Shown here: positions 1 through 64,000 of the stretch, piece by piece
Layout of the letters: each line of letters begins with the position of its first letter
Position numbering within the stretch: the stretch's first letter is position 1
Assembly: GCA_020723325.1 (NCBI GenBank)
Contig: DYJD01000001.1
Coordinates: 124,001 to 188,000, forward strand
DNA length: 64,000 nt
Source of the DNA: Desulfosudis oleivorans
GTDB lineage: Bacteria > Desulfobacterota > Desulfobacteria > Desulfobacterales > SURF-7
Direction of reading: 5' to 3'
Translations under genes and position numbers: made by a program
The notes under the pieces: model-generated
Told to the model about the DNA's origin: nothing
Database searches by the model: none
What the model saw: the letters and a program-made list of their open reading frames with translations, nothing else

Positions 1-1
1 A

Positions 2-91
2 TTGCCCCAGGAAATAATGAAGACCGCCAAAAAAATTCAGGCATGGGGGGATGGGCAGACCATATTGTTTGCCGATCCGTATTTGATGTAG
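2..91 (+). CDS. C-terminal end of an unidentified protein (partial)
   Basis: An open frame enters from the left edge and stops with TAG at 89-91, giving 29 residues ending in FADPYLM. It sits just upstream of the pilus ATPase on the same strand, so it may be the last part of another pilus or secretion gene. The visible fragment has no recognisable motif. Confidence 0.45.
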   Translation: MPQEIMKTAKKIQAWGDGQTILFADPYLM

Positions 92-143
92 CTGTTTTCA
101 AATCTTCCCGGCAAGGAAGGATGGAACAGTTGCAAACCGTTAT

Positions 144-1877
144 GTGAAGGCTGCAAAGCGGGTAAAATTGAAAAATAAGAAGAAATTGGGTGAGATGTTG
201 TTGGAGGCGGGCCTGTTGACGGAAGCGCAATTGGACCAGGCCATGGGCCTACATAAAAAGCAGAATGTAAAGCTCGGCCAGGTACTGGTGCGGGAAGGCA
301 TAGTCAGCGGTTCCCAGATTGCCGACATTGTTTCCAGGCAGTTGAAAATAGAGAAATACAACCCCAGCCGCTATCCCATTGACATGAATCTTGCCAAGAT
401 CATCCCGGCGGATGTTGCGCAGAAATATCAAGTCGCGCCCCTGAAAAAGGATCGCTTTCTGCTCAAGCTGGCCATGACGGATCCCATGGATATCAATGCC
501 ATGGATGCGATTGAAGTCTTTACCAATACGGAAGTGGAAGCCGTGATCTGCACGGATAAGGAACTGAATCATCTCATCAGCAGCATTTATGGAACCTACT
601 CCGGAATCGGCGGCATTCTGGAGAACATGGAAGAAATGCAATTCGAACGTTCCGACGAAGCTGAAAAAGAAACCGCCGTGGAGGATGTGGAGGTCGGGTC
701 CCTGCAGGATATGGCCGAAGAGGCGCCGGTTATCCGGCTGGTCAATTCCATTTTGTCACAAGCCGTGCGGGAGGGAGCCAGTGATATTCATATCAGTCCG
801 GAAAAGGACTATGTGCAGGTACGGTTTCGCGTGGATGGAAAGCTTCATGAAGTTCCGTCACCGCCAAAATCCATGTTTTTATTAATAATTTCACGGCTAA
901 AAATCCTGGCCAATATGGATATCGCTGTTTCCAGGCTACCCCAGGACGGACGTTTCACCGTGCGCATGGATCGGAAAGAGATCAACATCCGGGTTTCCAC
1001 CATTCCCACCATTTATGGTGAAAATATGGTCCTGCGACTGCTGGATACCAGCGGTGGTATCTATTCCCTAGAGCATCTTGGAATTTCGCCCCAGGACTGC
1101 CGCAAGCTGGAGTCCATGATTTATCAGCCCTACGGCATGATTTTGAGCACCGGCCCCACCGGCAGCGGCAAAAGCACATGCCTGTATTCGATTTTACGGA
1201 AGATCAACCAGGCGGATATCAATATCATTACCCTGGAGGATCCGGTGGAATACCGCATTGACAAGATCCGGCAGATTCAACTGAATCGAAAGGCCGGCAT
1301 GACCTTTGCCGGTGGGCTGCGCTCGGTCATGCGCCAGGATCCGGACGTGATCATGGTGGGGGAGATCCGGGATTCTGAAACCGCCACCATTGCTGTTCAG
1401 GCCGCCTTGACTGGTCATCGGGTGCTCAGCACGGTTCATACCAATGATGCGGCCGGTGCCATCACCCGCTTTATCGATATGGGCATCGAGCCTTTTCTGG
1501 TCTCCTCCGTGATGTTGATCTCCATTGCCCAACGCCTGGTCCGGCGAGTCTGCACCTATTGCAAAAAACCCTATCACCCACCCCAGGCAGCCCTGGAATA
1601 TTGGGGGCTGGACAAAATCGAGGGGGCTAATTTCGTCAAGGGCAGCGGCTGTTTCAACTGCATGGATACGGGCTACAAAGGCAGAATTGGTATTTATGAA
1701 GTATTGCGGATTGATGAAATGGTCCAGGATATGATCTTGAAAAGGTTTTCAGCCCAGGAAATCACCCGGGCTGCCAAGCGCAACGGCACATTGAACACCT
1801 TAAAAGAAGATGCTGCCAATAAGGTTCTGGAAGGGATCACGACCCTGGAAGAGGCGGCTTCAGCAGTCATGGTTTAA
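144..1877 (+). CDS. Type IV pilus/MSHA-type assembly ATPase (PilB/GspE/MshE family)
   Basis: Cytoplasmic hexameric ATPase that powers pilin polymerisation. Residues about 15-150 form the MshEN/T2SSE N-terminal domain (starts KKLGEMLLEAGLLTEAQL). The ATPase core has Walker A GPTGSGKST at 337-345, an Asp box, Walker B IMVGEIRD near 402-409 and a zinc tetracysteine (C470, C473, C503, C506) typical of PilB/GspE. At 577 aa it is full length. The chosen start is GTG at 144; no ATG fits in frame and the Shine-Dalgarno sequence (GGAAGG at 115-120) is rather far away, so the start is uncertain. It is followed after 33 nt by the PilC-like platform gene. The family also includes type II secretion ATPases; the downstream MSHA-like pilin favours a pilus. 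Confidence 0.93.
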   Translation: MKAAKRVKLKNKKKLGEMLLEAGLLTEAQLDQAMGLHKKQNVKLGQVLVREGIVSGSQIADIVSRQLKIEKYNPSRYPIDMNLAKIIPADVAQKYQVAPLKKDRFLLKLAMTDPMDINAMDAIEVFTNTEVEAVICTDKELNHLISSIYGTYSGIGGILENMEEMQFERSDEAEKETAVEDVEVGSLQDMAEEAPVIRLVNSILSQAVREGASDIHISPEKDYVQVRFRVDGKLHEVPSPPKSMFLLIISRLKILANMDIAVSRLPQDGRFTVRMDRKEINIRVSTIPTIYGENMVLRLLDTSGGIYSLEHLGISPQDCRKLESMIYQPYGMILSTGPTGSGKSTCLYSILRKINQADINIITLEDPVEYRIDKIRQIQLNRKAGMTFAGGLRSVMRQDPDVIMVGEIRDSETATIAVQAALTGHRVLSTVHTNDAAGAITRFIDMGIEPFLVSSVMLISIAQRLVRRVCTYCKKPYHPPQAALEYWGLDKIEGANFVKGSGCFNCMDTGYKGRIGIYEVLRIDEMVQDMILKRFSAQEITRAAKRNGTLNTLKEDAANKVLEGITTLEEAASAVMV

Positions 1878-1910
1878 AATATCATTCGCTCTTGATCCAA
1901 TTGGGTGGGT

Positions 1911-3131
1911 ATGCCGAAATACAAATATACGGCCATTGATGAATTCGGTGCGGAAAAGACCGGGGTCCTGGAAGCCGACTCTTCTGAAATGGCGCACAAT
2001 TTGCTCAGCGCCCGGGGATTGATACCCAGTCGCGTTGTCAGCGCGGCAACAGCCGCCTCTGGTTTTAGCTGGAAGGCGCTTAATGAACGCCTGACCCCCA
2101 TCAAGGCCCCTGAGCTGATTATTTTTACAAAACAATTCAGGACGATGTTACGTTCCGGGATTCCCATGATCAAATTGTTGCAGGTTCTGGAAACCCAAAC
2201 GGAAAATCCGCGCCTTAAAACCATTATTTTGGCAATATCCGAAGATATTCGCGAAGGCGCTAGTCTTCAGGACGCATTTCGCAAGCACCCCCAAGCTTTT
2301 TCCCACCTTTACTGCAGCATGATTCAGGCCGGGGAGGCTAGCGGCGCCTTGCCCGAAGTACTGGAGCGACTTTCTTACATAATTGAGCATGAGCACAAAA
2401 TCAAATCCGATGTCAAAGCCGCGCTTCAATATCCCATCATTGTGATTATGCTGTTGTTTGTGGCCTTTTTTACCCTATTGACCATGGTAATCCCGAAATT
2501 CGTTCGGATTTTTTTAAGCGCCGGTCTGTCCTTGCCTTGGCCCACCAAGGTGTGCTTAGGGCTGTACCAGATGATCAGCGAATTCTGGCTGGGGATCACG
2601 GCAGGCAGTGTAATCGTATTGGTTGCTATCATTTATTATCTCCGCACCGAGGGCGGCGCATATCTCAAGGATGCGGTGCTGTTGCGGATTCCCATTGTGG
2701 GCGGACTTTTTCTCAAGGCTGCCATGTCCAGATTCGCAAGCATTTTTGCCATATTGCAATCAAGCGGGGTTGAAATCCGTGAATCCATGAAGATTTTGAT
2801 CGGCACCATCGGCAACAGGGCCATTTCCCGTGAGTTTGAAAGGATCACCAATCGCCTGGAAGAGGGCCGGGGTATTTCAGGTCCGCTGAATGATGCCGCG
2901 TATTTTACCCCCATTGTGGTCAACATGGTGGGGATCGGTGAAGAGTCTGGGAAATTGGATGAAATGTTGGGAGAGATTTCCACCCATTATGATTTCGAGC
3001 TTGAATATGCAATGAAAAAGCTTGCCGATGCCATCGGCCCGATCCTGACCATCGGTCTTGCTGTTGTTATCGGTTTTTTCGCTTTAGCCGTATTTTTACC
3101 CATGTGGGACATGACCAAAATGGTGCACTAA
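1911..3131 (+). CDS. Type IV pilus/T2SS inner-membrane platform protein (PilC/GspF family)
   Basis: Polytopic inner-membrane protein that couples the ATPase to the growing pilus. It begins MPKYKYTAIDEFG, the standard opening of this family, so ATG 1911 is preferred to the in-frame GTG at 1905; GGGTGGG precedes it. Two T2SSF domains (about 65-190 and 270-395) flank hydrophobic segments near 168-190, 222-242 and 375-400, and the end reads AVFLPMWDMTKMVH. Length 406 aa is normal. It is encoded directly after the ATPase and 15 nt before the sigma-54 regulator, so the three are probably one operon. Confidence 0.93.
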   Translation: MPKYKYTAIDEFGAEKTGVLEADSSEMAHNLLSARGLIPSRVVSAATAASGFSWKALNERLTPIKAPELIIFTKQFRTMLRSGIPMIKLLQVLETQTENPRLKTIILAISEDIREGASLQDAFRKHPQAFSHLYCSMIQAGEASGALPEVLERLSYIIEHEHKIKSDVKAALQYPIIVIMLLFVAFFTLLTMVIPKFVRIFLSAGLSLPWPTKVCLGLYQMISEFWLGITAGSVIVLVAIIYYLRTEGGAYLKDAVLLRIPIVGGLFLKAAMSRFASIFAILQSSGVEIRESMKILIGTIGNRAISREFERITNRLEEGRGISGPLNDAAYFTPIVVNMVGIGEESGKLDEMLGEISTHYDFELEYAMKKLADAIGPILTIGLAVVIGFFALAVFLPMWDMTKMVH

Positions 3132-3146
3132 TAAACTTTGATTCTG

Positions 3147-4481
3147 ATGAAAGAAAATCGGTTTTATATCAGCCTATACATTATCATTCCGCTCATCGTG
3201 GCCGGCTTGACAGTGATTTCCGCCCTGGTGGCTTTTCGTTTAACCGAATATTGCATGAAACAGGGCTTTAATTCCGGCAACGCCGTTGTGTATTGGACCT
3301 TTTTAATTGCTTTTATTGCCTCCATTTGCGGGCTGGTGCTGGTTTGGTTCTTGCTGAGTCCGGCCCAACGCTTCATCGACCATGCCGACCGAATTCCGGC
3401 AATATCCAGCCGTAAGCAGGAAATCGAGCCGGAGCAGAAGGTGAGCGAGCTGGCCCATATGGAGCATATTTTTCACACCGTAACAGACGTGTTGAGCAAA
3501 TTTGACGCCCAGCAATCCTTTCCGGAAATCATTGGTGAGAGCAGACTTATGCGCAGTGTGCTCAGCCAGATCACCAAGGTGGCGCCCACGGATTCAACCG
3601 TGCTGATCATGGGGGAAAGCGGGACCGGAAAAGAGTTGGTGGCGGCAAGTATTTATAATCACAGCAGGCGCCAGGGGCGGCCTTTCATCAAGCTGAATTG
3701 CGCCGCCATCCCTGTGGAATTGCTGGAAAGTGAATTGTTCGGTCATGAAAAGGGTGCTTTTACCGGAGCTGTCAGCCAACGGGCCGGCAAATTCGAGCTA
3801 GCCCATACCGGAACCCTTTTCCTGGATGAAATCGGCGATATGCCATTGGCATTGCAGGCGAAAATTTTACGTGTGCTCCAGGAAAAGGAATTTGATCGGG
3901 TAGGGGGTTCCAAGCCGGTCAAGGTGGATGTCCGGGTGATTGCCGCCACTAATAAAAATATATCGAAAATGGTGGCTGAAGGCAGTTTCCGGGAAGACCT
4001 GTTATATCGTTTAAATGTTTTTTCACTGCACCTGCCTCCCTTGCGTGAGCGCCGGGAAGATATTCCCCTTTTGATCCATGCTTTTTTGAAAAATATTCAA
4101 AAGAATTCGGTAACAATCGCGGAAGAGGCCATGCAACGGTTTTTGAACTATAACTGGCCCGGCAATGTGCGCGAACTGCAAAACGCTGTTGAGCGGGCTG
4201 CGGTGATGTGTCTTGATCAAATCAAGGTCAGCCACCTACCATCTAATATCAGCGGGCTTAATTTAACATGCAGCGGCTCAACACTGGATTTTACAGGTTC
4301 CATTGACGAGTATTTAAATGCAATGGAAAAACGCTTGGTCATGGAGGCGTTGAAAAAAGCCAATGGAATTCAGGTGGAAGCTGCCAAAATATTAAAAATC
4401 AATCAACGCAGTTTATGGCACCGGGTCAAAAAATATAACATCGAAATCGCAGCCATTAAAGCTACAAATAATGGAGCTTAA
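3147..4481 (+). CDS. Membrane-anchored sigma-54-dependent transcriptional activator
   Basis: Bacterial enhancer-binding protein of 444 aa without a receiver domain. Two N-terminal membrane helices (about 6-30 and 46-70) replace the usual sensor, followed by a short linker and a sigma-54 interaction AAA+ domain: Walker A GESGTGKE near 155-162, GAFTGA loop near 203-208, Walker B LFLDEIGD near 224-231 and an R-finger region. A Fis-type helix-turn-helix lies in the last 50 residues ([21 protein letters not shown]). ATG 3147 is preferred to a TTG nine bases upstream. Its position between pilus assembly genes and a pilin with a sigma-54-like promoter suggests that it activates pilin transcription, replacing a PilS/PilR pair. 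Confidence 0.9.
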
Positions 4482-4607
4482 AGCTACAAAATCTGTAGAT
4501 AGTCGGTTTGAAGGGCTGAATAGAGAAGAGGCTATGGTTATGGATTGTAATTGTTTTACATATAATTTTGATATATTAAATTTGGTAATTAAAATTTTGA
4601 ACATTTC

Positions 4608-4622
4608 TGGTCCAAATTATGC
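4608..4622 (+). promoter_or_regulatory. Candidate sigma-54 (-24/-12) promoter of the pilin gene
   Basis: The sequence CTGGTCCAAATTATGCT has the diagnostic GG at -24 and GC at -12 with exactly ten bases between them, and agrees with the TGGCAC-N5-TTGC consensus at the key positions (TGG, the following C, TGC). It lies in the AT-rich 250-bp gap between the sigma-54 activator and the pilin, about 109 nt upstream of the pilin start. Pilin genes are often sigma-54 dependent. The match is imperfect, so this is a prediction. Confidence 0.5.
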
Positions 4623-4730
4623 TAATAAATTGTATTAAGTAAGAGCTATAAGCAAAACAGAGCCCAATAGCATCATGCTCTAGTGGCGGAAAACTCGGCA
4701 ATCGTCAGACCTGAAAGGAGATCTTTATTC

Positions 4731-5153
4731 ATGCAAATGGACATGGAGGCTGGGAAAAAGAAGAAGTTGCGTCATGATGAGCGGGGCTTTACCCTGGTTG
4801 AAATCATTGCTGTCCTGGTCATTTTAGGGATTCTCGCAGCCGTTGCCATTCCCAAGTATTTCGACCTTCAACGTGAGGCCCGTACCAAGGCCATGGCCGG
4901 CGCCATGGGTGAGGCGGTCGGCCGGGTGAATCAAAAATTCGGCATTGCGCTTCTCAGAGGGTCAACAGCAAGCCAAATTGTTTATACCACGGAGGAGCTA
5001 GGCGCGGATCTGGGTGATTTCACGCTGGCATCCTCAGGCGCAGTCGGTGTAGGCGCTAGCGGCAATATTCTACTAACAGTATCTGGAAAAGCAGGCACAC
5101 CCTTGGCCGGTGAGGTCATGAGCAGAAATGTACCGCGGCCGACACCACCGTAA
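4731..5153 (+). CDS. Type IV prepilin-like protein (MSHA/PilA family)
   Basis: Predicted major or minor pilin of 140 aa. It has a charged leader (MQMDMEAGKKKKLRHDERG), prepilin peptidase cleavage between G19 and F20, Glu at mature position 5 (FTLVE), and a hydrophobic helix IIAVLVILGILAAVAIPKY. The globular part is short and ends in a Pro-rich tail, RPTPP. ATG 4731 follows AAAGGAG (4714-4720) with good spacing; an in-frame GTG at 4683 has no such signal. It is probably transcribed from the sigma-54-like promoter upstream. It is convergent with the TPR membrane protein. Confidence 0.9.
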   Translation: MQMDMEAGKKKKLRHDERGFTLVEIIAVLVILGILAAVAIPKYFDLQREARTKAMAGAMGEAVGRVNQKFGIALLRGSTASQIVYTTEELGADLGDFTLASSGAVGVGASGNILLTVSGKAGTPLAGEVMSRNVPRPTPP

Positions 5154-5154
5154 T

Positions 5155-5197
5155 TCTGGCTTTTCAGGATTATGATTGATCTATGGAACAAGCCAGA
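5155..5197. terminator. Possible bidirectional hairpin between convergent genes
   Basis: TCTGGCTT (5155-5162) and AAGCCAGA (5190-5197) are perfect 8-bp inverted repeats placed exactly where the pilin and the convergent TPR gene end. The loop is long (27 nt) and there is no clear U-tract, so it is a weak terminator candidate. Confidence 0.3.
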
Positions 5198-6998
5198 GTC
5201 CTTTTGCGCGTCGGATTTCGGTGAGGATTGCCAGCGCCGGCCCATGCTGAGGGTCTGAGCGCAAGGCTATTTCCAGCAATTCCAATGCTTTGTCATGATT
5301 ACCCGCCTGCAGCATAATCGCACCCAAAGCGGACAATAAATTCGGATTGTCAGGCCAATAAAGCAAAGCTTCGTCGATATATTTTTGTGCCTGTGTATAC
5401 TGTTTTAATGCAATCATGGTTCGACCGACCTCATACCAGATCGGTGCATATCCGGTATGGGTCTTCAGGGCTGTTTTGAAATAATCCAGGGCAACCGGAT
5501 AATTCTGTAGATAATAGGCGTAATATAGGCCCATGTTATAATATAGCATGCTGATCTGATCCTTTTGAAGAAAGCGGTTGAGGTCGGCAGCCATTTGGTA
5601 TTCCTCCATGGCTTTTTGGAAAAGACCGTTGTTCCAATAACATTTTCCCAGATTCAGATGGGAGATGCTCAAGCGCGGCGCCTTTTCAGCAATATCTTGC
5701 CACAGCCTGGTTTCATCTAAAAATAAATTATTGCGCATATAAACTGTGTGACCTTGACAAGCCAGCCAAATGGCCAGACCGGCTTTTAATAAAAATTTGA
5801 CGGCCCGACTGGATTGATAATATTTCAGGCATTTGAAAAAAAAGAGGGTCAACGGCAAGAAAAACAGGATCGAGGGCAGATAATTACGATGTTCGTAAAT
5901 CAAATCTAATGGGAAAATGCTGCTCTCTATGAGGTGGTTCAGAAAAAAAAAGAGCAGGCAATAGGATAAAAGGGGCTTTTTGCGATGAAGCCAAATAGGG
6001 GCTCCGGCCAAACCCAGGCAAACGACAAGTGCCGGTAGGGTCGACCACGGCTGCCAAAGACCAGTGGATAGTTCGACATCATGGATCAACGAGAGCCGCG
6101 AAGACAGTGGATACAGCAACAGGGAAATATAAAACAGGACCACCCTTGGTTGGGTCAGCAAACGCTCCTGAAGGGTGAATGATCTGCCCTGGTAGCTTTT
6201 AATGAGCCAATCCAGATTAAACCATATAACCATAGTGATAAAAATGATTGCCAAGAGCAGCATCAAGCCGGGGATGAGGCGACTCGGGACATTGGGGCGA
6301 TTGGTTCTCAGAAGGATAATGTCATATAAGAACAGGCTGACGGGCAGCATGGCGGCATTTTCCTTGGAAGCCATGGAAAGCAGACCGGAAAAAGCGCAAA
6401 GCAGAAACCAGCCTGTTTTATGGGATAGGGAGGGAGCCAGCCGGCCGCGGAGATAGGCATACATGGCCAGGATATAAAACAAAGCGGCCATGGAAGCCAT
6501 GCGTTGAACCAGGTAGGTGACGGCGGTTACCTGAATGGGATGAGTGGCCCAGAAGAACATTGACAACAATGCAATGGGATAGGCATTTCTTGAATAGATC
6601 CCCTGGTGAACCGGAAGTTGCAGGGAGCGGTAAATGAACAAAAATAAAAAGATTGCCGCACAATAATGAATGCCGAAATTAACCAGATGGTAGCCAAATA
6701 CATTCAGCTTGCCCAAGCGATGGTTCAGTGCAAAAGTGAAAAAGGAAAAGGGCCGCCTGTCTATACTGCCGTCAGGATTGATGCCGGAAAAGGATTTGCG
6801 GATGCCCGACCACGAGAGTTTGTTTAAATGCACATTGGGGTTATCCACTATATTCACGCCGTCGTCGTATTGCCAACCGGCCTTGAAGGCATTGTGGTAA
6901 ATCAGAAGCAGGCAAACCAAGAGGGAAAATAAAACAAAAGCGTATTGTCGCAGTCTCAATCCGTTGTTTTCCACAATATTGGTAAGGTTGCCGGGCAT
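5181..6998 (-). CDS. Polytopic GT-C-like membrane protein with C-terminal TPR repeats
   Basis: A 605-aa membrane protein. After a first membrane helix (about 18-35) comes a periplasmic loop with QYDDGVNIVDNP (D45, D46), the acidic motif of the PMT/GT-C glycosyltransferase fold, then about ten more membrane helices up to residue 400. The last 170 residues hold four TPR units (start words HLNLGKCYWNNG, YYNMGLYYAYYL, WYEVGRTMIAL, LSALGAIMLQAG). This layout matches bacterial TMTC/O-mannosyltransferase-like proteins with DUF1736-type regions. Placement opposite a pilin gene suggests pilin O-glycosylation, an inference only. The alternative is a cell-surface polysaccharide enzyme. Confidence 0.75.
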   Translation of the reverse strand: MPGNLTNIVENNGLRLRQYAFVLFSLLVCLLLIYHNAFKAGWQYDDGVNIVDNPNVHLNKLSWSGIRKSFSGINPDGSIDRRPFSFFTFALNHRLGKLNVFGYHLVNFGIHYCAAIFLFLFIYRSLQLPVHQGIYSRNAYPIALLSMFFWATHPIQVTAVTYLVQRMASMAALFYILAMYAYLRGRLAPSLSHKTGWFLLCAFSGLLSMASKENAAMLPVSLFLYDIILLRTNRPNVPSRLIPGLMLLLAIIFITMVIWFNLDWLIKSYQGRSFTLQERLLTQPRVVLFYISLLLYPLSSRLSLIHDVELSTGLWQPWSTLPALVVCLGLAGAPIWLHRKKPLLSYCLLFFFLNHLIESSIFPLDLIYEHRNYLPSILFFLPLTLFFFKCLKYYQSSRAVKFLLKAGLAIWLACQGHTVYMRNNLFLDETRLWQDIAEKAPRLSISHLNLGKCYWNNGLFQKAMEEYQMAADLNRFLQKDQISMLYYNMGLYYAYYLQNYPVALDYFKTALKTHTGYAPIWYEVGRTMIALKQYTQAQKYIDEALLYWPDNPNLLSALGAIMLQAGNHDKALELLEIALRSDPQHGPALAILTEIRRAKGLWLVP

Positions 6999-7249
6999 TG
7001 GTACAAGCTCATCCCCGACTTGAATTCAAGGTCCAATATATCCCTAATGGTGCGGTACATGCGCACACCATCCACGAACATATCCAATGATCGAAGCCAT
7101 CATTTTGTATTACTCTTGTTCCACAAAGAACACTGAATTGCAATTAAAATGGATAGGATAAACTGAAATGTGTTTGCTCGGACTAACTATTGTCTCATAA
7201 TCGCAGTCGATATCCATTGCTGCCCCGCTATCGGCTGTAATCAGTATTT

Positions 7250-8312
7250 CAGTTGCCGGATGGGCCATAATCGGGTCATCAGCATATCCGCTCGCTACAA
7301 AAACAGGTATTTTCACGCCCATCTTCCTTACCTCCCTCACGGCCTCCTTGCCGTCCATGGCGCCCGGAATGGTGAGGTCAAAAATTTAGGTATCCCGATC
7401 CCGCAATCCTTGACCGATTTTTTTTACATAATTGCCCGCTGGCAGGACTGCGTTTTCCTTGCCGTTCAATGCGATATTTCGTGCTGTAATTTTTATGGTT
7501 CCGCCTGCAAGATCGCCGAGCGAATCCAGCTTTTAAATCTGGTTCAGGCGCTGCATAAGCTGCTCGTTCTCACCTTCAGCGCGTTTCCGCTCGGTGATGT
7601 CTCTGACATTTACTGCTACTCCGCGAATATCGGGATTTTCCAACTGGTTCGTGCCCCATGCTTCCAGTTTTTTATATCCAAGCATTTTTTCGACGACATC
7701 GCTTACATGAATTTGCAACCCGTTTTTATCCAATATCGTAATGGAATCGGTTGAGTTTTTAAACAGCTCTTTAAAGCGCCGCTTGCTTGCGTGTAAGACC
7801 TCCTTCGCTTTCTTCTTTTCGGTTACATCCCTAAACAGCACTGCCATTTTGTTGGTTTCGGTCTGAAAAGCGGAAATTTCAAAGGCTCCGGAAATACTCT
7901 GATCATCCGAATAGAGTATCTGCTCCATGTTGAAAGGTATGCCGTTCCGTGCGACATCCCGGTATGCATCGGGAATATTAGTAGTCGTTAAATTGGGAAA
8001 CGCCTCCTCGATGGTTTTTCCGATAAACTGATCGTTTTTCACCGTGAGGATGATCTCACCCCATACGATCATACCGTTCTTCCTGAGATAGCGCTTTTGA
8101 ATCGTCGCGGTTTCCAGCGCGCCATCAATAATCGACTTTAATTCCTGCATGCCAAGGTCACGGTCCTTTGGATGCGTGACCTCTGTTATTGTTTTACCCG
8201 TCAGTTCTTTTTCAGGATATCCAAGGAATCGGCAGAAGGCATCATTACAGTGGATAAAACGTTTGTCGGTCCCGACCATAACCATACCCACGGGCGATCG
8301 CGCGAAAAGAGT
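7250..8312 (-). pseudogene. Decayed PAS-PAS hybrid histidine kinase/receiver gene
   Basis: Reading the minus strand, 8312-7533 encodes PAS-like sequence (FARSPVGMVMVGTD, CNDAFCRFLGYPEKEL, FRDVTEKKKAKEVL, VRDITERKRAEGENEQL). It then passes a stop into pieces that resemble a kinase (LDSLGDLAGG, where AHDFNN should follow, then GTIKITARN and NYVKKIGQG). It ends in a receiver fragment (DLTIPGAMDGKEAV, PVFVASGYADDPIM). The His box, the ATP-binding boxes and the receiver phospho-Asp are missing, and the second PAS domain is shortened. Several internal deletions and stops make a working protein unlikely. An intact relative with the same order lies at 39.6-41.7 kb. Confidence 0.75.
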
Positions 8313-8720
8313 TTAAAATTTGAACTCACTTTCCCTGAGAACGCTTTCCATGAATCTTTCAATCTTGATATTAGATGATCCTTTTCCCGCGATTATGATC
8401 TAATGATCATCAGTCCCTGAGATTAGCAGGAACCGCCATCAGCGTCAAACATAGCATTTGAGGAGGTTGATGGGCAAGTCCCGAAGTCAGTCAGATCTAT
8501 GTTTGAAGAGATGCGGAGAAGTTCGACCAATTTGCTGCCGATGATGCCGGAATCAGTGAAATAACGGATACGTTGCAAAAAACTGTCCGCTTAATTTTTG
8601 CATGCGATTGCCCAATATCCCTAACTTAACTGTCAGAAACTTGACACAGGTATAGAAATGTACTATTAGAAACGCCTTCAACGTTTGTAAAACATCCCAC
8701 CAGAATTTTAATGGGTAAAT
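8313..8720. other. 408-bp gap without a supportable gene
   Basis: This stretch lies between the decayed kinase and the LVIVD gene. I see no intact gene, terminator or promoter that I would defend. The plus-strand frame around 8515-8580 reads RDAEKFDQFAADDAGISEITD between stops, which looks protein-like and could be a remnant of another lost gene. Confidence 0.4.
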
Positions 8721-11564
8721 ATGAATAAAAAAACAATTTTCGTGATGTTGATTAGCATTCTTGTTAGTCTGTCTCAAACCTTTGCCGATGACCTTTTTGA
8801 AATTAAAAGCCGCTGGCCTTATGGTAGTGCTCGAGTAGTCATCGGAGACCCCATGCGTGGCGTAGTCTTTTTGGGTGCCGGCGGCGCAGTGGTTGCCCTT
8901 GACCAGGCATTAAACCAATTGTCAATGTTCACCTTTCCTAGAGTTGTTGAGCATTTGAGCCTGGATGTTAATCGGCTGTATGTGTCTGATGCTGCCGGAT
9001 TCTGCGCCATCGACACCAAAAATCCTGCAGCCATGACCTTGTTAGGTACTTATTCAGGCGCAATCGATGCCATTTCATTTGCTGGAGGAGTGGCCTATGT
9101 GATGGATGGGACCACCTTGCATATCCTGAATGCAGAGGATGCCACAGCAATTTCAATAATTGGCTCACTGAGTTTTCCTGTCAATCCTGAAGCTCTTCGG
9201 ATGGCCCATACACAGTTGACGCTTACAAATAATTTGCTCTATGTCATCGTAGGAAATACGCTGTTTGTGGTAGATGTCTCCTCTCCAGCCCATCCGTCCT
9301 TGCTTTCATCATACGGCGACGGGCAGGAGGAGTTAAAGGCGCTTGCTGCATCGGGAAATCTGGTATACATCGGGATCGGACAGAACTTGGAAATACTAGA
9401 TCTTTCGAAGCCTTCACAACTATCCTCGGTTTCCCGGCATCGCGTGGGGCCGGCGCACTTTCCCGATTTTCAATCATTCTTTGTTTCAGGAAATTATCTC
9501 TATATTGCAGATAGTTCTGAAGGATTATGGGTGGTCGACGTGATCGATCCTTTTACTCCCCGCGACCTGGGAGCCTTTTTTTCCTGCTGCGCTTGGGATG
9601 TCTACCATGATGGTAAGCGTATCTATTTTACCGTTTTGAACCAAGGTTTGTTGGCCTTGGACTCCACTGATCCAACTCTTGGAATTTACACGTTTGAAGA
9701 AACTAGCGACATCTCGATTTCAAAAGGAATAGCTGGGGTATTGCAATGGACGCAACAAGAACGCCTGCAATTAATGCGCATCAACAAGACGGACCCACCC
9801 CAAATTCTGGGTTCCCTGCCCGTAAACGGAATGAGAGTCAAGTTATCCGAAAAACGAGCGTGTGTGGCCGATATTTTCAGGGCAACCATTGCATTGTTTG
9901 ATATTAGCAATCCCAGTATGCCTGTACAGACCGCTGTTTACGAAGATGGAAGCATTTCAGGACTGACATTCAATCAGGGGCTTTTTATCACCGATACTCT
10001 ATTGGCCTATTCAACTGCAGAAAACGGTATCTATTTTATCGATATTTCCAATCCTACCCAACCCATCCAGATCGGACAATTGCTGGGGAAAAAGAATGGC
10101 GTGCATATTGAAGGTAGCATGCTCTATACCTTGCAAGATAATGAACTTGTTTTTATTGACATCACCAATCCTGGTCAATCGCAACAAATCGGTGCGATCA
10201 ACGTGGGGCAGAACAACCGGGGATTCAAGGTTTGGGGAGATCGGGCTTGCGTTTACGGTGAGACTTCTTGCCAGATAATCGACATTTCAAATCCGGCCGC
10301 CCCCACGACTATTGGAAGCATACAAACGGATGCAACGATTCTACAGCTCGAACATGAAGGGACATATATTTATATTTTTGGAAAAATCGGCGATTTTTAC
10401 AAAATTAAGGTATTGGATATTTCCAACCCCGCCGACCTTCACCAAGCCGGTGAGTTGATTTCGAATCAGAATGTATCCGAGTTTGGTATCGAGGAAGGTC
10501 GGGCATATATCGCAGCCGGTCATATGGGATTCAAAATCCTTGATCTCTCAAATGTAGAAAAGCTAACCACAATTCAACCCTATCACACGCCAGGCACGCT
10601 GGTAGACATTTGTTATGCGGATAAGCGTCTTTACGCAGTGTGCGATTCGGGCCTGGATGGGTCATGGATAAAAGGATTCTATTCTTTTCAAGCCTCCAAC
10701 CCTTCGTCCATTGAGATAATAGGCTTTTATGAATTTAAATGGGGCCATGAGTGCCCTGTCATTCGGGTATCGGGTGATTTTGCTTATGGACAATCCAATA
10801 GAGGCTTGGAAGCATTCGATGTCTCCAATCCTGCAAAGCCGCTTTATCTCACAACCGTGGCTCAGCCGGTCCAGCCCTCAGCCCTGAACACAGTCCTGAT
10901 TTCAGGCCAGCGCATTTACCTCAAGGGCGCAAGTGATACAATTGATATTTTTGATATATCCAGCCCTTCAGCGCCTGTTTATCTTAGATCCATGGAAAGG
11001 ATCAATCAGTTTACAATTCACGAAACCACAGCAGCAGCTTCTTTTCAATCAGAAGCCAATACTGAAATAAAAATAATTGATTTGGCAAATCTCCAAAATC
11101 CTCGCAGTGGAAACTTCGCCAACAGTGAAAAGATTGAAGCCATTGCCTATGATGGCCGATATGTCTTTTTAATAACAAGTAAAGCGGTGGAATTACAAAA
11201 TAGTTATGCTTTCCGGATTTTAGATGTTACTATTCCCGAATCACCATCTCAAATCGGTGTATATGCCTTTGCTTCATCCTTTTCTCCATTTAGTGCAGGG
11301 CCGAATATCCACTTGGCAGGTAATAAAGCTTATATTAGCGGTGTTCAGAATGGATTGCATGTCATTGATATTTCTACACCGGCCAATCCAAAAGAAAAAA
11401 AAATCTATGACACACCTGGAGACAGCTATCAAATTTCACTATCAGATGAAAACATTTATATTGCGGACGGTCGCGGCGGTATTGCCGTATTGGGTGAGAA
11501 ACCTATAGATCCGATCAACCCAGCAAAGAAGAATAGTGGTTGCTTTATCAGTACGATTTTCTAA
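8721..11564 (+). CDS. Secreted LVIVD-repeat beta-propeller protein
   Basis: A 947-aa exported protein. Residues 1-22 form a Sec signal peptide (hydrophobic stretch IFVMLISILVSL, cleavage near TFA-DD). The rest is built of about 45-residue LVIVD repeats, each with a core such as LFVVDVSSPAHP, LEILDLSKP, LWVVDVIDPF, IYFIDISNPTQP, IKVLDISNPAD or LHVIDISTPANP, which fold as beta-propeller blades. No catalytic motif is visible; such proteins are usually surface or extracellular binding proteins. The C-terminus ends SGCFISTIF, a Cys-containing tail like those on other exported deltaproteobacterial proteins. The ribosome site is weak. It stands alone between a decayed kinase and a minus-strand operon. 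Confidence 0.85.
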   Translation: MNKKTIFVMLISILVSLSQTFADDLFEIKSRWPYGSARVVIGDPMRGVVFLGAGGAVVALDQALNQLSMFTFPRVVEHLSLDVNRLYVSDAAGFCAIDTKNPAAMTLLGTYSGAIDAISFAGGVAYVMDGTTLHILNAEDATAISIIGSLSFPVNPEALRMAHTQLTLTNNLLYVIVGNTLFVVDVSSPAHPSLLSSYGDGQEELKALAASGNLVYIGIGQNLEILDLSKPSQLSSVSRHRVGPAHFPDFQSFFVSGNYLYIADSSEGLWVVDVIDPFTPRDLGAFFSCCAWDVYHDGKRIYFTVLNQGLLALDSTDPTLGIYTFEETSDISISKGIAGVLQWTQQERLQLMRINKTDPPQILGSLPVNGMRVKLSEKRACVADIFRATIALFDISNPSMPVQTAVYEDGSISGLTFNQGLFITDTLLAYSTAENGIYFIDISNPTQPIQIGQLLGKKNGVHIEGSMLYTLQDNELVFIDITNPGQSQQIGAINVGQNNRGFKVWGDRACVYGETSCQIIDISNPAAPTTIGSIQTDATILQLEHEGTYIYIFGKIGDFYKIKVLDISNPADLHQAGELISNQNVSEFGIEEGRAYIAAGHMGFKILDLSNVEKLTTIQPYHTPGTLVDICYADKRLYAVCDSGLDGSWIKGFYSFQASNPSSIEIIGFYEFKWGHECPVIRVSGDFAYGQSNRGLEAFDVSNPAKPLYLTTVAQPVQPSALNTVLISGQRIYLKGASDTIDIFDISSPSAPVYLRSMERINQFTIHETTAAASFQSEANTEIKIIDLANLQNPRSGNFANSEKIEAIAYDGRYVFLITSKAVELQNSYAFRILDVTIPESPSQIGVYAFASSFSPFSAGPNIHLAGNKAYISGVQNGLHVIDISTPANPKEKKIYDTPGDSYQISLSDENIYIADGRGGIAVLGEKPIDPINPAKKNSGCFISTIF

Positions 11565-11725
11565 GGCAACAAGCCCTTAATCAGATGGTTGCACGCATTA
11601 GCCTTCAGTCTATCCACCGGAGTTATGCCTCTGCTAAGCGCTTTTCAGGTATTTGGGATGATGGGCGTTTGACTTTGTATGAATCACCGCGCCTCATATA
11701 GGAAATACCTCCTAAGCTTTCGGTT

Positions 11726-12178
11726 TTAAAAACCTTCACTTCTGCGATCCAGGCCGCTGCGGCGGTCGGTTTGGGCTTGTCTTCTTTCCGGTCCGCTGTA
11801 TGGCTGGCGGCGGAATTGGCGGATGAGATGTTCCAGCCAGGCGATCTGGGAGGCGGACAGGATTTCGAATTGCAGGGATTGCTTGCGGAGTTGAATTTCC
11901 GCTGGAAGGGATTGGAAAATTTCAATGTCCGCAATACGGCGCATGGCAAGGCCTTGCAGGCAAAACTCTTTTTCCAGAATCAACAAATCGAGACGAATAA
12001 TTTCGTCGCGCCAGTCCAATTTTTCCGCGGAACGGAAGGATAGCCCGCCCAGACTGATATCCAGGATGGGCACCAGCAGGCGGTCCGAACCGGGTTGAAT
12101 GACGGCAAAGGCATCCCCTTGGATAAGGATGCGTTCATGTTTTCGACGTTCGATGCCGGATTTTTCGTTTTCTGCCAT
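11726..12178 (-). CDS. PilZ-domain protein (predicted c-di-GMP receptor)
   Basis: A 150-aa cytoplasmic protein. The PilZ c-di-GMP-binding signature is complete: an RxxxR motif in RRKHER (R12, R16) and DxSxxG in DISLGG (D40-G45). The beta-barrel core extends to about residue 115. The tail is strongly basic (GPERRQAQTDRRSGLDRR) and repeats the RRxxxR style. It lies 112 nt downstream of the phenylacetate-CoA ligase gene on the same strand and may be co-transcribed, though its role is more likely in motility, surface or pilus control. Confidence 0.85.
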   Translation of the reverse strand: MAENEKSGIERRKHERILIQGDAFAVIQPGSDRLLVPILDISLGGLSFRSAEKLDWRDEIIRLDLLILEKEFCLQGLAMRRIADIEIFQSLPAEIQLRKQSLQFEILSASQIAWLEHLIRQFRRQPYSGPERRQAQTDRRSGLDRRSEGF

Positions 12179-12290
12179 ATGGACCTCACTGTGCCATGAT
12201 CCGTTTTTTAATCATTACCTGCTGCAGGAGCGGTTTCCGCCGCCATGGGGCCAAGCCGATGATCACGGGGCCGGAAAAATTTTGACATCA

Positions 12291-13583
12291 TCAGCGCAGC
12301 CGGCGCCGGTCCACTACCTTACGGCTGGAATCAAAAGTGCCTGGCTCAACCAGTTTGACCAAGACCTCCCAGCCCAAAAATTCCGAGATTTCGCGGTGCA
12401 GGCGTTCCAGCAGAATGTTCTGTTTTTTCATTTCATCAAAAAAGGTGCTGTCGGATATTTCCAGCAGTACCACCAGTTGGTCCGATTTGTCGCGTTCCTC
12501 AATCACCAGTTGAAAAACCGGTTGACTGCCGATGATTTTTGAGATCAACCGGGCGATCTGTTCCGGTGCGATGCTGGTGCCCTTGATCACCACCACATCA
12601 TCGCATTTTTGAAAGATTCTGGCAATGCGACTATGGGTGCGGCCACAGGGGCAGGGGGCATAATCGATGCTGGTCAGGTCGCCGGTACGGAAACGGATCA
12701 AGGGAAATGCTTCCTTGGAAATGGAAGTCAGCACCAGTTCGCCTTCCAGCCCAGGCGCTAAGGTTTCAAGGGTGACGGGGTTGACGATTTCCGGCAGAAA
12801 ATGATCTTCGGCAATGTGCAAACCGTTTTTGGCCGGACATTCCCAGGCCACCCCGGGTCCGAACAATTCGGTCAAACCATAGGTGTCGGTGGCGGTGATG
12901 TGCATGCTGGTTTCAATGTCCGTGCGGGTGGCTTCGGACCAGGGTTCGGAACCGAGAATGGCATGTTTCAGGGCCAGTTTGTTGGGGTCGATGTCCATCT
13001 CTTCCAGCATGCGTGCAAGACCCAGGGCCACGGTGGGGGTGGACACCAAGACCGAGGTGCGGAAATCCCGCATGATCTTGACCTGGTCCTCGAATTTGCG
13101 GGAGGACATGGGGATGACCGAGGCCCCGATCTGCTCAGCGCCCACCTGGACCCCGAAGGGGCCGGTGATGATGCCGAAGGTCAATGCGATTTGTACCACA
13201 TCATCCTTGGTGACGTCCACGGCAGTGAGATTGCGGGCGATCAATTCCCCCCAACTCTTGATATCATTGCGGGTAAAGCCCACCACGATGGGCTCGTCAA
13301 AATTAACCGCGGCCATGTGCAGACGCACAACCTCCCGCAGGGGCACAGCGAACATGTCGTAAGGATAGTTCAGGCTGAGATCCCGGCGGGTGGTGAAGGG
13401 CAGTTTCTTGATATCCTCAACGCACTTCAAGTCTTCGGGCATGAAATCCACTTCCCGGAAAAGCTTGCGGTAGTGCCGGACATTTTTATAAACCCGATTC
13501 AACGTGGCTTGCAGATTTTCCAGTTGAACCTGTTCAATCGCCTGACGATCCATGCATTCGATTTTTTTGTTCCAGAAACCCAT
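12291..13583 (-). CDS. paaK: Phenylacetate--CoA ligase family protein
   Basis: Adenylate-forming ligase of 430 aa that would activate phenylacetate or a related aryl acid with ATP and CoA. It shows the family opening (FWNKKIECMDRQAIEQVQ), the region NYPYDMFAVP, the acyl-adenylate motif YGLTELFGPG, RFRTGDLTSI and the C-terminal domain with IKGTSIAPEQIARLI. It starts 4 nt after livF, so it belongs to the Liv operon. In anaerobes, PaaK paired with an ACT protein is linked to aryl acids produced from aromatic amino acids by indolepyruvate ferredoxin oxidoreductase; no such oxidoreductase is seen here. Exact substrate unknown. Confidence 0.9.
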   Translation of the reverse strand: MGFWNKKIECMDRQAIEQVQLENLQATLNRVYKNVRHYRKLFREVDFMPEDLKCVEDIKKLPFTTRRDLSLNYPYDMFAVPLREVVRLHMAAVNFDEPIVVGFTRNDIKSWGELIARNLTAVDVTKDDVVQIALTFGIITGPFGVQVGAEQIGASVIPMSSRKFEDQVKIMRDFRTSVLVSTPTVALGLARMLEEMDIDPNKLALKHAILGSEPWSEATRTDIETSMHITATDTYGLTELFGPGVAWECPAKNGLHIAEDHFLPEIVNPVTLETLAPGLEGELVLTSISKEAFPLIRFRTGDLTSIDYAPCPCGRTHSRIARIFQKCDDVVVIKGTSIAPEQIARLISKIIGSQPVFQLVIEERDKSDQLVVLLEISDSTFFDEMKKQNILLERLHREISEFLGWEVLVKLVEPGTFDSSRKVVDRRRLR

Positions 13584-13587
13584 ATTC

Positions 13588-14325
13588 TTACTCCCAAATC
13601 TCTTTCTGATCCTTGCCCAAGTACGCCCGTTTCACCTCCTGGTTGGACATCAGCGCCTGGGCTGCTTCTTCCAGGACGATCCGGCCGGTTTCGATCACAT
13701 AGCCCCGATCGGCGATTTTCAAGGCGGCATTGGCGTTTTGTTCGATCAATAAAACCGTCAGTTTTCTTTCTTTTTGAAGTTGCTCGATGAGCTTGAAGAT
13801 ATCCTTGATGATCATGGGGGCCAGGCCCATGGAAGGCTCATCCAGCAGCAGCAATTTGGGTCTGGTCATCAAGGCCATGGCAATGGCCAGCATTTGCTGT
13901 TCTCCACCGCTCAAGGTGCCTGCGAATTGCCGTTTTCTTTGTTTCAGAATGGGAAACAATTCGAACATGGCGTTGATGTCGTTCTTCAATTGAGTTTTGC
14001 CGTAAAGCTTGTAAATGATATGTCCGCCCAGCTCCAGATTTTCATATACCGACATGGGCCGGAAGATCTGGCGGCCCTCGGGCACATGGGCAATACCCAG
14101 CCCCACCAATTTTTCCGGGGCCGTGCCGGTGATTTCTTGGTTTTGATAGAAAACTTGTCCGCCTTTAATGGGCTGGAGGCCGCTGATTACCCGCAGGGTG
14201 GTTGTTTTCCCCGCGCCGTTGGCTCCCAGCATGGTGACGATTTCACCTTCGTCGATGTGCATGGAAATATTTTTCAATACATGCACCAGACCGTAATAAC
14301 CATTCACATTGACCAGACGAAGCAT
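13588..14325 (-). CDS. livF: Branched-chain/aromatic amino acid ABC transporter ATP-binding protein LivF
   Basis: ABC ATPase of 245 aa that drives the LivHM permease. Walker A GANGAGKT near 33-40, Q-loop, signature LSGGEQQML near 137-145 and Walker B LLLLDEPS are all present. The start MLRLVNVNGYYG is typical of LivF. It follows livG by 4 nt and precedes paaK by 4 nt, so translation is probably coupled. Confidence 0.95.
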   Translation of the reverse strand: MLRLVNVNGYYGLVHVLKNISMHIDEGEIVTMLGANGAGKTTTLRVISGLQPIKGGQVFYQNQEITGTAPEKLVGLGIAHVPEGRQIFRPMSVYENLELGGHIIYKLYGKTQLKNDINAMFELFPILKQRKRQFAGTLSGGEQQMLAIAMALMTRPKLLLLDEPSMGLAPMIIKDIFKLIEQLQKERKLTVLLIEQNANAALKIADRGYVIETGRIVLEEAAQALMSNQEVKRAYLGKDQKEIWE

Positions 14326-14329
14326 TGCA

Positions 14330-15091
14330 CTAAGTCCCCAAATAAGCGTTGATCACGTCCGGATTCAATTGAACCTCCTTGGGTGTTCCCTGGGCGATCA
14401 ATCTGCCGAAATTGATTACCGCCACCCTGTCGGAAATATCCATGACCAGTTCCATATCATGTTCCACCAGAATCACGGTGATGTTCATGGACTTGATTTT
14501 GTGGATCAGTTCGCCCATGGCCATGGTCTCCCGGGCGTTCAGGCCGGAGGCCGGTTCATCCAGAAAAAGCAGGGTGGGCTCCAGGGCCAAGGCCCGGGCG
14601 ATTTCCAGCATGCGCTGATTGCCCAGGGGCAAACTGCCGGCCGGCAGATGGGCGTATCGATCAAGCCCCAAGAGGACAAGTCGTTCCTGGGCCGAAGCGC
14701 GGATGCGGTTTTCCTCTCGGCGCAGCATGGGCGGCAAAAAAGCCGACATCAGCATGCCGTTCCGGGATCGCAAATGCCGGCCCACCATGACGTTTTCCAG
14801 GACCGTCATGTTGCTGAACACCTGAACATTCTGAAAAGTCCGGCCGATCCCCAGGGCGGCGATGGCATGGGGCTTTTTATGGTTCAAGCGGATGTCCTTG
14901 AAAAGGATGGTCCCGGCAGTAGGCTTCACAAATCCGGTGATCAGGTTGAAGACCGTGGTCTTGCCTGCGCCGTTGGGGCCGATGAGGGCGGTCACTTCCC
15001 CTTTGTTAAAAACCAGGTTTAAATCATCCACGGCCACCACACCGCCGAATTTTTTTCGTAAATTTTCAAGTCTGAGAATACTATTCGGCAT
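14330..15091 (-). CDS. livG: Branched-chain/aromatic amino acid ABC transporter ATP-binding protein LivG
   Basis: Second ABC ATPase of the Liv system, 253 aa from ATG 15091 (an in-frame TTG at 15100 is possible). It has Walker A GPNGAGKT, the LivG-type degenerate signature LPLGNQRMLEIARAL and Walker B LLFLDEPASGLN, and ends VINAYLGT. Its start overlaps the end of livM by 11 nt. Confidence 0.95.
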   Translation of the reverse strand: MPNSILRLENLRKKFGGVVAVDDLNLVFNKGEVTALIGPNGAGKTTVFNLITGFVKPTAGTILFKDIRLNHKKPHAIAALGIGRTFQNVQVFSNMTVLENVMVGRHLRSRNGMLMSAFLPPMLRREENRIRASAQERLVLLGLDRYAHLPAGSLPLGNQRMLEIARALALEPTLLFLDEPASGLNARETMAMGELIHKIKSMNITVILVEHDMELVMDISDRVAVINFGRLIAQGTPKEVQLNPDVINAYLGT

Positions 15092-16097
15092 GTCGGGCAA
15101 GTCCTCCGCCCCATTTTCGCCGCAAGCTGAAAACGGTTTTCAGCAAGCGGCTGAGTCCTTCAAATAAACCCTCCGGCAGGAAAAGCATAATCAGCAATAG
15201 AATCCCGCCATAGATCAAGGTATCATAATCCGTCCGGTAGCGGATGTCGAAGGTTTGCAGATATTCGGAAAGGAAGGATAAGCCTTCGGGCAGCAGGGAA
15301 AGCAGCAAGGCGCCGCTGAAGGCCCCCCAGATATTGTGGAGCCCGCCCACCGCCACCATGGTCACCAGCAAAACCGAATGCATGACATCAAAAGGGCCGG
15401 GATCGATGAAAAGCACATAATGGGCGTAAAGACTGCCGCTGATGGAGGCGTACACGGCGCTTAACACCAACACCTTGATTTTATCAACGGCAATGTTCAC
15501 CCCCAGGGAGGCGGCGGCGTCCTCGCTGCCGTGAATGGCCTGCAATCCCCGTCCCACCCGGGAATGGATCAGATTGACGGCCAACAGCAATCCGGCCACC
15601 ACAATGCCCCAGTAGAAGTAGAAATTGCGCGTGTCCGAATTCAGGACAAAGCCGAACAGTTGCAGTCGGGGAATGCCGGTGATGCCGGAGGGGCCGCCGG
15701 TTACATCCACGGCAGCCACGGCCACAATATGTATGATGGAGGCAAAGCCCAGGGTGGCCATGGCAAGATAATGGCCTTTGAGGCGCATGGTGGGCAGGCC
15801 CATGAACACGGCGATGCCGGCGGCCAAAATCACGCCGCAACCCATGGCCGTCCAGGGCGACCAACCCAGTTTGGTGGTGAGGACGGCGGATGTATAGGCA
15901 CCCACGGCGATGAAAGCACCGTGGCCGATGGAAATCTGGCCGGCATAACCCATGAGCAGGCAAAGTCCTGTGCAGGTCAGGCAGTTCAGGGCCGCAAAAA
16001 TCAACACGCCCAGATAATATTCGTTTCCCACCAGCTTCGGAGCAACCGCAACGGCGGCCATTACAATTCCGATACCAACGTAGTCCTTTATTTTCAT
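15081..16097 (-). CDS. livM: Branched-chain/aromatic amino acid ABC transporter permease LivM
   Basis: Polytopic permease of 338 aa with about nine membrane helices and the BPD_transp_2 (LivM) signature region GYAGQISIGHGAFIAVGAY. It pairs with LivH to form the channel in the inner membrane. It starts 2 nt after livH and overlaps livG at its end. The C-terminal tail after the last helix is basic. Confidence 0.94.
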   Translation of the reverse strand: MKIKDYVGIGIVMAAVAVAPKLVGNEYYLGVLIFAALNCLTCTGLCLLMGYAGQISIGHGAFIAVGAYTSAVLTTKLGWSPWTAMGCGVILAAGIAVFMGLPTMRLKGHYLAMATLGFASIIHIVAVAAVDVTGGPSGITGIPRLQLFGFVLNSDTRNFYFYWGIVVAGLLLAVNLIHSRVGRGLQAIHGSEDAAASLGVNIAVDKIKVLVLSAVYASISGSLYAHYVLFIDPGPFDVMHSVLLVTMVAVGGLHNIWGAFSGALLLSLLPEGLSFLSEYLQTFDIRYRTDYDTLIYGGILLLIMLFLPEGLFEGLSRLLKTVFSLRRKWGGGLARHAE

Positions 16098-16099
16098 AC

Positions 16100-16999
16100 C
16101 TAGAACTCTTTCAACCGCATGGCTTCGGAACTCCCGAATATGCCGCTGGGGCGGACAAATAAAACAAGCATGAGAATGATCAAGGCAATGGCATCCATAT
16201 AATGGGATGAAATATAGCCGGCCGCCAGGGCTTCCAGTATACCGATGAACACACCGGCAATGATGGCGCCCATGCTGTTGCCGAGTCCGCCCAATACCGC
16301 CGCGCCAAAGCCCTTGATGCCCAGGAGAGCCCCCCGGGCATAGTCCATTTGGATGATGGGAGTGATGATGATGCCGGCTATGGCGCCGATTCCGGCTGAT
16401 AAGGCAAAAGAGAGCATCACCATTTTGCGGTCATTGATGCCGGCCAGCCGGGCCGCGTCCCGATTAATCGCGCAGGCGCGCATGCATTTCCCGGTCATGG
16501 TGTAGTTGAAAAAATAAATATAGCCGGCCACAATGAGCAACAGAATGCCGATGATCCATAAGGTTTGGGGCAGGATGGTGGCCCCGTAAAAATCAAGGGT
16601 TTCGGTGCTGGAAAAATGGCGCATGAAATGGGAGTTTTTTCCCCAGAAGCACATGGCCAGGCCCTTGATGATGATGGAAACCGCAATGGTGATGATGATC
16701 AAGCGCAATACCGTGGGGTGTTTGACAGGATTGATGGTGAAACGTTCCATGGCGATGCCCACCAGGGTGACAAACACCGTGGTGGACAGGAAAGCAAGGG
16801 GAATTGGCAGCTTGACCGCCATGGTCAAGGTCACCATCATCAATCCGCCGAGAACCACAAATTCCCCTTGGGCAAAATTGATGATGCCGGTGGCATTGTA
16901 AATCATGTTAAAACCCATGGCGGCCAAGGCGTAAATACAACCCCGCTGCAGTCCCATGAAAAAGAACTGAAGAATGTCTGAAAAACTACTGGAAGTCAT
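16100..16999 (-). CDS. livH: Branched-chain/aromatic amino acid ABC transporter permease LivH
   Basis: Permease of 299 aa from ATG 16999, which lies one base after the livK stop; a TTG at 17020 would extend it into livK. It carries the LivH hallmark IINFAQGEFVVLGG in the first third and GFGAAVLGGLGN in the second half, with about eight membrane helices. The ribosome site would lie inside the end of livK, consistent with translational coupling. Confidence 0.93.
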   Translation of the reverse strand: MTSSSFSDILQFFFMGLQRGCIYALAAMGFNMIYNATGIINFAQGEFVVLGGLMMVTLTMAVKLPIPLAFLSTTVFVTLVGIAMERFTINPVKHPTVLRLIIITIAVSIIIKGLAMCFWGKNSHFMRHFSSTETLDFYGATILPQTLWIIGILLLIVAGYIYFFNYTMTGKCMRACAINRDAARLAGINDRKMVMLSFALSAGIGAIAGIIITPIIQMDYARGALLGIKGFGAAVLGGLGNSMGAIIAGVFIGILEALAAGYISSHYMDAIALIILMLVLFVRPSGIFGSSEAMRLKEF

Positions 17000-17000
17000 G

Positions 17001-18152
17001 CTATTGTCCCAATACGACAAATTTTCCGTTCTTAACGGTCAGCATTTCAAAGGCGGTCTTGTCCAGGCCGCAATGATCTGTTGCGGAAAATTTGAAAACG
17101 CCGGCAGTGCCGACAAATTCGGTTTTTTCGATTTCATCCCGCAGTTTGGCCGGATCGTCACCGACTTTTTTCAGGGCATTGGCCAGAATATTCAAGGCGT
17201 CATAGGCATGACCGCCAAAGGTGCTGACCTTGTCTTTATTGTTCTTTTCATATTCGTCCCGATAATCCGCCAATACTTTTTTCTGGGGATGATCCGCAGG
17301 CACGGTATCCACTGCCAGCAGGCGGCCGGCCGGGAAAATAATGCCTTCAGCAGCCTCACCGGCGGCTTCCACATATTTCAAATTTCCAAAGCCATGGCTT
17401 TGATACAGGGGAATGGTCATTTTCAATTGCTTCATGTTCTGGGGAACAATGGATTGGGCCGGTTCAATGGACCAGTTCACCACTGCCTGGGCGCCGGCGT
17501 TCTTGATTTTCATCAACTGGGCGGTCATATCCGTTGCCGTGGGATCATAGGTTTCATCGGCAACAAGGTTGATGCCGTATTCGGCCGCGATTTTTTTCAA
17601 CTGTTCCCGGCCGGCACCGCCGAATCCGGTGGTGGTGGTGATGATGCCAATATCCTTCAGGCCTTTTGACTTCATGTGATCATAGATTCTTTTTACGCAA
17701 TCGCTGTCTTTCTGGGGGGTCTTGAAAACCCATTTGCGTTCGGCCACGGGTTCAACGATCACGGCGGCACCGGCGCAGGAAAGCAGCGGAATCTTGGCCT
17801 CGTCCACGATCTTGATAATGGCCATGCTGGTGGCGCTGGTGGAAGGGCCGATGATGGCGCAGACCTTGTCTTTTTTAATCAGCTTATTGGCGGCATTGAC
17901 GGCCTGGGTGTTGTCACCCTGATCATCCTCCACGTGCAGGACCAGCTTGTTGCCGTTGATGCCGCCAGCCTCGTTGATTTTTTTGGCGATCATTTCCGCT
18001 GTATTACGTTCCGGTTCCCCAAGCCAGGAGGCCTTGCCGGTGATGGAAAAGATGCAGCCCACATGATATTCCCCGGCCGATACCACGGTGGTTGACGCCA
18101 AGCTCAATAGGACCGACAGTGCGCATAGTATAAGCAGGCTTCTATTCTTCAC
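17001..18152 (-). CDS. livK: Liv-type periplasmic amino-acid-binding protein
   Basis: Periplasmic receptor of 383 aa (Peripla_BP_6 family). A signal peptide covers residues 1-26 (LLILCALSVLLSLAS, cleavage near VSA-GE). The mature protein starts with GCIFSITGKASWLGEPE and contains the usual IIGPSTSATSMA segment that contacts the amino acid backbone. Its ligand in this system is unknown; the neighbouring paaK suggests aromatic amino acids or aryl acids. It is the first transporter gene of the operon, 102 nt after the ACT gene. Confidence 0.93.
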   Translation of the reverse strand: MKNRSLLILCALSVLLSLASTTVVSAGEYHVGCIFSITGKASWLGEPERNTAEMIAKKINEAGGINGNKLVLHVEDDQGDNTQAVNAANKLIKKDKVCAIIGPSTSATSMAIIKIVDEAKIPLLSCAGAAVIVEPVAERKWVFKTPQKDSDCVKRIYDHMKSKGLKDIGIITTTTGFGGAGREQLKKIAAEYGINLVADETYDPTATDMTAQLMKIKNAGAQAVVNWSIEPAQSIVPQNMKQLKMTIPLYQSHGFGNLKYVEAAGEAAEGIIFPAGRLLAVDTVPADHPQKKVLADYRDEYEKNNKDKVSTFGGHAYDALNILANALKKVGDDPAKLRDEIEKTEFVGTAGVFKFSATDHCGLDKTAFEMLTVKNGKFVVLGQ

Positions 18153-18254
18153 GATGTTACCCTCCCTCTCTTTTTGGTGTTGATTTGGTGCAATTGCCCT
18201 TAGCCAAAAGCGCGAACGCCTGAATTCCGTTGATCACTTGTGGAGATTGTCCGT

Positions 18255-18686
18255 TTAAATTCCCAGCACCGCTTTTTCATCCAGGACGGTGATGTCGTTT
18301 TCCAGTAGGGTGTCCAGGGCTTTGTTGAGATCGTCGAACCTGAAAATCAGCACCGCTTCCTCCGGACTTTTTTGGATGAACACATAGACATATTCCAGAT
18401 TTAAGCCGGCGTTCTCCATGATGGTCAAAAGACCGCCCAAGGCACCGGGCATGTCCGGAATGGCCACGGCCAGCACCTCGGTTACGCGCACGGTGTAACC
18501 ATGATCCTTTAGCAGGGCCACGGCCTTTTCCGTATCCGTCAACACCAGGCGCAGGATGCCGAAATCCGATGTGTCCGCCAGGGACATGGCCCGGATATTG
18601 ATGCCGGCACTCCCCAGGGCTGATGTAATTTTAGCCAGCCTTCCAGACCTGTTTTCCAGGAAAACCGAAACCTGTCTGACTTTCAT
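18255..18686 (-). CDS. Tandem ACT-domain regulatory protein
   Basis: A 143-aa protein made of two ACT domains: residues 1-68 (VRQVSVFLENRSGRLAKI) and 69-143 (VLAVAIPDMPGALGGLLTI). ACT domains bind amino acids and control enzymes or transcription. This family is regularly found beside phenylacetate-CoA ligase and Liv genes in deltaproteobacteria, so it probably senses the aromatic or branched-chain amino acid handled by the cluster. It has no catalytic domain. It is the first gene of the minus-strand operon, divergent from the 5'-nucleotidase. Confidence 0.88.
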   Translation of the reverse strand: MKVRQVSVFLENRSGRLAKITSALGSAGINIRAMSLADTSDFGILRLVLTDTEKAVALLKDHGYTVRVTEVLAVAIPDMPGALGGLLTIMENAGLNLEYVYVFIQKSPEEAVLIFRFDDLNKALDTLLENDITVLDEKAVLGI

Positions 18687-18909
18687 TTGAAATCCACCTT
18701 TACGAATTATTGTAATAATATGGACAAGAATTTGGATTTTTTTTCAAGAGCCGAGTATATGCAAGGGCAGGGGGTGTGTCAATTTAATAATGGTAAATTT
18801 ATGCATTGTTTTGACTCGGGCTGGGAATTGACTTACAAGCAAGTTTTGTGAACCTCCCGGAAATCAACAGAGCCGTCTGCGTTGCAGATGGCGCATCAGG
18901 ACATGCATC

Positions 18910-20448
18910 ATGAAATCAAAGAAAGCGTTCTTTTGCGGCCTGCTTGTATGCTTGCTGATCCTGGCAGTGCCGTGCCCTGGGCTTGAAGCCAAACCTGCTG
19001 CGGCCTTTACCGTGCTTTTTTTTAACGACATCCATGGCCATCTGTCCCCGTTTCAGGTGAAGACCGATACCGGCACGGAAGAAATGGGCGGGATTGCCCG
19101 GCTATCCTTCCTGATCAAGTCCATCCGGGCGGAAAACGCTCGGAAAGGAGTGAAAACCTTTGTCCTGATTGCCGGGGATATGCTCCAGGGCACGCCCATG
19201 TCCACTATTTTTCATGGCGAGCCGGACATGCTCTGTTTCAACCGTATGGGGGTAAATGCCGCCACAGTGGGAAATCATGAATTTGATTTCGGTTTGGAGA
19301 ATTTTCTCAGTTTGCGCAAACAGGCGGCGTTTCCTTTTCTCAGCGCCAATATTTTTTGGAAAGAAGGGGGCAAGCCCATTGTGGATGGATCGGCGGTTTT
19401 CCCGATTCAGGCGGGTTTCGGCCTTACCATCATCGGCGTAACCACCCCGGATCTCATGACCACCACCAGTCCGGCCAATGTCACGGCGCTTGCCGTGGGT
19501 GATCCGGTGGTTTCGGCAGCCGCGGCTTTTCACCATAAACGGGTCAAGGGACCGGTGATTGTGTTGTCCCATTGCCGCCACCAAACCGATCGGGAGATTG
19601 CCGAGGCACTTCCGAACCTTTCTGCCATCATCGGCGGCCATGACCAGATTCTCCTTGCCCCCCATCGCCAAGTGGGCCGGGTGCCGATATTCCAGGCTTT
19701 TGAAAAGGGGCGGTTTCTCGGCCGGCTTGATTTTGAAATCCATGCGGCCACTGGTTTGACGGTCTTGAAGAACAGCAGCTATATTGCCGTCAACAAGCAA
19801 ATTCCGCCGGACCTGGAAATCCAGGAAATAGTGGATCAATACGCCGGTCGCATGGATGCGACCTTTAACGAAAAGATCGGCCGGAATTCGGTATTCCTGG
19901 ACGGCGAGCGCGAGCGCATCCGCTGGCAGGAAACCAATTTGGGGAATTTTGTAACGGATGTCATGCGCAGGCACACCGGCAGCCAAATCGCTCTGCTCAA
20001 TGCCGGCAGCCTGCGGGCCAGCATTCAGACCGGGGATATTACCGTGGCGGATGTGTTCCGGGCCATGCCCTATGCCAATGAACTGGTGACCGTCAACCTC
20101 ACCGGTAAAGAAATCATTCAGGCTCTGAAGCGCGCGGTTCAAGGGCAACGGGAGGAAGAGGATGGCGGGTTCTTGCATGTTTCCGGGATTCAAGTGGAAA
20201 TCAGCGGCCGGGTCGTGGGACGGGTGACAACCTTGCCGGATAATCAGCCCTTGGAGCCGGACAAGGTTTATTCCGTGGTCATCACTGATTTTCTGCAGGC
20301 CGGCGGTGACGGCTACAGTTTTTTCAAAGATAAGGCGGCTGTGCGCACCGGGCTGCCTTTACGGGAGCTTTTGGTGGATGAAATCAAATCTCAAAAGGAA
20401 ATCAATGCCGAACTGGAAGGTCGCATCATTCGAAGCCTTGCCCGCTAG
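18910..20448 (+). CDS. Periplasmic 5'-nucleotidase/2',3'-cyclic phosphodiesterase (UshA/YfkN family)
   Basis: Exported metallophosphatase of 512 aa. Signal peptide 1-28 (FFCGLLVCLLILAVPC, cleavage near LEA-KP). The catalytic metallophosphoesterase domain has the metal ligands in FFNDIHGHL, AGDMLQG, VGNHEFDFG, VLSHCRHQ and IIGGHD. The C-terminal 5_nucleotid_C domain (about 325-490) has LNAGSLRASI in place of the usual NGGGIR and the nucleoside-binding AGGDGYSFF. It would hydrolyse nucleotides in the periplasm to scavenge phosphate and nucleosides. Its stop overlaps the convergent lipoprotein gene by 4 nt. Confidence 0.9.
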   Translation: MKSKKAFFCGLLVCLLILAVPCPGLEAKPAAAFTVLFFNDIHGHLSPFQVKTDTGTEEMGGIARLSFLIKSIRAENARKGVKTFVLIAGDMLQGTPMSTIFHGEPDMLCFNRMGVNAATVGNHEFDFGLENFLSLRKQAAFPFLSANIFWKEGGKPIVDGSAVFPIQAGFGLTIIGVTTPDLMTTTSPANVTALAVGDPVVSAAAAFHHKRVKGPVIVLSHCRHQTDREIAEALPNLSAIIGGHDQILLAPHRQVGRVPIFQAFEKGRFLGRLDFEIHAATGLTVLKNSSYIAVNKQIPPDLEIQEIVDQYAGRMDATFNEKIGRNSVFLDGERERIRWQETNLGNFVTDVMRRHTGSQIALLNAGSLRASIQTGDITVADVFRAMPYANELVTVNLTGKEIIQALKRAVQGQREEEDGGFLHVSGIQVEISGRVVGRVTTLPDNQPLEPDKVYSVVITDFLQAGGDGYSFFKDKAAVRTGLPLRELLVDEIKSQKEINAELEGRIIRSLAR

Positions 20449-20909
20449 TGTACGATCATGAATACTTTATAGGTATTGCTTTTGTTCCCTTGTTCATCTT
20501 CGATTTGGAATTCCAGGCGATGTTCGCCGGATGGTCCGGGTATTTCCAGGGGTTCGTTCAGCAGAAAGCTTTCACGGCGATCTTTGAGCGTGTGCAGTTC
20601 CATGGGCTTATAGCGGGAGGCTGGTTCCACAGCGTCCTTGGGGTAAAAACGGCGTATATAAAGCATCTGGATATCCAGGTCATCGTCTATGACCGTCAAT
20701 TTAAAATTGACCAAATCCCCGATGCGGAAGGAGCTGGTGGCGGTGTATTCCCCATCCATGATTTTTCCGGATTGCACGTAAACAATCAGGGGGGCGGAGC
20801 CGTTCAGATTATTTCCGGCCAGGCGAGTTCCGCGGCAGCCCCAGATCAAGCTCAGGCTGAATACCACACAGCTCATAAAAAAAAGGAGTATACGTTGTTT
20901 TGCATTCAT
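20445..20909 (-). CDS. Putative lipoprotein of unknown function
   Basis: A 154-aa protein. A signal peptide leads to a lipobox-like end, LSLIWGC, with Cys at about 25; W at -2 is unusual but tolerated. The mature part looks like one beta-sandwich domain (FRIGDLVNFKLTVIDDD, HRLEFQIEDEQGN), reminiscent of PKD/Ig-like or DUF-type envelope domains. I do not recognise the family. It is convergent with the 5'-nucleotidase, and the two stop codons overlap. Confidence 0.65.
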   Translation of the reverse strand: MNAKQRILLFFMSCVVFSLSLIWGCRGTRLAGNNLNGSAPLIVYVQSGKIMDGEYTATSSFRIGDLVNFKLTVIDDDLDIQMLYIRRFYPKDAVEPASRYKPMELHTLKDRRESFLLNEPLEIPGPSGEHRLEFQIEDEQGNKSNTYKVFMIVH

Positions 20910-21009
20910 GGATGATTCGATTTACATGGTGACCGGATCATTTTTATAAATAGTTATAAAATATTATCATATTGCCATTAAGGCATAAAGTAAAAAAATA
21001 ACAACTGGT

Positions 21010-21035
21010 GTTACATAACATCCGTTGCATAACAT
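21010..21035. repeat. GTTACATAACAT dyad, two copies 14 bp apart
   Basis: GTTACATAACAT (21010-21021) and GTTGCATAACAT (21024-21035) repeat with a 14-bp period. Each unit is an imperfect palindrome (ATGTTA-NN-TAACAT). The same paired layout occurs at 48195-48220 and a single copy at 63703-63714, always upstream of a gene start. The spacing and position suggest a transcription-factor operator or a small repeat family. Confidence 0.5.
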
Positions 21036-21159
21036 GCACTGGTCATATCCGCAAGTACCGTTTTCATTTTCCAACAAAGTTTGAAATGAATTTTTAGAAA
21101 TGTGGGTCCTAAAATAAAACTTGAAAAAGATAACCGCATGACCTAATGTCAATAATATA

Positions 21160-21246
21160 TCATGCTGGGGGAGCCGTCCAGGCTGAGAGGAAACTTGGTT
21201 TCGACCCCTCGAACCTGACGCAGGTCATACTGCCGGAGGGAAGTAC
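21160..21246 (+). promoter_or_regulatory. TPP riboswitch (THI element)
   Basis: The conserved thi-box segments occur in order: GGGGGAGCC, GGCTGAGAGG, GACCCCTCGAACCTGACGC, then GGTCATACTGCCGGAGGGAAGT. The CTGAGA and GAACCTGA blocks are the pyrimidine- and pyrophosphate-binding cores. It lies in the leader of thiSGHFEC and is followed 18 nt later by an intrinsic terminator, so TPP binding probably causes premature termination. The start edge is approximate. Confidence 0.95.
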
Positions 21247-21264
21247 CGTTCAATGGATTATTAA

Positions 21265-21295
21265 AAAAGCTTGCCTCTGGGCAAGCTTTTTTTTT
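21265..21295 (+). terminator. Intrinsic terminator controlled by the TPP riboswitch
   Basis: AAAAGCTTGCC (21265-21275), loop TCTG, GGCAAGCTTTT (21280-21290), then a run of T to 21295. This is a perfect 11-bp stem with a U-tract between the riboswitch and thiS, the classic expression platform of a transcription-terminating riboswitch. Confidence 0.93.
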
Positions 21296-21328
21296 GAGCA
21301 GGTTTGTGGGGCCATTTGTCGGGAACAC

Positions 21329-21362
21329 ATTAACAATTAATAATCAATTGTTAATTGTTAAT
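21329..21362. repeat. AT-rich inverted repeat before thiS (inverted copy of the element after thiG)
   Basis: ATTAACAATTAA (21329-21340) is a perfect inverted repeat of TTAATTGTTAAT (21351-21362) around a 10-nt loop. The whole element is the reverse complement of the one at 22388-22422, so thiS-thiG is bracketed by inverted copies. It ends 9 nt before the thiS ribosome site. Confidence 0.7.
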
Positions 21363-21384
21363 GAGAATCACGGAGTAAGACTGT

Positions 21385-21591
21385 ATGCCGATAGCCTTGA
21401 CCATCAATGGAGAGGAACATCAGATCCAAGACCGGCTCAGTGTGGCCGCGCTTTTGGCTCAGCGTGGTCTGGATCCGAATGCGGTAGTAGTGGAACTTAA
21501 TCTGGCCATCCTTCCCAAGGAGGCATTTGCCCACACCCTGCTTGAAGAAAAAGACCGGCTGGAAATCCTGCGTTTTGTGGGAGGAGGATGA
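21385..21591 (+). CDS. thiS: Sulfur carrier protein ThiS
   Basis: A 68-aa ubiquitin-like protein that carries the thiazole sulfur as a C-terminal thiocarboxylate. It starts [14 protein letters not shown] and ends RFVGGG with the required Gly-Gly terminus, which ThiF adenylates. ATG 21385 follows CGGAG. It is the first gene of the thi operon after the TPP riboswitch; thiG starts 4 nt later. Confidence 0.95.
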
Positions 21592-21595
21592 ATAC

Positions 21596-22378
21596 ATGAA
21601 AGATGCATTGGAAATCGGCGGCCGTTGCTTTCAAAGCCGGTTGTTGCTGGGCAGCGGCAAGCTCTCGTCGGACGCCCTGATTCCGGAAATTGCGGCTCGC
21701 TCCGGAGCTGAAATCATTACCGTGGCCTTGCGTCGTATTGATTTTAAATCGGCAAGCGCCAATATTCTCAACCATATTCCGAAAAACATGCAGCTCATGC
21801 CCAACACCTCAGGGGCGCGCAATGCCGACGAGGCCGTGCGCATCGCCCGCATTGCCAGGGCCGCCGGCTGCGGCAATTGGGTCAAGATCGAAGTGATCAC
21901 GGACAACAAATATCTCCTGCCGGACGGCTATGAAACCGTTCGGGCCGTGGAGATCCTTGCTAAAGAAGGCTTCGTGACCCTGCCCTATGTCAGCCCGGAC
22001 CTGATGACGGCCAAAAGACTGGTGGAGGCCGGTGCTGCCGCGGTCATGCCGCTGGGCGCGCCCATCGGCAGCAACCGCGGGCTGAAAACCAAGGAATTGA
22101 TCCGCATCCTGATTGATGAAATTAATCTTCCCATCATTGTGGATGCCGGCCTCGGCAAGCCCAGCCATGCCTGTGAAGCCATGGAGATGGGGGCCGCCGC
22201 CTGCCTGGTCAATACCGCCATTGCCGGGGCTTCGGATCCGGTGGCCATGGCCGCTGCTTTCAGCATGGCGGTCCAAGCCGGGCGGCAGGCTTTTTTGGCC
22301 GGCCCAGGGGCCGAGACTTCCTTTGCAACCGCCTCTTCCCCTTTGACCGGTTTTCTCCGGGAGGGTATCGGTCATTAA
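21596..22378 (+). CDS. thiG: Thiazole synthase ThiG
   Basis: TIM-barrel thiazole synthase of 260 aa that condenses DXP, dehydroglycine (from ThiH) and ThiS sulfur. It starts [22 protein letters not shown]. The imine-forming lysine lies in NWVKIEVI, and phosphate-binding segments [12 protein letters not shown] and [11 protein letters not shown] follow. ATG 21596 is preferred because longer in-frame versions would overlap thiS. It ends just before the ATTAACA repeat array. Confidence 0.96.
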
Positions 22379-22422
22379 CAATTAACAATTAACAATTAAC
22401 AATTGATTATTAATTATTAAGA
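22374..22422. repeat. ATTAACA heptamer array and AT-rich element
   Basis: Four perfect ATTAACA units (22374-22401) run on into ATTGATTATTAATTATTAA. The first unit overlaps the thiG stop codon. The element is the inverted counterpart of 21329-21362, and a diverged copy lies at 55005-55038. Confidence 0.75.
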
Positions 22423-22459
22423 ATAATTATAGATAAATATTAATCCATCAGTAAATTAC

Positions 22460-23563
22460 ATGAGCTTTTACGAAACATATCAGACCTTCCGCCAGATCCT
22501 GGAACAAGCCGGAAAAGCTTCACACGGCCCGGATCAGATCCAACGCATCCTGCAACAGTCCACACTGAAGCCCTGGGATCTGTATGCACTATTGTCTCCG
22601 GCCGCGGCCCCTTTTTTAGAGCAGATGGCCCAAAAGGCCCATCGTCTGACGGTTCAACATTTCGGCCGCACGATTCTGCTGTATACGCCCTTGTATTTGT
22701 CCAATTATTGCACAAATTTTTGTCGTTACTGCGGTTTTAACGCGGAAAACCCCATTCCCCGCAAACAGCTTTCCCCGGCCGAGGTGGAAAAAGAAGCCCA
22801 GGCCATTGCCGAAACCGGTCTAAAGCATATCCTGATCCTGACCGGTGATGCCCGTCAGCTGGCCGGCTTGGACTATCTCAAAAGTTGCATCGCTGTATTG
22901 CGGCGTTATTTCACCTCCATCGGAATTGAAATTTACGCCCTGGAGACCGGGGAATACCGCGAACTGATCGCAGCCGGCGTGGATTCCCTGACCATCTATC
23001 AGGAGACCTACGATGAGTCCCTTTACCAGGAACTCCATCCCCAGGGACCGAAAAAAGATTATTGCTTTCGCCTGGACGCACCGGAAAGGGCCTGCCGGTC
23101 CGGGATCCGTTCGGTGAACATTGCCGCTTTGCTGGGATTGGGGGATTGGCGTACAGATGCTTTTTTCACCGGTCTGCACGCGGATTATCTCCAGCGCACC
23201 TTCCCGGAAGTGGAGGTGGGTTTATCCCTGCCGCGCATGCGCGCCCATGCAGGTGCATATCAACCCCTTTATCCGGTAAAGGATGCGGTTCTGGTGCAGA
23301 TCATGCTGGCTTTACGGCTGTATCTGCCCCGGGCCGGAATAGCCCTGTCCACCCGTGAACAGGCCGGTTTGCGTGACAACCTGATCCGTTTGGGGGTCAC
23401 CAAAATGTCCGCCGGCTCCACCACCCGGGTGGGCGGCCGCACCCAGGCTCACGATGACGTGGGGCAGTTCGAGATTGCCGATGAACGCTCGGTGGCGGAA
23501 ATGCAGGCCCGGATTCAGGGGTTGGGATATCAGCCGGTGTTTAAGGATTGGCAACCTATATGA
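22460..23563 (+). CDS. thiH: 2-iminoacetate synthase ThiH
   Basis: Radical SAM tyrosine lyase of 367 aa that supplies dehydroglycine to ThiG. The cluster motif CTNFCRYC (CxxxCxxC) lies near residues 84-91 after YLSNY, and the C-terminal BATS-type region includes [11 protein letters not shown]. Use of ThiH rather than the oxidase ThiO fits an anaerobe. It is separated from thiG by the 80-nt AT-rich repeat. Confidence 0.95.
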
Positions 23564-23564
23564 A

Positions 23565-23594
23565 AAAAAGTGACTAAACTTTAGCTCACTTTTT
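23565..23594 (+). other. Long hairpin between thiH and thiF
   Basis: AAAAAGTGACTAAA (23565-23578) pairs with TTTAGCTCACTTTTT (23580-23594) with one bulged base, giving about 14 bp and almost no loop. The right arm ends in five T, so it could act as a partial terminator or a 3'-end stabiliser that sets the ratio of thiSGH to thiFEC. Confidence 0.5.
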
Positions 23595-23608
23595 AAAGGA
23601 TTTATATC

Positions 23609-24262
23609 TTGAATGTATTTGAACAAGGCCTTCTGGCTTATCTGAATGCTGAGCATCTGCGCAAGTTGCAGGCAGTGCATATCGGCATTGCCGGAACAGG
23701 CGGACTGGGCTCCAATTGCGCGTTGCTGTTGGTGCGATGCGGATTCAGGCGTTTTACCCTGGTGGATTTTGATGTGGTGGAGCCATCCAATCTGAACCGT
23801 CAGTTCTTTTTCAGCCGCCAGGTGGGCCGGCTCAAGGTGGAAATGCTCCGGGAAAATCTTTTGGCCATAAACCCGGAGCTGGTTTTACGGATTTTTCAGG
23901 AAAAGGTTACAGTTGCTAATGTTGAAAGGCTTTTTGCAGATTGCCAAGTCGTTGTGGAGGCCTTTGACAAGGCACGGGATAAAAAGATGATGGTGGAGGC
24001 TTTTCTATCGTCTGACAAACTGGTGGTCAGTGCTTCCGGCATTGCCGGCTGGGGGGGCAGCGATCATCTGGTTGTCCGGCATGTCCGTCCCAATCTTTTT
24101 GTGGTGGGTGATCTTACCACGGAAAGCGGGCCGGACTATCCGCCCATGGCTCCGCGGGTGCATCTGGCAGCCGCCAAGCAGGCGGATATCATTCTTGCCC
24201 ATGTTCTTGGAAACAATTATATTCATCCCATGGGAGGCAGCCGTGAGCAGTGCGCGGAATAG
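23609..24262 (+). CDS. thiF: Sulfur carrier protein ThiS adenylyltransferase ThiF (short form)
   Basis: E1-like enzyme of 217 aa that adenylates the ThiS C-terminus. The ATP-binding Rossmann motif GIAGTGGLGSN lies near 25-35 and the acidic/Arg segment VDFDVVEPSNLNRQFFF follows. It lacks the C-terminal zinc cysteine pairs of E. coli ThiF and matches the shorter family-2 ThiF type. Start is TTG 23609 with AAAGGA upstream; no ATG is available in frame near this position. It overlaps thiE by 20 nt. Confidence 0.88.
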   Translation: MNVFEQGLLAYLNAEHLRKLQAVHIGIAGTGGLGSNCALLLVRCGFRRFTLVDFDVVEPSNLNRQFFFSRQVGRLKVEMLRENLLAINPELVLRIFQEKVTVANVERLFADCQVVVEAFDKARDKKMMVEAFLSSDKLVVSASGIAGWGGSDHLVVRHVRPNLFVVGDLTTESGPDYPPMAPRVHLAAAKQADIILAHVLGNNYIHPMGGSREQCAE

Positions 24263-24926
24263 TTACGCCAGGGAATTCTTGAATACGGACCTGTACGGCA
24301 TTACTTCTGAAGCCCATTCCAACGGCCGGGACAATCTTACGGTGACAGCGGCCATGATTCAGGCCGGTGTCCGCTTGATTCAGTATCGGGAAAAAGAAAA
24401 GTCCATGCAGGAAAAATACCGGCAGTGTCTGGCCATCCGGGAAATGACCCGTAAGGCCGAAGTCAGGTTCATTGTCAATGATCATGTGGACCTGGCCCTG
24501 GCAGTTGAAGCAGATGGAATCCACATTGGCCAGACGGATCTGCCCATTGAGGTTGTGCGCAAAATCGTGGGGGAAAAAACCATCATCGGCCTTTCCACCC
24601 ATTCGCCGGACCAGGCCCGGCAGGCCCTGGCAAGGGGGGCTGATTATATCGGCGTGGGACCCATTTATCAGACCTTTACCAAAAAAGATGTGTGCGCGCC
24701 GGTGGGCCTGGCCTATTTGGATCATGTGGTCCGGGAAGTGGATATCCCTTTGGTGGCCATCGGCGGCATCAAGGCCCATAACCTGGCGGAGGTGATTTGC
24801 CATGGTGCAGCCTGCGTGGCCCTGGTCACGGAAATCGTCGGGGCCGAGGATATCCAAGCCAAGGTCCGCGAATTGCGCAATATCATTAAAGCCAATAAAC
24901 CTTTATCCAAGAGGATCGATTCATGA
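24243..24926 (+). CDS. thiE: Thiamine phosphate synthase ThiE
   Basis: TIM-barrel enzyme of 227 aa that joins the thiazole and pyrimidine phosphates into thiamine phosphate. It shows [42 protein letters not shown] and VAIGGI, all family hallmarks. Start GTG 24243 is chosen because GGGAGG (24232-24237) sits at ideal distance and the protein then begins at the expected point; the gene overlaps thiF by 20 nt and thiC by 4 nt (ATGA). Confidence 0.94.
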
Positions 24927-26233
24927 AATACACCACCCAAATGGATGCGGCCGACAAAGGCCTGATCACACCCCAGATGGAAACGGTGGCCGCCAAGGAA
25001 AACATGCGGGTCGAGCAGCTTCGGGAGCTGATGGCCGCCGGCAAGGTCGTGGTGCCGGCCAACAAGCACCACTCCCGGCTGGACCCGGAAGGCATCGGCC
25101 AGGGGTTGAGAACCAAGATCAACGTCAACCTGGGTATTTCCACGGACTGCCACGATCTGGAAGTCGAATTGAAAAAGGTCGAACATGCCTTGGCACTCAA
25201 AGCCGAAGCCATCATGGATTTGAGCTGCTATGGCAAGACCCGGGAATTCCGGCGCCAATTGGTGGCCATGAGCACGGCCCTGGTGGGTACTGTGCCGATT
25301 TATGATGCTGTCGGTTATTATGACAAGGAATTGCAGGACATCACGGCCGACGAGTTCTTCCAGGTGGTGGAACAGCACGCCCGGGACGGTGTGGATTTCA
25401 TGACCATCCATGCCGGTCTGAACCGCGCCACAGCCCAAAAGCTGCAGAGTGCCCGGCGTCTGACCAACATCGTTTCCCGGGGCGGGGCTCTGCTGTTTGC
25501 CTGGATGGCCATGACCGGCAAGGAAAATCCTTTTTATGAACACTATGACCGTTTGTTGGACATTTGTGAAACCCATGATGTTACCATAAGCTTGGGCGAC
25601 GGTTGCCGGCCGGGCAGTATTCACGATGCCACCGACGCCTGCCAGGTGGAGGAACTCATCGTCCTGGGGGAATTGACCATGCGCTCCTGGCAGCGCAAGG
25701 TCCAGGTCATGATCGAAGGCCCCGGCCACATGGCCATAAACGAGATCGCCGGCAACATGATGCTGGAAAAACGCCTTTGCCACGGCGCGCCTTTTTATGT
25801 TTTGGGTCCGCTGGTCACGGATGTGGCACCGGGTTATGATCATATCACCAGCGCCATCGGCGGCGCCATCGCGGCTGCCAACGGCGCCGATTTCCTATGC
25901 TATGTCACGCCGGCGGAACATTTGCGCCTGCCCACCCTGGAAGATATGAAGGAAGGCATCATTGCGGCCCGGATTGCGGCCCATGCCGCCGACATCGCCA
26001 AGGGAATCCCGGGGGCCCGCAAGTGGGACGACCAAATGAGCAACGCCCGTCGTGAACTGGACTGGCAAAGGATGTTCGATCTGGCCTTGGATCCGGAAAA
26101 GGCCAGGCGCTATCGGGAGTCTTCCCTGCCGGAGAATCCGGATACCTGCACCATGTGCGGCAAGATGTGCGCTGTGCGCAACATGAATCTGGCCCTGGCC
26201 GGAAAAGAGTTACGCTTGAAAGTAAACGAGTGA
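24923..26233 (+). CDS. thiC: Phosphomethylpyrimidine synthase ThiC (short form)
   Basis: Radical SAM enzyme of 436 aa that converts aminoimidazole ribotide to HMP phosphate. It lacks the long N-terminal domain of enterobacterial ThiC. The barrel includes [23 protein letters not shown] and [11 protein letters not shown]. The C-terminal cluster motif is CTMCGKMC. It starts in the ATGA overlap with thiE and is the last thi gene here; thiD, thiL or thiM and dxs are not in the window. Confidence 0.96.
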
Positions 26234-26269
26234 TTGATCAAGGCCGAAACCCCTGACCTGGAGATACTT

Positions 26270-27562
26270 ATGAAAAAGCCGAAGGTTATCTTACGCAACT
26301 GCCCGGATTATGAGATCGACAAGCTTGCAGGCCTCATCAGCGAAGGGATTGCCGACCTGGGCTGCCAGATTAAAGGCAAGGTTTTTATCAAGCCCAATGT
26401 GGTTACCGCCAACCGCCGCTATATCCACCATTCCTATACCCAACCTGCGGTGGTGGAGGCCATGGTTACGGTGCTGCGCCGCCATGCTCTGGAAAGCATC
26501 TGCATCGGCGAATCCGGCGGTTATGGCATTCCTTCCCGCATGTTTTTAAAGGAATCGGGTTATTATGAAATGGCTCGTAAACTGGGCGTGCGCCTTATCG
26601 ATCTCAACGAGCATGCCTTGGTGGATGTCGCCCTTGCCAAAGGGGTGTGCCATAAAAAGATCGCCCTGTCCCGGGAAATTCATACGGCGGATTTCAAGAT
26701 CTGGATGCCCAAGCTGAAATATCATATTTTTGCTTCCATCACCCAGACCTTGAAGCTCAATATAGGCATCTTGGCCCATAAGGAGCGCATGCTTTTTCAT
26801 GATCACCGCATCCATGAAAAAATCGTGGATTTGTTGGAGCCGGGTTATCCGGATCTGATCGTATCCGATGCCGTGGACATCACCTATGGGTTTGAGTCGG
26901 CCCCATATCCGGTGCGACTGGGGGCATTGCTGATTTCAGATCATCCCCTGGCTGCCGACGTGGTGGCGGCCCATATCATGGGGTACCAACCCCAGGATGT
27001 GAAGCATCTTGCCATTGCCGCCCAAAGGGGCTACGGCTCCCTCAACCTGGAGGATATCGACCTTACCGGCGACATCAGTCTTACCGAACTGCAGGCCAGA
27101 CCCAAAGGCAAACCCCATCTGTTCCAGGTGCTGAGGGAACTGGAAACCCCCATTGAATTTTATGCCGGCTATGCCCCTGATACCCAGGTGATCTGCGATG
27201 GCGGTTGCGAAGGCGCTTTAAAAGGGGCCCTGGGCACCATTGAGAAACGTTCCCCCGGCGCCTTGCATAAGGCCCGTAAAGGGGCCATCGTCACCGGCAT
27301 CTACCATGGGGACGTGATCATGCCCGATGGCCCGGTTTTGCTGGTGGGGGATTGCACACGGGTGGAAGGGCGTTTGACGGCCAAAAAAGTGCATCACATC
27401 AAGGGGTGCCCCTTGGGTGCCCGGGATCTGTTCATCAAGATGCCGTTGCTTTTTTCCATGCCCAGTCCCATGCTTGACAAGCGCGATGCCTTCTTATTCA
27501 TTTCCAACTCCATCCAGAAGGCGGCCAATATGACCTTGAACCGGTTTCTGTTGCGACGCTGA
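26270..27562 (+). CDS. DUF362 domain protein
   Basis: A 430-aa protein of the DUF362 family (starts KPKVILRNCPDYE; GKVFIKPNVVTAN near 40-52; GESGGYGIPSRMF near 84-96). DUF362 proteins in anaerobes often act with iron-sulfur clusters, and several Cys residues occur in the C-terminal half (VICDGGCEGA, GDCTRVEG, IKGCPLGA). ATG 26270 with GGAG at 26260-26263 is preferred to a TTG at 26234. It starts 37 nt after thiC, so it may be read through from the thi operon; the role is unknown. Confidence 0.75.
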   Translation: MKKPKVILRNCPDYEIDKLAGLISEGIADLGCQIKGKVFIKPNVVTANRRYIHHSYTQPAVVEAMVTVLRRHALESICIGESGGYGIPSRMFLKESGYYEMARKLGVRLIDLNEHALVDVALAKGVCHKKIALSREIHTADFKIWMPKLKYHIFASITQTLKLNIGILAHKERMLFHDHRIHEKIVDLLEPGYPDLIVSDAVDITYGFESAPYPVRLGALLISDHPLAADVVAAHIMGYQPQDVKHLAIAAQRGYGSLNLEDIDLTGDISLTELQARPKGKPHLFQVLRELETPIEFYAGYAPDTQVICDGGCEGALKGALGTIEKRSPGALHKARKGAIVTGIYHGDVIMPDGPVLLVGDCTRVEGRLTAKKVHHIKGCPLGARDLFIKMPLLFSMPSPMLDKRDAFLFISNSIQKAANMTLNRFLLRR

Positions 27563-27798
27563 AAATAGATCTGCATCGACTAATACTTGATCAATTGGAA
27601 TAAATAGGGTAATCTGCCTTTTAATTCCATACGAAAATTTACGTGCGGCTGCATTTCTGTCCCGGAAGAAATATCCATCCTCAAATTTCAATAGGTCCTG
27701 TATGGTGTTGTTGCCGATGTCCCATATTGGGTAATACCCGTATGGCCTGAAGGGAAAAGCCGCCGACCGAATCCTGAACCGAATCGGAGGACGAAAAC

Positions 27799-30276
27799 AT
27801 GCGCAAGCGTTCATCTGTAAGCATTCCGGAAACACCTGATATCTCGCCGGCTGCGCTGAAATTGAAAGAAGAAATCAGCCGGCATATCCAAACCACCCTG
27901 GGCAATGATCCGTATATGCCCAATCGCTACAGTTGTTTCACCGGTCTGGCCTTCAGTGTGCGGGACCGTTTGATCGAACGCTGGATCAAGACCCAGCGCG
28001 CCTGTTACGACAGTCTGGCCAAACGGGTCTACTATCTTTCCCTGGAATTCCTGCCGGGACGTTTTTTAAAGAATTATCTCACCAGTCTGGGCATGGAGGC
28101 TGAAGCGGAAGAAACCGTGAAAGCCATGGGCTTTGAGCTGGATGATATCGAGGAGGAAGAATGGGACGCGGGCTTGGGCAACGGCGGCCTGGGACGCTTG
28201 GCCTCCTGCTACATGGATTCCATGGCACGCCTGCGTCTGCCGGGTTATGGCTACGGCATCCGTTACGACTTCGGGATTTTTCACCAGGTTTTTGTCAATG
28301 GCTATCAGCAGGAACAGTGCGATAACTGGATGCGCCGGGGCAACCCCTTCGAGATCAAGCGCCGGGAGCATTTGTATGCAGTGCGTTTTTACGGCCGGAC
28401 GGAGATTTATACCGATGTGGAGGGCCGTGAGCGTCACCGCTGGGTGGATACCGAAGCGGTTATGGCCATGCCCTGTGATATTCTGATTCCAGGTTACGGC
28501 GACGATTTTGTCACCAACATGCGGCTTTGGACAGCCAAATCCAGCCGGGAATTCAACCTGGATTTCTTCAACCAGGGCAATTATATCGGCGCGGTTGAAA
28601 ACAAAGTCCTGAGCGAGACCATCTCCAAGGTCTTGTATCCCAGCGATGAAAAGGAACAGGGCCGAACCCTGCGACTGCGCCAGCAATACTTTTTTGTTTC
28701 CGCCACCATGCAGGATATTTTCCGCCGCTTCAAGAAACAACAGCAGGAATTCGAATGTTTTCCTGATTTTGTGGCCATTCAGCTCAACGACACCCATCCG
28801 GCCATTGCCATTCCTGAATGCATGCGCCTTTTGCTGGACGAGGAAGGTCTGGAATGGGATAAAGCCTGGGAGATTTGCACCAAAACTTTTGCCTACACCA
28901 ACCATACCGTCATGCCCGAGGCCCTGGAATCCTGGCCAGTGTCCCTGATCGGCCAGTTGTTGCCGCGAAATTTGGAAATCATCTATGAAATCAACCACCG
29001 TTTTCTAGAAGAGGTCAAAGAAAAGTTTCCGGATCAGCCGGAACTTTTGTCACAACTCTCCATCATTGCCGAGGGTGATGTGAAAAAGGTGCGCATGGCT
29101 TATCTTGCCATTGTCGGCAGCCATAAAGTGAACGGGGTGGCCGAGCTGCACAGCCGGATTTTAAAGGAGGGGATGTTCAGCGGCTTTGACAAGGCTTTTC
29201 CCGGTAAAATGAAAAACATCACCAACGGCGTCACTCCCCGGCGCTGGCTGTATCAGGCCAATCCGGGACTTTCCAGACTGATCACCGCCACCATCGGTCC
29301 GGAATGGATCACGGACTTGGAGCACTTGAAGAAATTGATACCGTTTGCCGCTGATCCCCAATTCCGTTCTGCCTGGATGGAGGTCAAGAAGGAAAATAAA
29401 AAACGTCTGACCCGTTATATCCTGCGCAAAATCGGCATGGGCGTTAATCCGGATACGCTTTTCGATGTGCATGTCAAACGGATTCATGAATATAAAAGGC
29501 AGTTGCTGAATGCGTTACATGTGGTCACACTTTACTGCCGGATTATCGAGAACAAGGGTCAAGAATGGATACCCCGCACCATCATTTTTGCCGGCAAGGC
29601 GGCCCCGGCTTATCATATGGCCAAACTGATCATCAAGCTGATTACTTCCGTGGCCGAAAAAGTGAACAATGATCCGGATGTGCGCGGGCGCCTGAAAGTG
29701 GTCTTTCTGCCCAATTACTGCATATCTCAGGCGGAGAAAATCATTCCGGCCGCGGAATTGTCCGAACAGATTTCGACTGCCGGCATGGAAGCTTCCGGCA
29801 CCGGCAACATGAAGTTCGCCCTGAACGGGGCTTTGACCATCGGTACCATGGACGGGGCTAATATCGAGATCATGGAGGAGGTGGGGCTGGAAAATATTTT
29901 TATTTTCGGCTTGCGCTCCGAACAGGTTGCCGGTCTGCGGACCAGCGGCTATCAGCCCCGGGAGATCATCCGCCAGGATCCGGAATTGAAAAAGATTCTG
30001 GAAATGATTCACAACGGCTATTTTTCACCCGGGGAACCGCGACTGTTCAGTCCCATCATTCAAACTTTAACCGACCATGGGGATTATTACATGGTGCTGG
30101 CAGACTATCGCGCCTATATCGATGCCCAGGAGCAAGTTTCCAGGGCCTATCGCAATCCGGACGATTGGACCCGCCGTTCCATCCTGAATACCGCCAATAT
30201 GGGCAAATTTTCCAGTGATCGGGCCGTGATGGAATATGCCCGGGATATCTGGAAAATGAAGTCGTTGCCTGAATAA
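27799..30276 (+). CDS. glgP: Glycogen/alpha-glucan phosphorylase
   Basis: GT35 phosphorylase of 825 aa that degrades glycogen to glucose 1-phosphate. It has the N-terminal segment YYLSLEFLPGRFLKN, the glucose-site loop GLGNGGLGRLASCYMDS and the pyridoxal phosphate site EASGTGNMKFALNGALTI with its lysine. Length matches the E. coli/rabbit type. CGGAGGAC precedes ATG 27799. It is followed 24 nt later by the HDOD gene and lies near the ParA-CBM48 gene, which points to a glycogen theme. The 236 bp upstream hold no gene that I can support. Confidence 0.96.
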   Translation: MRKRSSVSIPETPDISPAALKLKEEISRHIQTTLGNDPYMPNRYSCFTGLAFSVRDRLIERWIKTQRACYDSLAKRVYYLSLEFLPGRFLKNYLTSLGMEAEAEETVKAMGFELDDIEEEEWDAGLGNGGLGRLASCYMDSMARLRLPGYGYGIRYDFGIFHQVFVNGYQQEQCDNWMRRGNPFEIKRREHLYAVRFYGRTEIYTDVEGRERHRWVDTEAVMAMPCDILIPGYGDDFVTNMRLWTAKSSREFNLDFFNQGNYIGAVENKVLSETISKVLYPSDEKEQGRTLRLRQQYFFVSATMQDIFRRFKKQQQEFECFPDFVAIQLNDTHPAIAIPECMRLLLDEEGLEWDKAWEICTKTFAYTNHTVMPEALESWPVSLIGQLLPRNLEIIYEINHRFLEEVKEKFPDQPELLSQLSIIAEGDVKKVRMAYLAIVGSHKVNGVAELHSRILKEGMFSGFDKAFPGKMKNITNGVTPRRWLYQANPGLSRLITATIGPEWITDLEHLKKLIPFAADPQFRSAWMEVKKENKKRLTRYILRKIGMGVNPDTLFDVHVKRIHEYKRQLLNALHVVTLYCRIIENKGQEWIPRTIIFAGKAAPAYHMAKLIIKLITSVAEKVNNDPDVRGRLKVVFLPNYCISQAEKIIPAAELSEQISTAGMEASGTGNMKFALNGALTIGTMDGANIEIMEEVGLENIFIFGLRSEQVAGLRTSGYQPREIIRQDPELKKILEMIHNGYFSPGEPRLFSPIIQTLTDHGDYYMVLADYRAYIDAQEQVSRAYRNPDDWTRRSILNTANMGKFSSDRAVMEYARDIWKMKSLPE

Positions 30277-30300
30277 ACGAATTGAATGTAAGGAGACAGC

Positions 30301-31551
30301 ATGACCTCAGAAAAAGAAAATCCGTCCATATCCCTTGCGCGGCAACCGGTTTTTGATGCTGATCAAACATTATGGGGATATGAATTGTTGGCGGTGAGCA
30401 ATTCCGGGCCCTTTGCGGCAAGGGATTTTGATGCGGATACGGTGGCCGGGACCTTGGCCTCCAGTACCTATATGGGATTACAGCAGATGCTGGAGCGCGG
30501 ACGAAAAATTATCGTGCGTTTTTCCGAAGAGATGATCATGGGAAAACTGCCCTATGCCCTTCCACCCAAACGTACCGCAGTGAAAATCAAGGGTGGCTCC
30601 CAAATCCGGCCGGAATTTGAGAAAGCCTTGGTACAGTTGAAAGAAGACGGCTATTTGATCCTATTGGCGGATACGGATGCAACCACTGCTGAAGCCCTGT
30701 TCCAATTGGCGGATATCCTGGATGTGAGCGTGGCGGATCTTGCTCGAGTGGATCTCACCGCAATCCAGGCCAAGGTAGGGGCGCACGAATGTCGATTTTT
30801 GGCGGATCAGGTCCATGATCAGGACTTGATGACAGCTTGCAAGGACAAAGGTTTCAGCTTGTTTCAAGGCGCTTTTTTCAAGCAGCCGGAAAAAATCAGC
30901 GTGAAGCAAATCCCTTCCAATGAGGCTTCTCGTTTTCAATTGATGCGTTTGATTGAAAATGAAGACCCGGATTTAGACCAATTGACCGATGTGATCAGCA
31001 CCGACGTTTCCATCACTTTCCGCTTGTTTTCCTACATCAATTCGGCCGCCTTTGGTTTTCGTCAGAAAATCCAATCCATCCGGGATGCTGTGAATATGCT
31101 AGGTTGGAAAAAAATCCGCAATTGGATCCGGGTGGTGATCCTGAATGATATGGCCAAGAATCAGAAAGGATCTGAATTGGTGGTTCTTTCAGCCCAGCGG
31201 GGGAAACTGCTGGAGCAGATCGCCATTGACCACGATTATTGGGGTTTCAATCCGGAGAGTCTGTTCCTGCTCGGCATGTTTTCCCTGTTGGAGGCCATGA
31301 TCAACTGCAGTATGGTGGATATTGTGCAATATCTCCCTTTGGATGACAAGCTCAAAGCGGCTTTGTGCGGCGACAGCAACAATGAATATCTACCGTTGTT
31401 GCATCTAGTGGAATACATCGAGGATGGGCAATGGGGGGAAGCCAAAAACGCCATCCAGAAATTGGGGCTTGATGGCGACAAAGTCTGGGCCGCCTATTAT
31501 AAATCGCTAATGTGGGGAAATGAAATCAACGAGTTGAGCAAAGACCGTTAG
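30301..31551 (+). CDS. EAL-like/HDOD domain signalling protein (YuxH/CdgJ type)
   Basis: A 416-aa cytoplasmic protein. Residues 10-200 form a degenerate EAL domain (SLARQPVFDADQTLWGYELL) lacking the EAL catalytic triplet, so c-di-GMP hydrolysis is unlikely. Residues about 205-400 form an HDOD domain (LTDVISTDVSITFRLFSYIN, AVNMLGWKKIRNW). Such proteins act as signalling scaffolds. AAGGAG precedes ATG 30301. It is co-oriented with glgP and convergent with the small ParA-partner gene, sharing a 3-nt stop overlap. Confidence 0.88.
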   Translation: MTSEKENPSISLARQPVFDADQTLWGYELLAVSNSGPFAARDFDADTVAGTLASSTYMGLQQMLERGRKIIVRFSEEMIMGKLPYALPPKRTAVKIKGGSQIRPEFEKALVQLKEDGYLILLADTDATTAEALFQLADILDVSVADLARVDLTAIQAKVGAHECRFLADQVHDQDLMTACKDKGFSLFQGAFFKQPEKISVKQIPSNEASRFQLMRLIENEDPDLDQLTDVISTDVSITFRLFSYINSAAFGFRQKIQSIRDAVNMLGWKKIRNWIRVVILNDMAKNQKGSELVVLSAQRGKLLEQIAIDHDYWGFNPESLFLLGMFSLLEAMINCSMVDIVQYLPLDDKLKAALCGDSNNEYLPLLHLVEYIEDGQWGEAKNAIQKLGLDGDKVWAAYYKSLMWGNEINELSKDR

Positions 31552-31991
31552 AATTCCATTATCGGTGGAGGTTCTTCCAGATAGATGCAGATTTTTTCTT
31601 CAGTTACTTTGTTTTTGCCGGGCCTGGAATTCTTGTTGTTCCTGACCAGCTCAATGCGCTTGATGCTGTAGTCAGCCTCCAGGTGCCGGCAGAGCATTTT
31701 AATGATTTTTTTCTGGGTATCTGGCGCCGGCGGATAAGCAATATTTTTCTCGATCATGATTTTTTCCTCTACTTCACACAGGTCGGTCAGCCAATCCGTA
31801 TTACTATCTTCCCCGGCATCCAAAGGATCGGTTTCTGCTTCCGGGCCGGAAGGGGCCGTGGATTGGACGCCGGCTTCCATTTCGGACGGATCGGTCCTTG
31901 TTTTTTCTAAAGGACAGCGAGTTTCCTTCTCGGTGGATAAAAAAATATCGGAGATATGTTCCAGCCCCCTGCCAAGACGTTTATTTTCCAT
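31548..31991 (-). CDS. Small ParB-N-terminus-like partner of the ParA-CBM48 ATPase
   Basis: A 147-aa protein without a known domain. Its first residues, MENKRLGRGLEHISDIF, closely resemble the ParA-stimulating N-terminal peptide of ParB (KRLGRGL followed by a hydrophobic pair). Residues 18-65 are acidic, Ser/Pro-rich and likely disordered. The C-terminal half (DTQKKIIKMLCRHLEAD, KICIYLEEPPPIMEF) may be a small folded domain. No ParB helix-turn-helix or CTPase box is present. ATG 31991 follows AAGGA; a TTG at 32030 is possible. It lies 84 nt downstream of the ParA-CBM48 gene on the same strand. I infer that it is the cargo adaptor or activator of that ATPase. Confidence 0.7.
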   Translation of the reverse strand: MENKRLGRGLEHISDIFLSTEKETRCPLEKTRTDPSEMEAGVQSTAPSGPEAETDPLDAGEDSNTDWLTDLCEVEEKIMIEKNIAYPPAPDTQKKIIKMLCRHLEADYSIKRIELVRNNKNSRPGKNKVTEEKICIYLEEPPPIMEF

Positions 31992-32075
31992 ATGATCCTT
32001 TCTGAAGGTAAACGCAATTGATACATTCAAGGCCGGCTAAATGTATATGAACAACCCCAACGCAGATAACGATGG

Positions 32076-33140
32076 TCAGCGTATTTCAATGATGGAATTT
32101 TTTTCTCCAAAGGCATTTACCACAGAATTGGGGTTGTCTTCGTCCGTGACCCAGATGCCGTCTACCAGAAAACGATATTGATGGCTGCCCTGGGTCAGGT
32201 GAATGCTTTTGGTCCAGAAGCCGTCATCCCCGCGATCCATGACCGCCACATCAGAGGGATTCCAATTGTTGAAGGTCCCGACGATCTTGACGGTGGCCGC
32301 ATGGGGTGCATGGAAGCGGAATTGCTTTTTGCGCTTCAGCATATCGGCCAGATAAACCGAGTCGGACAAGATGCTTTTTTCCTCTGCCAGGAGTTCTTGG
32401 GCAAGGGCCATGTAGTCGTTGTACCCCTGGGAGTCTTTGGCGTACTGGACAATGGATTTTCCAAAACCGGCAGCTTCCCGTAGTTTGACATTGGATTGAA
32501 TGGTGGCGGTATACAACCCCTTCTGGAAATGGGTCTTGAGATTTTCAAGGACCTCCCGGGAAATCCGCGTGCGCCGGTCCACCATGGTGGCCACGACCTT
32601 GAGCAGGGGGGTATGGCCGGTCTTTTCCGTCACCAGGTTGATGATTTTCATCAATTTGCTGGTACCGTGCAGGGAAAAAAGACTCATCTCGATGGGAATG
32701 ATGACTTCCGTGGCAGCCATCAGGGCGTTGAAGGTCAGCAGACCCAGGCTGGGGGGGCAATCCATGACCACATAATCATAGCCCGGCAACATGACGGCGA
32801 CAGCTTCCCGTAAACGGGTTTCCCGGCCCGGGACCATGGCCATTTCCTGCTCAAATGTACTCAAGGAAGTGTTGGAGGGCGCGAGATAAAAATTGGTCGC
32901 TATGTTGACGGCAACATCCTCCAAATGGGCTTTGTGCTTATCCCCGACACCCAAGGCATCATAGACAGTAAGGGCAAGCGCATCCGGATCAATATTCAAA
33001 CCCAGGGCCGTATGGGCCTGGGGATCCATGTCGATGAGCAGCACTTTCCGCCCTTTTTGAGCCAGGCAGGCTGATAAATTGATGGCTGTGGTTGTTTTGC
33101 CGCATCCGCCTTTTTGGTTTGCAATCGCTATGATCCGCAT
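32076..33140 (-). CDS. ParA-family ATPase fused to a C-terminal glycogen-binding (CBM48/AMPK1_CBM) domain
   Basis: A 354-aa protein from ATG 33140, which follows AGGGGA and gives the canonical ParA opening MRIIAIANQKGGCGKTT; a GTG at 33170 would add 10 residues. The ParA part has the deviant Walker A KGGCGKTT, Walker A' DMDPQAHTALG and Walker B DYVVMDCPPSLG, and no DNA-binding HTH. Residues about 275-354 are a CBM48/AMPK glycogen-binding domain: VKIVGTFNNWNP, GFWTKSIHL, HQYRFLVDGIW, DNPNSVVNAFG. The tryptophans and the loop bind alpha-glucan in this family. The fusion suggests a nucleoid-gradient ATPase whose cargo is glycogen. Glycogen phosphorylase lies 2 kb away. Confidence 0.9.
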   Translation of the reverse strand: MRIIAIANQKGGCGKTTTAINLSACLAQKGRKVLLIDMDPQAHTALGLNIDPDALALTVYDALGVGDKHKAHLEDVAVNIATNFYLAPSNTSLSTFEQEMAMVPGRETRLREAVAVMLPGYDYVVMDCPPSLGLLTFNALMAATEVIIPIEMSLFSLHGTSKLMKIINLVTEKTGHTPLLKVVATMVDRRTRISREVLENLKTHFQKGLYTATIQSNVKLREAAGFGKSIVQYAKDSQGYNDYMALAQELLAEEKSILSDSVYLADMLKRKKQFRFHAPHAATVKIVGTFNNWNPSDVAVMDRGDDGFWTKSIHLTQGSHQYRFLVDGIWVTDEDNPNSVVNAFGEKNSIIEIR

Positions 33141-33248
33141 GCCGGTCCCCTGTTGCGTCATGTCCATCACGGCCTAGTATTGAAATTTTTATATAGTATG
33201 GCAGATATTGTACGTCAAGAAAAAAAACATACAACATATGGGACTGCA

Positions 33249-33356
33249 ATTAGGAATTATGAATTACGAATTAGGAATCAAGGATGGGACCATTATATTT
33301 TTTCCAGATCCTGCGGCCCGTATCTCAAATCTCAAATCTGAAATCTCAAATCTCAA
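33249..33356. repeat. Two heptamer tandem arrays (GAATTAN and ATCTCAA)
   Basis: Near 33249-33281 there are five imperfect units of an AATTAGG/AATTATG/AATTACG type. At 33322-33356 there are five ATCTCAA units (one reads ATCTGAA). The second array contains the last codons and the stop of the YkgJ-like gene. Reverse-complement relatives of ATCTCAA occur at 54946-54986. Confidence 0.75.
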
Positions 33357-33924
33357 ATTTTAAGTACTGCAAGTAAAGCCCGACCCGCTGCAGCGCCAAC
33401 CGAAGGGCGCTGTTGATGGGCAACAAGCGGTTTGCGGAGCAAGGCTCCAAGGCATACAGGTGGGCGCTTTGGTCTGAAAAACAATGGGCTTGGGATTGAA
33501 AGGCCTGGGCCGGCAGATGGATTTCCGGAAAGGCTTGTTTGATGTATTTGCAGGTGGCAAGGATTTTATCGCCGGCGCGATTGCGGACAGCGGCAAAGCC
33601 GAACAAACGACAGACTGAAGGCCGGAAAGCATACATACTGCAATGACCTGAGGCAGCCGGCTTCCTGTGGTCTTGAAAAAAGATGCAGAAGTCATCCATG
33701 GCATTGTCGGATAAACGTTCGAGCCAGACAGCACCTTCACCCCGCTGAAAAAGTTCATGGGAAACGGGCAGCATTTCCAGGATCGTGGTATGTATATTGG
33801 CATTCCGGCAGCAGGCGCCGTCACAGTTTTCCACGCAGCCCAAGCCGGTTTTTAGCCGGAAGCGATTGACTTCCTGATCCAATTGGGTAAAAAAGGCAGT
33901 AATGCGAGGAATAAGTTCGTTCAT
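33346..33924 (-). CDS. YkgJ-family cysteine-cluster protein
   Basis: A 192-aa cytoplasmic protein with the zinc/iron-chelating CxxxCxxxCC motif GCVENCDGACC near residues 29-39 and later Cys residues in HCSMYAFRPSVCRLFG and LATCKYIK. YkgJ-like proteins are thought to bind Zn or Fe-S; the exact role is unknown. ATG 33924 (MNELIPRI) with AAGGGA is preferred to a longer start at 34002. The final residues LKFEI and the stop come from the ATCTCAA repeat. Confidence 0.8.
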   Translation of the reverse strand: MNELIPRITAFFTQLDQEVNRFRLKTGLGCVENCDGACCRNANIHTTILEMLPVSHELFQRGEGAVWLERLSDNAMDDFCIFFQDHRKPAASGHCSMYAFRPSVCRLFGFAAVRNRAGDKILATCKYIKQAFPEIHLPAQAFQSQAHCFSDQSAHLYALEPCSANRLLPINSALRLALQRVGLYLQYLKFEI

Positions 33925-34094
33925 ATATCCCTTTTGCAACAATTGACCGAAATAAAAACCACCATTAATCCGGGCGGTTTTAAAATTAATGCGCAAATCC
34001 AAGATGTAAAGGTGGATGAAATAATTTTTCCGCCGGGTTTGTGAGCCGGCCTATTTTTGGATGAAAAGCGACGCAACGATAAGGAGACCACCAG

Positions 34095-34907
34095 ATGAAA
34101 ATAATCCTGAGTTTGATAAAAATCTGCTTGGTTTTGGTTATGCTGGCAGGGTGCAGTACGGTGCCCCTCACCGGCAGGCAGCAGCTCGACCTTGTGCCGA
34201 GTTCCACCATGATGACCATGAGCTATCAAAATTATTCCGAATTCATGAAATCCAACAAGCTCAGCAATGACCGCAATCAGACCCAGATAGTGAAAAACGT
34301 CGGGGGCAAGATCCAGCATGCCGTGGAACGCTATATGGCGGATAATCGTTTGAGCCACATGTTGGAAGGGTACAAATGGGAATTCAACCTGGTGGAAGGC
34401 AAGGAAGTGAATGCCTGGTGCATGCCCGGCGGCAAGGTGGTGGTCTATAGCGGGATATTGCCGGTCACCAAGGATGAAAGCGGCCTGGCCGTGGTCATGG
34501 GCCATGAAATCGCCCACGCCATTGCCCGGCATGGCGATGAACGCATGAGCCAGGGCATGCTGGTGCAATTCGGCGGCATGGCCCTGTCCGCTGCTTTGGC
34601 CAGCAAGCCTGAGGAAACCAGGCAGCTCTGGATGGCGGCATTCGGCGTGGGTTCCCAGGTGGGGATCATGCTGCCGTACAGCCGCCTGCACGAGAGCGAA
34701 GCCGATCGCCTGGGCCTGATTTTTATGGCCATGGCTGGCTATGATCCTAATCTGGCCGTGGATTTCTGGGAACGGATGGCCAAACAGTCCGGCGGCCAAA
34801 AACCGCCGGAATTAATAAGCACCCATCCCTCGGATGAAACCCGCATTCGCAAGATCCGGGAGGATTTACCGGAAGCCCTGGGATATTATCGCAAGGAGGG
34901 TAAATAA
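34095..34907 (+). CDS. M48-family outer-membrane lipoprotein metalloprotease (LoiP/YggG-like)
   Basis: A 270-aa lipoprotein: signal peptide with lipobox MLAGC (Cys about 20) and then STVPLTGRQQL, a typical start. The zinc protease motif HEIAHAIARHGDE lies near 136-148, and the third zinc ligand is in HESEADRLG. The end has STHPSDETRI, the family's closing motif. It is likely a periplasmic quality-control protease. Its proximity to the Spy/CpxP-like and CpxRA-like genes supports an envelope-stress role. AAGGAGACC precedes the start. Confidence 0.93.
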   Translation: MKIILSLIKICLVLVMLAGCSTVPLTGRQQLDLVPSSTMMTMSYQNYSEFMKSNKLSNDRNQTQIVKNVGGKIQHAVERYMADNRLSHMLEGYKWEFNLVEGKEVNAWCMPGGKVVVYSGILPVTKDESGLAVVMGHEIAHAIARHGDERMSQGMLVQFGGMALSAALASKPEETRQLWMAAFGVGSQVGIMLPYSRLHESEADRLGLIFMAMAGYDPNLAVDFWERMAKQSGGQKPPELISTHPSDETRIRKIREDLPEALGYYRKEGK

Positions 34908-34940
34908 CCTTAGGTTGTATGTGAAAAACAATAATGAATT

Positions 34941-34972
34941 GGGATCGGGGTCGCTATCGGTATCGGGATCGA
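34941..34972. repeat. GGTATC-type hexamer repeat (short copy)
   Basis: GGGATCGGGGTCGCTATC continues as GGTATCGGGATCG, an imperfect hexamer tandem. A much longer, partly palindromic relative lies at 37773-37879. Confidence 0.6.
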
Positions 34973-35109
34973 TTCCATTGTTACACTTTGATACAAACCG
35001 TTACAGCCTGGAAAAGCCTTCTGCTCCGCAATGTTTTATTTTCTTGCCAAGGAATGAAAACAGGCAAGTGGTAAAACAAAGCAATTCACAACCAAAAAAA
35101 GGAGGCTTT

Positions 35110-35547
35110 ATGAAAATCAAACATTGGATCATGATCGGACTGGTGGGCGTGTTGACCATGGGGGCAGCTCTGGGTTGCCGCCACCATGCTTCCCCGGAAA
35201 AAAAGCTGGAGGGCATCATTCATCATCTCACGGATGATCTGAACTTGACCCAGGAACAACAAGGGGTGCTTGAGAAATTTAAGAGCGAACTTCTGGCGAG
35301 TGTAAAAAAGGTCCAGGCTGCCAGGGACAAGGCCCGCCAAGAGATCATGGTCCAGATCAAAGGTGAGACCCTGGATCAGCCCCAGGTATTGGCAGCCATT
35401 GACGGCGTCAAGGCTGAGGTGGACGACATTATCACCCTGGCTGTGGCCCACATGGCCGAATTCCATCGCACCCTGTCCCCGGAACAAAAGAGCCTGCTGG
35501 TGAAAAAACTGGAAGACCTTCATAAACTGCACGGCTGCGGGAATTGA
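35110..35547 (+). CDS. Spy/CpxP-like periplasmic lipoprotein
   Basis: A 145-aa exported protein. The signal peptide ends in a lipobox-like GAALGC (Cys about 23), followed by RHHASPEKK. The mature all-helical part carries two LTxxQ-like motifs, LNLTQEQQG and LSPEQKSLL, characteristic of the Spy/CpxP/LTXXQ family of periplasmic chaperones and metal or stress sensors. GGAGG (35101-35105) sits at good distance. It lies directly before a CpxR/CpxA-like pair, as cpxP does in enterobacteria. Confidence 0.8.
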   Translation: MKIKHWIMIGLVGVLTMGAALGCRHHASPEKKLEGIIHHLTDDLNLTQEQQGVLEKFKSELLASVKKVQAARDKARQEIMVQIKGETLDQPQVLAAIDGVKAEVDDIITLAVAHMAEFHRTLSPEQKSLLVKKLEDLHKLHGCGN

Positions 35548-35581
35548 TGTTGGCGCTTTGATTACTGTTCGGCCATTCTTC

Positions 35582-35618
35582 ATTGTGGGAGCGGCTTCCA
35601 GCCGCGATAAGGCCAAAA
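35582..35618. repeat. REP-like palindromic element, copy 1
   Basis: ATTGTGGGAGCGGCTTCC then AGCCGCGATAAGGCC: GCGGCT and AGCCGC form a hairpin in a GTGGGAG context, very like pseudomonad REP elements. A second copy in the same orientation lies at 43972-44009. Confidence 0.7.
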
Positions 35619-35713
35619 CTGTGATTGAGGCTGATGTTGAAGTTGAGGCGCCCGATCTTTCGGACGCCTCATTCAAACAGAGTAAGTAGGTATTAATCGT
35701 ACTTTAAAATCCT

Positions 35714-36433
35714 ATGCAAGCAACCCTTCTCATCATCGATGACGACCGGAAACTGAACCTTCTCCTCCAGGAATATCTGGCCGACTTCGGCTTTCGTACC
35801 CTGACAGCGGTTCATCCGGAAGAGGGCCTTAAAAAGCTAAAGCAGGTCCGGCCGGATCTGATCATACTGGATGTTATGCTGCCGGAAATGAACGGTTTTG
35901 AGGTCTGCAAGCGCATCCGGGCGGAAAGCAAGGTGCCCATCATCATGCTTACAGCCAGGGGCGAACTGATGGACCGGGTGGTGGGCCTGGAACTGGGGGC
36001 GGATGATTATCTGCAGAAACCCTTTGAGCCCCGTGAACTAGCCGCCAGGATTCAAAGCGTTCTCCGTCGCAGTATTAGGATCGAGGCATCTGCGCTGCGT
36101 TGCTTCGGCCCTTTACAGATCGATCTGGAACGCCGGGAGGTCAGATTGCACGGCCATTTGATCAGCCTTACCACCAACGAATTTGCCGCCTTGGCCCTAT
36201 TGACCGACCGTCCCGGCAAGGTCATGGACCGCGACACGATTCTGCAGACTTTGCGGGGCATGGATTGCGAGGCTTATAACCGTTCGGTGGACATTACCAT
36301 GAGCCGTTTGCGCCAGAAATTGGGGGATGATCCCAAGGCGCCGATATTCATAAAGACCGTTTGGGGTGCAGGATATGTATTTGTGAATCCGGCAGAGGAT
36401 CGCGACGATGATGTTGAAAAAAAAACTCTTTAA
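35714..36433 (+). CDS. OmpR-family response regulator (CpxR-like)
   Basis: A 239-aa regulator. The receiver domain has the acidic pair DDD at 9-11, phospho-acceptor Asp in LIILDVMLPE near 54 and Lys in LQKPF near 103. The C-terminal winged helix (about 140-232) is of Trans_reg_C type (TNEFAALALLTDRPGKVMDR, DPKAPIFIKTVWGAGYVF). It overlaps the kinase gene by 26 nt. Gene order after a Spy/CpxP-like gene resembles Cpx. Confidence 0.93.
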   Translation: MQATLLIIDDDRKLNLLLQEYLADFGFRTLTAVHPEEGLKKLKQVRPDLIILDVMLPEMNGFEVCKRIRAESKVPIIMLTARGELMDRVVGLELGADDYLQKPFEPRELAARIQSVLRRSIRIEASALRCFGPLQIDLERREVRLHGHLISLTTNEFAALALLTDRPGKVMDRDTILQTLRGMDCEAYNRSVDITMSRLRQKLGDDPKAPIFIKTVWGAGYVFVNPAEDRDDDVEKKTL

Positions 36434-37718
36434 CTCTCTGTTCACCCGTTTGATGCTGATTCTTTGTATTGCCGGGCTTTGCATCAATCTGGTGGTGATG
36501 GGTTTTTTTATGCACTATTTTCGTCGTATCGGCCGGGAGCCCTATCGACGTAATATCATCAATTATGTTCATCATCTGATTGAAGATCTGGGACCTGAGC
36601 CGAGTCTTGAAATCGCCCGAGAGATGTCAGACCGCTATCTGCTGCAGATTTCCTATGAAAGCCCGATACTTTCCTGGTCCACTTTCCAGGCGCCGCTTGA
36701 AATTCCATTGGTGAGCTGGCGGCAGATCTGCGCCCAAGACGATGCCAGCATCCGGCATTTTCGCGGTCGTAGCCTCGTTATCGTGGAACGCGGCTCTGAA
36801 AAATTTACGTTCATGCTGGGTAGTGCTTTTGGTGTTGACCCCAAGGAATATGTTCACATCATCCTGATGATGATGCTGTTGACGGGTTTCATCGTGTTGG
36901 CCTATGCCGTGATTCGCTGGATGCTCAGGCCGGTAACCTGGCTTCAGGAAGGGGTCAGGCGGGTGGGAGAGGGGGATCTGGATTTTGCCGTGGCCGGTCG
37001 GCGCTCCGATGAGCTGGGCGAACTGGTGCTGGCCTTCAATGACATGACCGGCCGCATCCGCACCATGCTCCAGGCCCGTAACCGACTATTGCTGGATGTG
37101 AGCCATGAAATGCGCACCCCCCTGACGCGCATGAAGGTGGCCCTGGCCTTGTTGTCTGACGAAAGGAACAAAGCCGGTCTGCAGGAAGATGTCCTGGAAA
37201 TGGAATTGATGATCACCACGATTCTGGAAGAGGCGCGCATCCGGCATGCCGGCGGAAAGATTCAACGGCGCGAGGTTGATCCGCTGGAATTGCTGGAAAA
37301 TGTCGTGAAGGAATTTGAAAACCGCAAACCCGGAATCCATTTCGAAATCGGTTCGAATCCTGGCTTGATTGCAATTGATCCTGAACTAATCAAAATTGTT
37401 ATCCGCAATATCATCAACAATGCCTATACCTATTCGGAATCAGCGGGACCGGCCATTACCGTGTTTATTGAGCGGCAGGACAAGGAGGTCGTGCTTATGA
37501 TTCAAGATCATGGCTGCGGAATTCCGGCGGAAGAGCTGCCTTACATTTTCGAGCCCTTTTACCGGGTGGACCCCTCCCGCTCCCGCAGCACCGGCGGCTA
37601 CGGCATAGGCCTCAGCCTGTGCAAGACCATTATGGATGCCCATCACGGCAGGATTCAAGTGCAAAGTGCCTTAGGGGAGGGCACTATAGTACAACTGATT
37701 TTTCCGGATATCCGGTGA
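36408..37718 (+). CDS. Membrane sensor histidine kinase (CpxA-like)
   Basis: A 436-aa kinase. TM1 near 16-35 and TM2 near 150-170 enclose a periplasmic sensor of about 115 residues. A HAMP domain (about 170-222) follows, then HisKA with the H box DVSHEMRTPLTRMK, N box NIINNAYTYS, G1 DHGCGIP and G2 GYGIGLSL. Its partner is the overlapping response regulator. The Spy-like gene upstream suggests that it senses envelope misfolding or metals. Confidence 0.93.
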   Translation: MMLKKKLFNSLFTRLMLILCIAGLCINLVVMGFFMHYFRRIGREPYRRNIINYVHHLIEDLGPEPSLEIAREMSDRYLLQISYESPILSWSTFQAPLEIPLVSWRQICAQDDASIRHFRGRSLVIVERGSEKFTFMLGSAFGVDPKEYVHIILMMMLLTGFIVLAYAVIRWMLRPVTWLQEGVRRVGEGDLDFAVAGRRSDELGELVLAFNDMTGRIRTMLQARNRLLLDVSHEMRTPLTRMKVALALLSDERNKAGLQEDVLEMELMITTILEEARIRHAGGKIQRREVDPLELLENVVKEFENRKPGIHFEIGSNPGLIAIDPELIKIVIRNIINNAYTYSESAGPAITVFIERQDKEVVLMIQDHGCGIPAEELPYIFEPFYRVDPSRSRSTGGYGIGLSLCKTIMDAHHGRIQVQSALGEGTIVQLIFPDIR

Positions 37719-37772
37719 AATAGGTCCGCATGCTGGAAAAGCAGGACAATCATATGTAAATATTCTTTTTGC

Positions 37773-37879
37773 TCGGGGTCGGAATTGGTATCGGAATCGG
37801 TATCGATTTTTTTTCCCGCTGGATTTTTTTTTTCGATCCCGACCCCGATACCGATAGCGACCCCGACCCCGAAAAAAAA
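37773..37879. repeat. Long GGTATC/GATACC hexamer element, partly palindromic
   Basis: The left half has GGGGTCGGAATTGGTATC continuing as GGAATCGGTATCGA. The right half has TCGATCCCGACCCCGATACC continuing as GATAGCGACCCCGACCCCG. The halves are inverted relatives around a T-rich centre, so transcripts could form a long hairpin. It fills most of the gap between the kinase and cooT genes. Confidence 0.7.
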
Positions 37880-37973
37880 CACATGCAATTTCCCCATGGA
37901 AAAGATGTTGATGAGGTGTGTCTTTGGTGTTACATATACGGCGAAATATTAAGAGCTACGGAGGATACGAAAA

Positions 37974-38438
37974 ATGTGTGAAGCCAATGCATATGTAATT
38001 GAAGATGGCCGGGAGCGATTGATCATGGAAGCCGTGGATGTCATCGAGGCTGAAGCGGAGGGGGTCTGGCGTCTAGTGGGTATTTTCGGGGATCAAAAAG
38101 TCATCAAGGGTCGAATCCGGGGGATGAACCTGGTGGATCATAAGATTTTATTTGAGGCGGTATCGGAAGGCATCACCCACATTCATCCGGAAGGCGGAGC
38201 CAGGACAGGTGGTCACCAGCACAAGCACCCGCATCAACATGACCACCAACATGTTCATGAACATAGCCACGGGCACAACGGCAAGGAACACAGCCACCCC
38301 CATGAACACACCCATGCCCACGGACATGATCATGTACACCCTCATACCCATAGTCATGGTCCGGGAACGGATGAGCATGTCCATGACCATGGCGGCGATC
38401 ACGGGCCCCATGATCATGACCATCCGGAAAGTGCCTGA
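37974..38438 (+). CDS. cooT: CooT-family nickel-binding protein with a His-rich tail
   Basis: A 154-aa protein. Residues 1-72 match the small CooT family, whose conserved start MCEANAYV places Cys at position 2, the nickel ligand known in Rhodospirillum CooT. Residues about 78-154 are an added tail with roughly thirty histidines in Hx repeats (HEHSHGHN, HTHAHGHDH), typical of nickel chaperone or storage proteins. CooT acts in nickel delivery to CO dehydrogenase. No CODH genes are in view. The start codon sits at the end of an AT-rich leader with ACGGAGG upstream. Confidence 0.85.
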   Translation: MCEANAYVIEDGRERLIMEAVDVIEAEAEGVWRLVGIFGDQKVIKGRIRGMNLVDHKILFEAVSEGITHIHPEGGARTGGHQHKHPHQHDHQHVHEHSHGHNGKEHSHPHEHTHAHGHDHVHPHTHSHGPGTDEHVHDHGGDHGPHDHDHPESA

Positions 38439-38528
38439 TCCCCGCATTGATGACGCTCCGGCATCTGTCGGCCGCTGTGGAGGATCGGAAAAGAGGAAGA
38501 TGGACTATTTCAGTCAAAGGACGGATTT

Positions 38529-39344
38529 TCAAGTCACATCCACCAGGCTTTCGATGATGTTCACAGCGGCTTGAATATTTTCATGGCCGGTCATTTTGAT
38601 TTCAATGGCTTCTTTGGGGCAAACCGTAACGCACCGGCCGCATCCCCGGCATTCAGCTCCGATTGCGGCCCGCTCGCCGGTGAGCTGAATCGCGTTCACA
38701 AAGCAGACATCACGGGTGCAGAGGCCGCAACCCACACAGTCCTCGGTGACGGATACACTGATACCCGGCATGCGGTTGACTTTGGCGCTGATGGATGAAT
38801 TGATCTGGGGCAGAATTTTCCAAAGGCAGCAGCAGGGGCAGCAGTTGCAAACCGTCAGAAGTTTATTGCCCGGACTCACATTCAACCAGACTTTGTCGAG
38901 CTTGTTGCGGCCGATGAGGTGCACCAGACCGGCCTCGCGACAGCGTGCGGCGTGTTCCAGGGTTTCCTCAACGGTTGCTTTGCGGCCGAATTTGGGATTG
39001 ATGCCCATGGCAGCTTCCCCCAAAAAAATACAGCCCAGATCCACGGGATAGTCCTTGCACCGGCTGGAATCCCGGCAGATACAGAAATCCATAATCCAGT
39101 GATAGTTGGCCTGCTGGATGAAATGGGTGAGAACCTGGGAGGGCAGCACCACATCTTCCCGGGGAATGAGGGCGGTGTTGACCGGAATGGATTTATCCCG
39201 CGGCAGGTAGAAAATTTCGTCATCTTCAAATAACAGGTATTCCATCAAACGGCCGATGACTGGATAGCGGGACATCCTGGCCCAAAAGAACCGCTGGGAA
39301 AAGGTCTTATTGATGAGGGTTTTAATCAGATAGGGACTACCCAT
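38529..39344 (-). CDS. Ferredoxin-like 4Fe-4S protein with a CxCCPCCC motif
   Basis: A 271-aa protein. The N-terminal 160 residues are unusual (DFCICRDSSRCKDY, LGCIFLG, with several Cys). A block TVCNCCPCCCLW lies near residue 165. The C-terminus is a two-cluster ferredoxin (CVGCGLCTRDVC and CRGCGRCVTVCP). ATG 39344 follows AAAAGGAGG, a much better signal than the upstream TTG at 39404. It probably transfers electrons in an anaerobic pathway; partner unknown. It is convergent with cooT. Confidence 0.82.
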   Translation of the reverse strand: MGSPYLIKTLINKTFSQRFFWARMSRYPVIGRLMEYLLFEDDEIFYLPRDKSIPVNTALIPREDVVLPSQVLTHFIQQANYHWIMDFCICRDSSRCKDYPVDLGCIFLGEAAMGINPKFGRKATVEETLEHAARCREAGLVHLIGRNKLDKVWLNVSPGNKLLTVCNCCPCCCLWKILPQINSSISAKVNRMPGISVSVTEDCVGCGLCTRDVCFVNAIQLTGERAAIGAECRGCGRCVTVCPKEAIEIKMTGHENIQAAVNIIESLVDVT

Positions 39345-39611
39345 GGCGCCTCCTTTTCCTTGCGTGTCTCCGGTTCCAGCTCCATCCGGAATGTGCACTT
39401 TCAATACAAATGCAAATCGGACATGAATGATGTTAGGGTGTTATATTAACCGGGCCTTGATACTGTCAAGGCGGATTTGCGATAAAGATGATAATATTTT
39501 GAGAAATATGCATAAATATGCTATTAACCCGAACTTGAAGTACCACCGGAGCAGCGCTGCTTGATGATTCCCTTTCAATAATTTTCAGTGGGTGTTTTAC
39601 TTGCGGGGAAA

Positions 39612-41738
39612 ATGAAAACCATGGACGGGAAGCGTACCCATGAGGAGCTAAAGGCGCAAATAGCCGATCTTCAGCAGATAGTAAAGGGGCAAGAACAGAC
39701 CATCCGCATACTTAAGGAGGAATGTGCCCGCTATAAAGCTGCTGTGGAAGATCCCAGGGAGGCTTCAGATCATGGGAAACCCGCTCACCGGGATACCACC
39801 GCCGGAGGTAAAGCCGAGGAAGCCCTGCGGGAAAGCGAAGAGCGTTTTCACTCCCTATCTGAACTGCTGCCTGAAGCCATTTTCGAGATGAATCTGGATG
39901 GACGACTGACCTTTGTCAACCGTTTCGCCTTTGAGCAATTCCGCTATTCTTTGGAAAGCTTTGAGCAGGGGCTGAACGCCTTTGATATGATCGTTCCGGA
40001 GGATCGGCAGAGAGCAATAGAAAATGCCATAAGAATCGCCGACGGTGAAAATATCGGATTGCAGGCCTACCGGGGCCTGAAAGCGGATGGCACCACCTTC
40101 CCGATTCTGATCCATGCTTCGGCGATTTCCTGTGGGGGCGTGATAACCGGACTGCGGGGAGTGGTTATCGATATCACCGAACAGCAAAAGGCTGATGAAG
40201 AACGGGAAAAAATGTGGCGGCTGTTGGACGCGGCCATTCTGAATTCGCCGTCCGGAATTATTATCGCCGACGCCCCGGATGTCACCATTCGCATTGCCAA
40301 CCGGGCTGCCCTCAGCATTCGCGGCCAAACTCCGCAAGCATTGATTAATATCGATATTCACCAGTATTCCGACAGGTGGCAGTTTTTCAGAACCGACGGC
40401 AGCCCCTATCCTCCTCAGGAACTGCCCCTTTCCCGGGCAGTGCTGCAAGGGGACATCATTCAAAACGCCGAGGTGGTCATTCGCGATGACCAGGGTCTTC
40501 CTCATTTGATTTCAGCCAATGCCGCCCCCCTCCATGACACTGAAGGGCATATTGTGGCCGGCATCATGGTGTTTCATGACATCACCGAGCGGAAACGTCT
40601 GGAAACACAAGTCCTGCAGGCCCAGAAAATGGAGGCCATCGGCACCTTAACCGGCGGTGTGGCCCACGATTTCAACAACCTGCTCATGGGCATTCAAGGC
40701 CGTGTATCCTTGGTGAGGGCGGAGATGGGCAAGGAAAACCGGCTTATGGAGCACCTGAACAGCATCGAAGAGTACGTCAACAGCGCCACAGCGCTTACCC
40801 GCCAACTGCTGGGTTTTGCCAAGGGTGGCAAATATGAAACCAGGCCCACGGACTTGAACGCCCTTGTCAAATTGCAAAACAACCTGTTTGGTAGAACCCG
40901 CAAGGAAATCCGCATTCATGAAAAATTTGCCAAATCACTCTGGATCGTGGAAATCGATCGGGGCCAGATGGAACAAGTCCTGCTCAATCTCTATGTAAAC
41001 GCCTGGCAGGCCATGCCCGACGGCGGCGACCTGTTCGTCGAAACCGCCAATTGTGAAATCGATGATCAATACCTGAAACCCTTTCAATTGAGACCGGGAA
41101 GATATGTCAAATTGTCGGTGACCGACACGGGCATGGGAATGGATCCGGAAATCCAAAGCAGAATATTCGAGCCGTTTTTCACCACCAAGGAAAGGGGCCG
41201 GGGCACGGGACTGGGTCTGGCTTCCGCCTACGGCATCATCAAAAACCATGGCGGCTTCATCAACGTTTACAGTGAAAAGGGTTCCGGCACCACCTTTACC
41301 ATATATCTCCCTGCCTCGGATAAAAAACCCGAAAGCATACAGAAATTATCCATGGAGATTGTAAGGGGCACGGAAACCGTACTGCTGGTGGATGACGAAC
41401 AGCTTATTATCGATGTCGGCACCCAGCTCCTGGAAAAACTGGGATATCGGGTCATCGCCGCCCTGGGCGGCCGGGCAGCCGTAAAAGCCTTCCATGATCA
41501 TGGCGCGGATATACATCTGGTGATTCTGGACATGATCATGCCGGAAATGGGCGGCGCAGAGGTTTTCGATCGTATCAAAGCCATGAATCCGGAAGTCAAG
41601 GTTCTGCTCTCCAGCGGCTACAGCCTGAATGGACAGGCGGCCGATATTCTGCAAAAAGGCTGCAACAGCTTTATTCAGAAACCCTTCAACCTGGCCGCGC
41701 TTTCCCAGAAGGTGAGGGAAGTACTGGAAAAAATATAG
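39612..41738 (+). CDS. Soluble PAS-PAS hybrid histidine kinase with receiver domain
   Basis: A 708-aa cytoplasmic hybrid kinase. Residues 10-50 form a coiled coil ([18 protein letters not shown]). A first PAS domain lies at about 75-195 ([16 protein letters not shown]) and a second at about 200-330, ending FHDITERKR. HisKA has H box [13 protein letters not shown], and the ATPase domain has [16 protein letters not shown] and [10 protein letters not shown]-terminal receiver has Asp in [13 protein letters not shown]. No membrane helices. ATG 39612 is chosen over a GTG at 39588; the start is uncertain. It has the architecture of the decayed copy at 7-8 kb. Confidence 0.9.
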
Positions 41739-41746
41739 GCATTCTC

Positions 41747-42001
41747 ATGCTTCCCATTCAAGACCTTTTGAACCGAATCCAGTGGGACAAGACTTTCGGC
41801 CAAGCTGATTTTCGGATCGGATACTTTGACCGGGTGGAGAAACGGGTTGTTGTTGTGCCTTTCAGCCGGATCGTCCTCACCGAAGATCGGCGTTTTTCAT
41901 TCCAGCTTGTGGGAGAGGAGGAACAGGGCATTTCCATCCCTTTGCATCGCATCCGGGAAGTTTATAAAAACGGCCAATTGATATGGAGTCGCCCACTGTA
42001 A
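41747..42001 (+). CDS. DUF504 (UPF0248) small protein
   Basis: An 84-aa protein of the DUF504 family: LLNRIQWDKTF, FRIGYFDRVEK, VPFSRIVLT, FSFQLV and ISIPLHRIREVYKNGQLIW match the conserved pattern of this mostly archaeal family. The family is proposed to bind RNA, but its role is unproven. It begins 8 nt after the hybrid kinase and is probably co-transcribed with it. Confidence 0.85.
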   Translation: MLPIQDLLNRIQWDKTFGQADFRIGYFDRVEKRVVVVPFSRIVLTEDRRFSFQLVGEEEQGISIPLHRIREVYKNGQLIWSRPL

Positions 42002-42097
42002 AATCAGAAGATTTAGAAAACCATCGGGCATGCAGAAAAGCCGTGCCCGTGCTTGTACCCTGGTTATTTCTGAAACCGATGATACCAAGGAGGAGAA

Positions 42098-42562
42098 ATG
42101 CCCATAACCAGGCACGTGCTTTTTGGGATGGCTGTCGTATTTTTCCTGGCCAGCGGCGGCTGCTACAGTCTCATTGCCGAGGTTGATACGCTGCAATGCG
42201 ATCGCGAAACCGGCTTTTGTACGCTGAGACAAAGTAAGGTTTTCGGCACCACCATGGAATCCTTTGCAGTGGAGGAGTTGAAGGGTGCGGAACTGGGGCG
42301 GGTCGGAGACGACAGCGAACCGAGCACTGCACGGCGACTGGTTCTCATCACTACAAAGGGCCCGGTGCCGTTCATGAACTACGCCACTGATCTATCCATG
42401 GCGGAAATGGAAGAACAAGTGGGGGCCGTGGCGCGTTATCTGGGATCGGAGACGGAGCGGCGTCTGGAATTTGCTCGCGACAACCGCCTGAGCTCGTTTC
42501 TGTTGGCGATGATTCCTTTTTCAGTAGGAGTAGTTCTGCTAATTGCATCAAAGCGGGTGTGA
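42098..42562 (+). CDS. Putative exported/membrane protein of unknown function
   Basis: A 154-aa protein with an N-terminal hydrophobic signal ending in SGGC (possible lipobox, Cys about 22) and a second hydrophobic segment at the C-terminus (FLLAMIPFSVGVVLLIAS). Between them lies a small beta-rich domain with two Cys (CDRETGFCTL). AAGGAGGAG precedes the start. I do not recognise the family. Confidence 0.65.
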   Translation: MPITRHVLFGMAVVFFLASGGCYSLIAEVDTLQCDRETGFCTLRQSKVFGTTMESFAVEELKGAELGRVGDDSEPSTARRLVLITTKGPVPFMNYATDLSMAEMEEQVGAVARYLGSETERRLEFARDNRLSSFLLAMIPFSVGVVLLIASKRV

Positions 42563-42583
42563 TGAGATATTAACGCATCCTTT

Positions 42584-43912
42584 TCACAACCCATCTGTTT
42601 GATGGATGGAATTACCGCAGGCGGACGAATATTTATTCAGTATTTCTTTGATTTTGCTTTTTACCAAATGGGTCGGCGTGCAAGAAAGACGGCCTTCACG
42701 TACCGCCTCGTATTGAGCAGGCATATATTGGCTCAGGAGGGGTAGAGGAATGCCATAGTGCGACAGGTTGTGAACCAAAAGCGCGACCGCTTCCGTAATC
42801 CGTGGATTTGACCAATAGTAGCGCACCCGATCGCTGAAGCCATAGGCGGATAAGTAACATTGGTAGGGTGCATCACCGCGATAGTGGTCCTGCCAGTGTC
42901 GCTGATCCATCATTAAAATGTGTTGCACCACTTCAGGAAGTCCGGAAAAGGTTGCGCCAGGCCTGGTTTTCAACCATTCCTGTTCAATATGCGCAAGGGC
43001 ATAAAAAGCCTCCCGCATGGCAAAGGTCAGACAGGGGCCGACCTTGAGAATGGCAAAATGATCCCGGACCATATCGGTTAAGGCCGTTTGGGTCTGGAAA
43101 TCAGTGGAATGGGCTTCAAAAACAAGATTTTCGTGGCCCGCGATGAATTCCTTGAGGTCTTTGGTCTTTCTGCCGTCATAGGCCCATACTGTTTCCGGAC
43201 CAAAGGTGGCGCCGTTCTGAACAACCACGGCCGCGCAACGATTCCAGGCTGATTCAAGCCCTTTTTCATCAAAAGTGCGTCGCATTTGGCTTATGGTTTC
43301 GGCAATCTCGCCTACGGACGAGGTCGGTATTTCAAGGTTGTCTTCGGATTGCCCGCCGGGCGGCGGCACATCCGTCCCGACAATATAAGAAAGACCGTCT
43401 TCACCTTCCGGGCGTGTTTTAAAGACCGCCTCAGCACTCGCACAAAGGGCGGCAGTTCGATCCGCGATGGTCTCAATGGAAAGATACGTGTGACCGCTTA
43501 GAATATCATCCCGGCAGGGTGAGCTGGCATCCAGATGCAGCTTCCGATAGCCGGCATGGACGCATCGCCGAACCAGTTCACAGGCTTTGGACATGGCCAC
43601 GTCTGAAGTCTCAAATTTCCACGGCTCCGGTCCCAAATGATCGCCGCCCAAAATGAGCCACTCTTTGGGGAGTCCAGCCTGGGCGGCAGTTTGCCGGACA
43701 TATTCCGCGAATTGCCCAGGCTGCATACCGACGTATCCACCATATTGGTTGACTTGCTGGGCGGTGGATTCGATGCAGGCCATTATATTCCGCTGCTTGG
43801 CATGTTCTATTGCTGCTTCAACCACAAGTCTGTTTGCGGAACACACCGAAGTCAGCCCGATACGACCGTTGCGTTTATGCTTGGCCACGAGTTCCCGCAG
43901 ATAATCCGGCAT
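42584..43912 (-). CDS. Class II tagatose-bisphosphate aldolase non-catalytic subunit-like protein (KbaZ/GatZ family)
   Basis: A 442-aa TIM-barrel protein that matches GatZ/KbaZ: IGLTSVCSANRLVVEAAI, NQYGGYVGMQPGQF, GGDHLGPEPW, LHLDASSPC, GTDVPPPGG, FEAHSTDFQT and YYWSNPRI. In enterobacteria these proteins stabilise the catalytic GatY/KbaY aldolase; no catalytic partner is nearby, so a stand-alone sugar-phosphate role is possible. ATG 43912 with GGAAGG at 43919-43924 fits the family start; a longer frame would read into the REP element and is rejected. Confidence 0.85.
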   Translation of the reverse strand: MPDYLRELVAKHKRNGRIGLTSVCSANRLVVEAAIEHAKQRNIMACIESTAQQVNQYGGYVGMQPGQFAEYVRQTAAQAGLPKEWLILGGDHLGPEPWKFETSDVAMSKACELVRRCVHAGYRKLHLDASSPCRDDILSGHTYLSIETIADRTAALCASAEAVFKTRPEGEDGLSYIVGTDVPPPGGQSEDNLEIPTSSVGEIAETISQMRRTFDEKGLESAWNRCAAVVVQNGATFGPETVWAYDGRKTKDLKEFIAGHENLVFEAHSTDFQTQTALTDMVRDHFAILKVGPCLTFAMREAFYALAHIEQEWLKTRPGATFSGLPEVVQHILMMDQRHWQDHYRGDAPYQCYLSAYGFSDRVRYYWSNPRITEAVALLVHNLSHYGIPLPLLSQYMPAQYEAVREGRLSCTPTHLVKSKIKEILNKYSSACGNSIHQTDGL

Positions 43913-43971
43913 ATTCAACCTTCCATAGTCTGTCCGGTCATTTGCCTTGAGCATGTTTTCGGTCATTCTCC

Positions 43972-44009
43972 ATTGCGGGAGGGGCTTCCAGCCGCAATGA
44001 GGCCGAAAC
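43972..44009. repeat. REP-like palindromic element, copy 2
   Basis: ATTGCGGGAGGGGCTTCC then AGCCGCAATGAGGCC shares most bases and the orientation with 35582-35618. It sits just upstream of the kbaZ-like gene. The rest of the gap to 44193 is AT-rich, with an ATGGTAT/ATACCAT hairpin near 44049-44071 but no gene. Confidence 0.7.
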
Positions 44010-44193
44010 ATTGATCAAGGCCCCGGTCATTTGATATGGATCAATTGTCATGGTATTTATTTTTTATACCATATCCATGGTCGATTGTCTTTATTGATCT
44101 CATAACAATTCTTGACAGATCAATCTCCTTCAAAAATTTATTTCAAGGCTCAAGAAACTTGGTTTTGAAAAATACGCCCAGTCGTAAATTCGA

Positions 44194-45126
44194 TCACGGA
44201 AACAACACTGTCGAGCGTCCGATGGGAAGGGTATAAACGTTTATATCCGGAGCAAATGAACCGGCGGTTTGAAAAAATTCCGGCAGATCCGCGCCCCACA
44301 AGATAGCCATATCCTGATCCAGGGGTTTAAAAAAATTGTCAAAATGAATCGGTATGACCAGTTTGGCCTGGAGGGTCGCAGCGGAATGGTGCAATAGCTC
44401 GCGGGTATCCTCCCGGCCGGCGATGCTCACAAAGAGTGCATCCGCCTGCATATCCGCAAACATCTTCTCCACGAAGCCGGCACTCCCAAGATGAACGAAA
44501 CTACCCTTGGGATGGGTCACCCGGATGGCGAATGCTTCACCCAGGCGGTAGTCGGAAGCCGACGCCGGCGGGATAACGGGGCTGGTGATTTCTCCGGGCC
44601 AGGGAATGCGACCCAGGGCCGCCTTGCTGTGACGGCTTTGAATGAAAGTGATTTCAAAGCGACCGCAGGTGAAACGACTGCCGGGCTGTACTATTTGAAG
44701 CTGTTTTTCCGGCAGTCCTGCACCCAGGCCGATATGGGCCGTGGAGGCGGAGCCCACTAAAATGGCACCGGTGGTTTGGGCGAAAAAGGGGGCATCCAGG
44801 GCATGATCGTAATGGGAATGACTGACGATGACCGCTTGGGCCTTTGCGCCGTCCACCTGTCGAACCCAGGCCTGGATTTCAGGCAACATGGGCGGCAGGG
44901 GGAAACCGCACAGCACCTTTAGTAAACCATGGCGGCTCACAAAGGGATCAATGAAAAAGCTGGTTTCGCCGTCACTGACGTACAGTCCGGCGGTCCCCAG
45001 CCAGACCACCCGGACGGCATTGTCTGATTCCATTGTTGCGGAAAGCTGTTTTTCCTTATATAGATCAATAGTGGTGGCGCAACTTCCGAAAAACAAGAAT
45101 CCCAGTAACAGCAGTATCGGTTTCAT
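44194..45126 (-). CDS. Exported MBL-fold metal-dependent hydrolase
   Basis: A 310-aa metallo-beta-lactamase-fold protein of the UlaG/NAPE-PLD-like type. The leader MKPILLLLGFLFFGSCAT carries a likely lipobox (FGSC). The metal motif is HSHYDHALD near residues 110-118; later ligands lie in SRHSK and IHFDNF, and VRVVWLGTAGLYVSDG is the usual opening strand. ATG 45126 is preferred to 45144. It is divergent from the nitronate-monooxygenase-like gene. Substrate unknown. Confidence 0.85.
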   Translation of the reverse strand: MKPILLLLGFLFFGSCATTIDLYKEKQLSATMESDNAVRVVWLGTAGLYVSDGETSFFIDPFVSRHGLLKVLCGFPLPPMLPEIQAWVRQVDGAKAQAVIVSHSHYDHALDAPFFAQTTGAILVGSASTAHIGLGAGLPEKQLQIVQPGSRFTCGRFEITFIQSRHSKAALGRIPWPGEITSPVIPPASASDYRLGEAFAIRVTHPKGSFVHLGSAGFVEKMFADMQADALFVSIAGREDTRELLHHSAATLQAKLVIPIHFDNFFKPLDQDMAILWGADLPEFFQTAGSFAPDINVYTLPIGRSTVLFP

Positions 45127-45196
45127 GGCATTTTGGTGTAGCATGGATATGCAAAACTGGATAGTAAAAAATTGCGGACAACCATAAGGAGGCCTC

Positions 45197-46339
45197 ATGA
45201 CAAAAAGACAATTGCGGACAAGATTATGCGACATGCTGGGGATTGAATATCCCATCATCAGTGCAGGGATGGGGCCGACCCTGATCGGTGAGCCCAACGG
45301 AGCACCTGTGGAATTGGTGGTGGCTGTATCCGAAGCCGGCGGATTGGGGGTCCTGGGGGGCGCAGGCTTCAACTTGAAGGAATTGCGCGCCGCCATTTGC
45401 GAGATCAAGGCCCGCACCTCTAAACCCTTCGGCGTGGATTTGCTTTTGCCTAAGGACTTGCCCGAAGGCTCCATGGGCGCGGATGAAATGCCCCTTACGG
45501 AAGTCTTGAAGCTGATGCCGGAAAAGCATCGGGTCTGGTTTGCCAAGATCAAGGAGGAACTGGGCCTGCCGGATACGGATCTGACGGTGCGCACCGACAC
45601 CACCACCATGCGGCCCAAGGAAGCCATTGAAATTGTGTTGGATGAAAAGGTGCCCTTGTTTTGCGCCGGTCTCGGCAATCCCGGCTTCATGACCGCCGCG
45701 GCCCACAGCCAGGGGATGAAGGTGCTGGGCATTACGGGTAACGCCAGGAACGCCCGGCGCATGGCCGAATCCGGGGTTGACCTGGTGGTGGCCCAGGGCC
45801 ATGAGGGCGGGGGACACACGGGCAGGGTCGGCACCATGGCATTGCTGCCCCAGGCCATTGATGCGGCGGCCCCGGTCCCGGTCCTGGCTGCTGGCGGTAT
45901 TGGCGATGGTCGCGGGCTGGCCGCGGCCCTGGCCATGGGCTGCATCGGCGTTTGGGTGGGCACGCGGTTTCTCGCCACCCATGAGGGCGGTGCCATGGAA
46001 CTATGCAAGCAGCGCATTGTGGAATCCGCGGATGAGGATACCCGGGTCAGCAAACTTTATACCGGTAAGACTTCCCGGGCCAGCTACACCCGCTTCCATG
46101 ACCTCTGGGACCAGTCCGGACTGGAATCCCTGCCGTTTCCCTTTCAGGTGCTGCTGGCCTCGGCCCTTCTGGGCGGATTCATTAAAGCGGGCAGGACTGA
46201 ATATATCGGCGGCTTTGCCGGGCAGATATCCGGGCTGATCCACGAGATTAAACCGGCTGCAGAAGTTGTGGCCGAGATGGTGGAAACTGCGGCGGACATT
46301 CTTTCGAAGCGATTACCCCAAACAGTGCAAGTAAGATGA
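45197..46339 (+). CDS. Nitronate monooxygenase-like FMN enzyme (NPD/FabK superfamily)
   Basis: A 380-aa TIM-barrel flavoenzyme: IEYPIISAGMGP, SEAGGLGVLGGAGF, QGHEGGGHTGRVGTMALLP with the catalytic His region, and VLAAGGIGDGRGLAAALAMG for FMN phosphate binding. It is related to nitronate monooxygenases and FabK enoyl-ACP reductases; the physiological substrate cannot be told. AAGGAGG is placed well before ATG 45197. Confidence 0.88.
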   Translation: MTKRQLRTRLCDMLGIEYPIISAGMGPTLIGEPNGAPVELVVAVSEAGGLGVLGGAGFNLKELRAAICEIKARTSKPFGVDLLLPKDLPEGSMGADEMPLTEVLKLMPEKHRVWFAKIKEELGLPDTDLTVRTDTTTMRPKEAIEIVLDEKVPLFCAGLGNPGFMTAAAHSQGMKVLGITGNARNARRMAESGVDLVVAQGHEGGGHTGRVGTMALLPQAIDAAAPVPVLAAGGIGDGRGLAAALAMGCIGVWVGTRFLATHEGGAMELCKQRIVESADEDTRVSKLYTGKTSRASYTRFHDLWDQSGLESLPFPFQVLLASALLGGFIKAGRTEYIGGFAGQISGLIHEIKPAAEVVAEMVETAADILSKRLPQTVQVR

Positions 46340-46356
46340 GCCGCTTTTATTTTTTG

Positions 46357-46388
46357 AGCCACGAAAAACACGAAAAAACACAAAAAAT
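46357..46388. repeat. CACGAAA-type intergenic repeat
   Basis: GCCACGAAAAACACGAAAAA and following bases repeat an ACACGAAAA word downstream of the flavoenzyme gene. Related text, GCCACGAAAGACACGAAAGA, occurs at 61390-61414, and a diverged form occurs at 60200-60225. Confidence 0.5.
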
Positions 46389-46452
46389 AAATCGCTCATT
46401 AACAACAAATCTTTTCTGGATTCTGACTTCTGAATACTGAGTATTTACGTAT

Positions 46453-46878
46453 TCATTCAATTGAGCGGATGAGTTCAATGGCCCGGCGATATTTTTCAAT
46501 TCGCTGAAAATCCTTTTGGCTGGGAGCGGATATGCGCGACAAGTCGCTGTTCTCCTCAAGATCGGCAAGCTTGACATTTTTACCGATGGGGTTTGCGGCG
46601 GCCCGCAGCACAAAGGCTTCGTAGTCCTCGTCTTCTTTCTTGGTGACGGATTCCAGTGCTGATAGGACGGATTCGGAAAATCCCCAGTTGCGCAACTGTT
46701 CCATGGTAACGCCGGTATCTTCAACAACATCGTGGAGCACAGCGGTGATTTGCTCTTCCAGCGCACTCAGGCGCAGCATCACTTTAAGGGGGTGAAAAAT
46801 ATAGGGACGGCCGGCTTTGTCAAACTGGCCTTCATGGGCAAGGGCGGCGATGGCGATGGCGTATTCAAGAGTCGACAT
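46453..46878 (-). CDS. Small HD-domain phosphohydrolase (SpoT-hydrolase-like)
   Basis: A 141-aa single-domain protein with the HD motif order seen in the SpoT hydrolase domain: AHEGQFDKAGRPYIFHP, LHDVVEDTGVT (HD then ED) and KLADLEENSD. It lacks synthetase, TGS and ACT domains and is shorter than Mesh1-type enzymes. It may hydrolyse (p)ppGpp or another nucleotide; this is an inference. It is divergent from the MDR gene. Confidence 0.8.
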   Translation of the reverse strand: MSTLEYAIAIAALAHEGQFDKAGRPYIFHPLKVMLRLSALEEQITAVLHDVVEDTGVTMEQLRNWGFSESVLSALESVTKKEDEDYEAFVLRAAANPIGKNVKLADLEENSDLSRISAPSQKDFQRIEKYRRAIELIRSIE

Positions 46879-47127
46879 GCGAAACTCCTATGGGTTTTTG
46901 ATTTGTGTGGTCTGTCTGCAATTATTTTTCGTAAATTTATTCTTATTGGTTTTAACGTCATTGTACGCGTAACCATTTTTATTTTCAATAAACAAAAGAA
47001 TCAAAGAATTGCAAATGAAAAGCTTTCATCCATGATCGGATGACTGTATGTGATTTTCTCCCCCTTGTAATCCTTCGCTGGAATATTATTTTGAGAGAAA
47101 AGTGTTTGTTGAATTCAAATGATTTCT

Positions 47128-47141
47128 ACTGAACATTCAGT
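47128..47141. promoter_or_regulatory. Palindromic operator candidate before the MDR gene
   Basis: ACTGAACATTCAGT is a perfect 6-bp inverted repeat with a 2-bp centre, 14 nt upstream of the MDR start and next to its ribosome site (GGGAGG). TetR-type regulators of lipid or CoA-ester catabolism often use such sites. No regulator gene is adjacent. Confidence 0.4.
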
Positions 47142-47155
47142 CCGGGAGGTGTTCC

Positions 47156-48145
47156 ATGCCGAGAATCGTACGATTTTATGAAGCAGGTGGTCCTGAAGTA
47201 CTGCGAATCGAAGAAGCCCCGCTGGAGGAACCGGGTAAAGGGGAAGTACGTTTGAAAGTCGAGGCCTTTGGCCTGAATCGGGCGGAAATTCTATTCCGCC
47301 AGGGGCTGTATCTCCAGCAGCCCAAGTTCCCCTCCCGCATCGGATATGAGGCTGCCGGCGTTGTGGATGCTGTCGGCCCGGAGGTCACCGGCCTCAAGGT
47401 GGGCGACCGGGTCAGCACCATCCCGGCTTTTATGATGGGAAAATACGGCGCTTATGGTGAAAGCTCCGTTTTCCCCGCCTATGCCGTGGCCCGCTATCCT
47501 GATAGCCTTTCCCCCGTTCAAGGCACCGCCATATGGATGCAATATCTAACTGCTTACGGGGCTTTGGTGGAATTCGGCAAGTTGACCCAGGCCGATACCG
47601 TCCTTATTACCGCTGCCAGTAGCAGCGTGGGATTGGCCGCCATCCAAATCACCAAATCCCTGGGCGCAAAGGCCATCGCCACTAGTCGAGGGCCTGGTAA
47701 GAAACAAGCCTTGCTGGATGCCGGCGCGGATCATGTTATTGTTACAGATGAAGCTGATGTGACCAAACAGGTGATGGAGCTCACTTCCGGTCGCGGTGCC
47801 CGTCTGATCTTTGATCCAGTGGCCGGTCCTTTCCTGGAAAAGCTGGCCGGCGCGGCCGCGCCCGGCGGCGTTATTTTTGAATATGGCGCGCTCTCCATGG
47901 CGCCCACGCCTTTTCCGCTGTTCGATGCATTGGGCAAGGGATTGAATATCCGGGGATACACCCTGTTTTTAATCACCGCAGACCCGCATAAACTATCGCG
48001 CGCAAAGGATTTCGTTTACAACAGGCTGGCCGCAGGTGACCTGAAACCGATTATCGCACGCACCTTTCCATTGGCTGCCGTGTCCGCGGCCCAGACCTAT
48101 ATGGAATCCAATCAGCAGATCGGCAAGATTGTCGTGACGGTGTAA
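47156..48145 (+). CDS. MDR-family quinone/alcohol oxidoreductase
   Basis: A 329-aa medium-chain dehydrogenase/reductase: GroES-like domain (VEAFGLNRAEILFRQG, IGYEAAGVVDAVG) and a Rossmann domain (LITAASSSVGLAAIQI). Structural-zinc cysteines are absent, as in QOR-type NADPH:quinone reductases. The end IGKIVVTV is usual. It begins the long plus-strand catabolic block, preceded by GGGAGG. Confidence 0.88.
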   Translation: MPRIVRFYEAGGPEVLRIEEAPLEEPGKGEVRLKVEAFGLNRAEILFRQGLYLQQPKFPSRIGYEAAGVVDAVGPEVTGLKVGDRVSTIPAFMMGKYGAYGESSVFPAYAVARYPDSLSPVQGTAIWMQYLTAYGALVEFGKLTQADTVLITAASSSVGLAAIQITKSLGAKAIATSRGPGKKQALLDAGADHVIVTDEADVTKQVMELTSGRGARLIFDPVAGPFLEKLAGAAAPGGVIFEYGALSMAPTPFPLFDALGKGLNIRGYTLFLITADPHKLSRAKDFVYNRLAAGDLKPIIARTFPLAAVSAAQTYMESNQQIGKIVVTV

Positions 48146-48194
48146 TTGAAAAAAAAGCATTGACAGATGTTTTTTGTTGCGATAGATAACAGTC

Positions 48195-48220
48195 GTTACA
48201 TAACAATCGTTACATAACAT
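48195..48220. repeat. GTTACATAACAT dyad, second paired site
   Basis: GTTACATAACAA (48195-48206) and GTTACATAACAT (48209-48220) with the same 14-bp period as at 21010-21035. It lies about 80 nt upstream of the TatT gene, in a 157-bp gap after the MDR gene, where a promoter for the transporter operon would be expected. Confidence 0.5.
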
Positions 48221-48302
48221 ATATTTCAAATAACAAGGAAGGGGCTGCGGCCCGTTGGTCACTCTTAAACACCATACTATTTGGTAAAGGGAGGAATTCC
48301 GG

Positions 48303-49196
48303 ATGAAAATATTCAAAGGGTTTTACGGTTTGTCCACAATGATCCTGTTGCCATTTCTGATGGGGGCCGCAGGCTGCGCCGCCATGCGCAATCAAATGAC
48401 CGTCAACAATATAAAACCGATGATGACCCATATCCGTGCCGCGGTGAACAAATCCAGTGACGTGGATTTGGTCAAGGCTGCCATGCCGGCCAGTCTGGTG
48501 CAGATGGACGGGTTGATCGAACTGGTTCCGGATGACCGGGACTTGCTGTTGCGGGCCGCGGAAACCAATCAAGGCTATGCCGCCTTGTTTTTACAGGACA
48601 GTGATCCGGCCATGGCGGCGAAATATTTTAAAAAGGCCAGGGACTATGCCCTGCGGGCCTTGCGGCAAAACCGAAGGATGGATGAAGCCTTGGACCAAGG
48701 CACCGAGGAATTCCTGGCAGCATTGAAGACCGTGGACGCGGAAGAAGTGCCGGCCTTGTATTTCAGTGCCGGAACCTGGATGTCCTGGATCGGGTTGGCC
48801 TATAAAGACAAACCGGAAGTGCTGTCGGACTTAGGTAAAATCACGGCCATGCTGGATCGGGTCATCGAACTGGATGAGACTTTTAACTACGGTGCGGCCC
48901 ATGCCGTTCTGGGGGTCTATTATGCTTCCCGCCCCGAGCAATTCGGCGGCCGTCCTGAGGATGCGGCTTTCCATTTTCAACAGGCCTTTGCCATTTCCAA
49001 AGAAAAATTTTTGCTGTGGCAGGTTTTATATGCGCGCTATTACGCGGTGCAGGCCAAGGATCGGGAACTTTTTGTGAACATTCTTAATAAAGTGCTGGCA
49101 GCTCCAGATGATCTTCTGGTGGAGCGCAATTTTGTGAATGCCGTGGCCAAAAGAAAAGCAAAACTGCTTTTGGAAAAGGCGGATACATTCTTCTAG
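48303..49196 (+). CDS. TatT-family (TRAP-associated) TPR lipoprotein
   Basis: A 297-aa lipoprotein with signal and lipobox GAAGC (Cys about 25). The mature part is the TatT helical fold with hidden TPRs: NQGYAALFLQD, KKARDYALRALRQN, AHAVLGVYYASRPEQFGGRPEDA. TatT trimers normally work with TRAP transporters, but here the gene leads a DppBCDF-type ABC operon (14 nt to the permease start). GGGAGG precedes the start. It probably helps ligand delivery in the periplasm. Confidence 0.82.
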   Translation: MKIFKGFYGLSTMILLPFLMGAAGCAAMRNQMTVNNIKPMMTHIRAAVNKSSDVDLVKAAMPASLVQMDGLIELVPDDRDLLLRAAETNQGYAALFLQDSDPAMAAKYFKKARDYALRALRQNRRMDEALDQGTEEFLAALKTVDAEEVPALYFSAGTWMSWIGLAYKDKPEVLSDLGKITAMLDRVIELDETFNYGAAHAVLGVYYASRPEQFGGRPEDAAFHFQQAFAISKEKFLLWQVLYARYYAVQAKDRELFVNILNKVLAAPDDLLVERNFVNAVAKRKAKLLLEKADTFF

Positions 49197-49211
49197 TGCT
49201 TGGAGCAGCCA

Positions 49212-50165
49212 ATGAAACGTTATATCGCCGGCCGACTGCTATATACATTCGTGATTCTTTTTCTGGTTTCCATCCTGGTTTTCATCCTGGCCAGACTGCT
49301 CCCTGGTGACCCGATCCAGGCCGCGGCCATGATCAACATGGATCTGGCCAACCAGGAAATCATCCAGGACCTGAGAATTCGCTTTGGCCTGGATCGGCCC
49401 CTGTATGTGCAATACGTCATTTGGCTCAGGGATTTCATCAGCGGCGACTGGGGTGTTTCCCTGGGAAGCGGCGAAGCGGTGTTCGACATGTTTTTCAAAC
49501 GCCTGCCGGTGACCCTGGAACTGTTTGCCGGATCGGTGTTCTGGTCCTGTCTGATCGGCTTTCCCCTGGGTATTCTTTCAGCTTTGCGACGAAATACCTG
49601 GCTGGATGCCATGGTAACAGCCACGGCCATCACCGGAGTTTCCATTCCGGTGTTCTGGGAAGGAATTGTGCTGATCTATCTTTTCTCAGTGGTTTTTCAT
49701 TGGCTGCCGGCTGCCGGCTTTGTGCCCTTTGCGGAAAGCCCGTTGGGAAATTTTACCTCCCTGCTCATGCCGAGTTTTGTCATGGGAACCCATGGCGCCG
49801 GCCTTTTTGCACGGTATATCCGCTCAAGTCTGTTGGAAGTCCTGGGTCAAGACTATATCCGCACTGCCAGAGCCAAGGGACTTTCGGAAAAGGCGGTGCT
49901 CATCGGCCATGCGGCCAAACCTGCCATGATTCCGGTGGTGACAGTGGTGGGCCTGGCCTGGGGCTACGTGGTGGCCGGCTCCTTTATCGTGGAATACATG
50001 TTTGCCATTCCCGGCCTGGGACGCATGGGGGTGGATGCGGTTTTTCTGAGGGATTTTCCGGTGATCCAGGCCACCTTGATCATGACGGCTGTAAATGTGC
50101 TGCTGGTCAACCTTTTGGTGGATCTGATCTATGGCTGTCTGGATCCGCGGATCCGCATTCAGTGA
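49212..50165 (+). CDS. Peptide/opine-type ABC transporter permease (DppB family)
   Basis: A 317-aa inner-membrane permease with six helices; the first segment is LLYTFVILFLVSILVFILARLLPGDP. The EAA loop lies in DYIRTARAKGLSEKAVLIGHA, and the end FLRDFPVIQATLIM is typical of DppB/OppB. ATG 49212 with GGAG is preferred to a TTG at 49200. It is followed 12 nt later by the DppC-like gene. The exact substrate is unknown. Confidence 0.93.
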   Translation: MKRYIAGRLLYTFVILFLVSILVFILARLLPGDPIQAAAMINMDLANQEIIQDLRIRFGLDRPLYVQYVIWLRDFISGDWGVSLGSGEAVFDMFFKRLPVTLELFAGSVFWSCLIGFPLGILSALRRNTWLDAMVTATAITGVSIPVFWEGIVLIYLFSVVFHWLPAAGFVPFAESPLGNFTSLLMPSFVMGTHGAGLFARYIRSSLLEVLGQDYIRTARAKGLSEKAVLIGHAAKPAMIPVVTVVGLAWGYVVAGSFIVEYMFAIPGLGRMGVDAVFLRDFPVIQATLIMTAVNVLLVNLLVDLIYGCLDPRIRIQ

Positions 50166-50177
50166 AAGGAAAGAAGA

Positions 50178-51080
50178 ATGGCGATTTTTCAGCGCAATAC
50201 AAAAGTAAAGCCGGCCCTTTGCCGGACAGGCGCACTTGCGGTTTCAGCGGCCCTTTTGCGGCATAAATCCGCCGGAGCAGGGATGGCAATCATATGGATG
50301 TTGTTGGTGATGGCCCTGTTCGCGCCCTGGCTTTCACCCCATGATCCCAATGAACAGGATTTGTACCATGTCTTGCAAGGTCCGAGCCGTGCCCATCTAT
50401 TGGGCACCGATGATGTGGGGCGTGACTTGCTCTCACGGGTGCTTTACGGCGCCAGGATTTCCCTGATAGTGGGACTACTCTCCACCCTGACGGCCACGGT
50501 TATAGGAGTTTTCCTCGGATTGGTGGCCGGTTATAAAGGCGGCCTCATCGATGGGTTCATCATGCGCCTTACGGACACGGTCATGTGCATTCCAGGCCTG
50601 ATCCTGCTGCTGGTCATGGCCGCGGCCCTGGGACCGGGAATTCACAACATCATTATTGCCATATCCGCCCTGGGTTGGACCGTTTTCGCGCGTATCACCC
50701 GCGGCCAGGTGCTGATGGTGCGGGAACTTCCTTATGTGGAGGCGGCCCGGGCCGCGGGTGCTTCCGGCTGGCGCATCATGTTCCAGCACCTCCTGCCCAA
50801 TTCCATGGCGCCCCTCATCGTGGCGTCCTCCATTACCGTGGGCGGAGCCATCATGCTGGAAAGCGCCGCCGCCTTTCTGGGGCTGGGGGTGCAGCCGCCC
50901 ACCCCCAGTTGGGGGGAGGCCTTGCGGGTGGGCTATTCCTATTTGGAAATCGTGCCCCTGTTTTCCCTGGCCCCCGGCCTGATGATCACCCTGGCGGTAT
51001 TGGCCTTCAATTTCTTGGGCGACGGCTTGCGGGATGTCCTTGATCCACGGCTGCGCGGCGAAGGGGACAAGATCAAATGA
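50178..51080 (+). CDS. Peptide/opine-type ABC transporter permease (DppC family)
   Basis: A 300-aa permease with an OppC N-terminal segment (LRHKSAGAGMAIIWM, LLGTDDVGRDLLSRVLYGARI) and the EAA loop (PYVEAARAAGASGWRIMF). The end FNFLGDGLRDVLDPRLRG is the family signature. Its stop overlaps the next ATP-binding gene (ATGA). Confidence 0.94.
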   Translation: MAIFQRNTKVKPALCRTGALAVSAALLRHKSAGAGMAIIWMLLVMALFAPWLSPHDPNEQDLYHVLQGPSRAHLLGTDDVGRDLLSRVLYGARISLIVGLLSTLTATVIGVFLGLVAGYKGGLIDGFIMRLTDTVMCIPGLILLLVMAAALGPGIHNIIIAISALGWTVFARITRGQVLMVRELPYVEAARAAGASGWRIMFQHLLPNSMAPLIVASSITVGGAIMLESAAAFLGLGVQPPTPSWGEALRVGYSYLEIVPLFSLAPGLMITLAVLAFNFLGDGLRDVLDPRLRGEGDKIK

Positions 51081-52085
51081 AACCGGAAAGCACAGAAAAA
51101 CTACTGGAAGTGCGGAATCTCTGCACCCATTTTCATACCCGCGCAGGTCTGATCCGGGCTGTGGAGGATGTTTCCTTTGAACTAGCCCAGGGAGAGACCC
51201 TGGGAATTGTGGGCGAAAGCGGCTGCGGTAAGAGTGTCAGCGCCCTGTCCCTGATGCGTTTGATTCCCAACCCGCCCGGCCGGATCATGAAAGGCGAAAT
51301 TTGGTTTGAAGGCCGGGATTTGCTGAAACTGAGCGAAGGGGAAATGGGCCGGGTGCGGGGCAACCGCATGGCCATGATTTTCCAGGAACCCATGACTTCC
51401 CTCAATCCAGTGCTCACCATCGGGCGCCAGGTGGCGGAGCCCCTTGAAATCCATCAGGCGGCAAGACCGGATAAGGCGCAGATTCTATGCGGCGAGCTGT
51501 TGGAACGGGTGCGCATCCCCGGAGGACGGAAACGGGTCAAGGACTATCCCCACCAGTTCAGCGGCGGCATGCGCCAGCGCGCCATGATCGCCATGGCCCT
51601 GGCTTGCACGCCGCGCTTACTCATCGCCGACGAGCCCACCACGGCCCTGGATGTCACCATTCAGGCCCAGTTGCTTGAACTCATGAAAAACCTGACCCGG
51701 GATTGCGGCACGTCTTTGATTCTCATCACCCATAATCTGGGCATTGTTGCCCGCTATGCCGATCGGGTGAATGTCATGTATGCCGGCCGTATTGTGGAAA
51801 AGGCCCGGGCCAGGGACCTGTATTCCCGGCCGCGCCATCCCTATACTGTCGGCTTGATGGCCTCGGTGCCCCGTTTGGATCAGGATGTGAAGTGCAAACT
51901 CCGGCCCATCCAGGGGCAGCCGCCGGATTTGCTGCAACTGCCGGGTGGATGCGCCTTTCAGCCCCGTTGTGGTCGGCCAATTGAGATTTGTCGAATTCAA
52001 AGCCCGCTCCTGACGGTTGCATCTGAAAATCATGAAGTGGCTTGCTGGAACCCGGCCGACTATCCAAAGGAAATAGGAGGTGAAC

Positions 52086-52102
<17 letters not shown>
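51077..52102 (+). CDS. Peptide/opine-type ABC transporter ATP-binding protein (DppD family)
   Basis: A 341-aa ABC ATPase: Walker A GESGCGKS, signature [15 protein letters not shown] and Walker [15 protein letters not shown]. The C-terminal oligopeptide-transport extension has Cys-containing [15 protein letters not shown]. In this subfamily the C-terminal Cys residues may hold a 4Fe-4S cluster. It overlaps both neighbours. Confidence 0.94.
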
Positions 52103-53060
<958 letters not shown>

Positions 53061-53106
53061 TAAAAAACAACAAAGCAAGACAGATGTAAACCTACGGGAG
53101 GGATTC

Positions 53107-54942
53107 ATGCGTCAAATTAAATCCGGAAAATCATCGCCGCTACTGGCAATGCTCACTGTTTTAGGGTTGCTGATCTTTCTACCGATGACTCCAGTATCCG
53201 GCCAGGAAGAAAACAAGCCTGGCTGGCTCGAATGGGGTGAGAAATACTGGCCCACCAAACCCGTGCGGGGCGGAATTTTTCAGGCTGCCGCGCCTTATTA
53301 CATCGGCGTGATGAATCCCAATCATTTTCCGGTCATGGATTGGGTCACCATCAGTCATCTGTATGACAAGTTGATTATCCACGACGCCCGGTACAAACCC
53401 ACCATTCCCTGGCTGGCCGAGTCCTGGACCTATCTGGATGACCGCACAATGCTCATGAAGCTGCGTAAAGGAGTGCGCTTCCATGACGGCAGCGAATTTA
53501 ACGCCGCGGGTCTCAAATATCAGATGGAATGGATTCTGGACAAGAACAACGGGGCCTGGTCCCGTACCTGGCTGGAGCCCCTTGAGGCCGTGGAAGTGGT
53601 GGACCCCCACACGGTAAAATGGCATTTCAAGCGGCCCTGGGGCGCTTTTCTCGGAACCATGGCCAGTGTGCCGGGATATATGATTTCCCCCAAGGCATTA
53701 AAAGCCGATTGGGCCCTTTCCGAGCTGCAACGCCTCAAACGCCGCATGGGCAGCCTGAAGCGCAAGGCGGAGGAGACCCGGGAGCAGGTGGAGAAAAGCA
53801 GCGATAAAGACGAAGCTGAAAAAGGCAGGCTTGAGCAGGAAGCCCGTGAAGCGGCCCTGACCGCTTCTGAGGCCGAGTCGCGGCTTCAGGAACTGGAGAA
53901 ACTGGCGGAAGGGGCCAAACCACTGGATGCCTATCCAGTGGGTACCGGGCCCTACATGCTCGAAAAGAACAGTCCGGGCAATTATGTCCAGCTTACCCGC
54001 AATCCGGACTGGTGGTTCGGAAAAAGCGTCGGCATGCCGGAAATGCCCTATTATGACGGCCTAAAAGTAGCAGTAATTCCCGATCCTTCTGTGCGTCTGG
54101 CCGGATTGAAAGCAGGACAGCTGGATCTGGCCATCATCAATCCGACCCAGTACAAACTAGTGGAAAACGATCCCAAGCTTAAAGGCGCCATAGGGCCGCT
54201 CAACTGGCTGGTTTGGCTGATGTTGAACCAGAACGGCGGCCCCTGCAAGGACATCCGGGTGCGCAAGGCCATTTCCCATGCCATTGATCGCAAGGCCCTG
54301 ATCATGGGCACCCAGAACGGTCTGGGACGGGAAGCGAGTTGCATCTTTCCGGACAGCCACTGGACCCATAATCCGGACCTGCAACCCATTGCCTATGACC
54401 CGGAATTGTCCAAACGCCTCCTGGCCGAAGCCGGATATGCCGGCGGCCTGACCCTGCGCGGGTTTACTTCCAACGAGCCGGTCTCCCAGGCCTTTGCCAA
54501 GGCGGTGATGGCCATGCTGGAAAAGGTGGGGATTAAATGGGATTGCAAGCTGCTGGGCATCGCCGCCATGGCCGAACCTTTCACCAAGCGGGATTATGAC
54601 ATGGCCGGCGGACTCTACCAGTGGATTTTCGAGCCCGACCACATTGCCACGGCCCTGTACATGCCTGACGGTGTGTTGAATTACGAGCGCAATCACAATG
54701 AAAAAGCCATGGAGTTGATCCGGCGCGGACGGGAGGAAATGAACGAGGACCGGCGGCGGGCCATTTACCAGGAGCTGGAGCGGGTGCTGTATGAAAACTA
54801 TGAGGATGTATGGCTCTGGTATCCCATGATGGTTACCGGAGCCAATGCCCGCATCGAGGGAGTCAACGTGGATATGCTGAAAGCCTATGGCGAGGGTTAT
54901 GTGCGCTCTCATCCCACGTGGTTCAAGGATGGGAGTCGGTGA
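53107..54942 (+). CDS. SBP_bac_5 periplasmic binding protein with a coiled-coil insertion
   Basis: A 611-aa exported receptor for the ABC system. Signal peptide 1-33 (AMLTVLGLLIFLPMTPV). The family core is present: KLRKGVRFHDGSEFNA, YPVGTGPYMLEKNSPGNYV and RKAISHAIDRKALI. Residues about 205-272 are a highly charged Ala/Glu/Lys/Arg coiled coil (ELQRLKRRMGSLKRKAEETR, EAREAALTASEAESRLQEL) inserted before the GTGPY segment, where ordinary DppA/OppA proteins have a short loop. GGGAGGG precedes the start. Ligand unknown. Confidence 0.9.
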   Translation: MRQIKSGKSSPLLAMLTVLGLLIFLPMTPVSGQEENKPGWLEWGEKYWPTKPVRGGIFQAAAPYYIGVMNPNHFPVMDWVTISHLYDKLIIHDARYKPTIPWLAESWTYLDDRTMLMKLRKGVRFHDGSEFNAAGLKYQMEWILDKNNGAWSRTWLEPLEAVEVVDPHTVKWHFKRPWGAFLGTMASVPGYMISPKALKADWALSELQRLKRRMGSLKRKAEETREQVEKSSDKDEAEKGRLEQEAREAALTASEAESRLQELEKLAEGAKPLDAYPVGTGPYMLEKNSPGNYVQLTRNPDWWFGKSVGMPEMPYYDGLKVAVIPDPSVRLAGLKAGQLDLAIINPTQYKLVENDPKLKGAIGPLNWLVWLMLNQNGGPCKDIRVRKAISHAIDRKALIMGTQNGLGREASCIFPDSHWTHNPDLQPIAYDPELSKRLLAEAGYAGGLTLRGFTSNEPVSQAFAKAVMAMLEKVGIKWDCKLLGIAAMAEPFTKRDYDMAGGLYQWIFEPDHIATALYMPDGVLNYERNHNEKAMELIRRGREEMNEDRRRAIYQELERVLYENYEDVWLWYPMMVTGANARIEGVNVDMLKAYGEGYVRSHPTWFKDGSR

Positions 54943-54945
54943 GAT

Positions 54946-55038
54946 GTGGGATTTGAAATTTGAGATTTGAGATGTTGGATATGAGATTTTTTCTTTTCAT
55001 TAGCCGTTAGTAATTAGCAATTGATTATTAGTTATTAA
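54946..55038. repeat. Composite of TTTGAGA heptamers and an AT-rich element
   Basis: GGGATTTGAAATTTGAGATT and TGAGATGTTGGATATGAGAT resemble the ATCTCAA array (33322-33356) read on the other strand. TTAGTAATTAGCAATTGATT and the following bases resemble the thiG-flanking element. They fill the gap between the binding-protein and acetoacetate-decarboxylase-like genes. Confidence 0.6.
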
Positions 55039-55063
55039 ACCAAAAATAGTAAAGGAGACCCAA

Positions 55064-55858
55064 ATGGGATTTGTAAAAAGTCTGGAAGAGATCATGGCAA
55101 GTATCAAGCCCACGGCGGATTTTTATGATGCGGAAATGCTTACAATGTTTTGGGAGACCAAGCCGGAGATTGCCGCCAAATTGATTCCGCCGCCATTGCA
55201 ACCCACAAAGGCCCCCATAGCCATGGCCTTTGTGGCCAATTATCCCAGCACGAATTTTGATGTCACTTACCGGGAAAGCGCCTTGCTTCTGCGGGCCCAG
55301 TTCAAGGGCGAGGAAGGCGGCTATTGCCTGGCCATGCATGTCACCAATGACATGGCCATGGCCGGAGGCCGGGAGGTGTTCGGCTTTCCCAAGAAAATGG
55401 CCGACATTCATTTCAGCCGCACCGGCGATACTGTCAAGGGCTGGACCGAAAGGCGCGGCATCCGCTTTATGGAAGTTCAGGCTGATCTGAACGGACGGAT
55501 CAATGCGCCGGATGCGGTGGATCAGCTTATGGGCGGCAATGTCCAGCCCGGTGGTTCGATTCAGGCGGTTGCCTATAATTTTAAATATTTTCCGGCGCCT
55601 GAAGGCGGATCTTTTGACTACCCGCCCCGGCTGGTCAAGCAGGAAACCCTTTTCCGGCCAAAGGAAATAGCAGCAGGTACGGTGGAGCTGACCTTCAAGC
55701 CTTCTGCCTATGATCCTTGGAGCGAAGTTGCGGTCGTACGCATGCTGGGGGGCATGTACACCAAGGGAGACAATTCCATGCTGGGTGGTAAAGTCGTGGC
55801 TGTGGCGGATATGATCCAGTTCCTGCCTCATGCTTTTTTAAAATGGGATATGAAGTAG
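55064..55858 (+). CDS. Acetoacetate decarboxylase family protein
   Basis: A 264-aa protein of the ADC superfamily. GGREVFGFPKKMADIHF near residues 102-118 holds the Schiff-base lysine pair typical of ADC. Other family segments are YRESALLLRAQF and YCLAMHVTND. It could decarboxylate a beta-keto acid or act as a related lyase/hydratase. AAAGGAGAC precedes the start. It is followed by SDR and acyl-CoA dehydrogenase genes with short gaps, suggesting one pathway. Confidence 0.85.
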   Translation: MGFVKSLEEIMASIKPTADFYDAEMLTMFWETKPEIAAKLIPPPLQPTKAPIAMAFVANYPSTNFDVTYRESALLLRAQFKGEEGGYCLAMHVTNDMAMAGGREVFGFPKKMADIHFSRTGDTVKGWTERRGIRFMEVQADLNGRINAPDAVDQLMGGNVQPGGSIQAVAYNFKYFPAPEGGSFDYPPRLVKQETLFRPKEIAAGTVELTFKPSAYDPWSEVAVVRMLGGMYTKGDNSMLGGKVVAVADMIQFLPHAFLKWDMK

Positions 55859-55877
55859 TAAAACGGAGTTGAAAGGT

Positions 55878-56729
55878 ATGAAAGAACTCAGTAACAAAGT
55901 TGCGGCCGTCACCGGTGCGGCTTCCGGCATCGGCCGCGCGCTGGCGGTGGGTCTGGCCAAAGCCGGTTGCCATGTGGCGATTTCCGATGTCAACGAAAAC
56001 GGGCTGCAAGCCACGGCCGGGATGATCGAAAACGGCATGGTCAGCATCCATCGGGTGGATGTGGCCCGGCGGGAGGAGGTTTACCGCTATGCAGCGGAAG
56101 TCGTGGAACAGCATGGACAAGTGGACATGATCATCAACAATGCCGGCGTGGCCTTGTGTGAAACACTGGAGGATGTTCAATACCCGGATTTTGAATGGCT
56201 CATGGGCATCAATTTGTGGGGTGTGATCTACGGCTGCAAGGCTTTCCTGCCCTATCTGAAACAGCGGCCCGCTGCGCATATCGTGAATATCTCCAGCGTC
56301 AACGGCCTGTTCACCAATCCCGGGTCAGGGCCTTATTGCACGTCCAAATATGCCGTCCGGGGTTTTACCGAAACCTTGATCCAGGAACTCAAAGGAACGA
56401 ACATCAAAGTGAGTTGTGTTCATCCCGGCGGTGTGAAAACCGACATCGCGCGCAACGCCAGGTTTTATAAGACTGTGAATCCGGATTTGAAACATGAGGA
56501 CGTGGTTCGGCTGTTTGATCGTTTAGCGAGCCTCAGGGCGGACCAAGCCGCCACCATCATCATCAACGGCATCCGCAGGAACAAGGTTCGCATATTGGTG
56601 GGGCACGACGCCTATATTTTCGATTTCTTGAAACGCCTTTTTCCAGTGGGGTTTCAGAAATTGATGGGGATGGATCTGTCCTTCCTGTTCCGTTGGCATG
56701 CAAAAAAGCGCTGTGCGAAAACAGAATAA
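55878..56729 (+). CDS. Short-chain dehydrogenase/reductase
   Basis: A 283-aa SDR with the nucleotide motif TGAASGIGRAL, NNAGVALCE, the catalytic Ser in NISSVNG, and YCTSKYA (Tyr-x3-Lys). The C-terminal extension is longer than in minimal SDRs (FDRLASLRADQAATIIING, then a basic tail). ATG 55878 is preferred to a TTG at 55869. It probably oxidises a hydroxy or keto group in the pathway served by the neighbouring transporter. Confidence 0.9.
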   Translation: MKELSNKVAAVTGAASGIGRALAVGLAKAGCHVAISDVNENGLQATAGMIENGMVSIHRVDVARREEVYRYAAEVVEQHGQVDMIINNAGVALCETLEDVQYPDFEWLMGINLWGVIYGCKAFLPYLKQRPAAHIVNISSVNGLFTNPGSGPYCTSKYAVRGFTETLIQELKGTNIKVSCVHPGGVKTDIARNARFYKTVNPDLKHEDVVRLFDRLASLRADQAATIIINGIRRNKVRILVGHDAYIFDFLKRLFPVGFQKLMGMDLSFLFRWHAKKRCAKTE

Positions 56730-56743
56730 AGGAGTTATAAACG

Positions 56744-57964
56744 ATGAATAGCAATGAGATCGACCTGAATATCAGCGGGGAAGCCAAAGCCATGCTCCGG
56801 GAGGTTAAGACCTTCAGCATGGAAGTTCTGCGGCCGGCCGGAATCGAACTGGATCGGCTGCATGCGCCGGAAGAAGTAATTGCCCGGAATTCGGTGTTGT
56901 GGGAGGTGTTCCGCAAATTCCGGGCCATGGATCTGCATTTGCTGCAAATGCCCAAATCCGTGGGCGGACTGGCCGAGGAACTCGACCCCATGACCACCCT
57001 GTGTCTCAGCGAACAGCTTGGCTATGCTGATGTGGGGCTCACGGTGAGCATGGCTGTGGCCGGAATGCCCTTTCGTTATGCCGCCTTGTTTCCGGCACCG
57101 GAACTGCAACAACTGGCCCGGGATTATGCAGCGGACCAGGAAGGAGGCATGATCGGCTGCTGGGCCATCACCGAGCCGGATCACGGCAGCGATTGGTCCC
57201 TAGGGGGTGCTGATCCTACGTGCGGGCCGTCCGTGACCGCGGTTTTAAAGGGCGATGTCTATGTGATCAACGGCGAAAAGGCGGCCTGGGTGTCCAACGG
57301 CACCATCGCCACCCATGCCATGTTGCATGTGGGACTGGAACCGGACAAGGGTATGGACGGTCAGGGGCTGGCCATTATCCCTCTGGACTTGCCCGGGATT
57401 TCCCGGGGTAAGCCCCTGGATAAAATGGGCCAGCGCTCGTTGAACCAGGGCGCCATCGTGTTTCAGGATGTATGTATTCCAAAGGCCTACATGGCGGTAC
57501 CTTTTCCGGCCATGATGAAGGTCGCCGCCGGCCAGGGACTTGCCAATGTCAACGGCGGCATGGCGGTTATTTTTGCCGGATTGGCCAAGGCCGCTTTTGA
57601 TGAGGCCTATCAATACGCCCGTCAGCGCATCCAGGGTGGTGTTCCCATTCTGGAACACAAGAATATCAAACTGAAGTTGTTTGAGATGTTCACCCAGGTG
57701 GAAGCAGCCCGGGCCAATGCCCGGCGCATGTTTTTATACAATGCGGCCAATCCCATGGCGCCGGCAGTGGCCCATGCGGTGGCGGCCAAATGTCTGTCCA
57801 CGGAAACGGCCACACGGGTGGCCAGCGATGCCATGCAGATTTTCGGCGGCAACGGCTTGGCCAGGGATTATCCCATTGAAAAAATGTTCCGGGATGCCCG
57901 GGCCGGCATGATCGAGGACGGGGTCAATGAAACCCTGGCGCTGAAAGCCATGGAATTTTTATAA
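56744..57964 (+). CDS. Acyl-CoA dehydrogenase family protein
   Basis: A 406-aa flavoprotein of the ACAD family. CWAITEPDHGSDW is the FAD/substrate signature. QIFGGNGLARDYPIEKMFRD is the typical C-terminal motif. The acidic residue in IEDGVNETLAL lies where the catalytic base is expected. It is slightly unusual in the N-terminal helical part, and the substrate is unknown. Preceded by AAAGGAG; part of the ADC-SDR-ACAD-DUF3141 group. Confidence 0.92.
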   Translation: MNSNEIDLNISGEAKAMLREVKTFSMEVLRPAGIELDRLHAPEEVIARNSVLWEVFRKFRAMDLHLLQMPKSVGGLAEELDPMTTLCLSEQLGYADVGLTVSMAVAGMPFRYAALFPAPELQQLARDYAADQEGGMIGCWAITEPDHGSDWSLGGADPTCGPSVTAVLKGDVYVINGEKAAWVSNGTIATHAMLHVGLEPDKGMDGQGLAIIPLDLPGISRGKPLDKMGQRSLNQGAIVFQDVCIPKAYMAVPFPAMMKVAAGQGLANVNGGMAVIFAGLAKAAFDEAYQYARQRIQGGVPILEHKNIKLKLFEMFTQVEAARANARRMFLYNAANPMAPAVAHAVAAKCLSTETATRVASDAMQIFGGNGLARDYPIEKMFRDARAGMIEDGVNETLALKAMEFL

Positions 57965-58052
57965 AGCGAGTGCTCTGCATCCGGACCTTGCGTAGGGGAA
58001 CGGAACCTGATAACAGTTGGCTATTCCAAACCCCAAAGCCAGGAGGAAATAA

Positions 58053-60191
58053 ATGCAGCCCACCACCAAACCCATCGTAGACACCGGTAATTGGTTCAAA
58101 AACGCCGCCGAATATTGGGCGGATACCATCCAACGTTCCGTGTTGCTCATGAATGTCATGCGCAAGCGCGGCAATGCCTATCTGGAGCATATCCACCAAG
58201 GTCAGCCACCGGTGCTGGCCTTCGACTACGAAGTGGTGCTGGACGGTAAAACCCTGAAACACCAGGTGAATTATTCCCTGGTGCGGATTCTGCCGGATGA
58301 AAACAATCCGGTGCGAAAGGGTAAGCGCCCGGTGGTGATCGTGGATCCCCGGGCCGGCCATGGGCCGGGAATCGGCGGCTCCAAGCGCGAATCAGAAGTG
58401 GGCATGGCCATGGCCCAAGGTCATCCGGTCTATTTTATCCTGTTTTCCACCGAGCCCATGCCCGGCCAGACCCTGCTGGATGTGGGCCAGGCCGAGGTGC
58501 GTTTTCTGGAAGAGGTCAGACGCCTGCACCGGGATGTGGAAGAGCCCATGGTCATCGGCAATTGTCAGGCCGGCTGGGCCACGGCCCTTTTGGCCGCCGG
58601 CCGGCCGGATGTCACCGGGCCGCTGGTGATCAACGGCGCACCCTTGTCCTACTGGTCCGGCCGGGAAGGGGGCAATCCCATGCGTTACCGGGGCGGTCTG
58701 TGGGGCGGAGCCTGGCTCACCTCCCTGGCCTGCGATCTAGGCAACGGCCGTTTTGACGGGGCCCATCTGGTGGCGGGTTTTGAGGATTTGAACCCGGCCA
58801 ACACATACTGGACCAAGCAATACAACCTCTACGCCAACATTGATACCGAAGAGCAGCGTTATCTGGATTTCGAAAAATGGTGGGGCGGCTTTTACCTCAT
58901 GAACGCGAGGGAGATTCATGCCATAGTGGAAAAGCTCTTCATCGGCAACGAACCGGAAAAGGGCCCGCTCACAGGGCCGGGGGGCGCCGCCATTGATTTG
59001 AAGAACCTGCAGGACCCGGTGGTGGTGTTTTCCTCCCACGGCGACAACATCACCCCGCCCCAACAGGCCCTGAACTGGATCATCAAGGTCTATGGTTCGC
59101 TGGAGGAAGTCAAACGTCGCGGCCAGGTGCTGGTCTATCTAGTGCACCAGAAGATCGGCCATCTGGGTATTTTTGTATCCGGCAGCGTGGCTCGCAAGGA
59201 GCATGCCGAGATCATCGAGCATATTGATATGGTGGAGTACCTGCCGCCGGGACTTTATGAGATGATCATCGACGAGACGGATAAACAGCGGGGGCTGGGT
59301 GATTACAGGGTCCGCTTTGAGGAACGCGGCTTCGAAGACATCATGGTCCTGGACGACGGTTTTGAAGACGAGGCTTTTGCAGCGGCAAATACAGCTTCCA
59401 GAATTAATGATCAACTATACCGGACTTTCATCAGCCCCTTTCTGAAATCCATGATCAATGAGCTGGCCGCCGAATTTCTGCGCCAGTTGCATCCATTGCG
59501 GGTGCAGCGTTACGCGTTGTCCGATCTGAATCCACTACTCTGGTTTTTTGCGGCGGCTGCTCCCCTGGTCAAGGGAAAACGGATTGCTGTATCCGCGGCC
59601 AATCCCTTCCGGGAGATGGAAAAATGTGCTTCCGAACTGGTGGTCGGGATGCTCGATTATTATAAGAACCAGCGCGATCTGGCCCAGGAGCTCATTTTTA
59701 AAGCGCTTTACGACCAGCCTTGGATGAAAATGGTAAACCCCCGCCCGGCCGCCCGGCTCCAGGCTGCCGAGGAAATACCCAAAACAGTGGAGAAGAAAGC
59801 CGTGCCGGAAATTTCGGTAAAAATGAAAGCCGGTGGTTTTGAAGCCGGCGCCGTCCGGTTGGCGGTTTTGGCCATAACCGCGGACCGGATCATCGAGGAT
59901 CAGGAATTCGAGTTGGTGAAAAAGATTTTCAGATCCCATTCCCGGTTGAAGAAAATCAAGGTGGCAGAGCTGAAGCGCATGGTCAAGGAACAGTCAGAAC
60001 TCATTGGGACTGATCTGGATCAGGCCATATCATCCCTGGCCGCTTTGCTGCCGGCCTCACCGTCCCGGGACCGGTTGATCGACCTGATGAAAAAAGTCTA
60101 TGCCGAGAGCGGCCGTCTGCTCAAGCCGGAAGAAAAGGCCTTGCTGGGCCGATTGGAAGCCGTGCTTGGGGTTGTCTTTTCAAAAAGATGA
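58053..60191 (+). CDS. DUF3141 alpha/beta-hydrolase (PHA synthase-like) with C-terminal TerB-like domain
   Basis: A 712-aa protein. Residues 60-400 are an alpha/beta hydrolase of the DUF3141/PhaC-like type, with VIVDPRAGHGPGIGGSK and a nucleophile elbow GNCQAGWA that has Cys like PHA synthases; HQKIGHLG may supply the His. Residues about 605-712 resemble the helical TerB domain (VRLAVLAITADRIIEDQEFE, LKPEEKALLGRLEAVL). Family members are often called poly(3-hydroxyalkanoate) synthetase, but their function is unproven. CAGGAGGAA precedes the start. Part of its 3' end is duplicated 1.2 kb downstream. Confidence 0.82.
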   Translation: MQPTTKPIVDTGNWFKNAAEYWADTIQRSVLLMNVMRKRGNAYLEHIHQGQPPVLAFDYEVVLDGKTLKHQVNYSLVRILPDENNPVRKGKRPVVIVDPRAGHGPGIGGSKRESEVGMAMAQGHPVYFILFSTEPMPGQTLLDVGQAEVRFLEEVRRLHRDVEEPMVIGNCQAGWATALLAAGRPDVTGPLVINGAPLSYWSGREGGNPMRYRGGLWGGAWLTSLACDLGNGRFDGAHLVAGFEDLNPANTYWTKQYNLYANIDTEEQRYLDFEKWWGGFYLMNAREIHAIVEKLFIGNEPEKGPLTGPGGAAIDLKNLQDPVVVFSSHGDNITPPQQALNWIIKVYGSLEEVKRRGQVLVYLVHQKIGHLGIFVSGSVARKEHAEIIEHIDMVEYLPPGLYEMIIDETDKQRGLGDYRVRFEERGFEDIMVLDDGFEDEAFAAANTASRINDQLYRTFISPFLKSMINELAAEFLRQLHPLRVQRYALSDLNPLLWFFAAAAPLVKGKRIAVSAANPFREMEKCASELVVGMLDYYKNQRDLAQELIFKALYDQPWMKMVNPRPAARLQAAEEIPKTVEKKAVPEISVKMKAGGFEAGAVRLAVLAITADRIIEDQEFELVKKIFRSHSRLKKIKVAELKRMVKEQSELIGTDLDQAISSLAALLPASPSRDRLIDLMKKVYAESGRLLKPEEKALLGRLEAVLGVVFSKR

Positions 60192-60249
60192 TTTAGTTGC
60201 CACGAAATTCACGTAAGACACGAACTAAATACATGATGAAGATCCATAA
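60074..60249. repeat. Direct repeat copy 1 (3' end of the DUF3141 gene)
   Basis: This 176-bp stretch, from TTGATCGACCTGATGAAA to ATGATGAAGATCCATA, recurs at 61265-61439 with scattered differences. Together the copies bracket the ATC-hydrolase-like gene and small ORFs. Confidence 0.9.
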
Positions 60250-60274
60250 TGAAATAAATTAGGAGTATTAAAAA

Positions 60275-60967
60275 ATGGAGGTGAGTACTTTAAGGAATTA
60301 TGGAGTTTCTCTAACAGCGGTCATGGACACTATCCCTCAAAAAATAAAATTGGGTGTTTTGCTCAGCATTCCATTTGCTATTAAAAAAAGAATAGGTTCC
60401 ACACGGTTTATTCGGTTTATATTTATCTTCTTAAATGAGAAGAGAAAAATGTCACACGTTGATCTAAAGCAAATATTTGATATTGGTCTTCGGGATCGTA
60501 ATTTTATGAATCAACAAGCTGACCAAACAGCAATGTTTACCACATTATCTAAAATGATGGGCATGGAAAAGGCTTTGTCTATTGGCTATGAAATCATGGA
60601 TATCGCTGTGAAAAAGGCCTATTTGGCATGGTTGCCAAAGCCAGAAGATTTTCTCAAATTTTCTGATCCTTTCGCAGCGTTTAAAGAATGGTATTTAGCA
60701 ATGTGTGAAGCTTTAAAAAATGAAGGCGGAGGTGAACCGAATATCATTGAAAATAACGAGAATATACTTCATTTTGAAGTATATTTTTGCCCTTGGCTCT
60801 ATATTCCGCAAATTTTGGGGAATGAAAAAGCAGTACTGCTGACTTGTCATGTGGATGAAGTTGCATTACCGGAGTATTGTAAAAAAATTGGAATTTCCTA
60901 TAAAAGAGAAAAAGCAATGGGAATAGGTGACGATCGTTGTGAATATAAATTTGAACGCATGATATAG
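60275..60967 (+). CDS. L-2-amino-thiazoline-4-carboxylate hydrolase family protein
   Basis: A 230-aa protein whose C-terminal half fits the ATC_hydrolase family: FEVYFCPWLYIPQILGN, LTCHVDEVALPEYCKKIGI and GDDRCEYKFER. Members include the Pseudomonas L-cysteine-forming hydrolase and many uncharacterised anaerobe proteins. The gene is clearly AT-richer than its neighbours and lies between direct repeats, which suggests acquisition by transfer. TAGGAG precedes ATG 60275. Confidence 0.75.
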   Translation: MEVSTLRNYGVSLTAVMDTIPQKIKLGVLLSIPFAIKKRIGSTRFIRFIFIFLNEKRKMSHVDLKQIFDIGLRDRNFMNQQADQTAMFTTLSKMMGMEKALSIGYEIMDIAVKKAYLAWLPKPEDFLKFSDPFAAFKEWYLAMCEALKNEGGGEPNIIENNENILHFEVYFCPWLYIPQILGNEKAVLLTCHVDEVALPEYCKKIGISYKREKAMGIGDDRCEYKFERMI

Positions 60968-61034
60968 GTATAAAGTGTGGTAGCAATTGGATATGGCAAG
61001 TTGCTTTATCGGCAATTATACACGTATTCCTCCA

Positions 61035-61211
61035 ATGATTATTAAGAAACTGACATTAATCCTTATTATTTTTTCGGTGATGCTGGCATCCGCCAAATCA
61101 ATGGCGGTGCCATTTAGAATTATGACACTAGAGCAGCGGGAAATTCCAAAGCGTCAAGCTGGTTGTGATTTTATTATTGATGACAAATACTCATACGCTG
61201 CGAAGCAGTAG
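61035..61211 (+). CDS. Possible small exported protein
   Basis: A 58-aa frame begins MIIKKLTLILIIFSVMLASA, which looks like a signal peptide cleaved near AKSMA, followed by about 37 residues with one Cys. There is no clear ribosome site, and a longer version from TTG 60987 is possible. AT-rich like the preceding gene. Weak support. Confidence 0.3.
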   Translation: MIIKKLTLILIIFSVMLASAKSMAVPFRIMTLEQREIPKRQAGCDFIIDDKYSYAAKQ

Positions 61212-61232
61212 CGACGAATTGTAGGAGGAACT

Positions 61233-61268
61233 ATGGTCTACATTTTTGACAAATTTTCTGCAGAGTGA
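61233..61268 (+). pseudogene. Gene start cut off at the repeat junction
   Basis: GTAGGAGGAA (61221-61230) is a strong ribosome site before ATG 61233, but the frame gives only MVYIFDKFSAE before a stop at 61266. The stop falls exactly where the duplicated DUF3141 segment begins. It looks like the 5' end of a gene truncated by that rearrangement. Confidence 0.4.
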
Positions 61269-61439
61269 TTGACCTGATGAAAACAGTCTGTGCCAAAAGC
61301 AACCGTCAGCTCAAGCCGGAAGAAAAGGTCTTGCTGGGCCGACTGAAAGCAGTGCTTGGGGCTGTCTATTCAAAAAGATGATTCTGTTGCCACGAAAGAC
61401 ACGAAAGACACGAACAAAATACATGATGAAGATCCATAT
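61265..61439. repeat. Direct repeat copy 2 (remnant of the DUF3141-TerB 3' end)
   Basis: A diverged copy of 60074-60249. The plus-strand frame stays open from IDLMKTVCAKSNRQ to the stop after YSKR, with several substitutions relative to the intact gene, and the 3' flanking bases (CACGAAAGACACG, ATGATGAAGATCCATA) are copied too. No start codon gives a full protein. The remaining gap to 61560 holds no gene. Confidence 0.85.
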
Positions 61440-61560
61440 AAAAAGGTTCGCAACAATAAAGTGAATCATGGATATGGAATCAATTCGCTGATGATTTTTC
61501 CGGGTTTCGGAGATATACAGAAGACTATATAATCACTTGTTGGGCAGCAAGGAAGAGACA

Positions 61561-62514
61561 ATGTGGCCATTCAGAAAGAAACAGTGCTTTGAGAGCTGGC
61601 CGATAGTTCGCTCCAGACCCGTAGGCAAGACCTACGGGAGGTCGATTTCGCTGTTTATAAACAACTGGCAATGTCACCTCACCACAGTGGACGTTTATCA
61701 GGACGGGGCGATTGACTGCTGGGGTTTTGTCGATCGGGACTTGTTTCGAGTGAAACTTCAGTCGAGGTGGGTAGTCCCTGCTCCGAAGGCCGATCAGAAT
61801 CTTTCTGTCTTCAACTTCGGATTCACGGGCGTGCGAGAGGGGCAGTGGATACAGACGTGTACCAGCATTGCTCATGAGGTGGAGTCCGTCGTTCAGGCAC
61901 TCAATCCCAAGTTGCATGGCCTGCTCGACATGCAAGGCTCTGATACAGAGGAGCGCGGGAAGGTCCGGTATGCGAAGCTGGGTCTCTTTGGCAAGAAGAC
62001 ATACCGAAAGGACACGACTGGAACGGCCGACATTCTTGGAGACAGTGTACCGATTCTTCGCGTTGCCGGGGATGCATTTGAGTTGACGCGGCTTGTGGTC
62101 TACGCGGACGGTGTGTGCCAGCTTGGTTCGGACGAAAAGCTCGTGCCGATCGACAGCTTGCCGTCACTCTACGACGGAGGAAAAATCTGCAACACAGCGT
62201 CCTGTGGCAGCAGAATTGTGTTGCCGGGGCTTGGCGAATTCAGCACGACAACGGATTTCGGATGTGTTTCGGTTCATGACCGCATCGGAGAACTCCACGA
62301 CAAGCTGAACGAGCTTAACGGTAAGGCCAGCATAGTCACTACCTGTGCGAAGCTCTTCGAGCGGTATGAGCAGGAGCATTCGCTGGAGGCAAAGGAGGCC
62401 CTGCGCGAAGCCTACGAAGCAGTACCGGAACATCTGCGGTGCTACTGTGGGGATATGGACACCCGGGATACAGTCATACGCGCAGTCCTCTATGGAGAAG
62501 ACACCTATGAATGA
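61561..62514 (+). CDS. Orphan cytoplasmic protein of unknown function in a cassette-like unit
   Basis: A 317-aa protein starting MWPFRKKQCFESWPIV. It contains a mix of beta-rich segments (SISLFINNWQCHLTT, GAIDCWGFVDRDLF) and a helical C-terminal third ending with HLRCYCGDMDTRDTV. No signal peptide, membrane helix or family that I recognise. GGAAGAG precedes ATG 61561. Downstream, starting 11 nt after its stop, is an attC-like hairpin, so it may be an integron gene cassette. Confidence 0.7.
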   Translation: MWPFRKKQCFESWPIVRSRPVGKTYGRSISLFINNWQCHLTTVDVYQDGAIDCWGFVDRDLFRVKLQSRWVVPAPKADQNLSVFNFGFTGVREGQWIQTCTSIAHEVESVVQALNPKLHGLLDMQGSDTEERGKVRYAKLGLFGKKTYRKDTTGTADILGDSVPILRVAGDAFELTRLVVYADGVCQLGSDEKLVPIDSLPSLYDGGKICNTASCGSRIVLPGLGEFSTTTDFGCVSVHDRIGELHDKLNELNGKASIVTTCAKLFERYEQEHSLEAKEALREAYEAVPEHLRCYCGDMDTRDTVIRAVLYGEDTYE

Positions 62515-62524
62515 CAAATGGGGA

Positions 62525-62589
62525 GCCCAATGCCATGCACACGGACGGGAATTCCGCTGCGCTTCATTCCCGCCGGTGATGGGTTATGC
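62525..62589 (+). other. Integron attC-like recombination site
   Basis: The site runs from GCCCAAT (R''-like, 62525-62531) through CCATGCAC (L''-like) to GGTGATGG (L'-like) and GTTATGC (R'-like, fits GTTRRRY, 62583-62589). CCAT-CAC pairs with GTG-ATGG, leaving an extra G in the left arm as in true attC sites. Inside, GGACGGGAAT (62543-62552) pairs with ATTCCCGCC (62566-62574) with one bulge. R'' ends in T rather than C. No integrase is in the window. GTTGGGC at 61539-61545 could be the left boundary. Confidence 0.6.
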
Positions 62590-62614
62590 CCAATAAAAAG
62601 ACATAGGGGTTTAA

Positions 62615-62938
62615 GTGAAAATCAATCGTCAGTTTCAAGATTTGCATTCACCTGGTCCAAATGAAACGGATTGGTATACTATTCAGATTCTTGAGCGGGA
62701 TATCTGCTTATTATACCATCAGCTTGCAGATTACTCATACATCATGGGAGACCTTTATTACGGAAACGTTTTTGCACTCTCGTATTGGGTGGAAAGTATT
62801 TGGGATATCAAACAAAAAATCGGGCTGGTTTCCGCTGAATTCCATATTAATGGTTTTGAAGGTCTTGATTGCGTTTTCAGTGTCGGAAATATCCAGCGTG
62901 AAAATGACTATACTTCCCGGCAGATCTTTTCTTTTTGA
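62615..62938 (+). CDS. Hypothetical protein
   Basis: A 107-aa protein with GTG start at 62615 behind AGGGG. It is rich in aromatic residues (NETDWYTIQILERD, YGNVFALSYWVESIWDIKQ) and has no signal peptide. Unrecognised family. It lies 25 nt after the attC-like site and could be a second cassette gene, but no second attC was found after it. Confidence 0.5.
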   Translation: MKINRQFQDLHSPGPNETDWYTIQILERDICLLYHQLADYSYIMGDLYYGNVFALSYWVESIWDIKQKIGLVSAEFHINGFEGLDCVFSVGNIQRENDYTSRQIFSF

Positions 62939-62970
62939 CAGTTAAAAAGAAAGCAATCCGACGAGTGCCC

Positions 62971-63618
62971 TTAATCCAATCCTTTCCAGGGGGATGGCTT
63001 CCCATAAACGACAAACGCAAACGGATTGATTTTGCCGCCGGCCCAGGAAAAATAAGCCAGGCCGAGATACAGCTCGTCATTAATTTTGCGAAGTTCATCC
63101 TGCATTGATTTGTTGAGACCTTTGGCATGGCGGCGATAGACAACATGCAATGAATCCTTTGCATCGAAGACGGATCGACCGATATTTGTATCCATTTTCA
63201 GAGTTCTATTCAATTGTTCCTTGCCATTCTCCTTTCTTCTGAAAAGATTGTAGCCATGTCCGGATTTTTCAGTAAGCGGCAGGAAGGCATCACCTGTCCA
63301 TTTGCCCGGTCCCATCAGAAAATTCACATACAGATCGTCTGTTTTGCCGTATATCCCGGCATGAAGCATCCGGGTTTTGTATTCTCCTTGCAACTCAGCA
63401 ATATCCGGGGGCTTTGATGCGTAAAAAAGCTGCATGATATCGGCCTTTGAAAGCCTTTCAATATCCTTATCAGAGGCATCATTCGGATCCATTCCGAGTA
63501 TTTCTCGAGGGGTCTTCCCCTGCCATCTTGATGGACCTTTTTGGAGAATGCTTACAATAAAAAGGAAAAAGTTCAATGCAGCGAGCGCCAATAGAACGAT
63601 CAACAATATTTTCATCAT
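62971..63618 (-). CDS. Conserved membrane-anchored protein of unknown function
   Basis: A 215-aa protein with one N-terminal membrane helix (ILLIVLLALAALNFFLFIVS) and a soluble domain with KTPREILGMDPNDASDKDIE, KADIMQLFYASKPPDIAEL, FLMGPGKWTGDAF and YFSWAGGKINPFAF. I recall similar uncharacterised proteins in deltaproteobacteria. Preceded on its upstream side by a GTTACATAACAT site about 85 nt away. Confidence 0.7.
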   Translation of the reverse strand: MMKILLIVLLALAALNFFLFIVSILQKGPSRWQGKTPREILGMDPNDASDKDIERLSKADIMQLFYASKPPDIAELQGEYKTRMLHAGIYGKTDDLYVNFLMGPGKWTGDAFLPLTEKSGHGYNLFRRKENGKEQLNRTLKMDTNIGRSVFDAKDSLHVVYRRHAKGLNKSMQDELRKINDELYLGLAYFSWAGGKINPFAFVVYGKPSPWKGLD

Positions 63619-63702
63619 GGAGTCCCTCGCTTCGTTAAAAAGAATCCGTTATGGGATCTTCAAAACGTTAGATTATGGTTATTTATACTTGATGTAAAAC
63701 TG

Positions 63703-63714
63703 ATGTTATGTAAC
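63703..63714. repeat. GTTACATAACAT site, single copy (inverted)
   Basis: ATGTTATGTAAC, extended to the perfect inverted repeat ATGTTA-TG-TAACAT, in the gap upstream of the membrane-anchored protein. Same word as 21010-21035 and 48195-48220. The gap 63619-63838 otherwise shows only short ORFs. Confidence 0.45.
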
Positions 63715-63838
63715 ATCTGTAATTTAATTAACGAGAGATAACATGTCAAGTCTTTCTTATCAATTATTGGCACTATCAGGAGGAACATGCAATTCCTCAC
63801 AATGGCCATTTCGAGCATGAAAATGTGTTTCAAAGCCC

Positions 63839-64000
63839 TCAAAACAGATACAGTTCCCCTCTTTTATTCGCTTCACTTATGAAAAGAGCTATTTCTTCAG
63901 CTCCGGTAGCCACTCTGTGAAGGCACTTTTTATGTTCTTCCGATGACATAAATTCGACTGCCTTTTCAAGATCAGTAAAATCAACGCCGGTCAGATCTTT
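63839..64000 (-). CDS. C-terminal part of an unknown protein (partial)
   Basis: An open minus-strand frame enters from the right edge and ends with TGA at 63841-63839. It encodes 53 residues, including VDFTDLEKAVEFMSSEEHKK and ATGAEEIALFISEANKRGEL, a helical, soluble-looking end. Family not recognised. Confidence 0.55.
   Translation of the reverse strand, partial: KDLTGVDFTDLEKAVEFMSSEEHKKCLHRVATGAEEIALFISEANKRGELYLF

Follow-up and report, generated by a model that had tools for sequence, protein, structure and literature searches.

Within the 64,000-nucleotide stretch of Desulfosudis oleivorans DNA that we analysed (the window), positions 32076..33140 of the minus strand encode a protein of 354 aa in which a ParA-type ATPase is joined to a CBM48 domain. 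The initial annotation had read such a fusion from the letters, and it is real: the motifs quoted there are present, and the two parts match the Pfam families AAA_31 and AMPK1_CBM. The open reading frame extends without interruption from a GTG at 33170 to a stop codon whose last base is 32076 (364 aa), and this GTG start is also possible; the ATG at 33140 is the likelier one, because relatives share an ATG at the equivalent place. According to Pfam, AAA_31 covers residues 11-184 of the 364-aa ORF (E 1.9e-53) and AMPK1_CBM (PF16561) its residues 290-364 (E 1.9e-12, 47.6 bits against a cut-off of 26.8), while CBM_48 matches at E 4.8e-8. In the 354-aa protein the ParA/Soj-type deviant Walker A ATPase domain takes residues 1-260 (32361..33140, minus strand), a flexible linker residues 258-267 (32340..32369, minus strand), and a predicted AMPK-beta/CBM48 alpha-glucan-binding domain residues 270-354 (32079..32333, minus strand).

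The CBM segment, used as the sole query, finds AMPK beta structures, AMPK beta1 among them (E 2.4e-8); since this lone segment does so, and since other genomes carry the fusion too, a chance match is excluded by the sequence comparison. In the alignment W293, R323, W330 and N348 of the fusion fall on W, K, W and N of AMPK beta1, residues that we take to be the glucan contacts; two other AMPK positions are substituted, the window protein having F in place of L and E in place of T. On contig 47 of the same genome (L008) a CBM48-like domain also occurs by itself, in a frame of 138 aa.

A structural model of the fusion, which the initial annotation had called for, has a ParA/Soj fold with a mean pLDDT of 86.9, and its sole stretch below 50 is the linker (residues 258-267). 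All top ten Foldseek matches of the model are Soj/ParA (TM to target 0.84-0.93), the best being a Soj model (TM to target 0.93, 42% identity). The initial annotation had also stated that the protein carries no DNA-binding domain. This stands in so far as no separate helix-turn-helix domain occurs among the Pfam matches of the 364-aa ORF, but the residues by which Soj holds DNA are present. Their sites were numbered on a Soj sequence that we assume to be right: in the alignment of 48 full-length fusions the R189 equivalent is R in 47/48, and at the site of R218 42/48 have K or R. These two are, in the excerpted text of PMC3778016, the Soj residues for non-specific DNA binding. The ParA signature lysine and the Walker A, A' and B motifs are each kept in all 48 aligned fusions.

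Loss of the glucan-contact tryptophans in relatives had been named as an observation that would speak against glycogen; the W293 and W330 sites are W in 48/48 fusions, including the proteins of genomes G583 and G580, which will be discussed below. The R323 site is K or R in 48/48, and the N348 site is N in 42 and D in 6 of the 48. Only 6 of the 84 columns of the CBM part are invariant, and W293 and W330 are two of these; a domain retained for packing alone could be expected to vary at one or the other contact tryptophan. The sequence evidence taken together supports an ATPase that would be able to dimerise, to bind DNA and to hold alpha-glucan, and glycogen binding by the CBM48 of the fusion appears likely.

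A sporadic, isolated occurrence of the fusion would equally have counted against its having a function of this kind. The fusion recurs: we analysed 48 full-length copies, the window's included, which represent seven named phyla besides that of the window, and this number is a lower bound, since a threshold of E 1e-70 was used for the phylum and order samples and the named-genome scan gave at least 21. Full-length fusions are present in 4 of 11 other genomes of the same family, in at least 12 genomes besides its own in the phylum sample (395 genomes), and in at least 11 besides its own in the order sample (194 genomes), one of the latter being already in the own-family count. Another family of the same phylum has the fusion in 15 of 24 genomes (12 of the 16 with a completeness of 90% or more and a contamination of 5% or less), and carriers seen only in that 24-genome survey were left out of the 48. 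The scan of named genomes added its at least 21 fusions from Auribacterota, Omnitrophota, Myxococcota, Planctomycetota, Rokuibacteriota, Pseudomonadota and Gemmatimonadota, 4 of the 21 belonging to bacteria without a phylum placement. With regard to a phage origin, a search of viral contigs with the fusion protein as a single query found no close relative; with regard to a defence role, PADLOC gave three weak matches, all within the ATPase part (best E 1.5e-6).

The ancestry of the fusion was approached by a tree of ParA domains, in which 48 fused sequences were compared with 16 from CBM-less sisters and 28 from generic ParA. On this tree the fused label requires 4 changes vs a mean of 30.8 after shuffling, and 0 of 500 shuffles is as low. 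The fused proteins make up one side of a branch in 0 of 200 bootstrap trees, in part because CBM-less sisters lie among them, and the deep forks are weak; the well-supported branches are compatible with a single origin of the fusion. Fifteen of the 16 CBM-less sisters form one strongly supported clade. These sister ParA proteins (L025-L036, L047-L049), about 340 aa where they were read through, commonly have a tail like SSYSEMVEAIA.

The gene adjacent to the fusion, and in relatives a third gene, had been overlooked in the initial annotation; we call their products P2 and P3. P2 of the window, a probable partner of 147 aa (31548..31991, minus strand), lies 84 bp downstream of the fusion, and both its position and its N-terminal motif recur in relatives. 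Its N-terminus reads MENKRLGRGLEHISDIFLS and contains the basic-hydrophobic motif LGRGLxxIS..FLS; the peptide KRLGRGLEHISDIFLS (31935..31982, minus strand) is a proposed ATPase-activating peptide, a role suggested by analogy with the N-termini of McdB and ParB. The remaining body of the window P2 is short, differs from that of the relatives' P2 and matches no Pfam family. At 36 of 47 fused loci the following gene starts with the motif or a variant of it (a literal GRG in 19 of the 36), the 36 being a count that includes six loci accepted by eye or from an earlier alignment (L056, L066, L131 and L132, which the pattern did not report, and L053 and L065, which have a loose form) and that rests on a pattern tuned by hand, without a chance control, a similar pattern having also matched two unrelated ORFs. 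One further weak case is L059, and P2 is missing downstream in 10 of the 47. In McdB and ParB a basic N-terminal peptide acts on the ATPase, according to the excerpted text of PMC12204374, and by the same analogy P2 may be the activator of the ParA-CBM48 ATPase.

In many relatives the body of P2 looks like FlhG/FleN. A profile of 23 P2 proteins (22 from fused loci and one from the CBM-less locus L063) matches FlhG (PDB 4rz2) at E 8.4e-27, and only 4 of the 23 match a ParA-like Pfam family when taken singly; an iterated P2 profile drifted into ParA itself and is only a hint, and it is from the 23-protein profile that the fold is taken. Unlike FlhG/FleN, most P2 proteins have no Walker A and carry the extra N-terminal peptide: by eye, the P-loop is lost in most of the aligned sequences, with traces in L057 and L060. 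Three CBM-less sister ParA loci (L063, L157, L164) carry a partner of the same kind, in L157 and L164 as an LGRGL-kind gene downstream, and therefore P2 is not tied to the glycogen domain.

P3, of about 190 aa, is encoded at 21 of 47 fused loci and, of the CBM-less ones, at two; a search of 15 genomes gave a figure of 3/15 and did not find it in the genome of the window. Its profile matched none of the PDB sequences, and Pfam gave no consistent family. The model of P3 (pLDDT 84) resembles PD-(D/E)XK proteins, for instance EndoMS (Foldseek E 9.7e-4, TM 0.44 by query), while the top match (E 4.5e-4) is a function-unassigned protein and the first four matches have TM 0.33-0.44 by query; we tentatively assign to it, from the model, a PD-(D/E)XK nuclease fold. 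P3 is probably not an active nuclease, because by eye the catalytic E-x-K is not retained in its alignment. At two loci (L062:11061-11786 and L149:4384-5163) the N-terminal peptide of P2 is fused to the P3 domain, which ties the P2 and P3 genes together.

Among the closest known systems is the Soj/ParA of ParABS, with which the fusion shares the ATPase fold and motifs, the DNA-binding arginines and a partner with a basic N-terminal peptide encoded by the next gene, and from which it differs by the additional C-terminal CBM48 and by partners in which, over 23 P2 proteins, no ParB domain was found. The McdA/McdB system also combines a ParA-type ATPase with a variable partner whose N-terminal basic helix binds the ATPase (PMC12204374, as excerpted); unlike in the fusion, it is McdB and not McdA that sits on the cargo, and the cargo is a protein organelle. 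By profile score McdA is farther from the fusion than Soj, and no carboxysome or microcompartment gene occurs among the best 25 of 99 and the best 25 of 103 neighbour families (107 and 109 neighbours). The glycogen-binding domain of AMPK beta belongs to the same family as the CBM of the fusion, with the W, K/R, W and N positions aligned, and differs in sitting in a kinase complex instead of being joined to a ParA ATPase. Among the matches listed in our literature search, in which most subscription journals and bioRxiv were outside the scope, a ParA system for glycogen or with CBM48 is not described, and in the accessible main text of a paper on multiple ParA/MinD cargos (PMC10241942) the word glycogen occurs 0 times.

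From the sequences discussed above we suggest, with a little more confidence than doubt, that the fusion belongs to a ParA/MinD-type system for the spatial organisation of intracellular alpha-glucan (glycogen), in which the ATPase itself would grip the glycogen; positioning or segregation of glycogen granules would be its output. The ATP-bound ParA dimer would attach to the nucleoid via its conserved basic residues, while two C-terminal CBM48 domains on flexible linkers would hold glycogen. The basic N-terminal LGRGLxxIS..FLS peptide of P2 would insert at the dimer and trigger ATP hydrolysis, as with ParB and McdB, upon which the glycogen-ParA complex would leave the DNA and rebind elsewhere. 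By repeated cycles glycogen particles would be spread over the nucleoid and shared out at division, with the ATPase rather than the partner bearing the cargo receptor, unlike in the systems compared. A broader proposal, to which we lend slightly less than half of our belief, is that of an ancient and widespread class of glycogen-partition ParA, whose ATPase-borne receptor would become bivalent on dimerisation while the dimer holds the nucleoid, and whose partner, in many lineages a former FlhG-type ATPase now dead and equipped with a ParB-like tail, would reset it. The inheritance of bacterial glycogen is usually regarded as left to diffusion. If our suggestion is true, bacteria would actively position and inherit glycogen as a cargo, a ParA design with the cargo receptor on the ATPase would exist, and the AMPK glycogen-binding fold would be linked to bacterial cell organisation in seven named phyla and the window's own.

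Evidence for the cargo may be sought in the gene neighbourhoods. In the window a glycogen phosphorylase gene (27799..30276, plus strand; Pfam Phosphorylase, 1099 bits) is separated from P2 by an HDOD gene (30301-31551), which is convergent with P2 and overlaps the P2 end by 4 bp. At L135 one co-directional run leads from a debranching enzyme through a glycosyltransferase, GH57 and a glycogen synthase-phosphorylase fusion to ParA-CBM48, P2 and P3; at L130 ParA-CBM48, P2, a 128-aa gene, debranching enzyme, a free CBM48 and phosphorylase lie on one strand (a PilZ identity for the 128-aa gene was dropped, as Pfam gave no match). Further loci have GH77, GH57 and phosphorylase (L064), GlgB and a GH13 gene (L142) or GH57 (L052, L054) near the fusion, or a GH57 branching enzyme about 8 kb from it (L057).

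In the stretches examined, alpha-glucan genes are found near 8 of 47 fused loci, L138 and L140 having been removed from an initial 10, as there the match was the ParA-CBM48 itself. The CBM-less loci give 0 of 11 and the generic ParA loci 1 of 58. Against 1 of 69 control ParA loci the one-sided Fisher p is 0.003, with the reservation that loci of the same lineage are not independent and that several alpha-glucan profiles were seeded from fused loci, which is a bias in their favour; when each locus's own seeds are omitted, and L066 (fused) and L092 (control) are removed as generic glycosyltransferases, 5 of 47 vs 1 of 69 remain (p 0.04). These counts cover 47 fusions; the 48th, L011, lies on a contig of 3.8 kb and was omitted, and several other short contigs may hide neighbours. 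From 324 neighbour ORFs, 7 longer than 1300 aa were set aside (two of them scanned afterwards), and spurious-looking ones and P2 were left out, so that 266 were retained and 216 scanned. The claim of the initial annotation that the cargo is glycogen is thereby supported in part: some fusions lie within alpha-glucan gene clusters, but in 39 of 47 fused loci no such gene was found in the stretch examined, and a Myxococcota pair described below also speaks against it.

That the majority of fused loci do not adjoin glycogen genes would suit a different role, which we consider unlikely and yet worth keeping in mind: a glycogen-sensing regulator, whose CBM48 would report the amount of glycogen or of free chain ends in an AMPK-like manner, with ParA, P2 and P3 passing the signal to division, chromosome segregation or glycogen enzymes while the granules stay unmoved. 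AMPK beta senses glycogen rather than moving it, and by sequence it is the AMPK beta subunit that is the closest structural relative of the CBM domain; moreover, many P2 proteins match FlhG/FleN by profile, and the PDB labels FleN an antiactivator. Against such a regulator stands the retention of DNA-binding residues, and of a partner peptide, that resemble those found where ParA systems position a cargo; no target effector was recognised beside the genes in the best 25 of 99 and of 103 neighbour families.

Glycogen could also be a store for the ATPase, the CBM parking ParA in order to tune its free amount while P2 or P3 binds another cargo. It would fit with the excerpted account in PMC12204374, where in the positioning systems compared the partner rather than the ATPase connects to the cargo, with P2 bodies and P3 that differ between lineages, and with the existence of the CBM-less sister clade and of the three loci where such a ParA has the same kind of partner. 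We regard this as improbable, as no other obvious cargo family appears in the best 25 of 99 and of 103 neighbour families.

The genome-wide distribution of glycogen enzymes bears on the question whether the domain has a glucan ligand at all. A GT5 synthase is present in 45 of 48 fusion genomes (the own genome and 12/12 at E 1e-20; 32/35 at E 1e-10, 29 of these reaching 1e-20); the base rate in the phylum sample, 321 of 395 at E 1e-20, is already high, and therefore this co-occurrence carries little weight. A phosphorylase is present in 40 of the 48. In the genome search G583 (L056) gave no GT5, phosphorylase or GH13 match, and G580 (L053) gave a partial GT5 match and no phosphorylase or GH13 match, and both keep the fusion; G589 has neither GT5 nor phosphorylase, but three GH13 matches. 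The assemblies of G583, G589 and G580 may be incomplete drafts. The fusions of G580 and G583, which belong to Myxococcota, are sisters on the ParA tree, and this pair is genuine evidence that a glycogen role is not obligatory. At both loci (L053/L056) ParA-CBM48, the partner and the third gene are retained.

With genomes of so little or no alpha-glucan metabolism in mind, one might see in CBM48 a protein-docking or structural domain without a glucan ligand and in the links to glycogen genes a coincidence. We give little credence to it: both contact tryptophans are invariant in the very proteins of G583 and G580, as in all 48, and the operon linkage to glycogen genes is found in several lineages. 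That the protein is a ParA for ordinary partition of chromosome or plasmid, and its added domain decorative, might be suggested by the Soj/ParA nature of the nearest structures, but is very improbable, as no ParB domain occurs among the 8 families matched by the 23 P2 proteins, on which ground plain ParABS partition was rejected, and the genome has another Soj-type gene, L002, placed among generic ParA on the tree.

In four Omnitrophota loci (L051:9423-10001, L052:9309-9890, L054:9414-9989, L055:9256-9996) a gene upstream of ParA-CBM48 encodes an N-terminal motif like IYEHLAxxYL or EELAKTYFS, followed, as judged by eye, by a membrane helix and a further domain. None of the four products matches Pfam (0/4), and this upstream gene perhaps encodes a membrane-bound partner.
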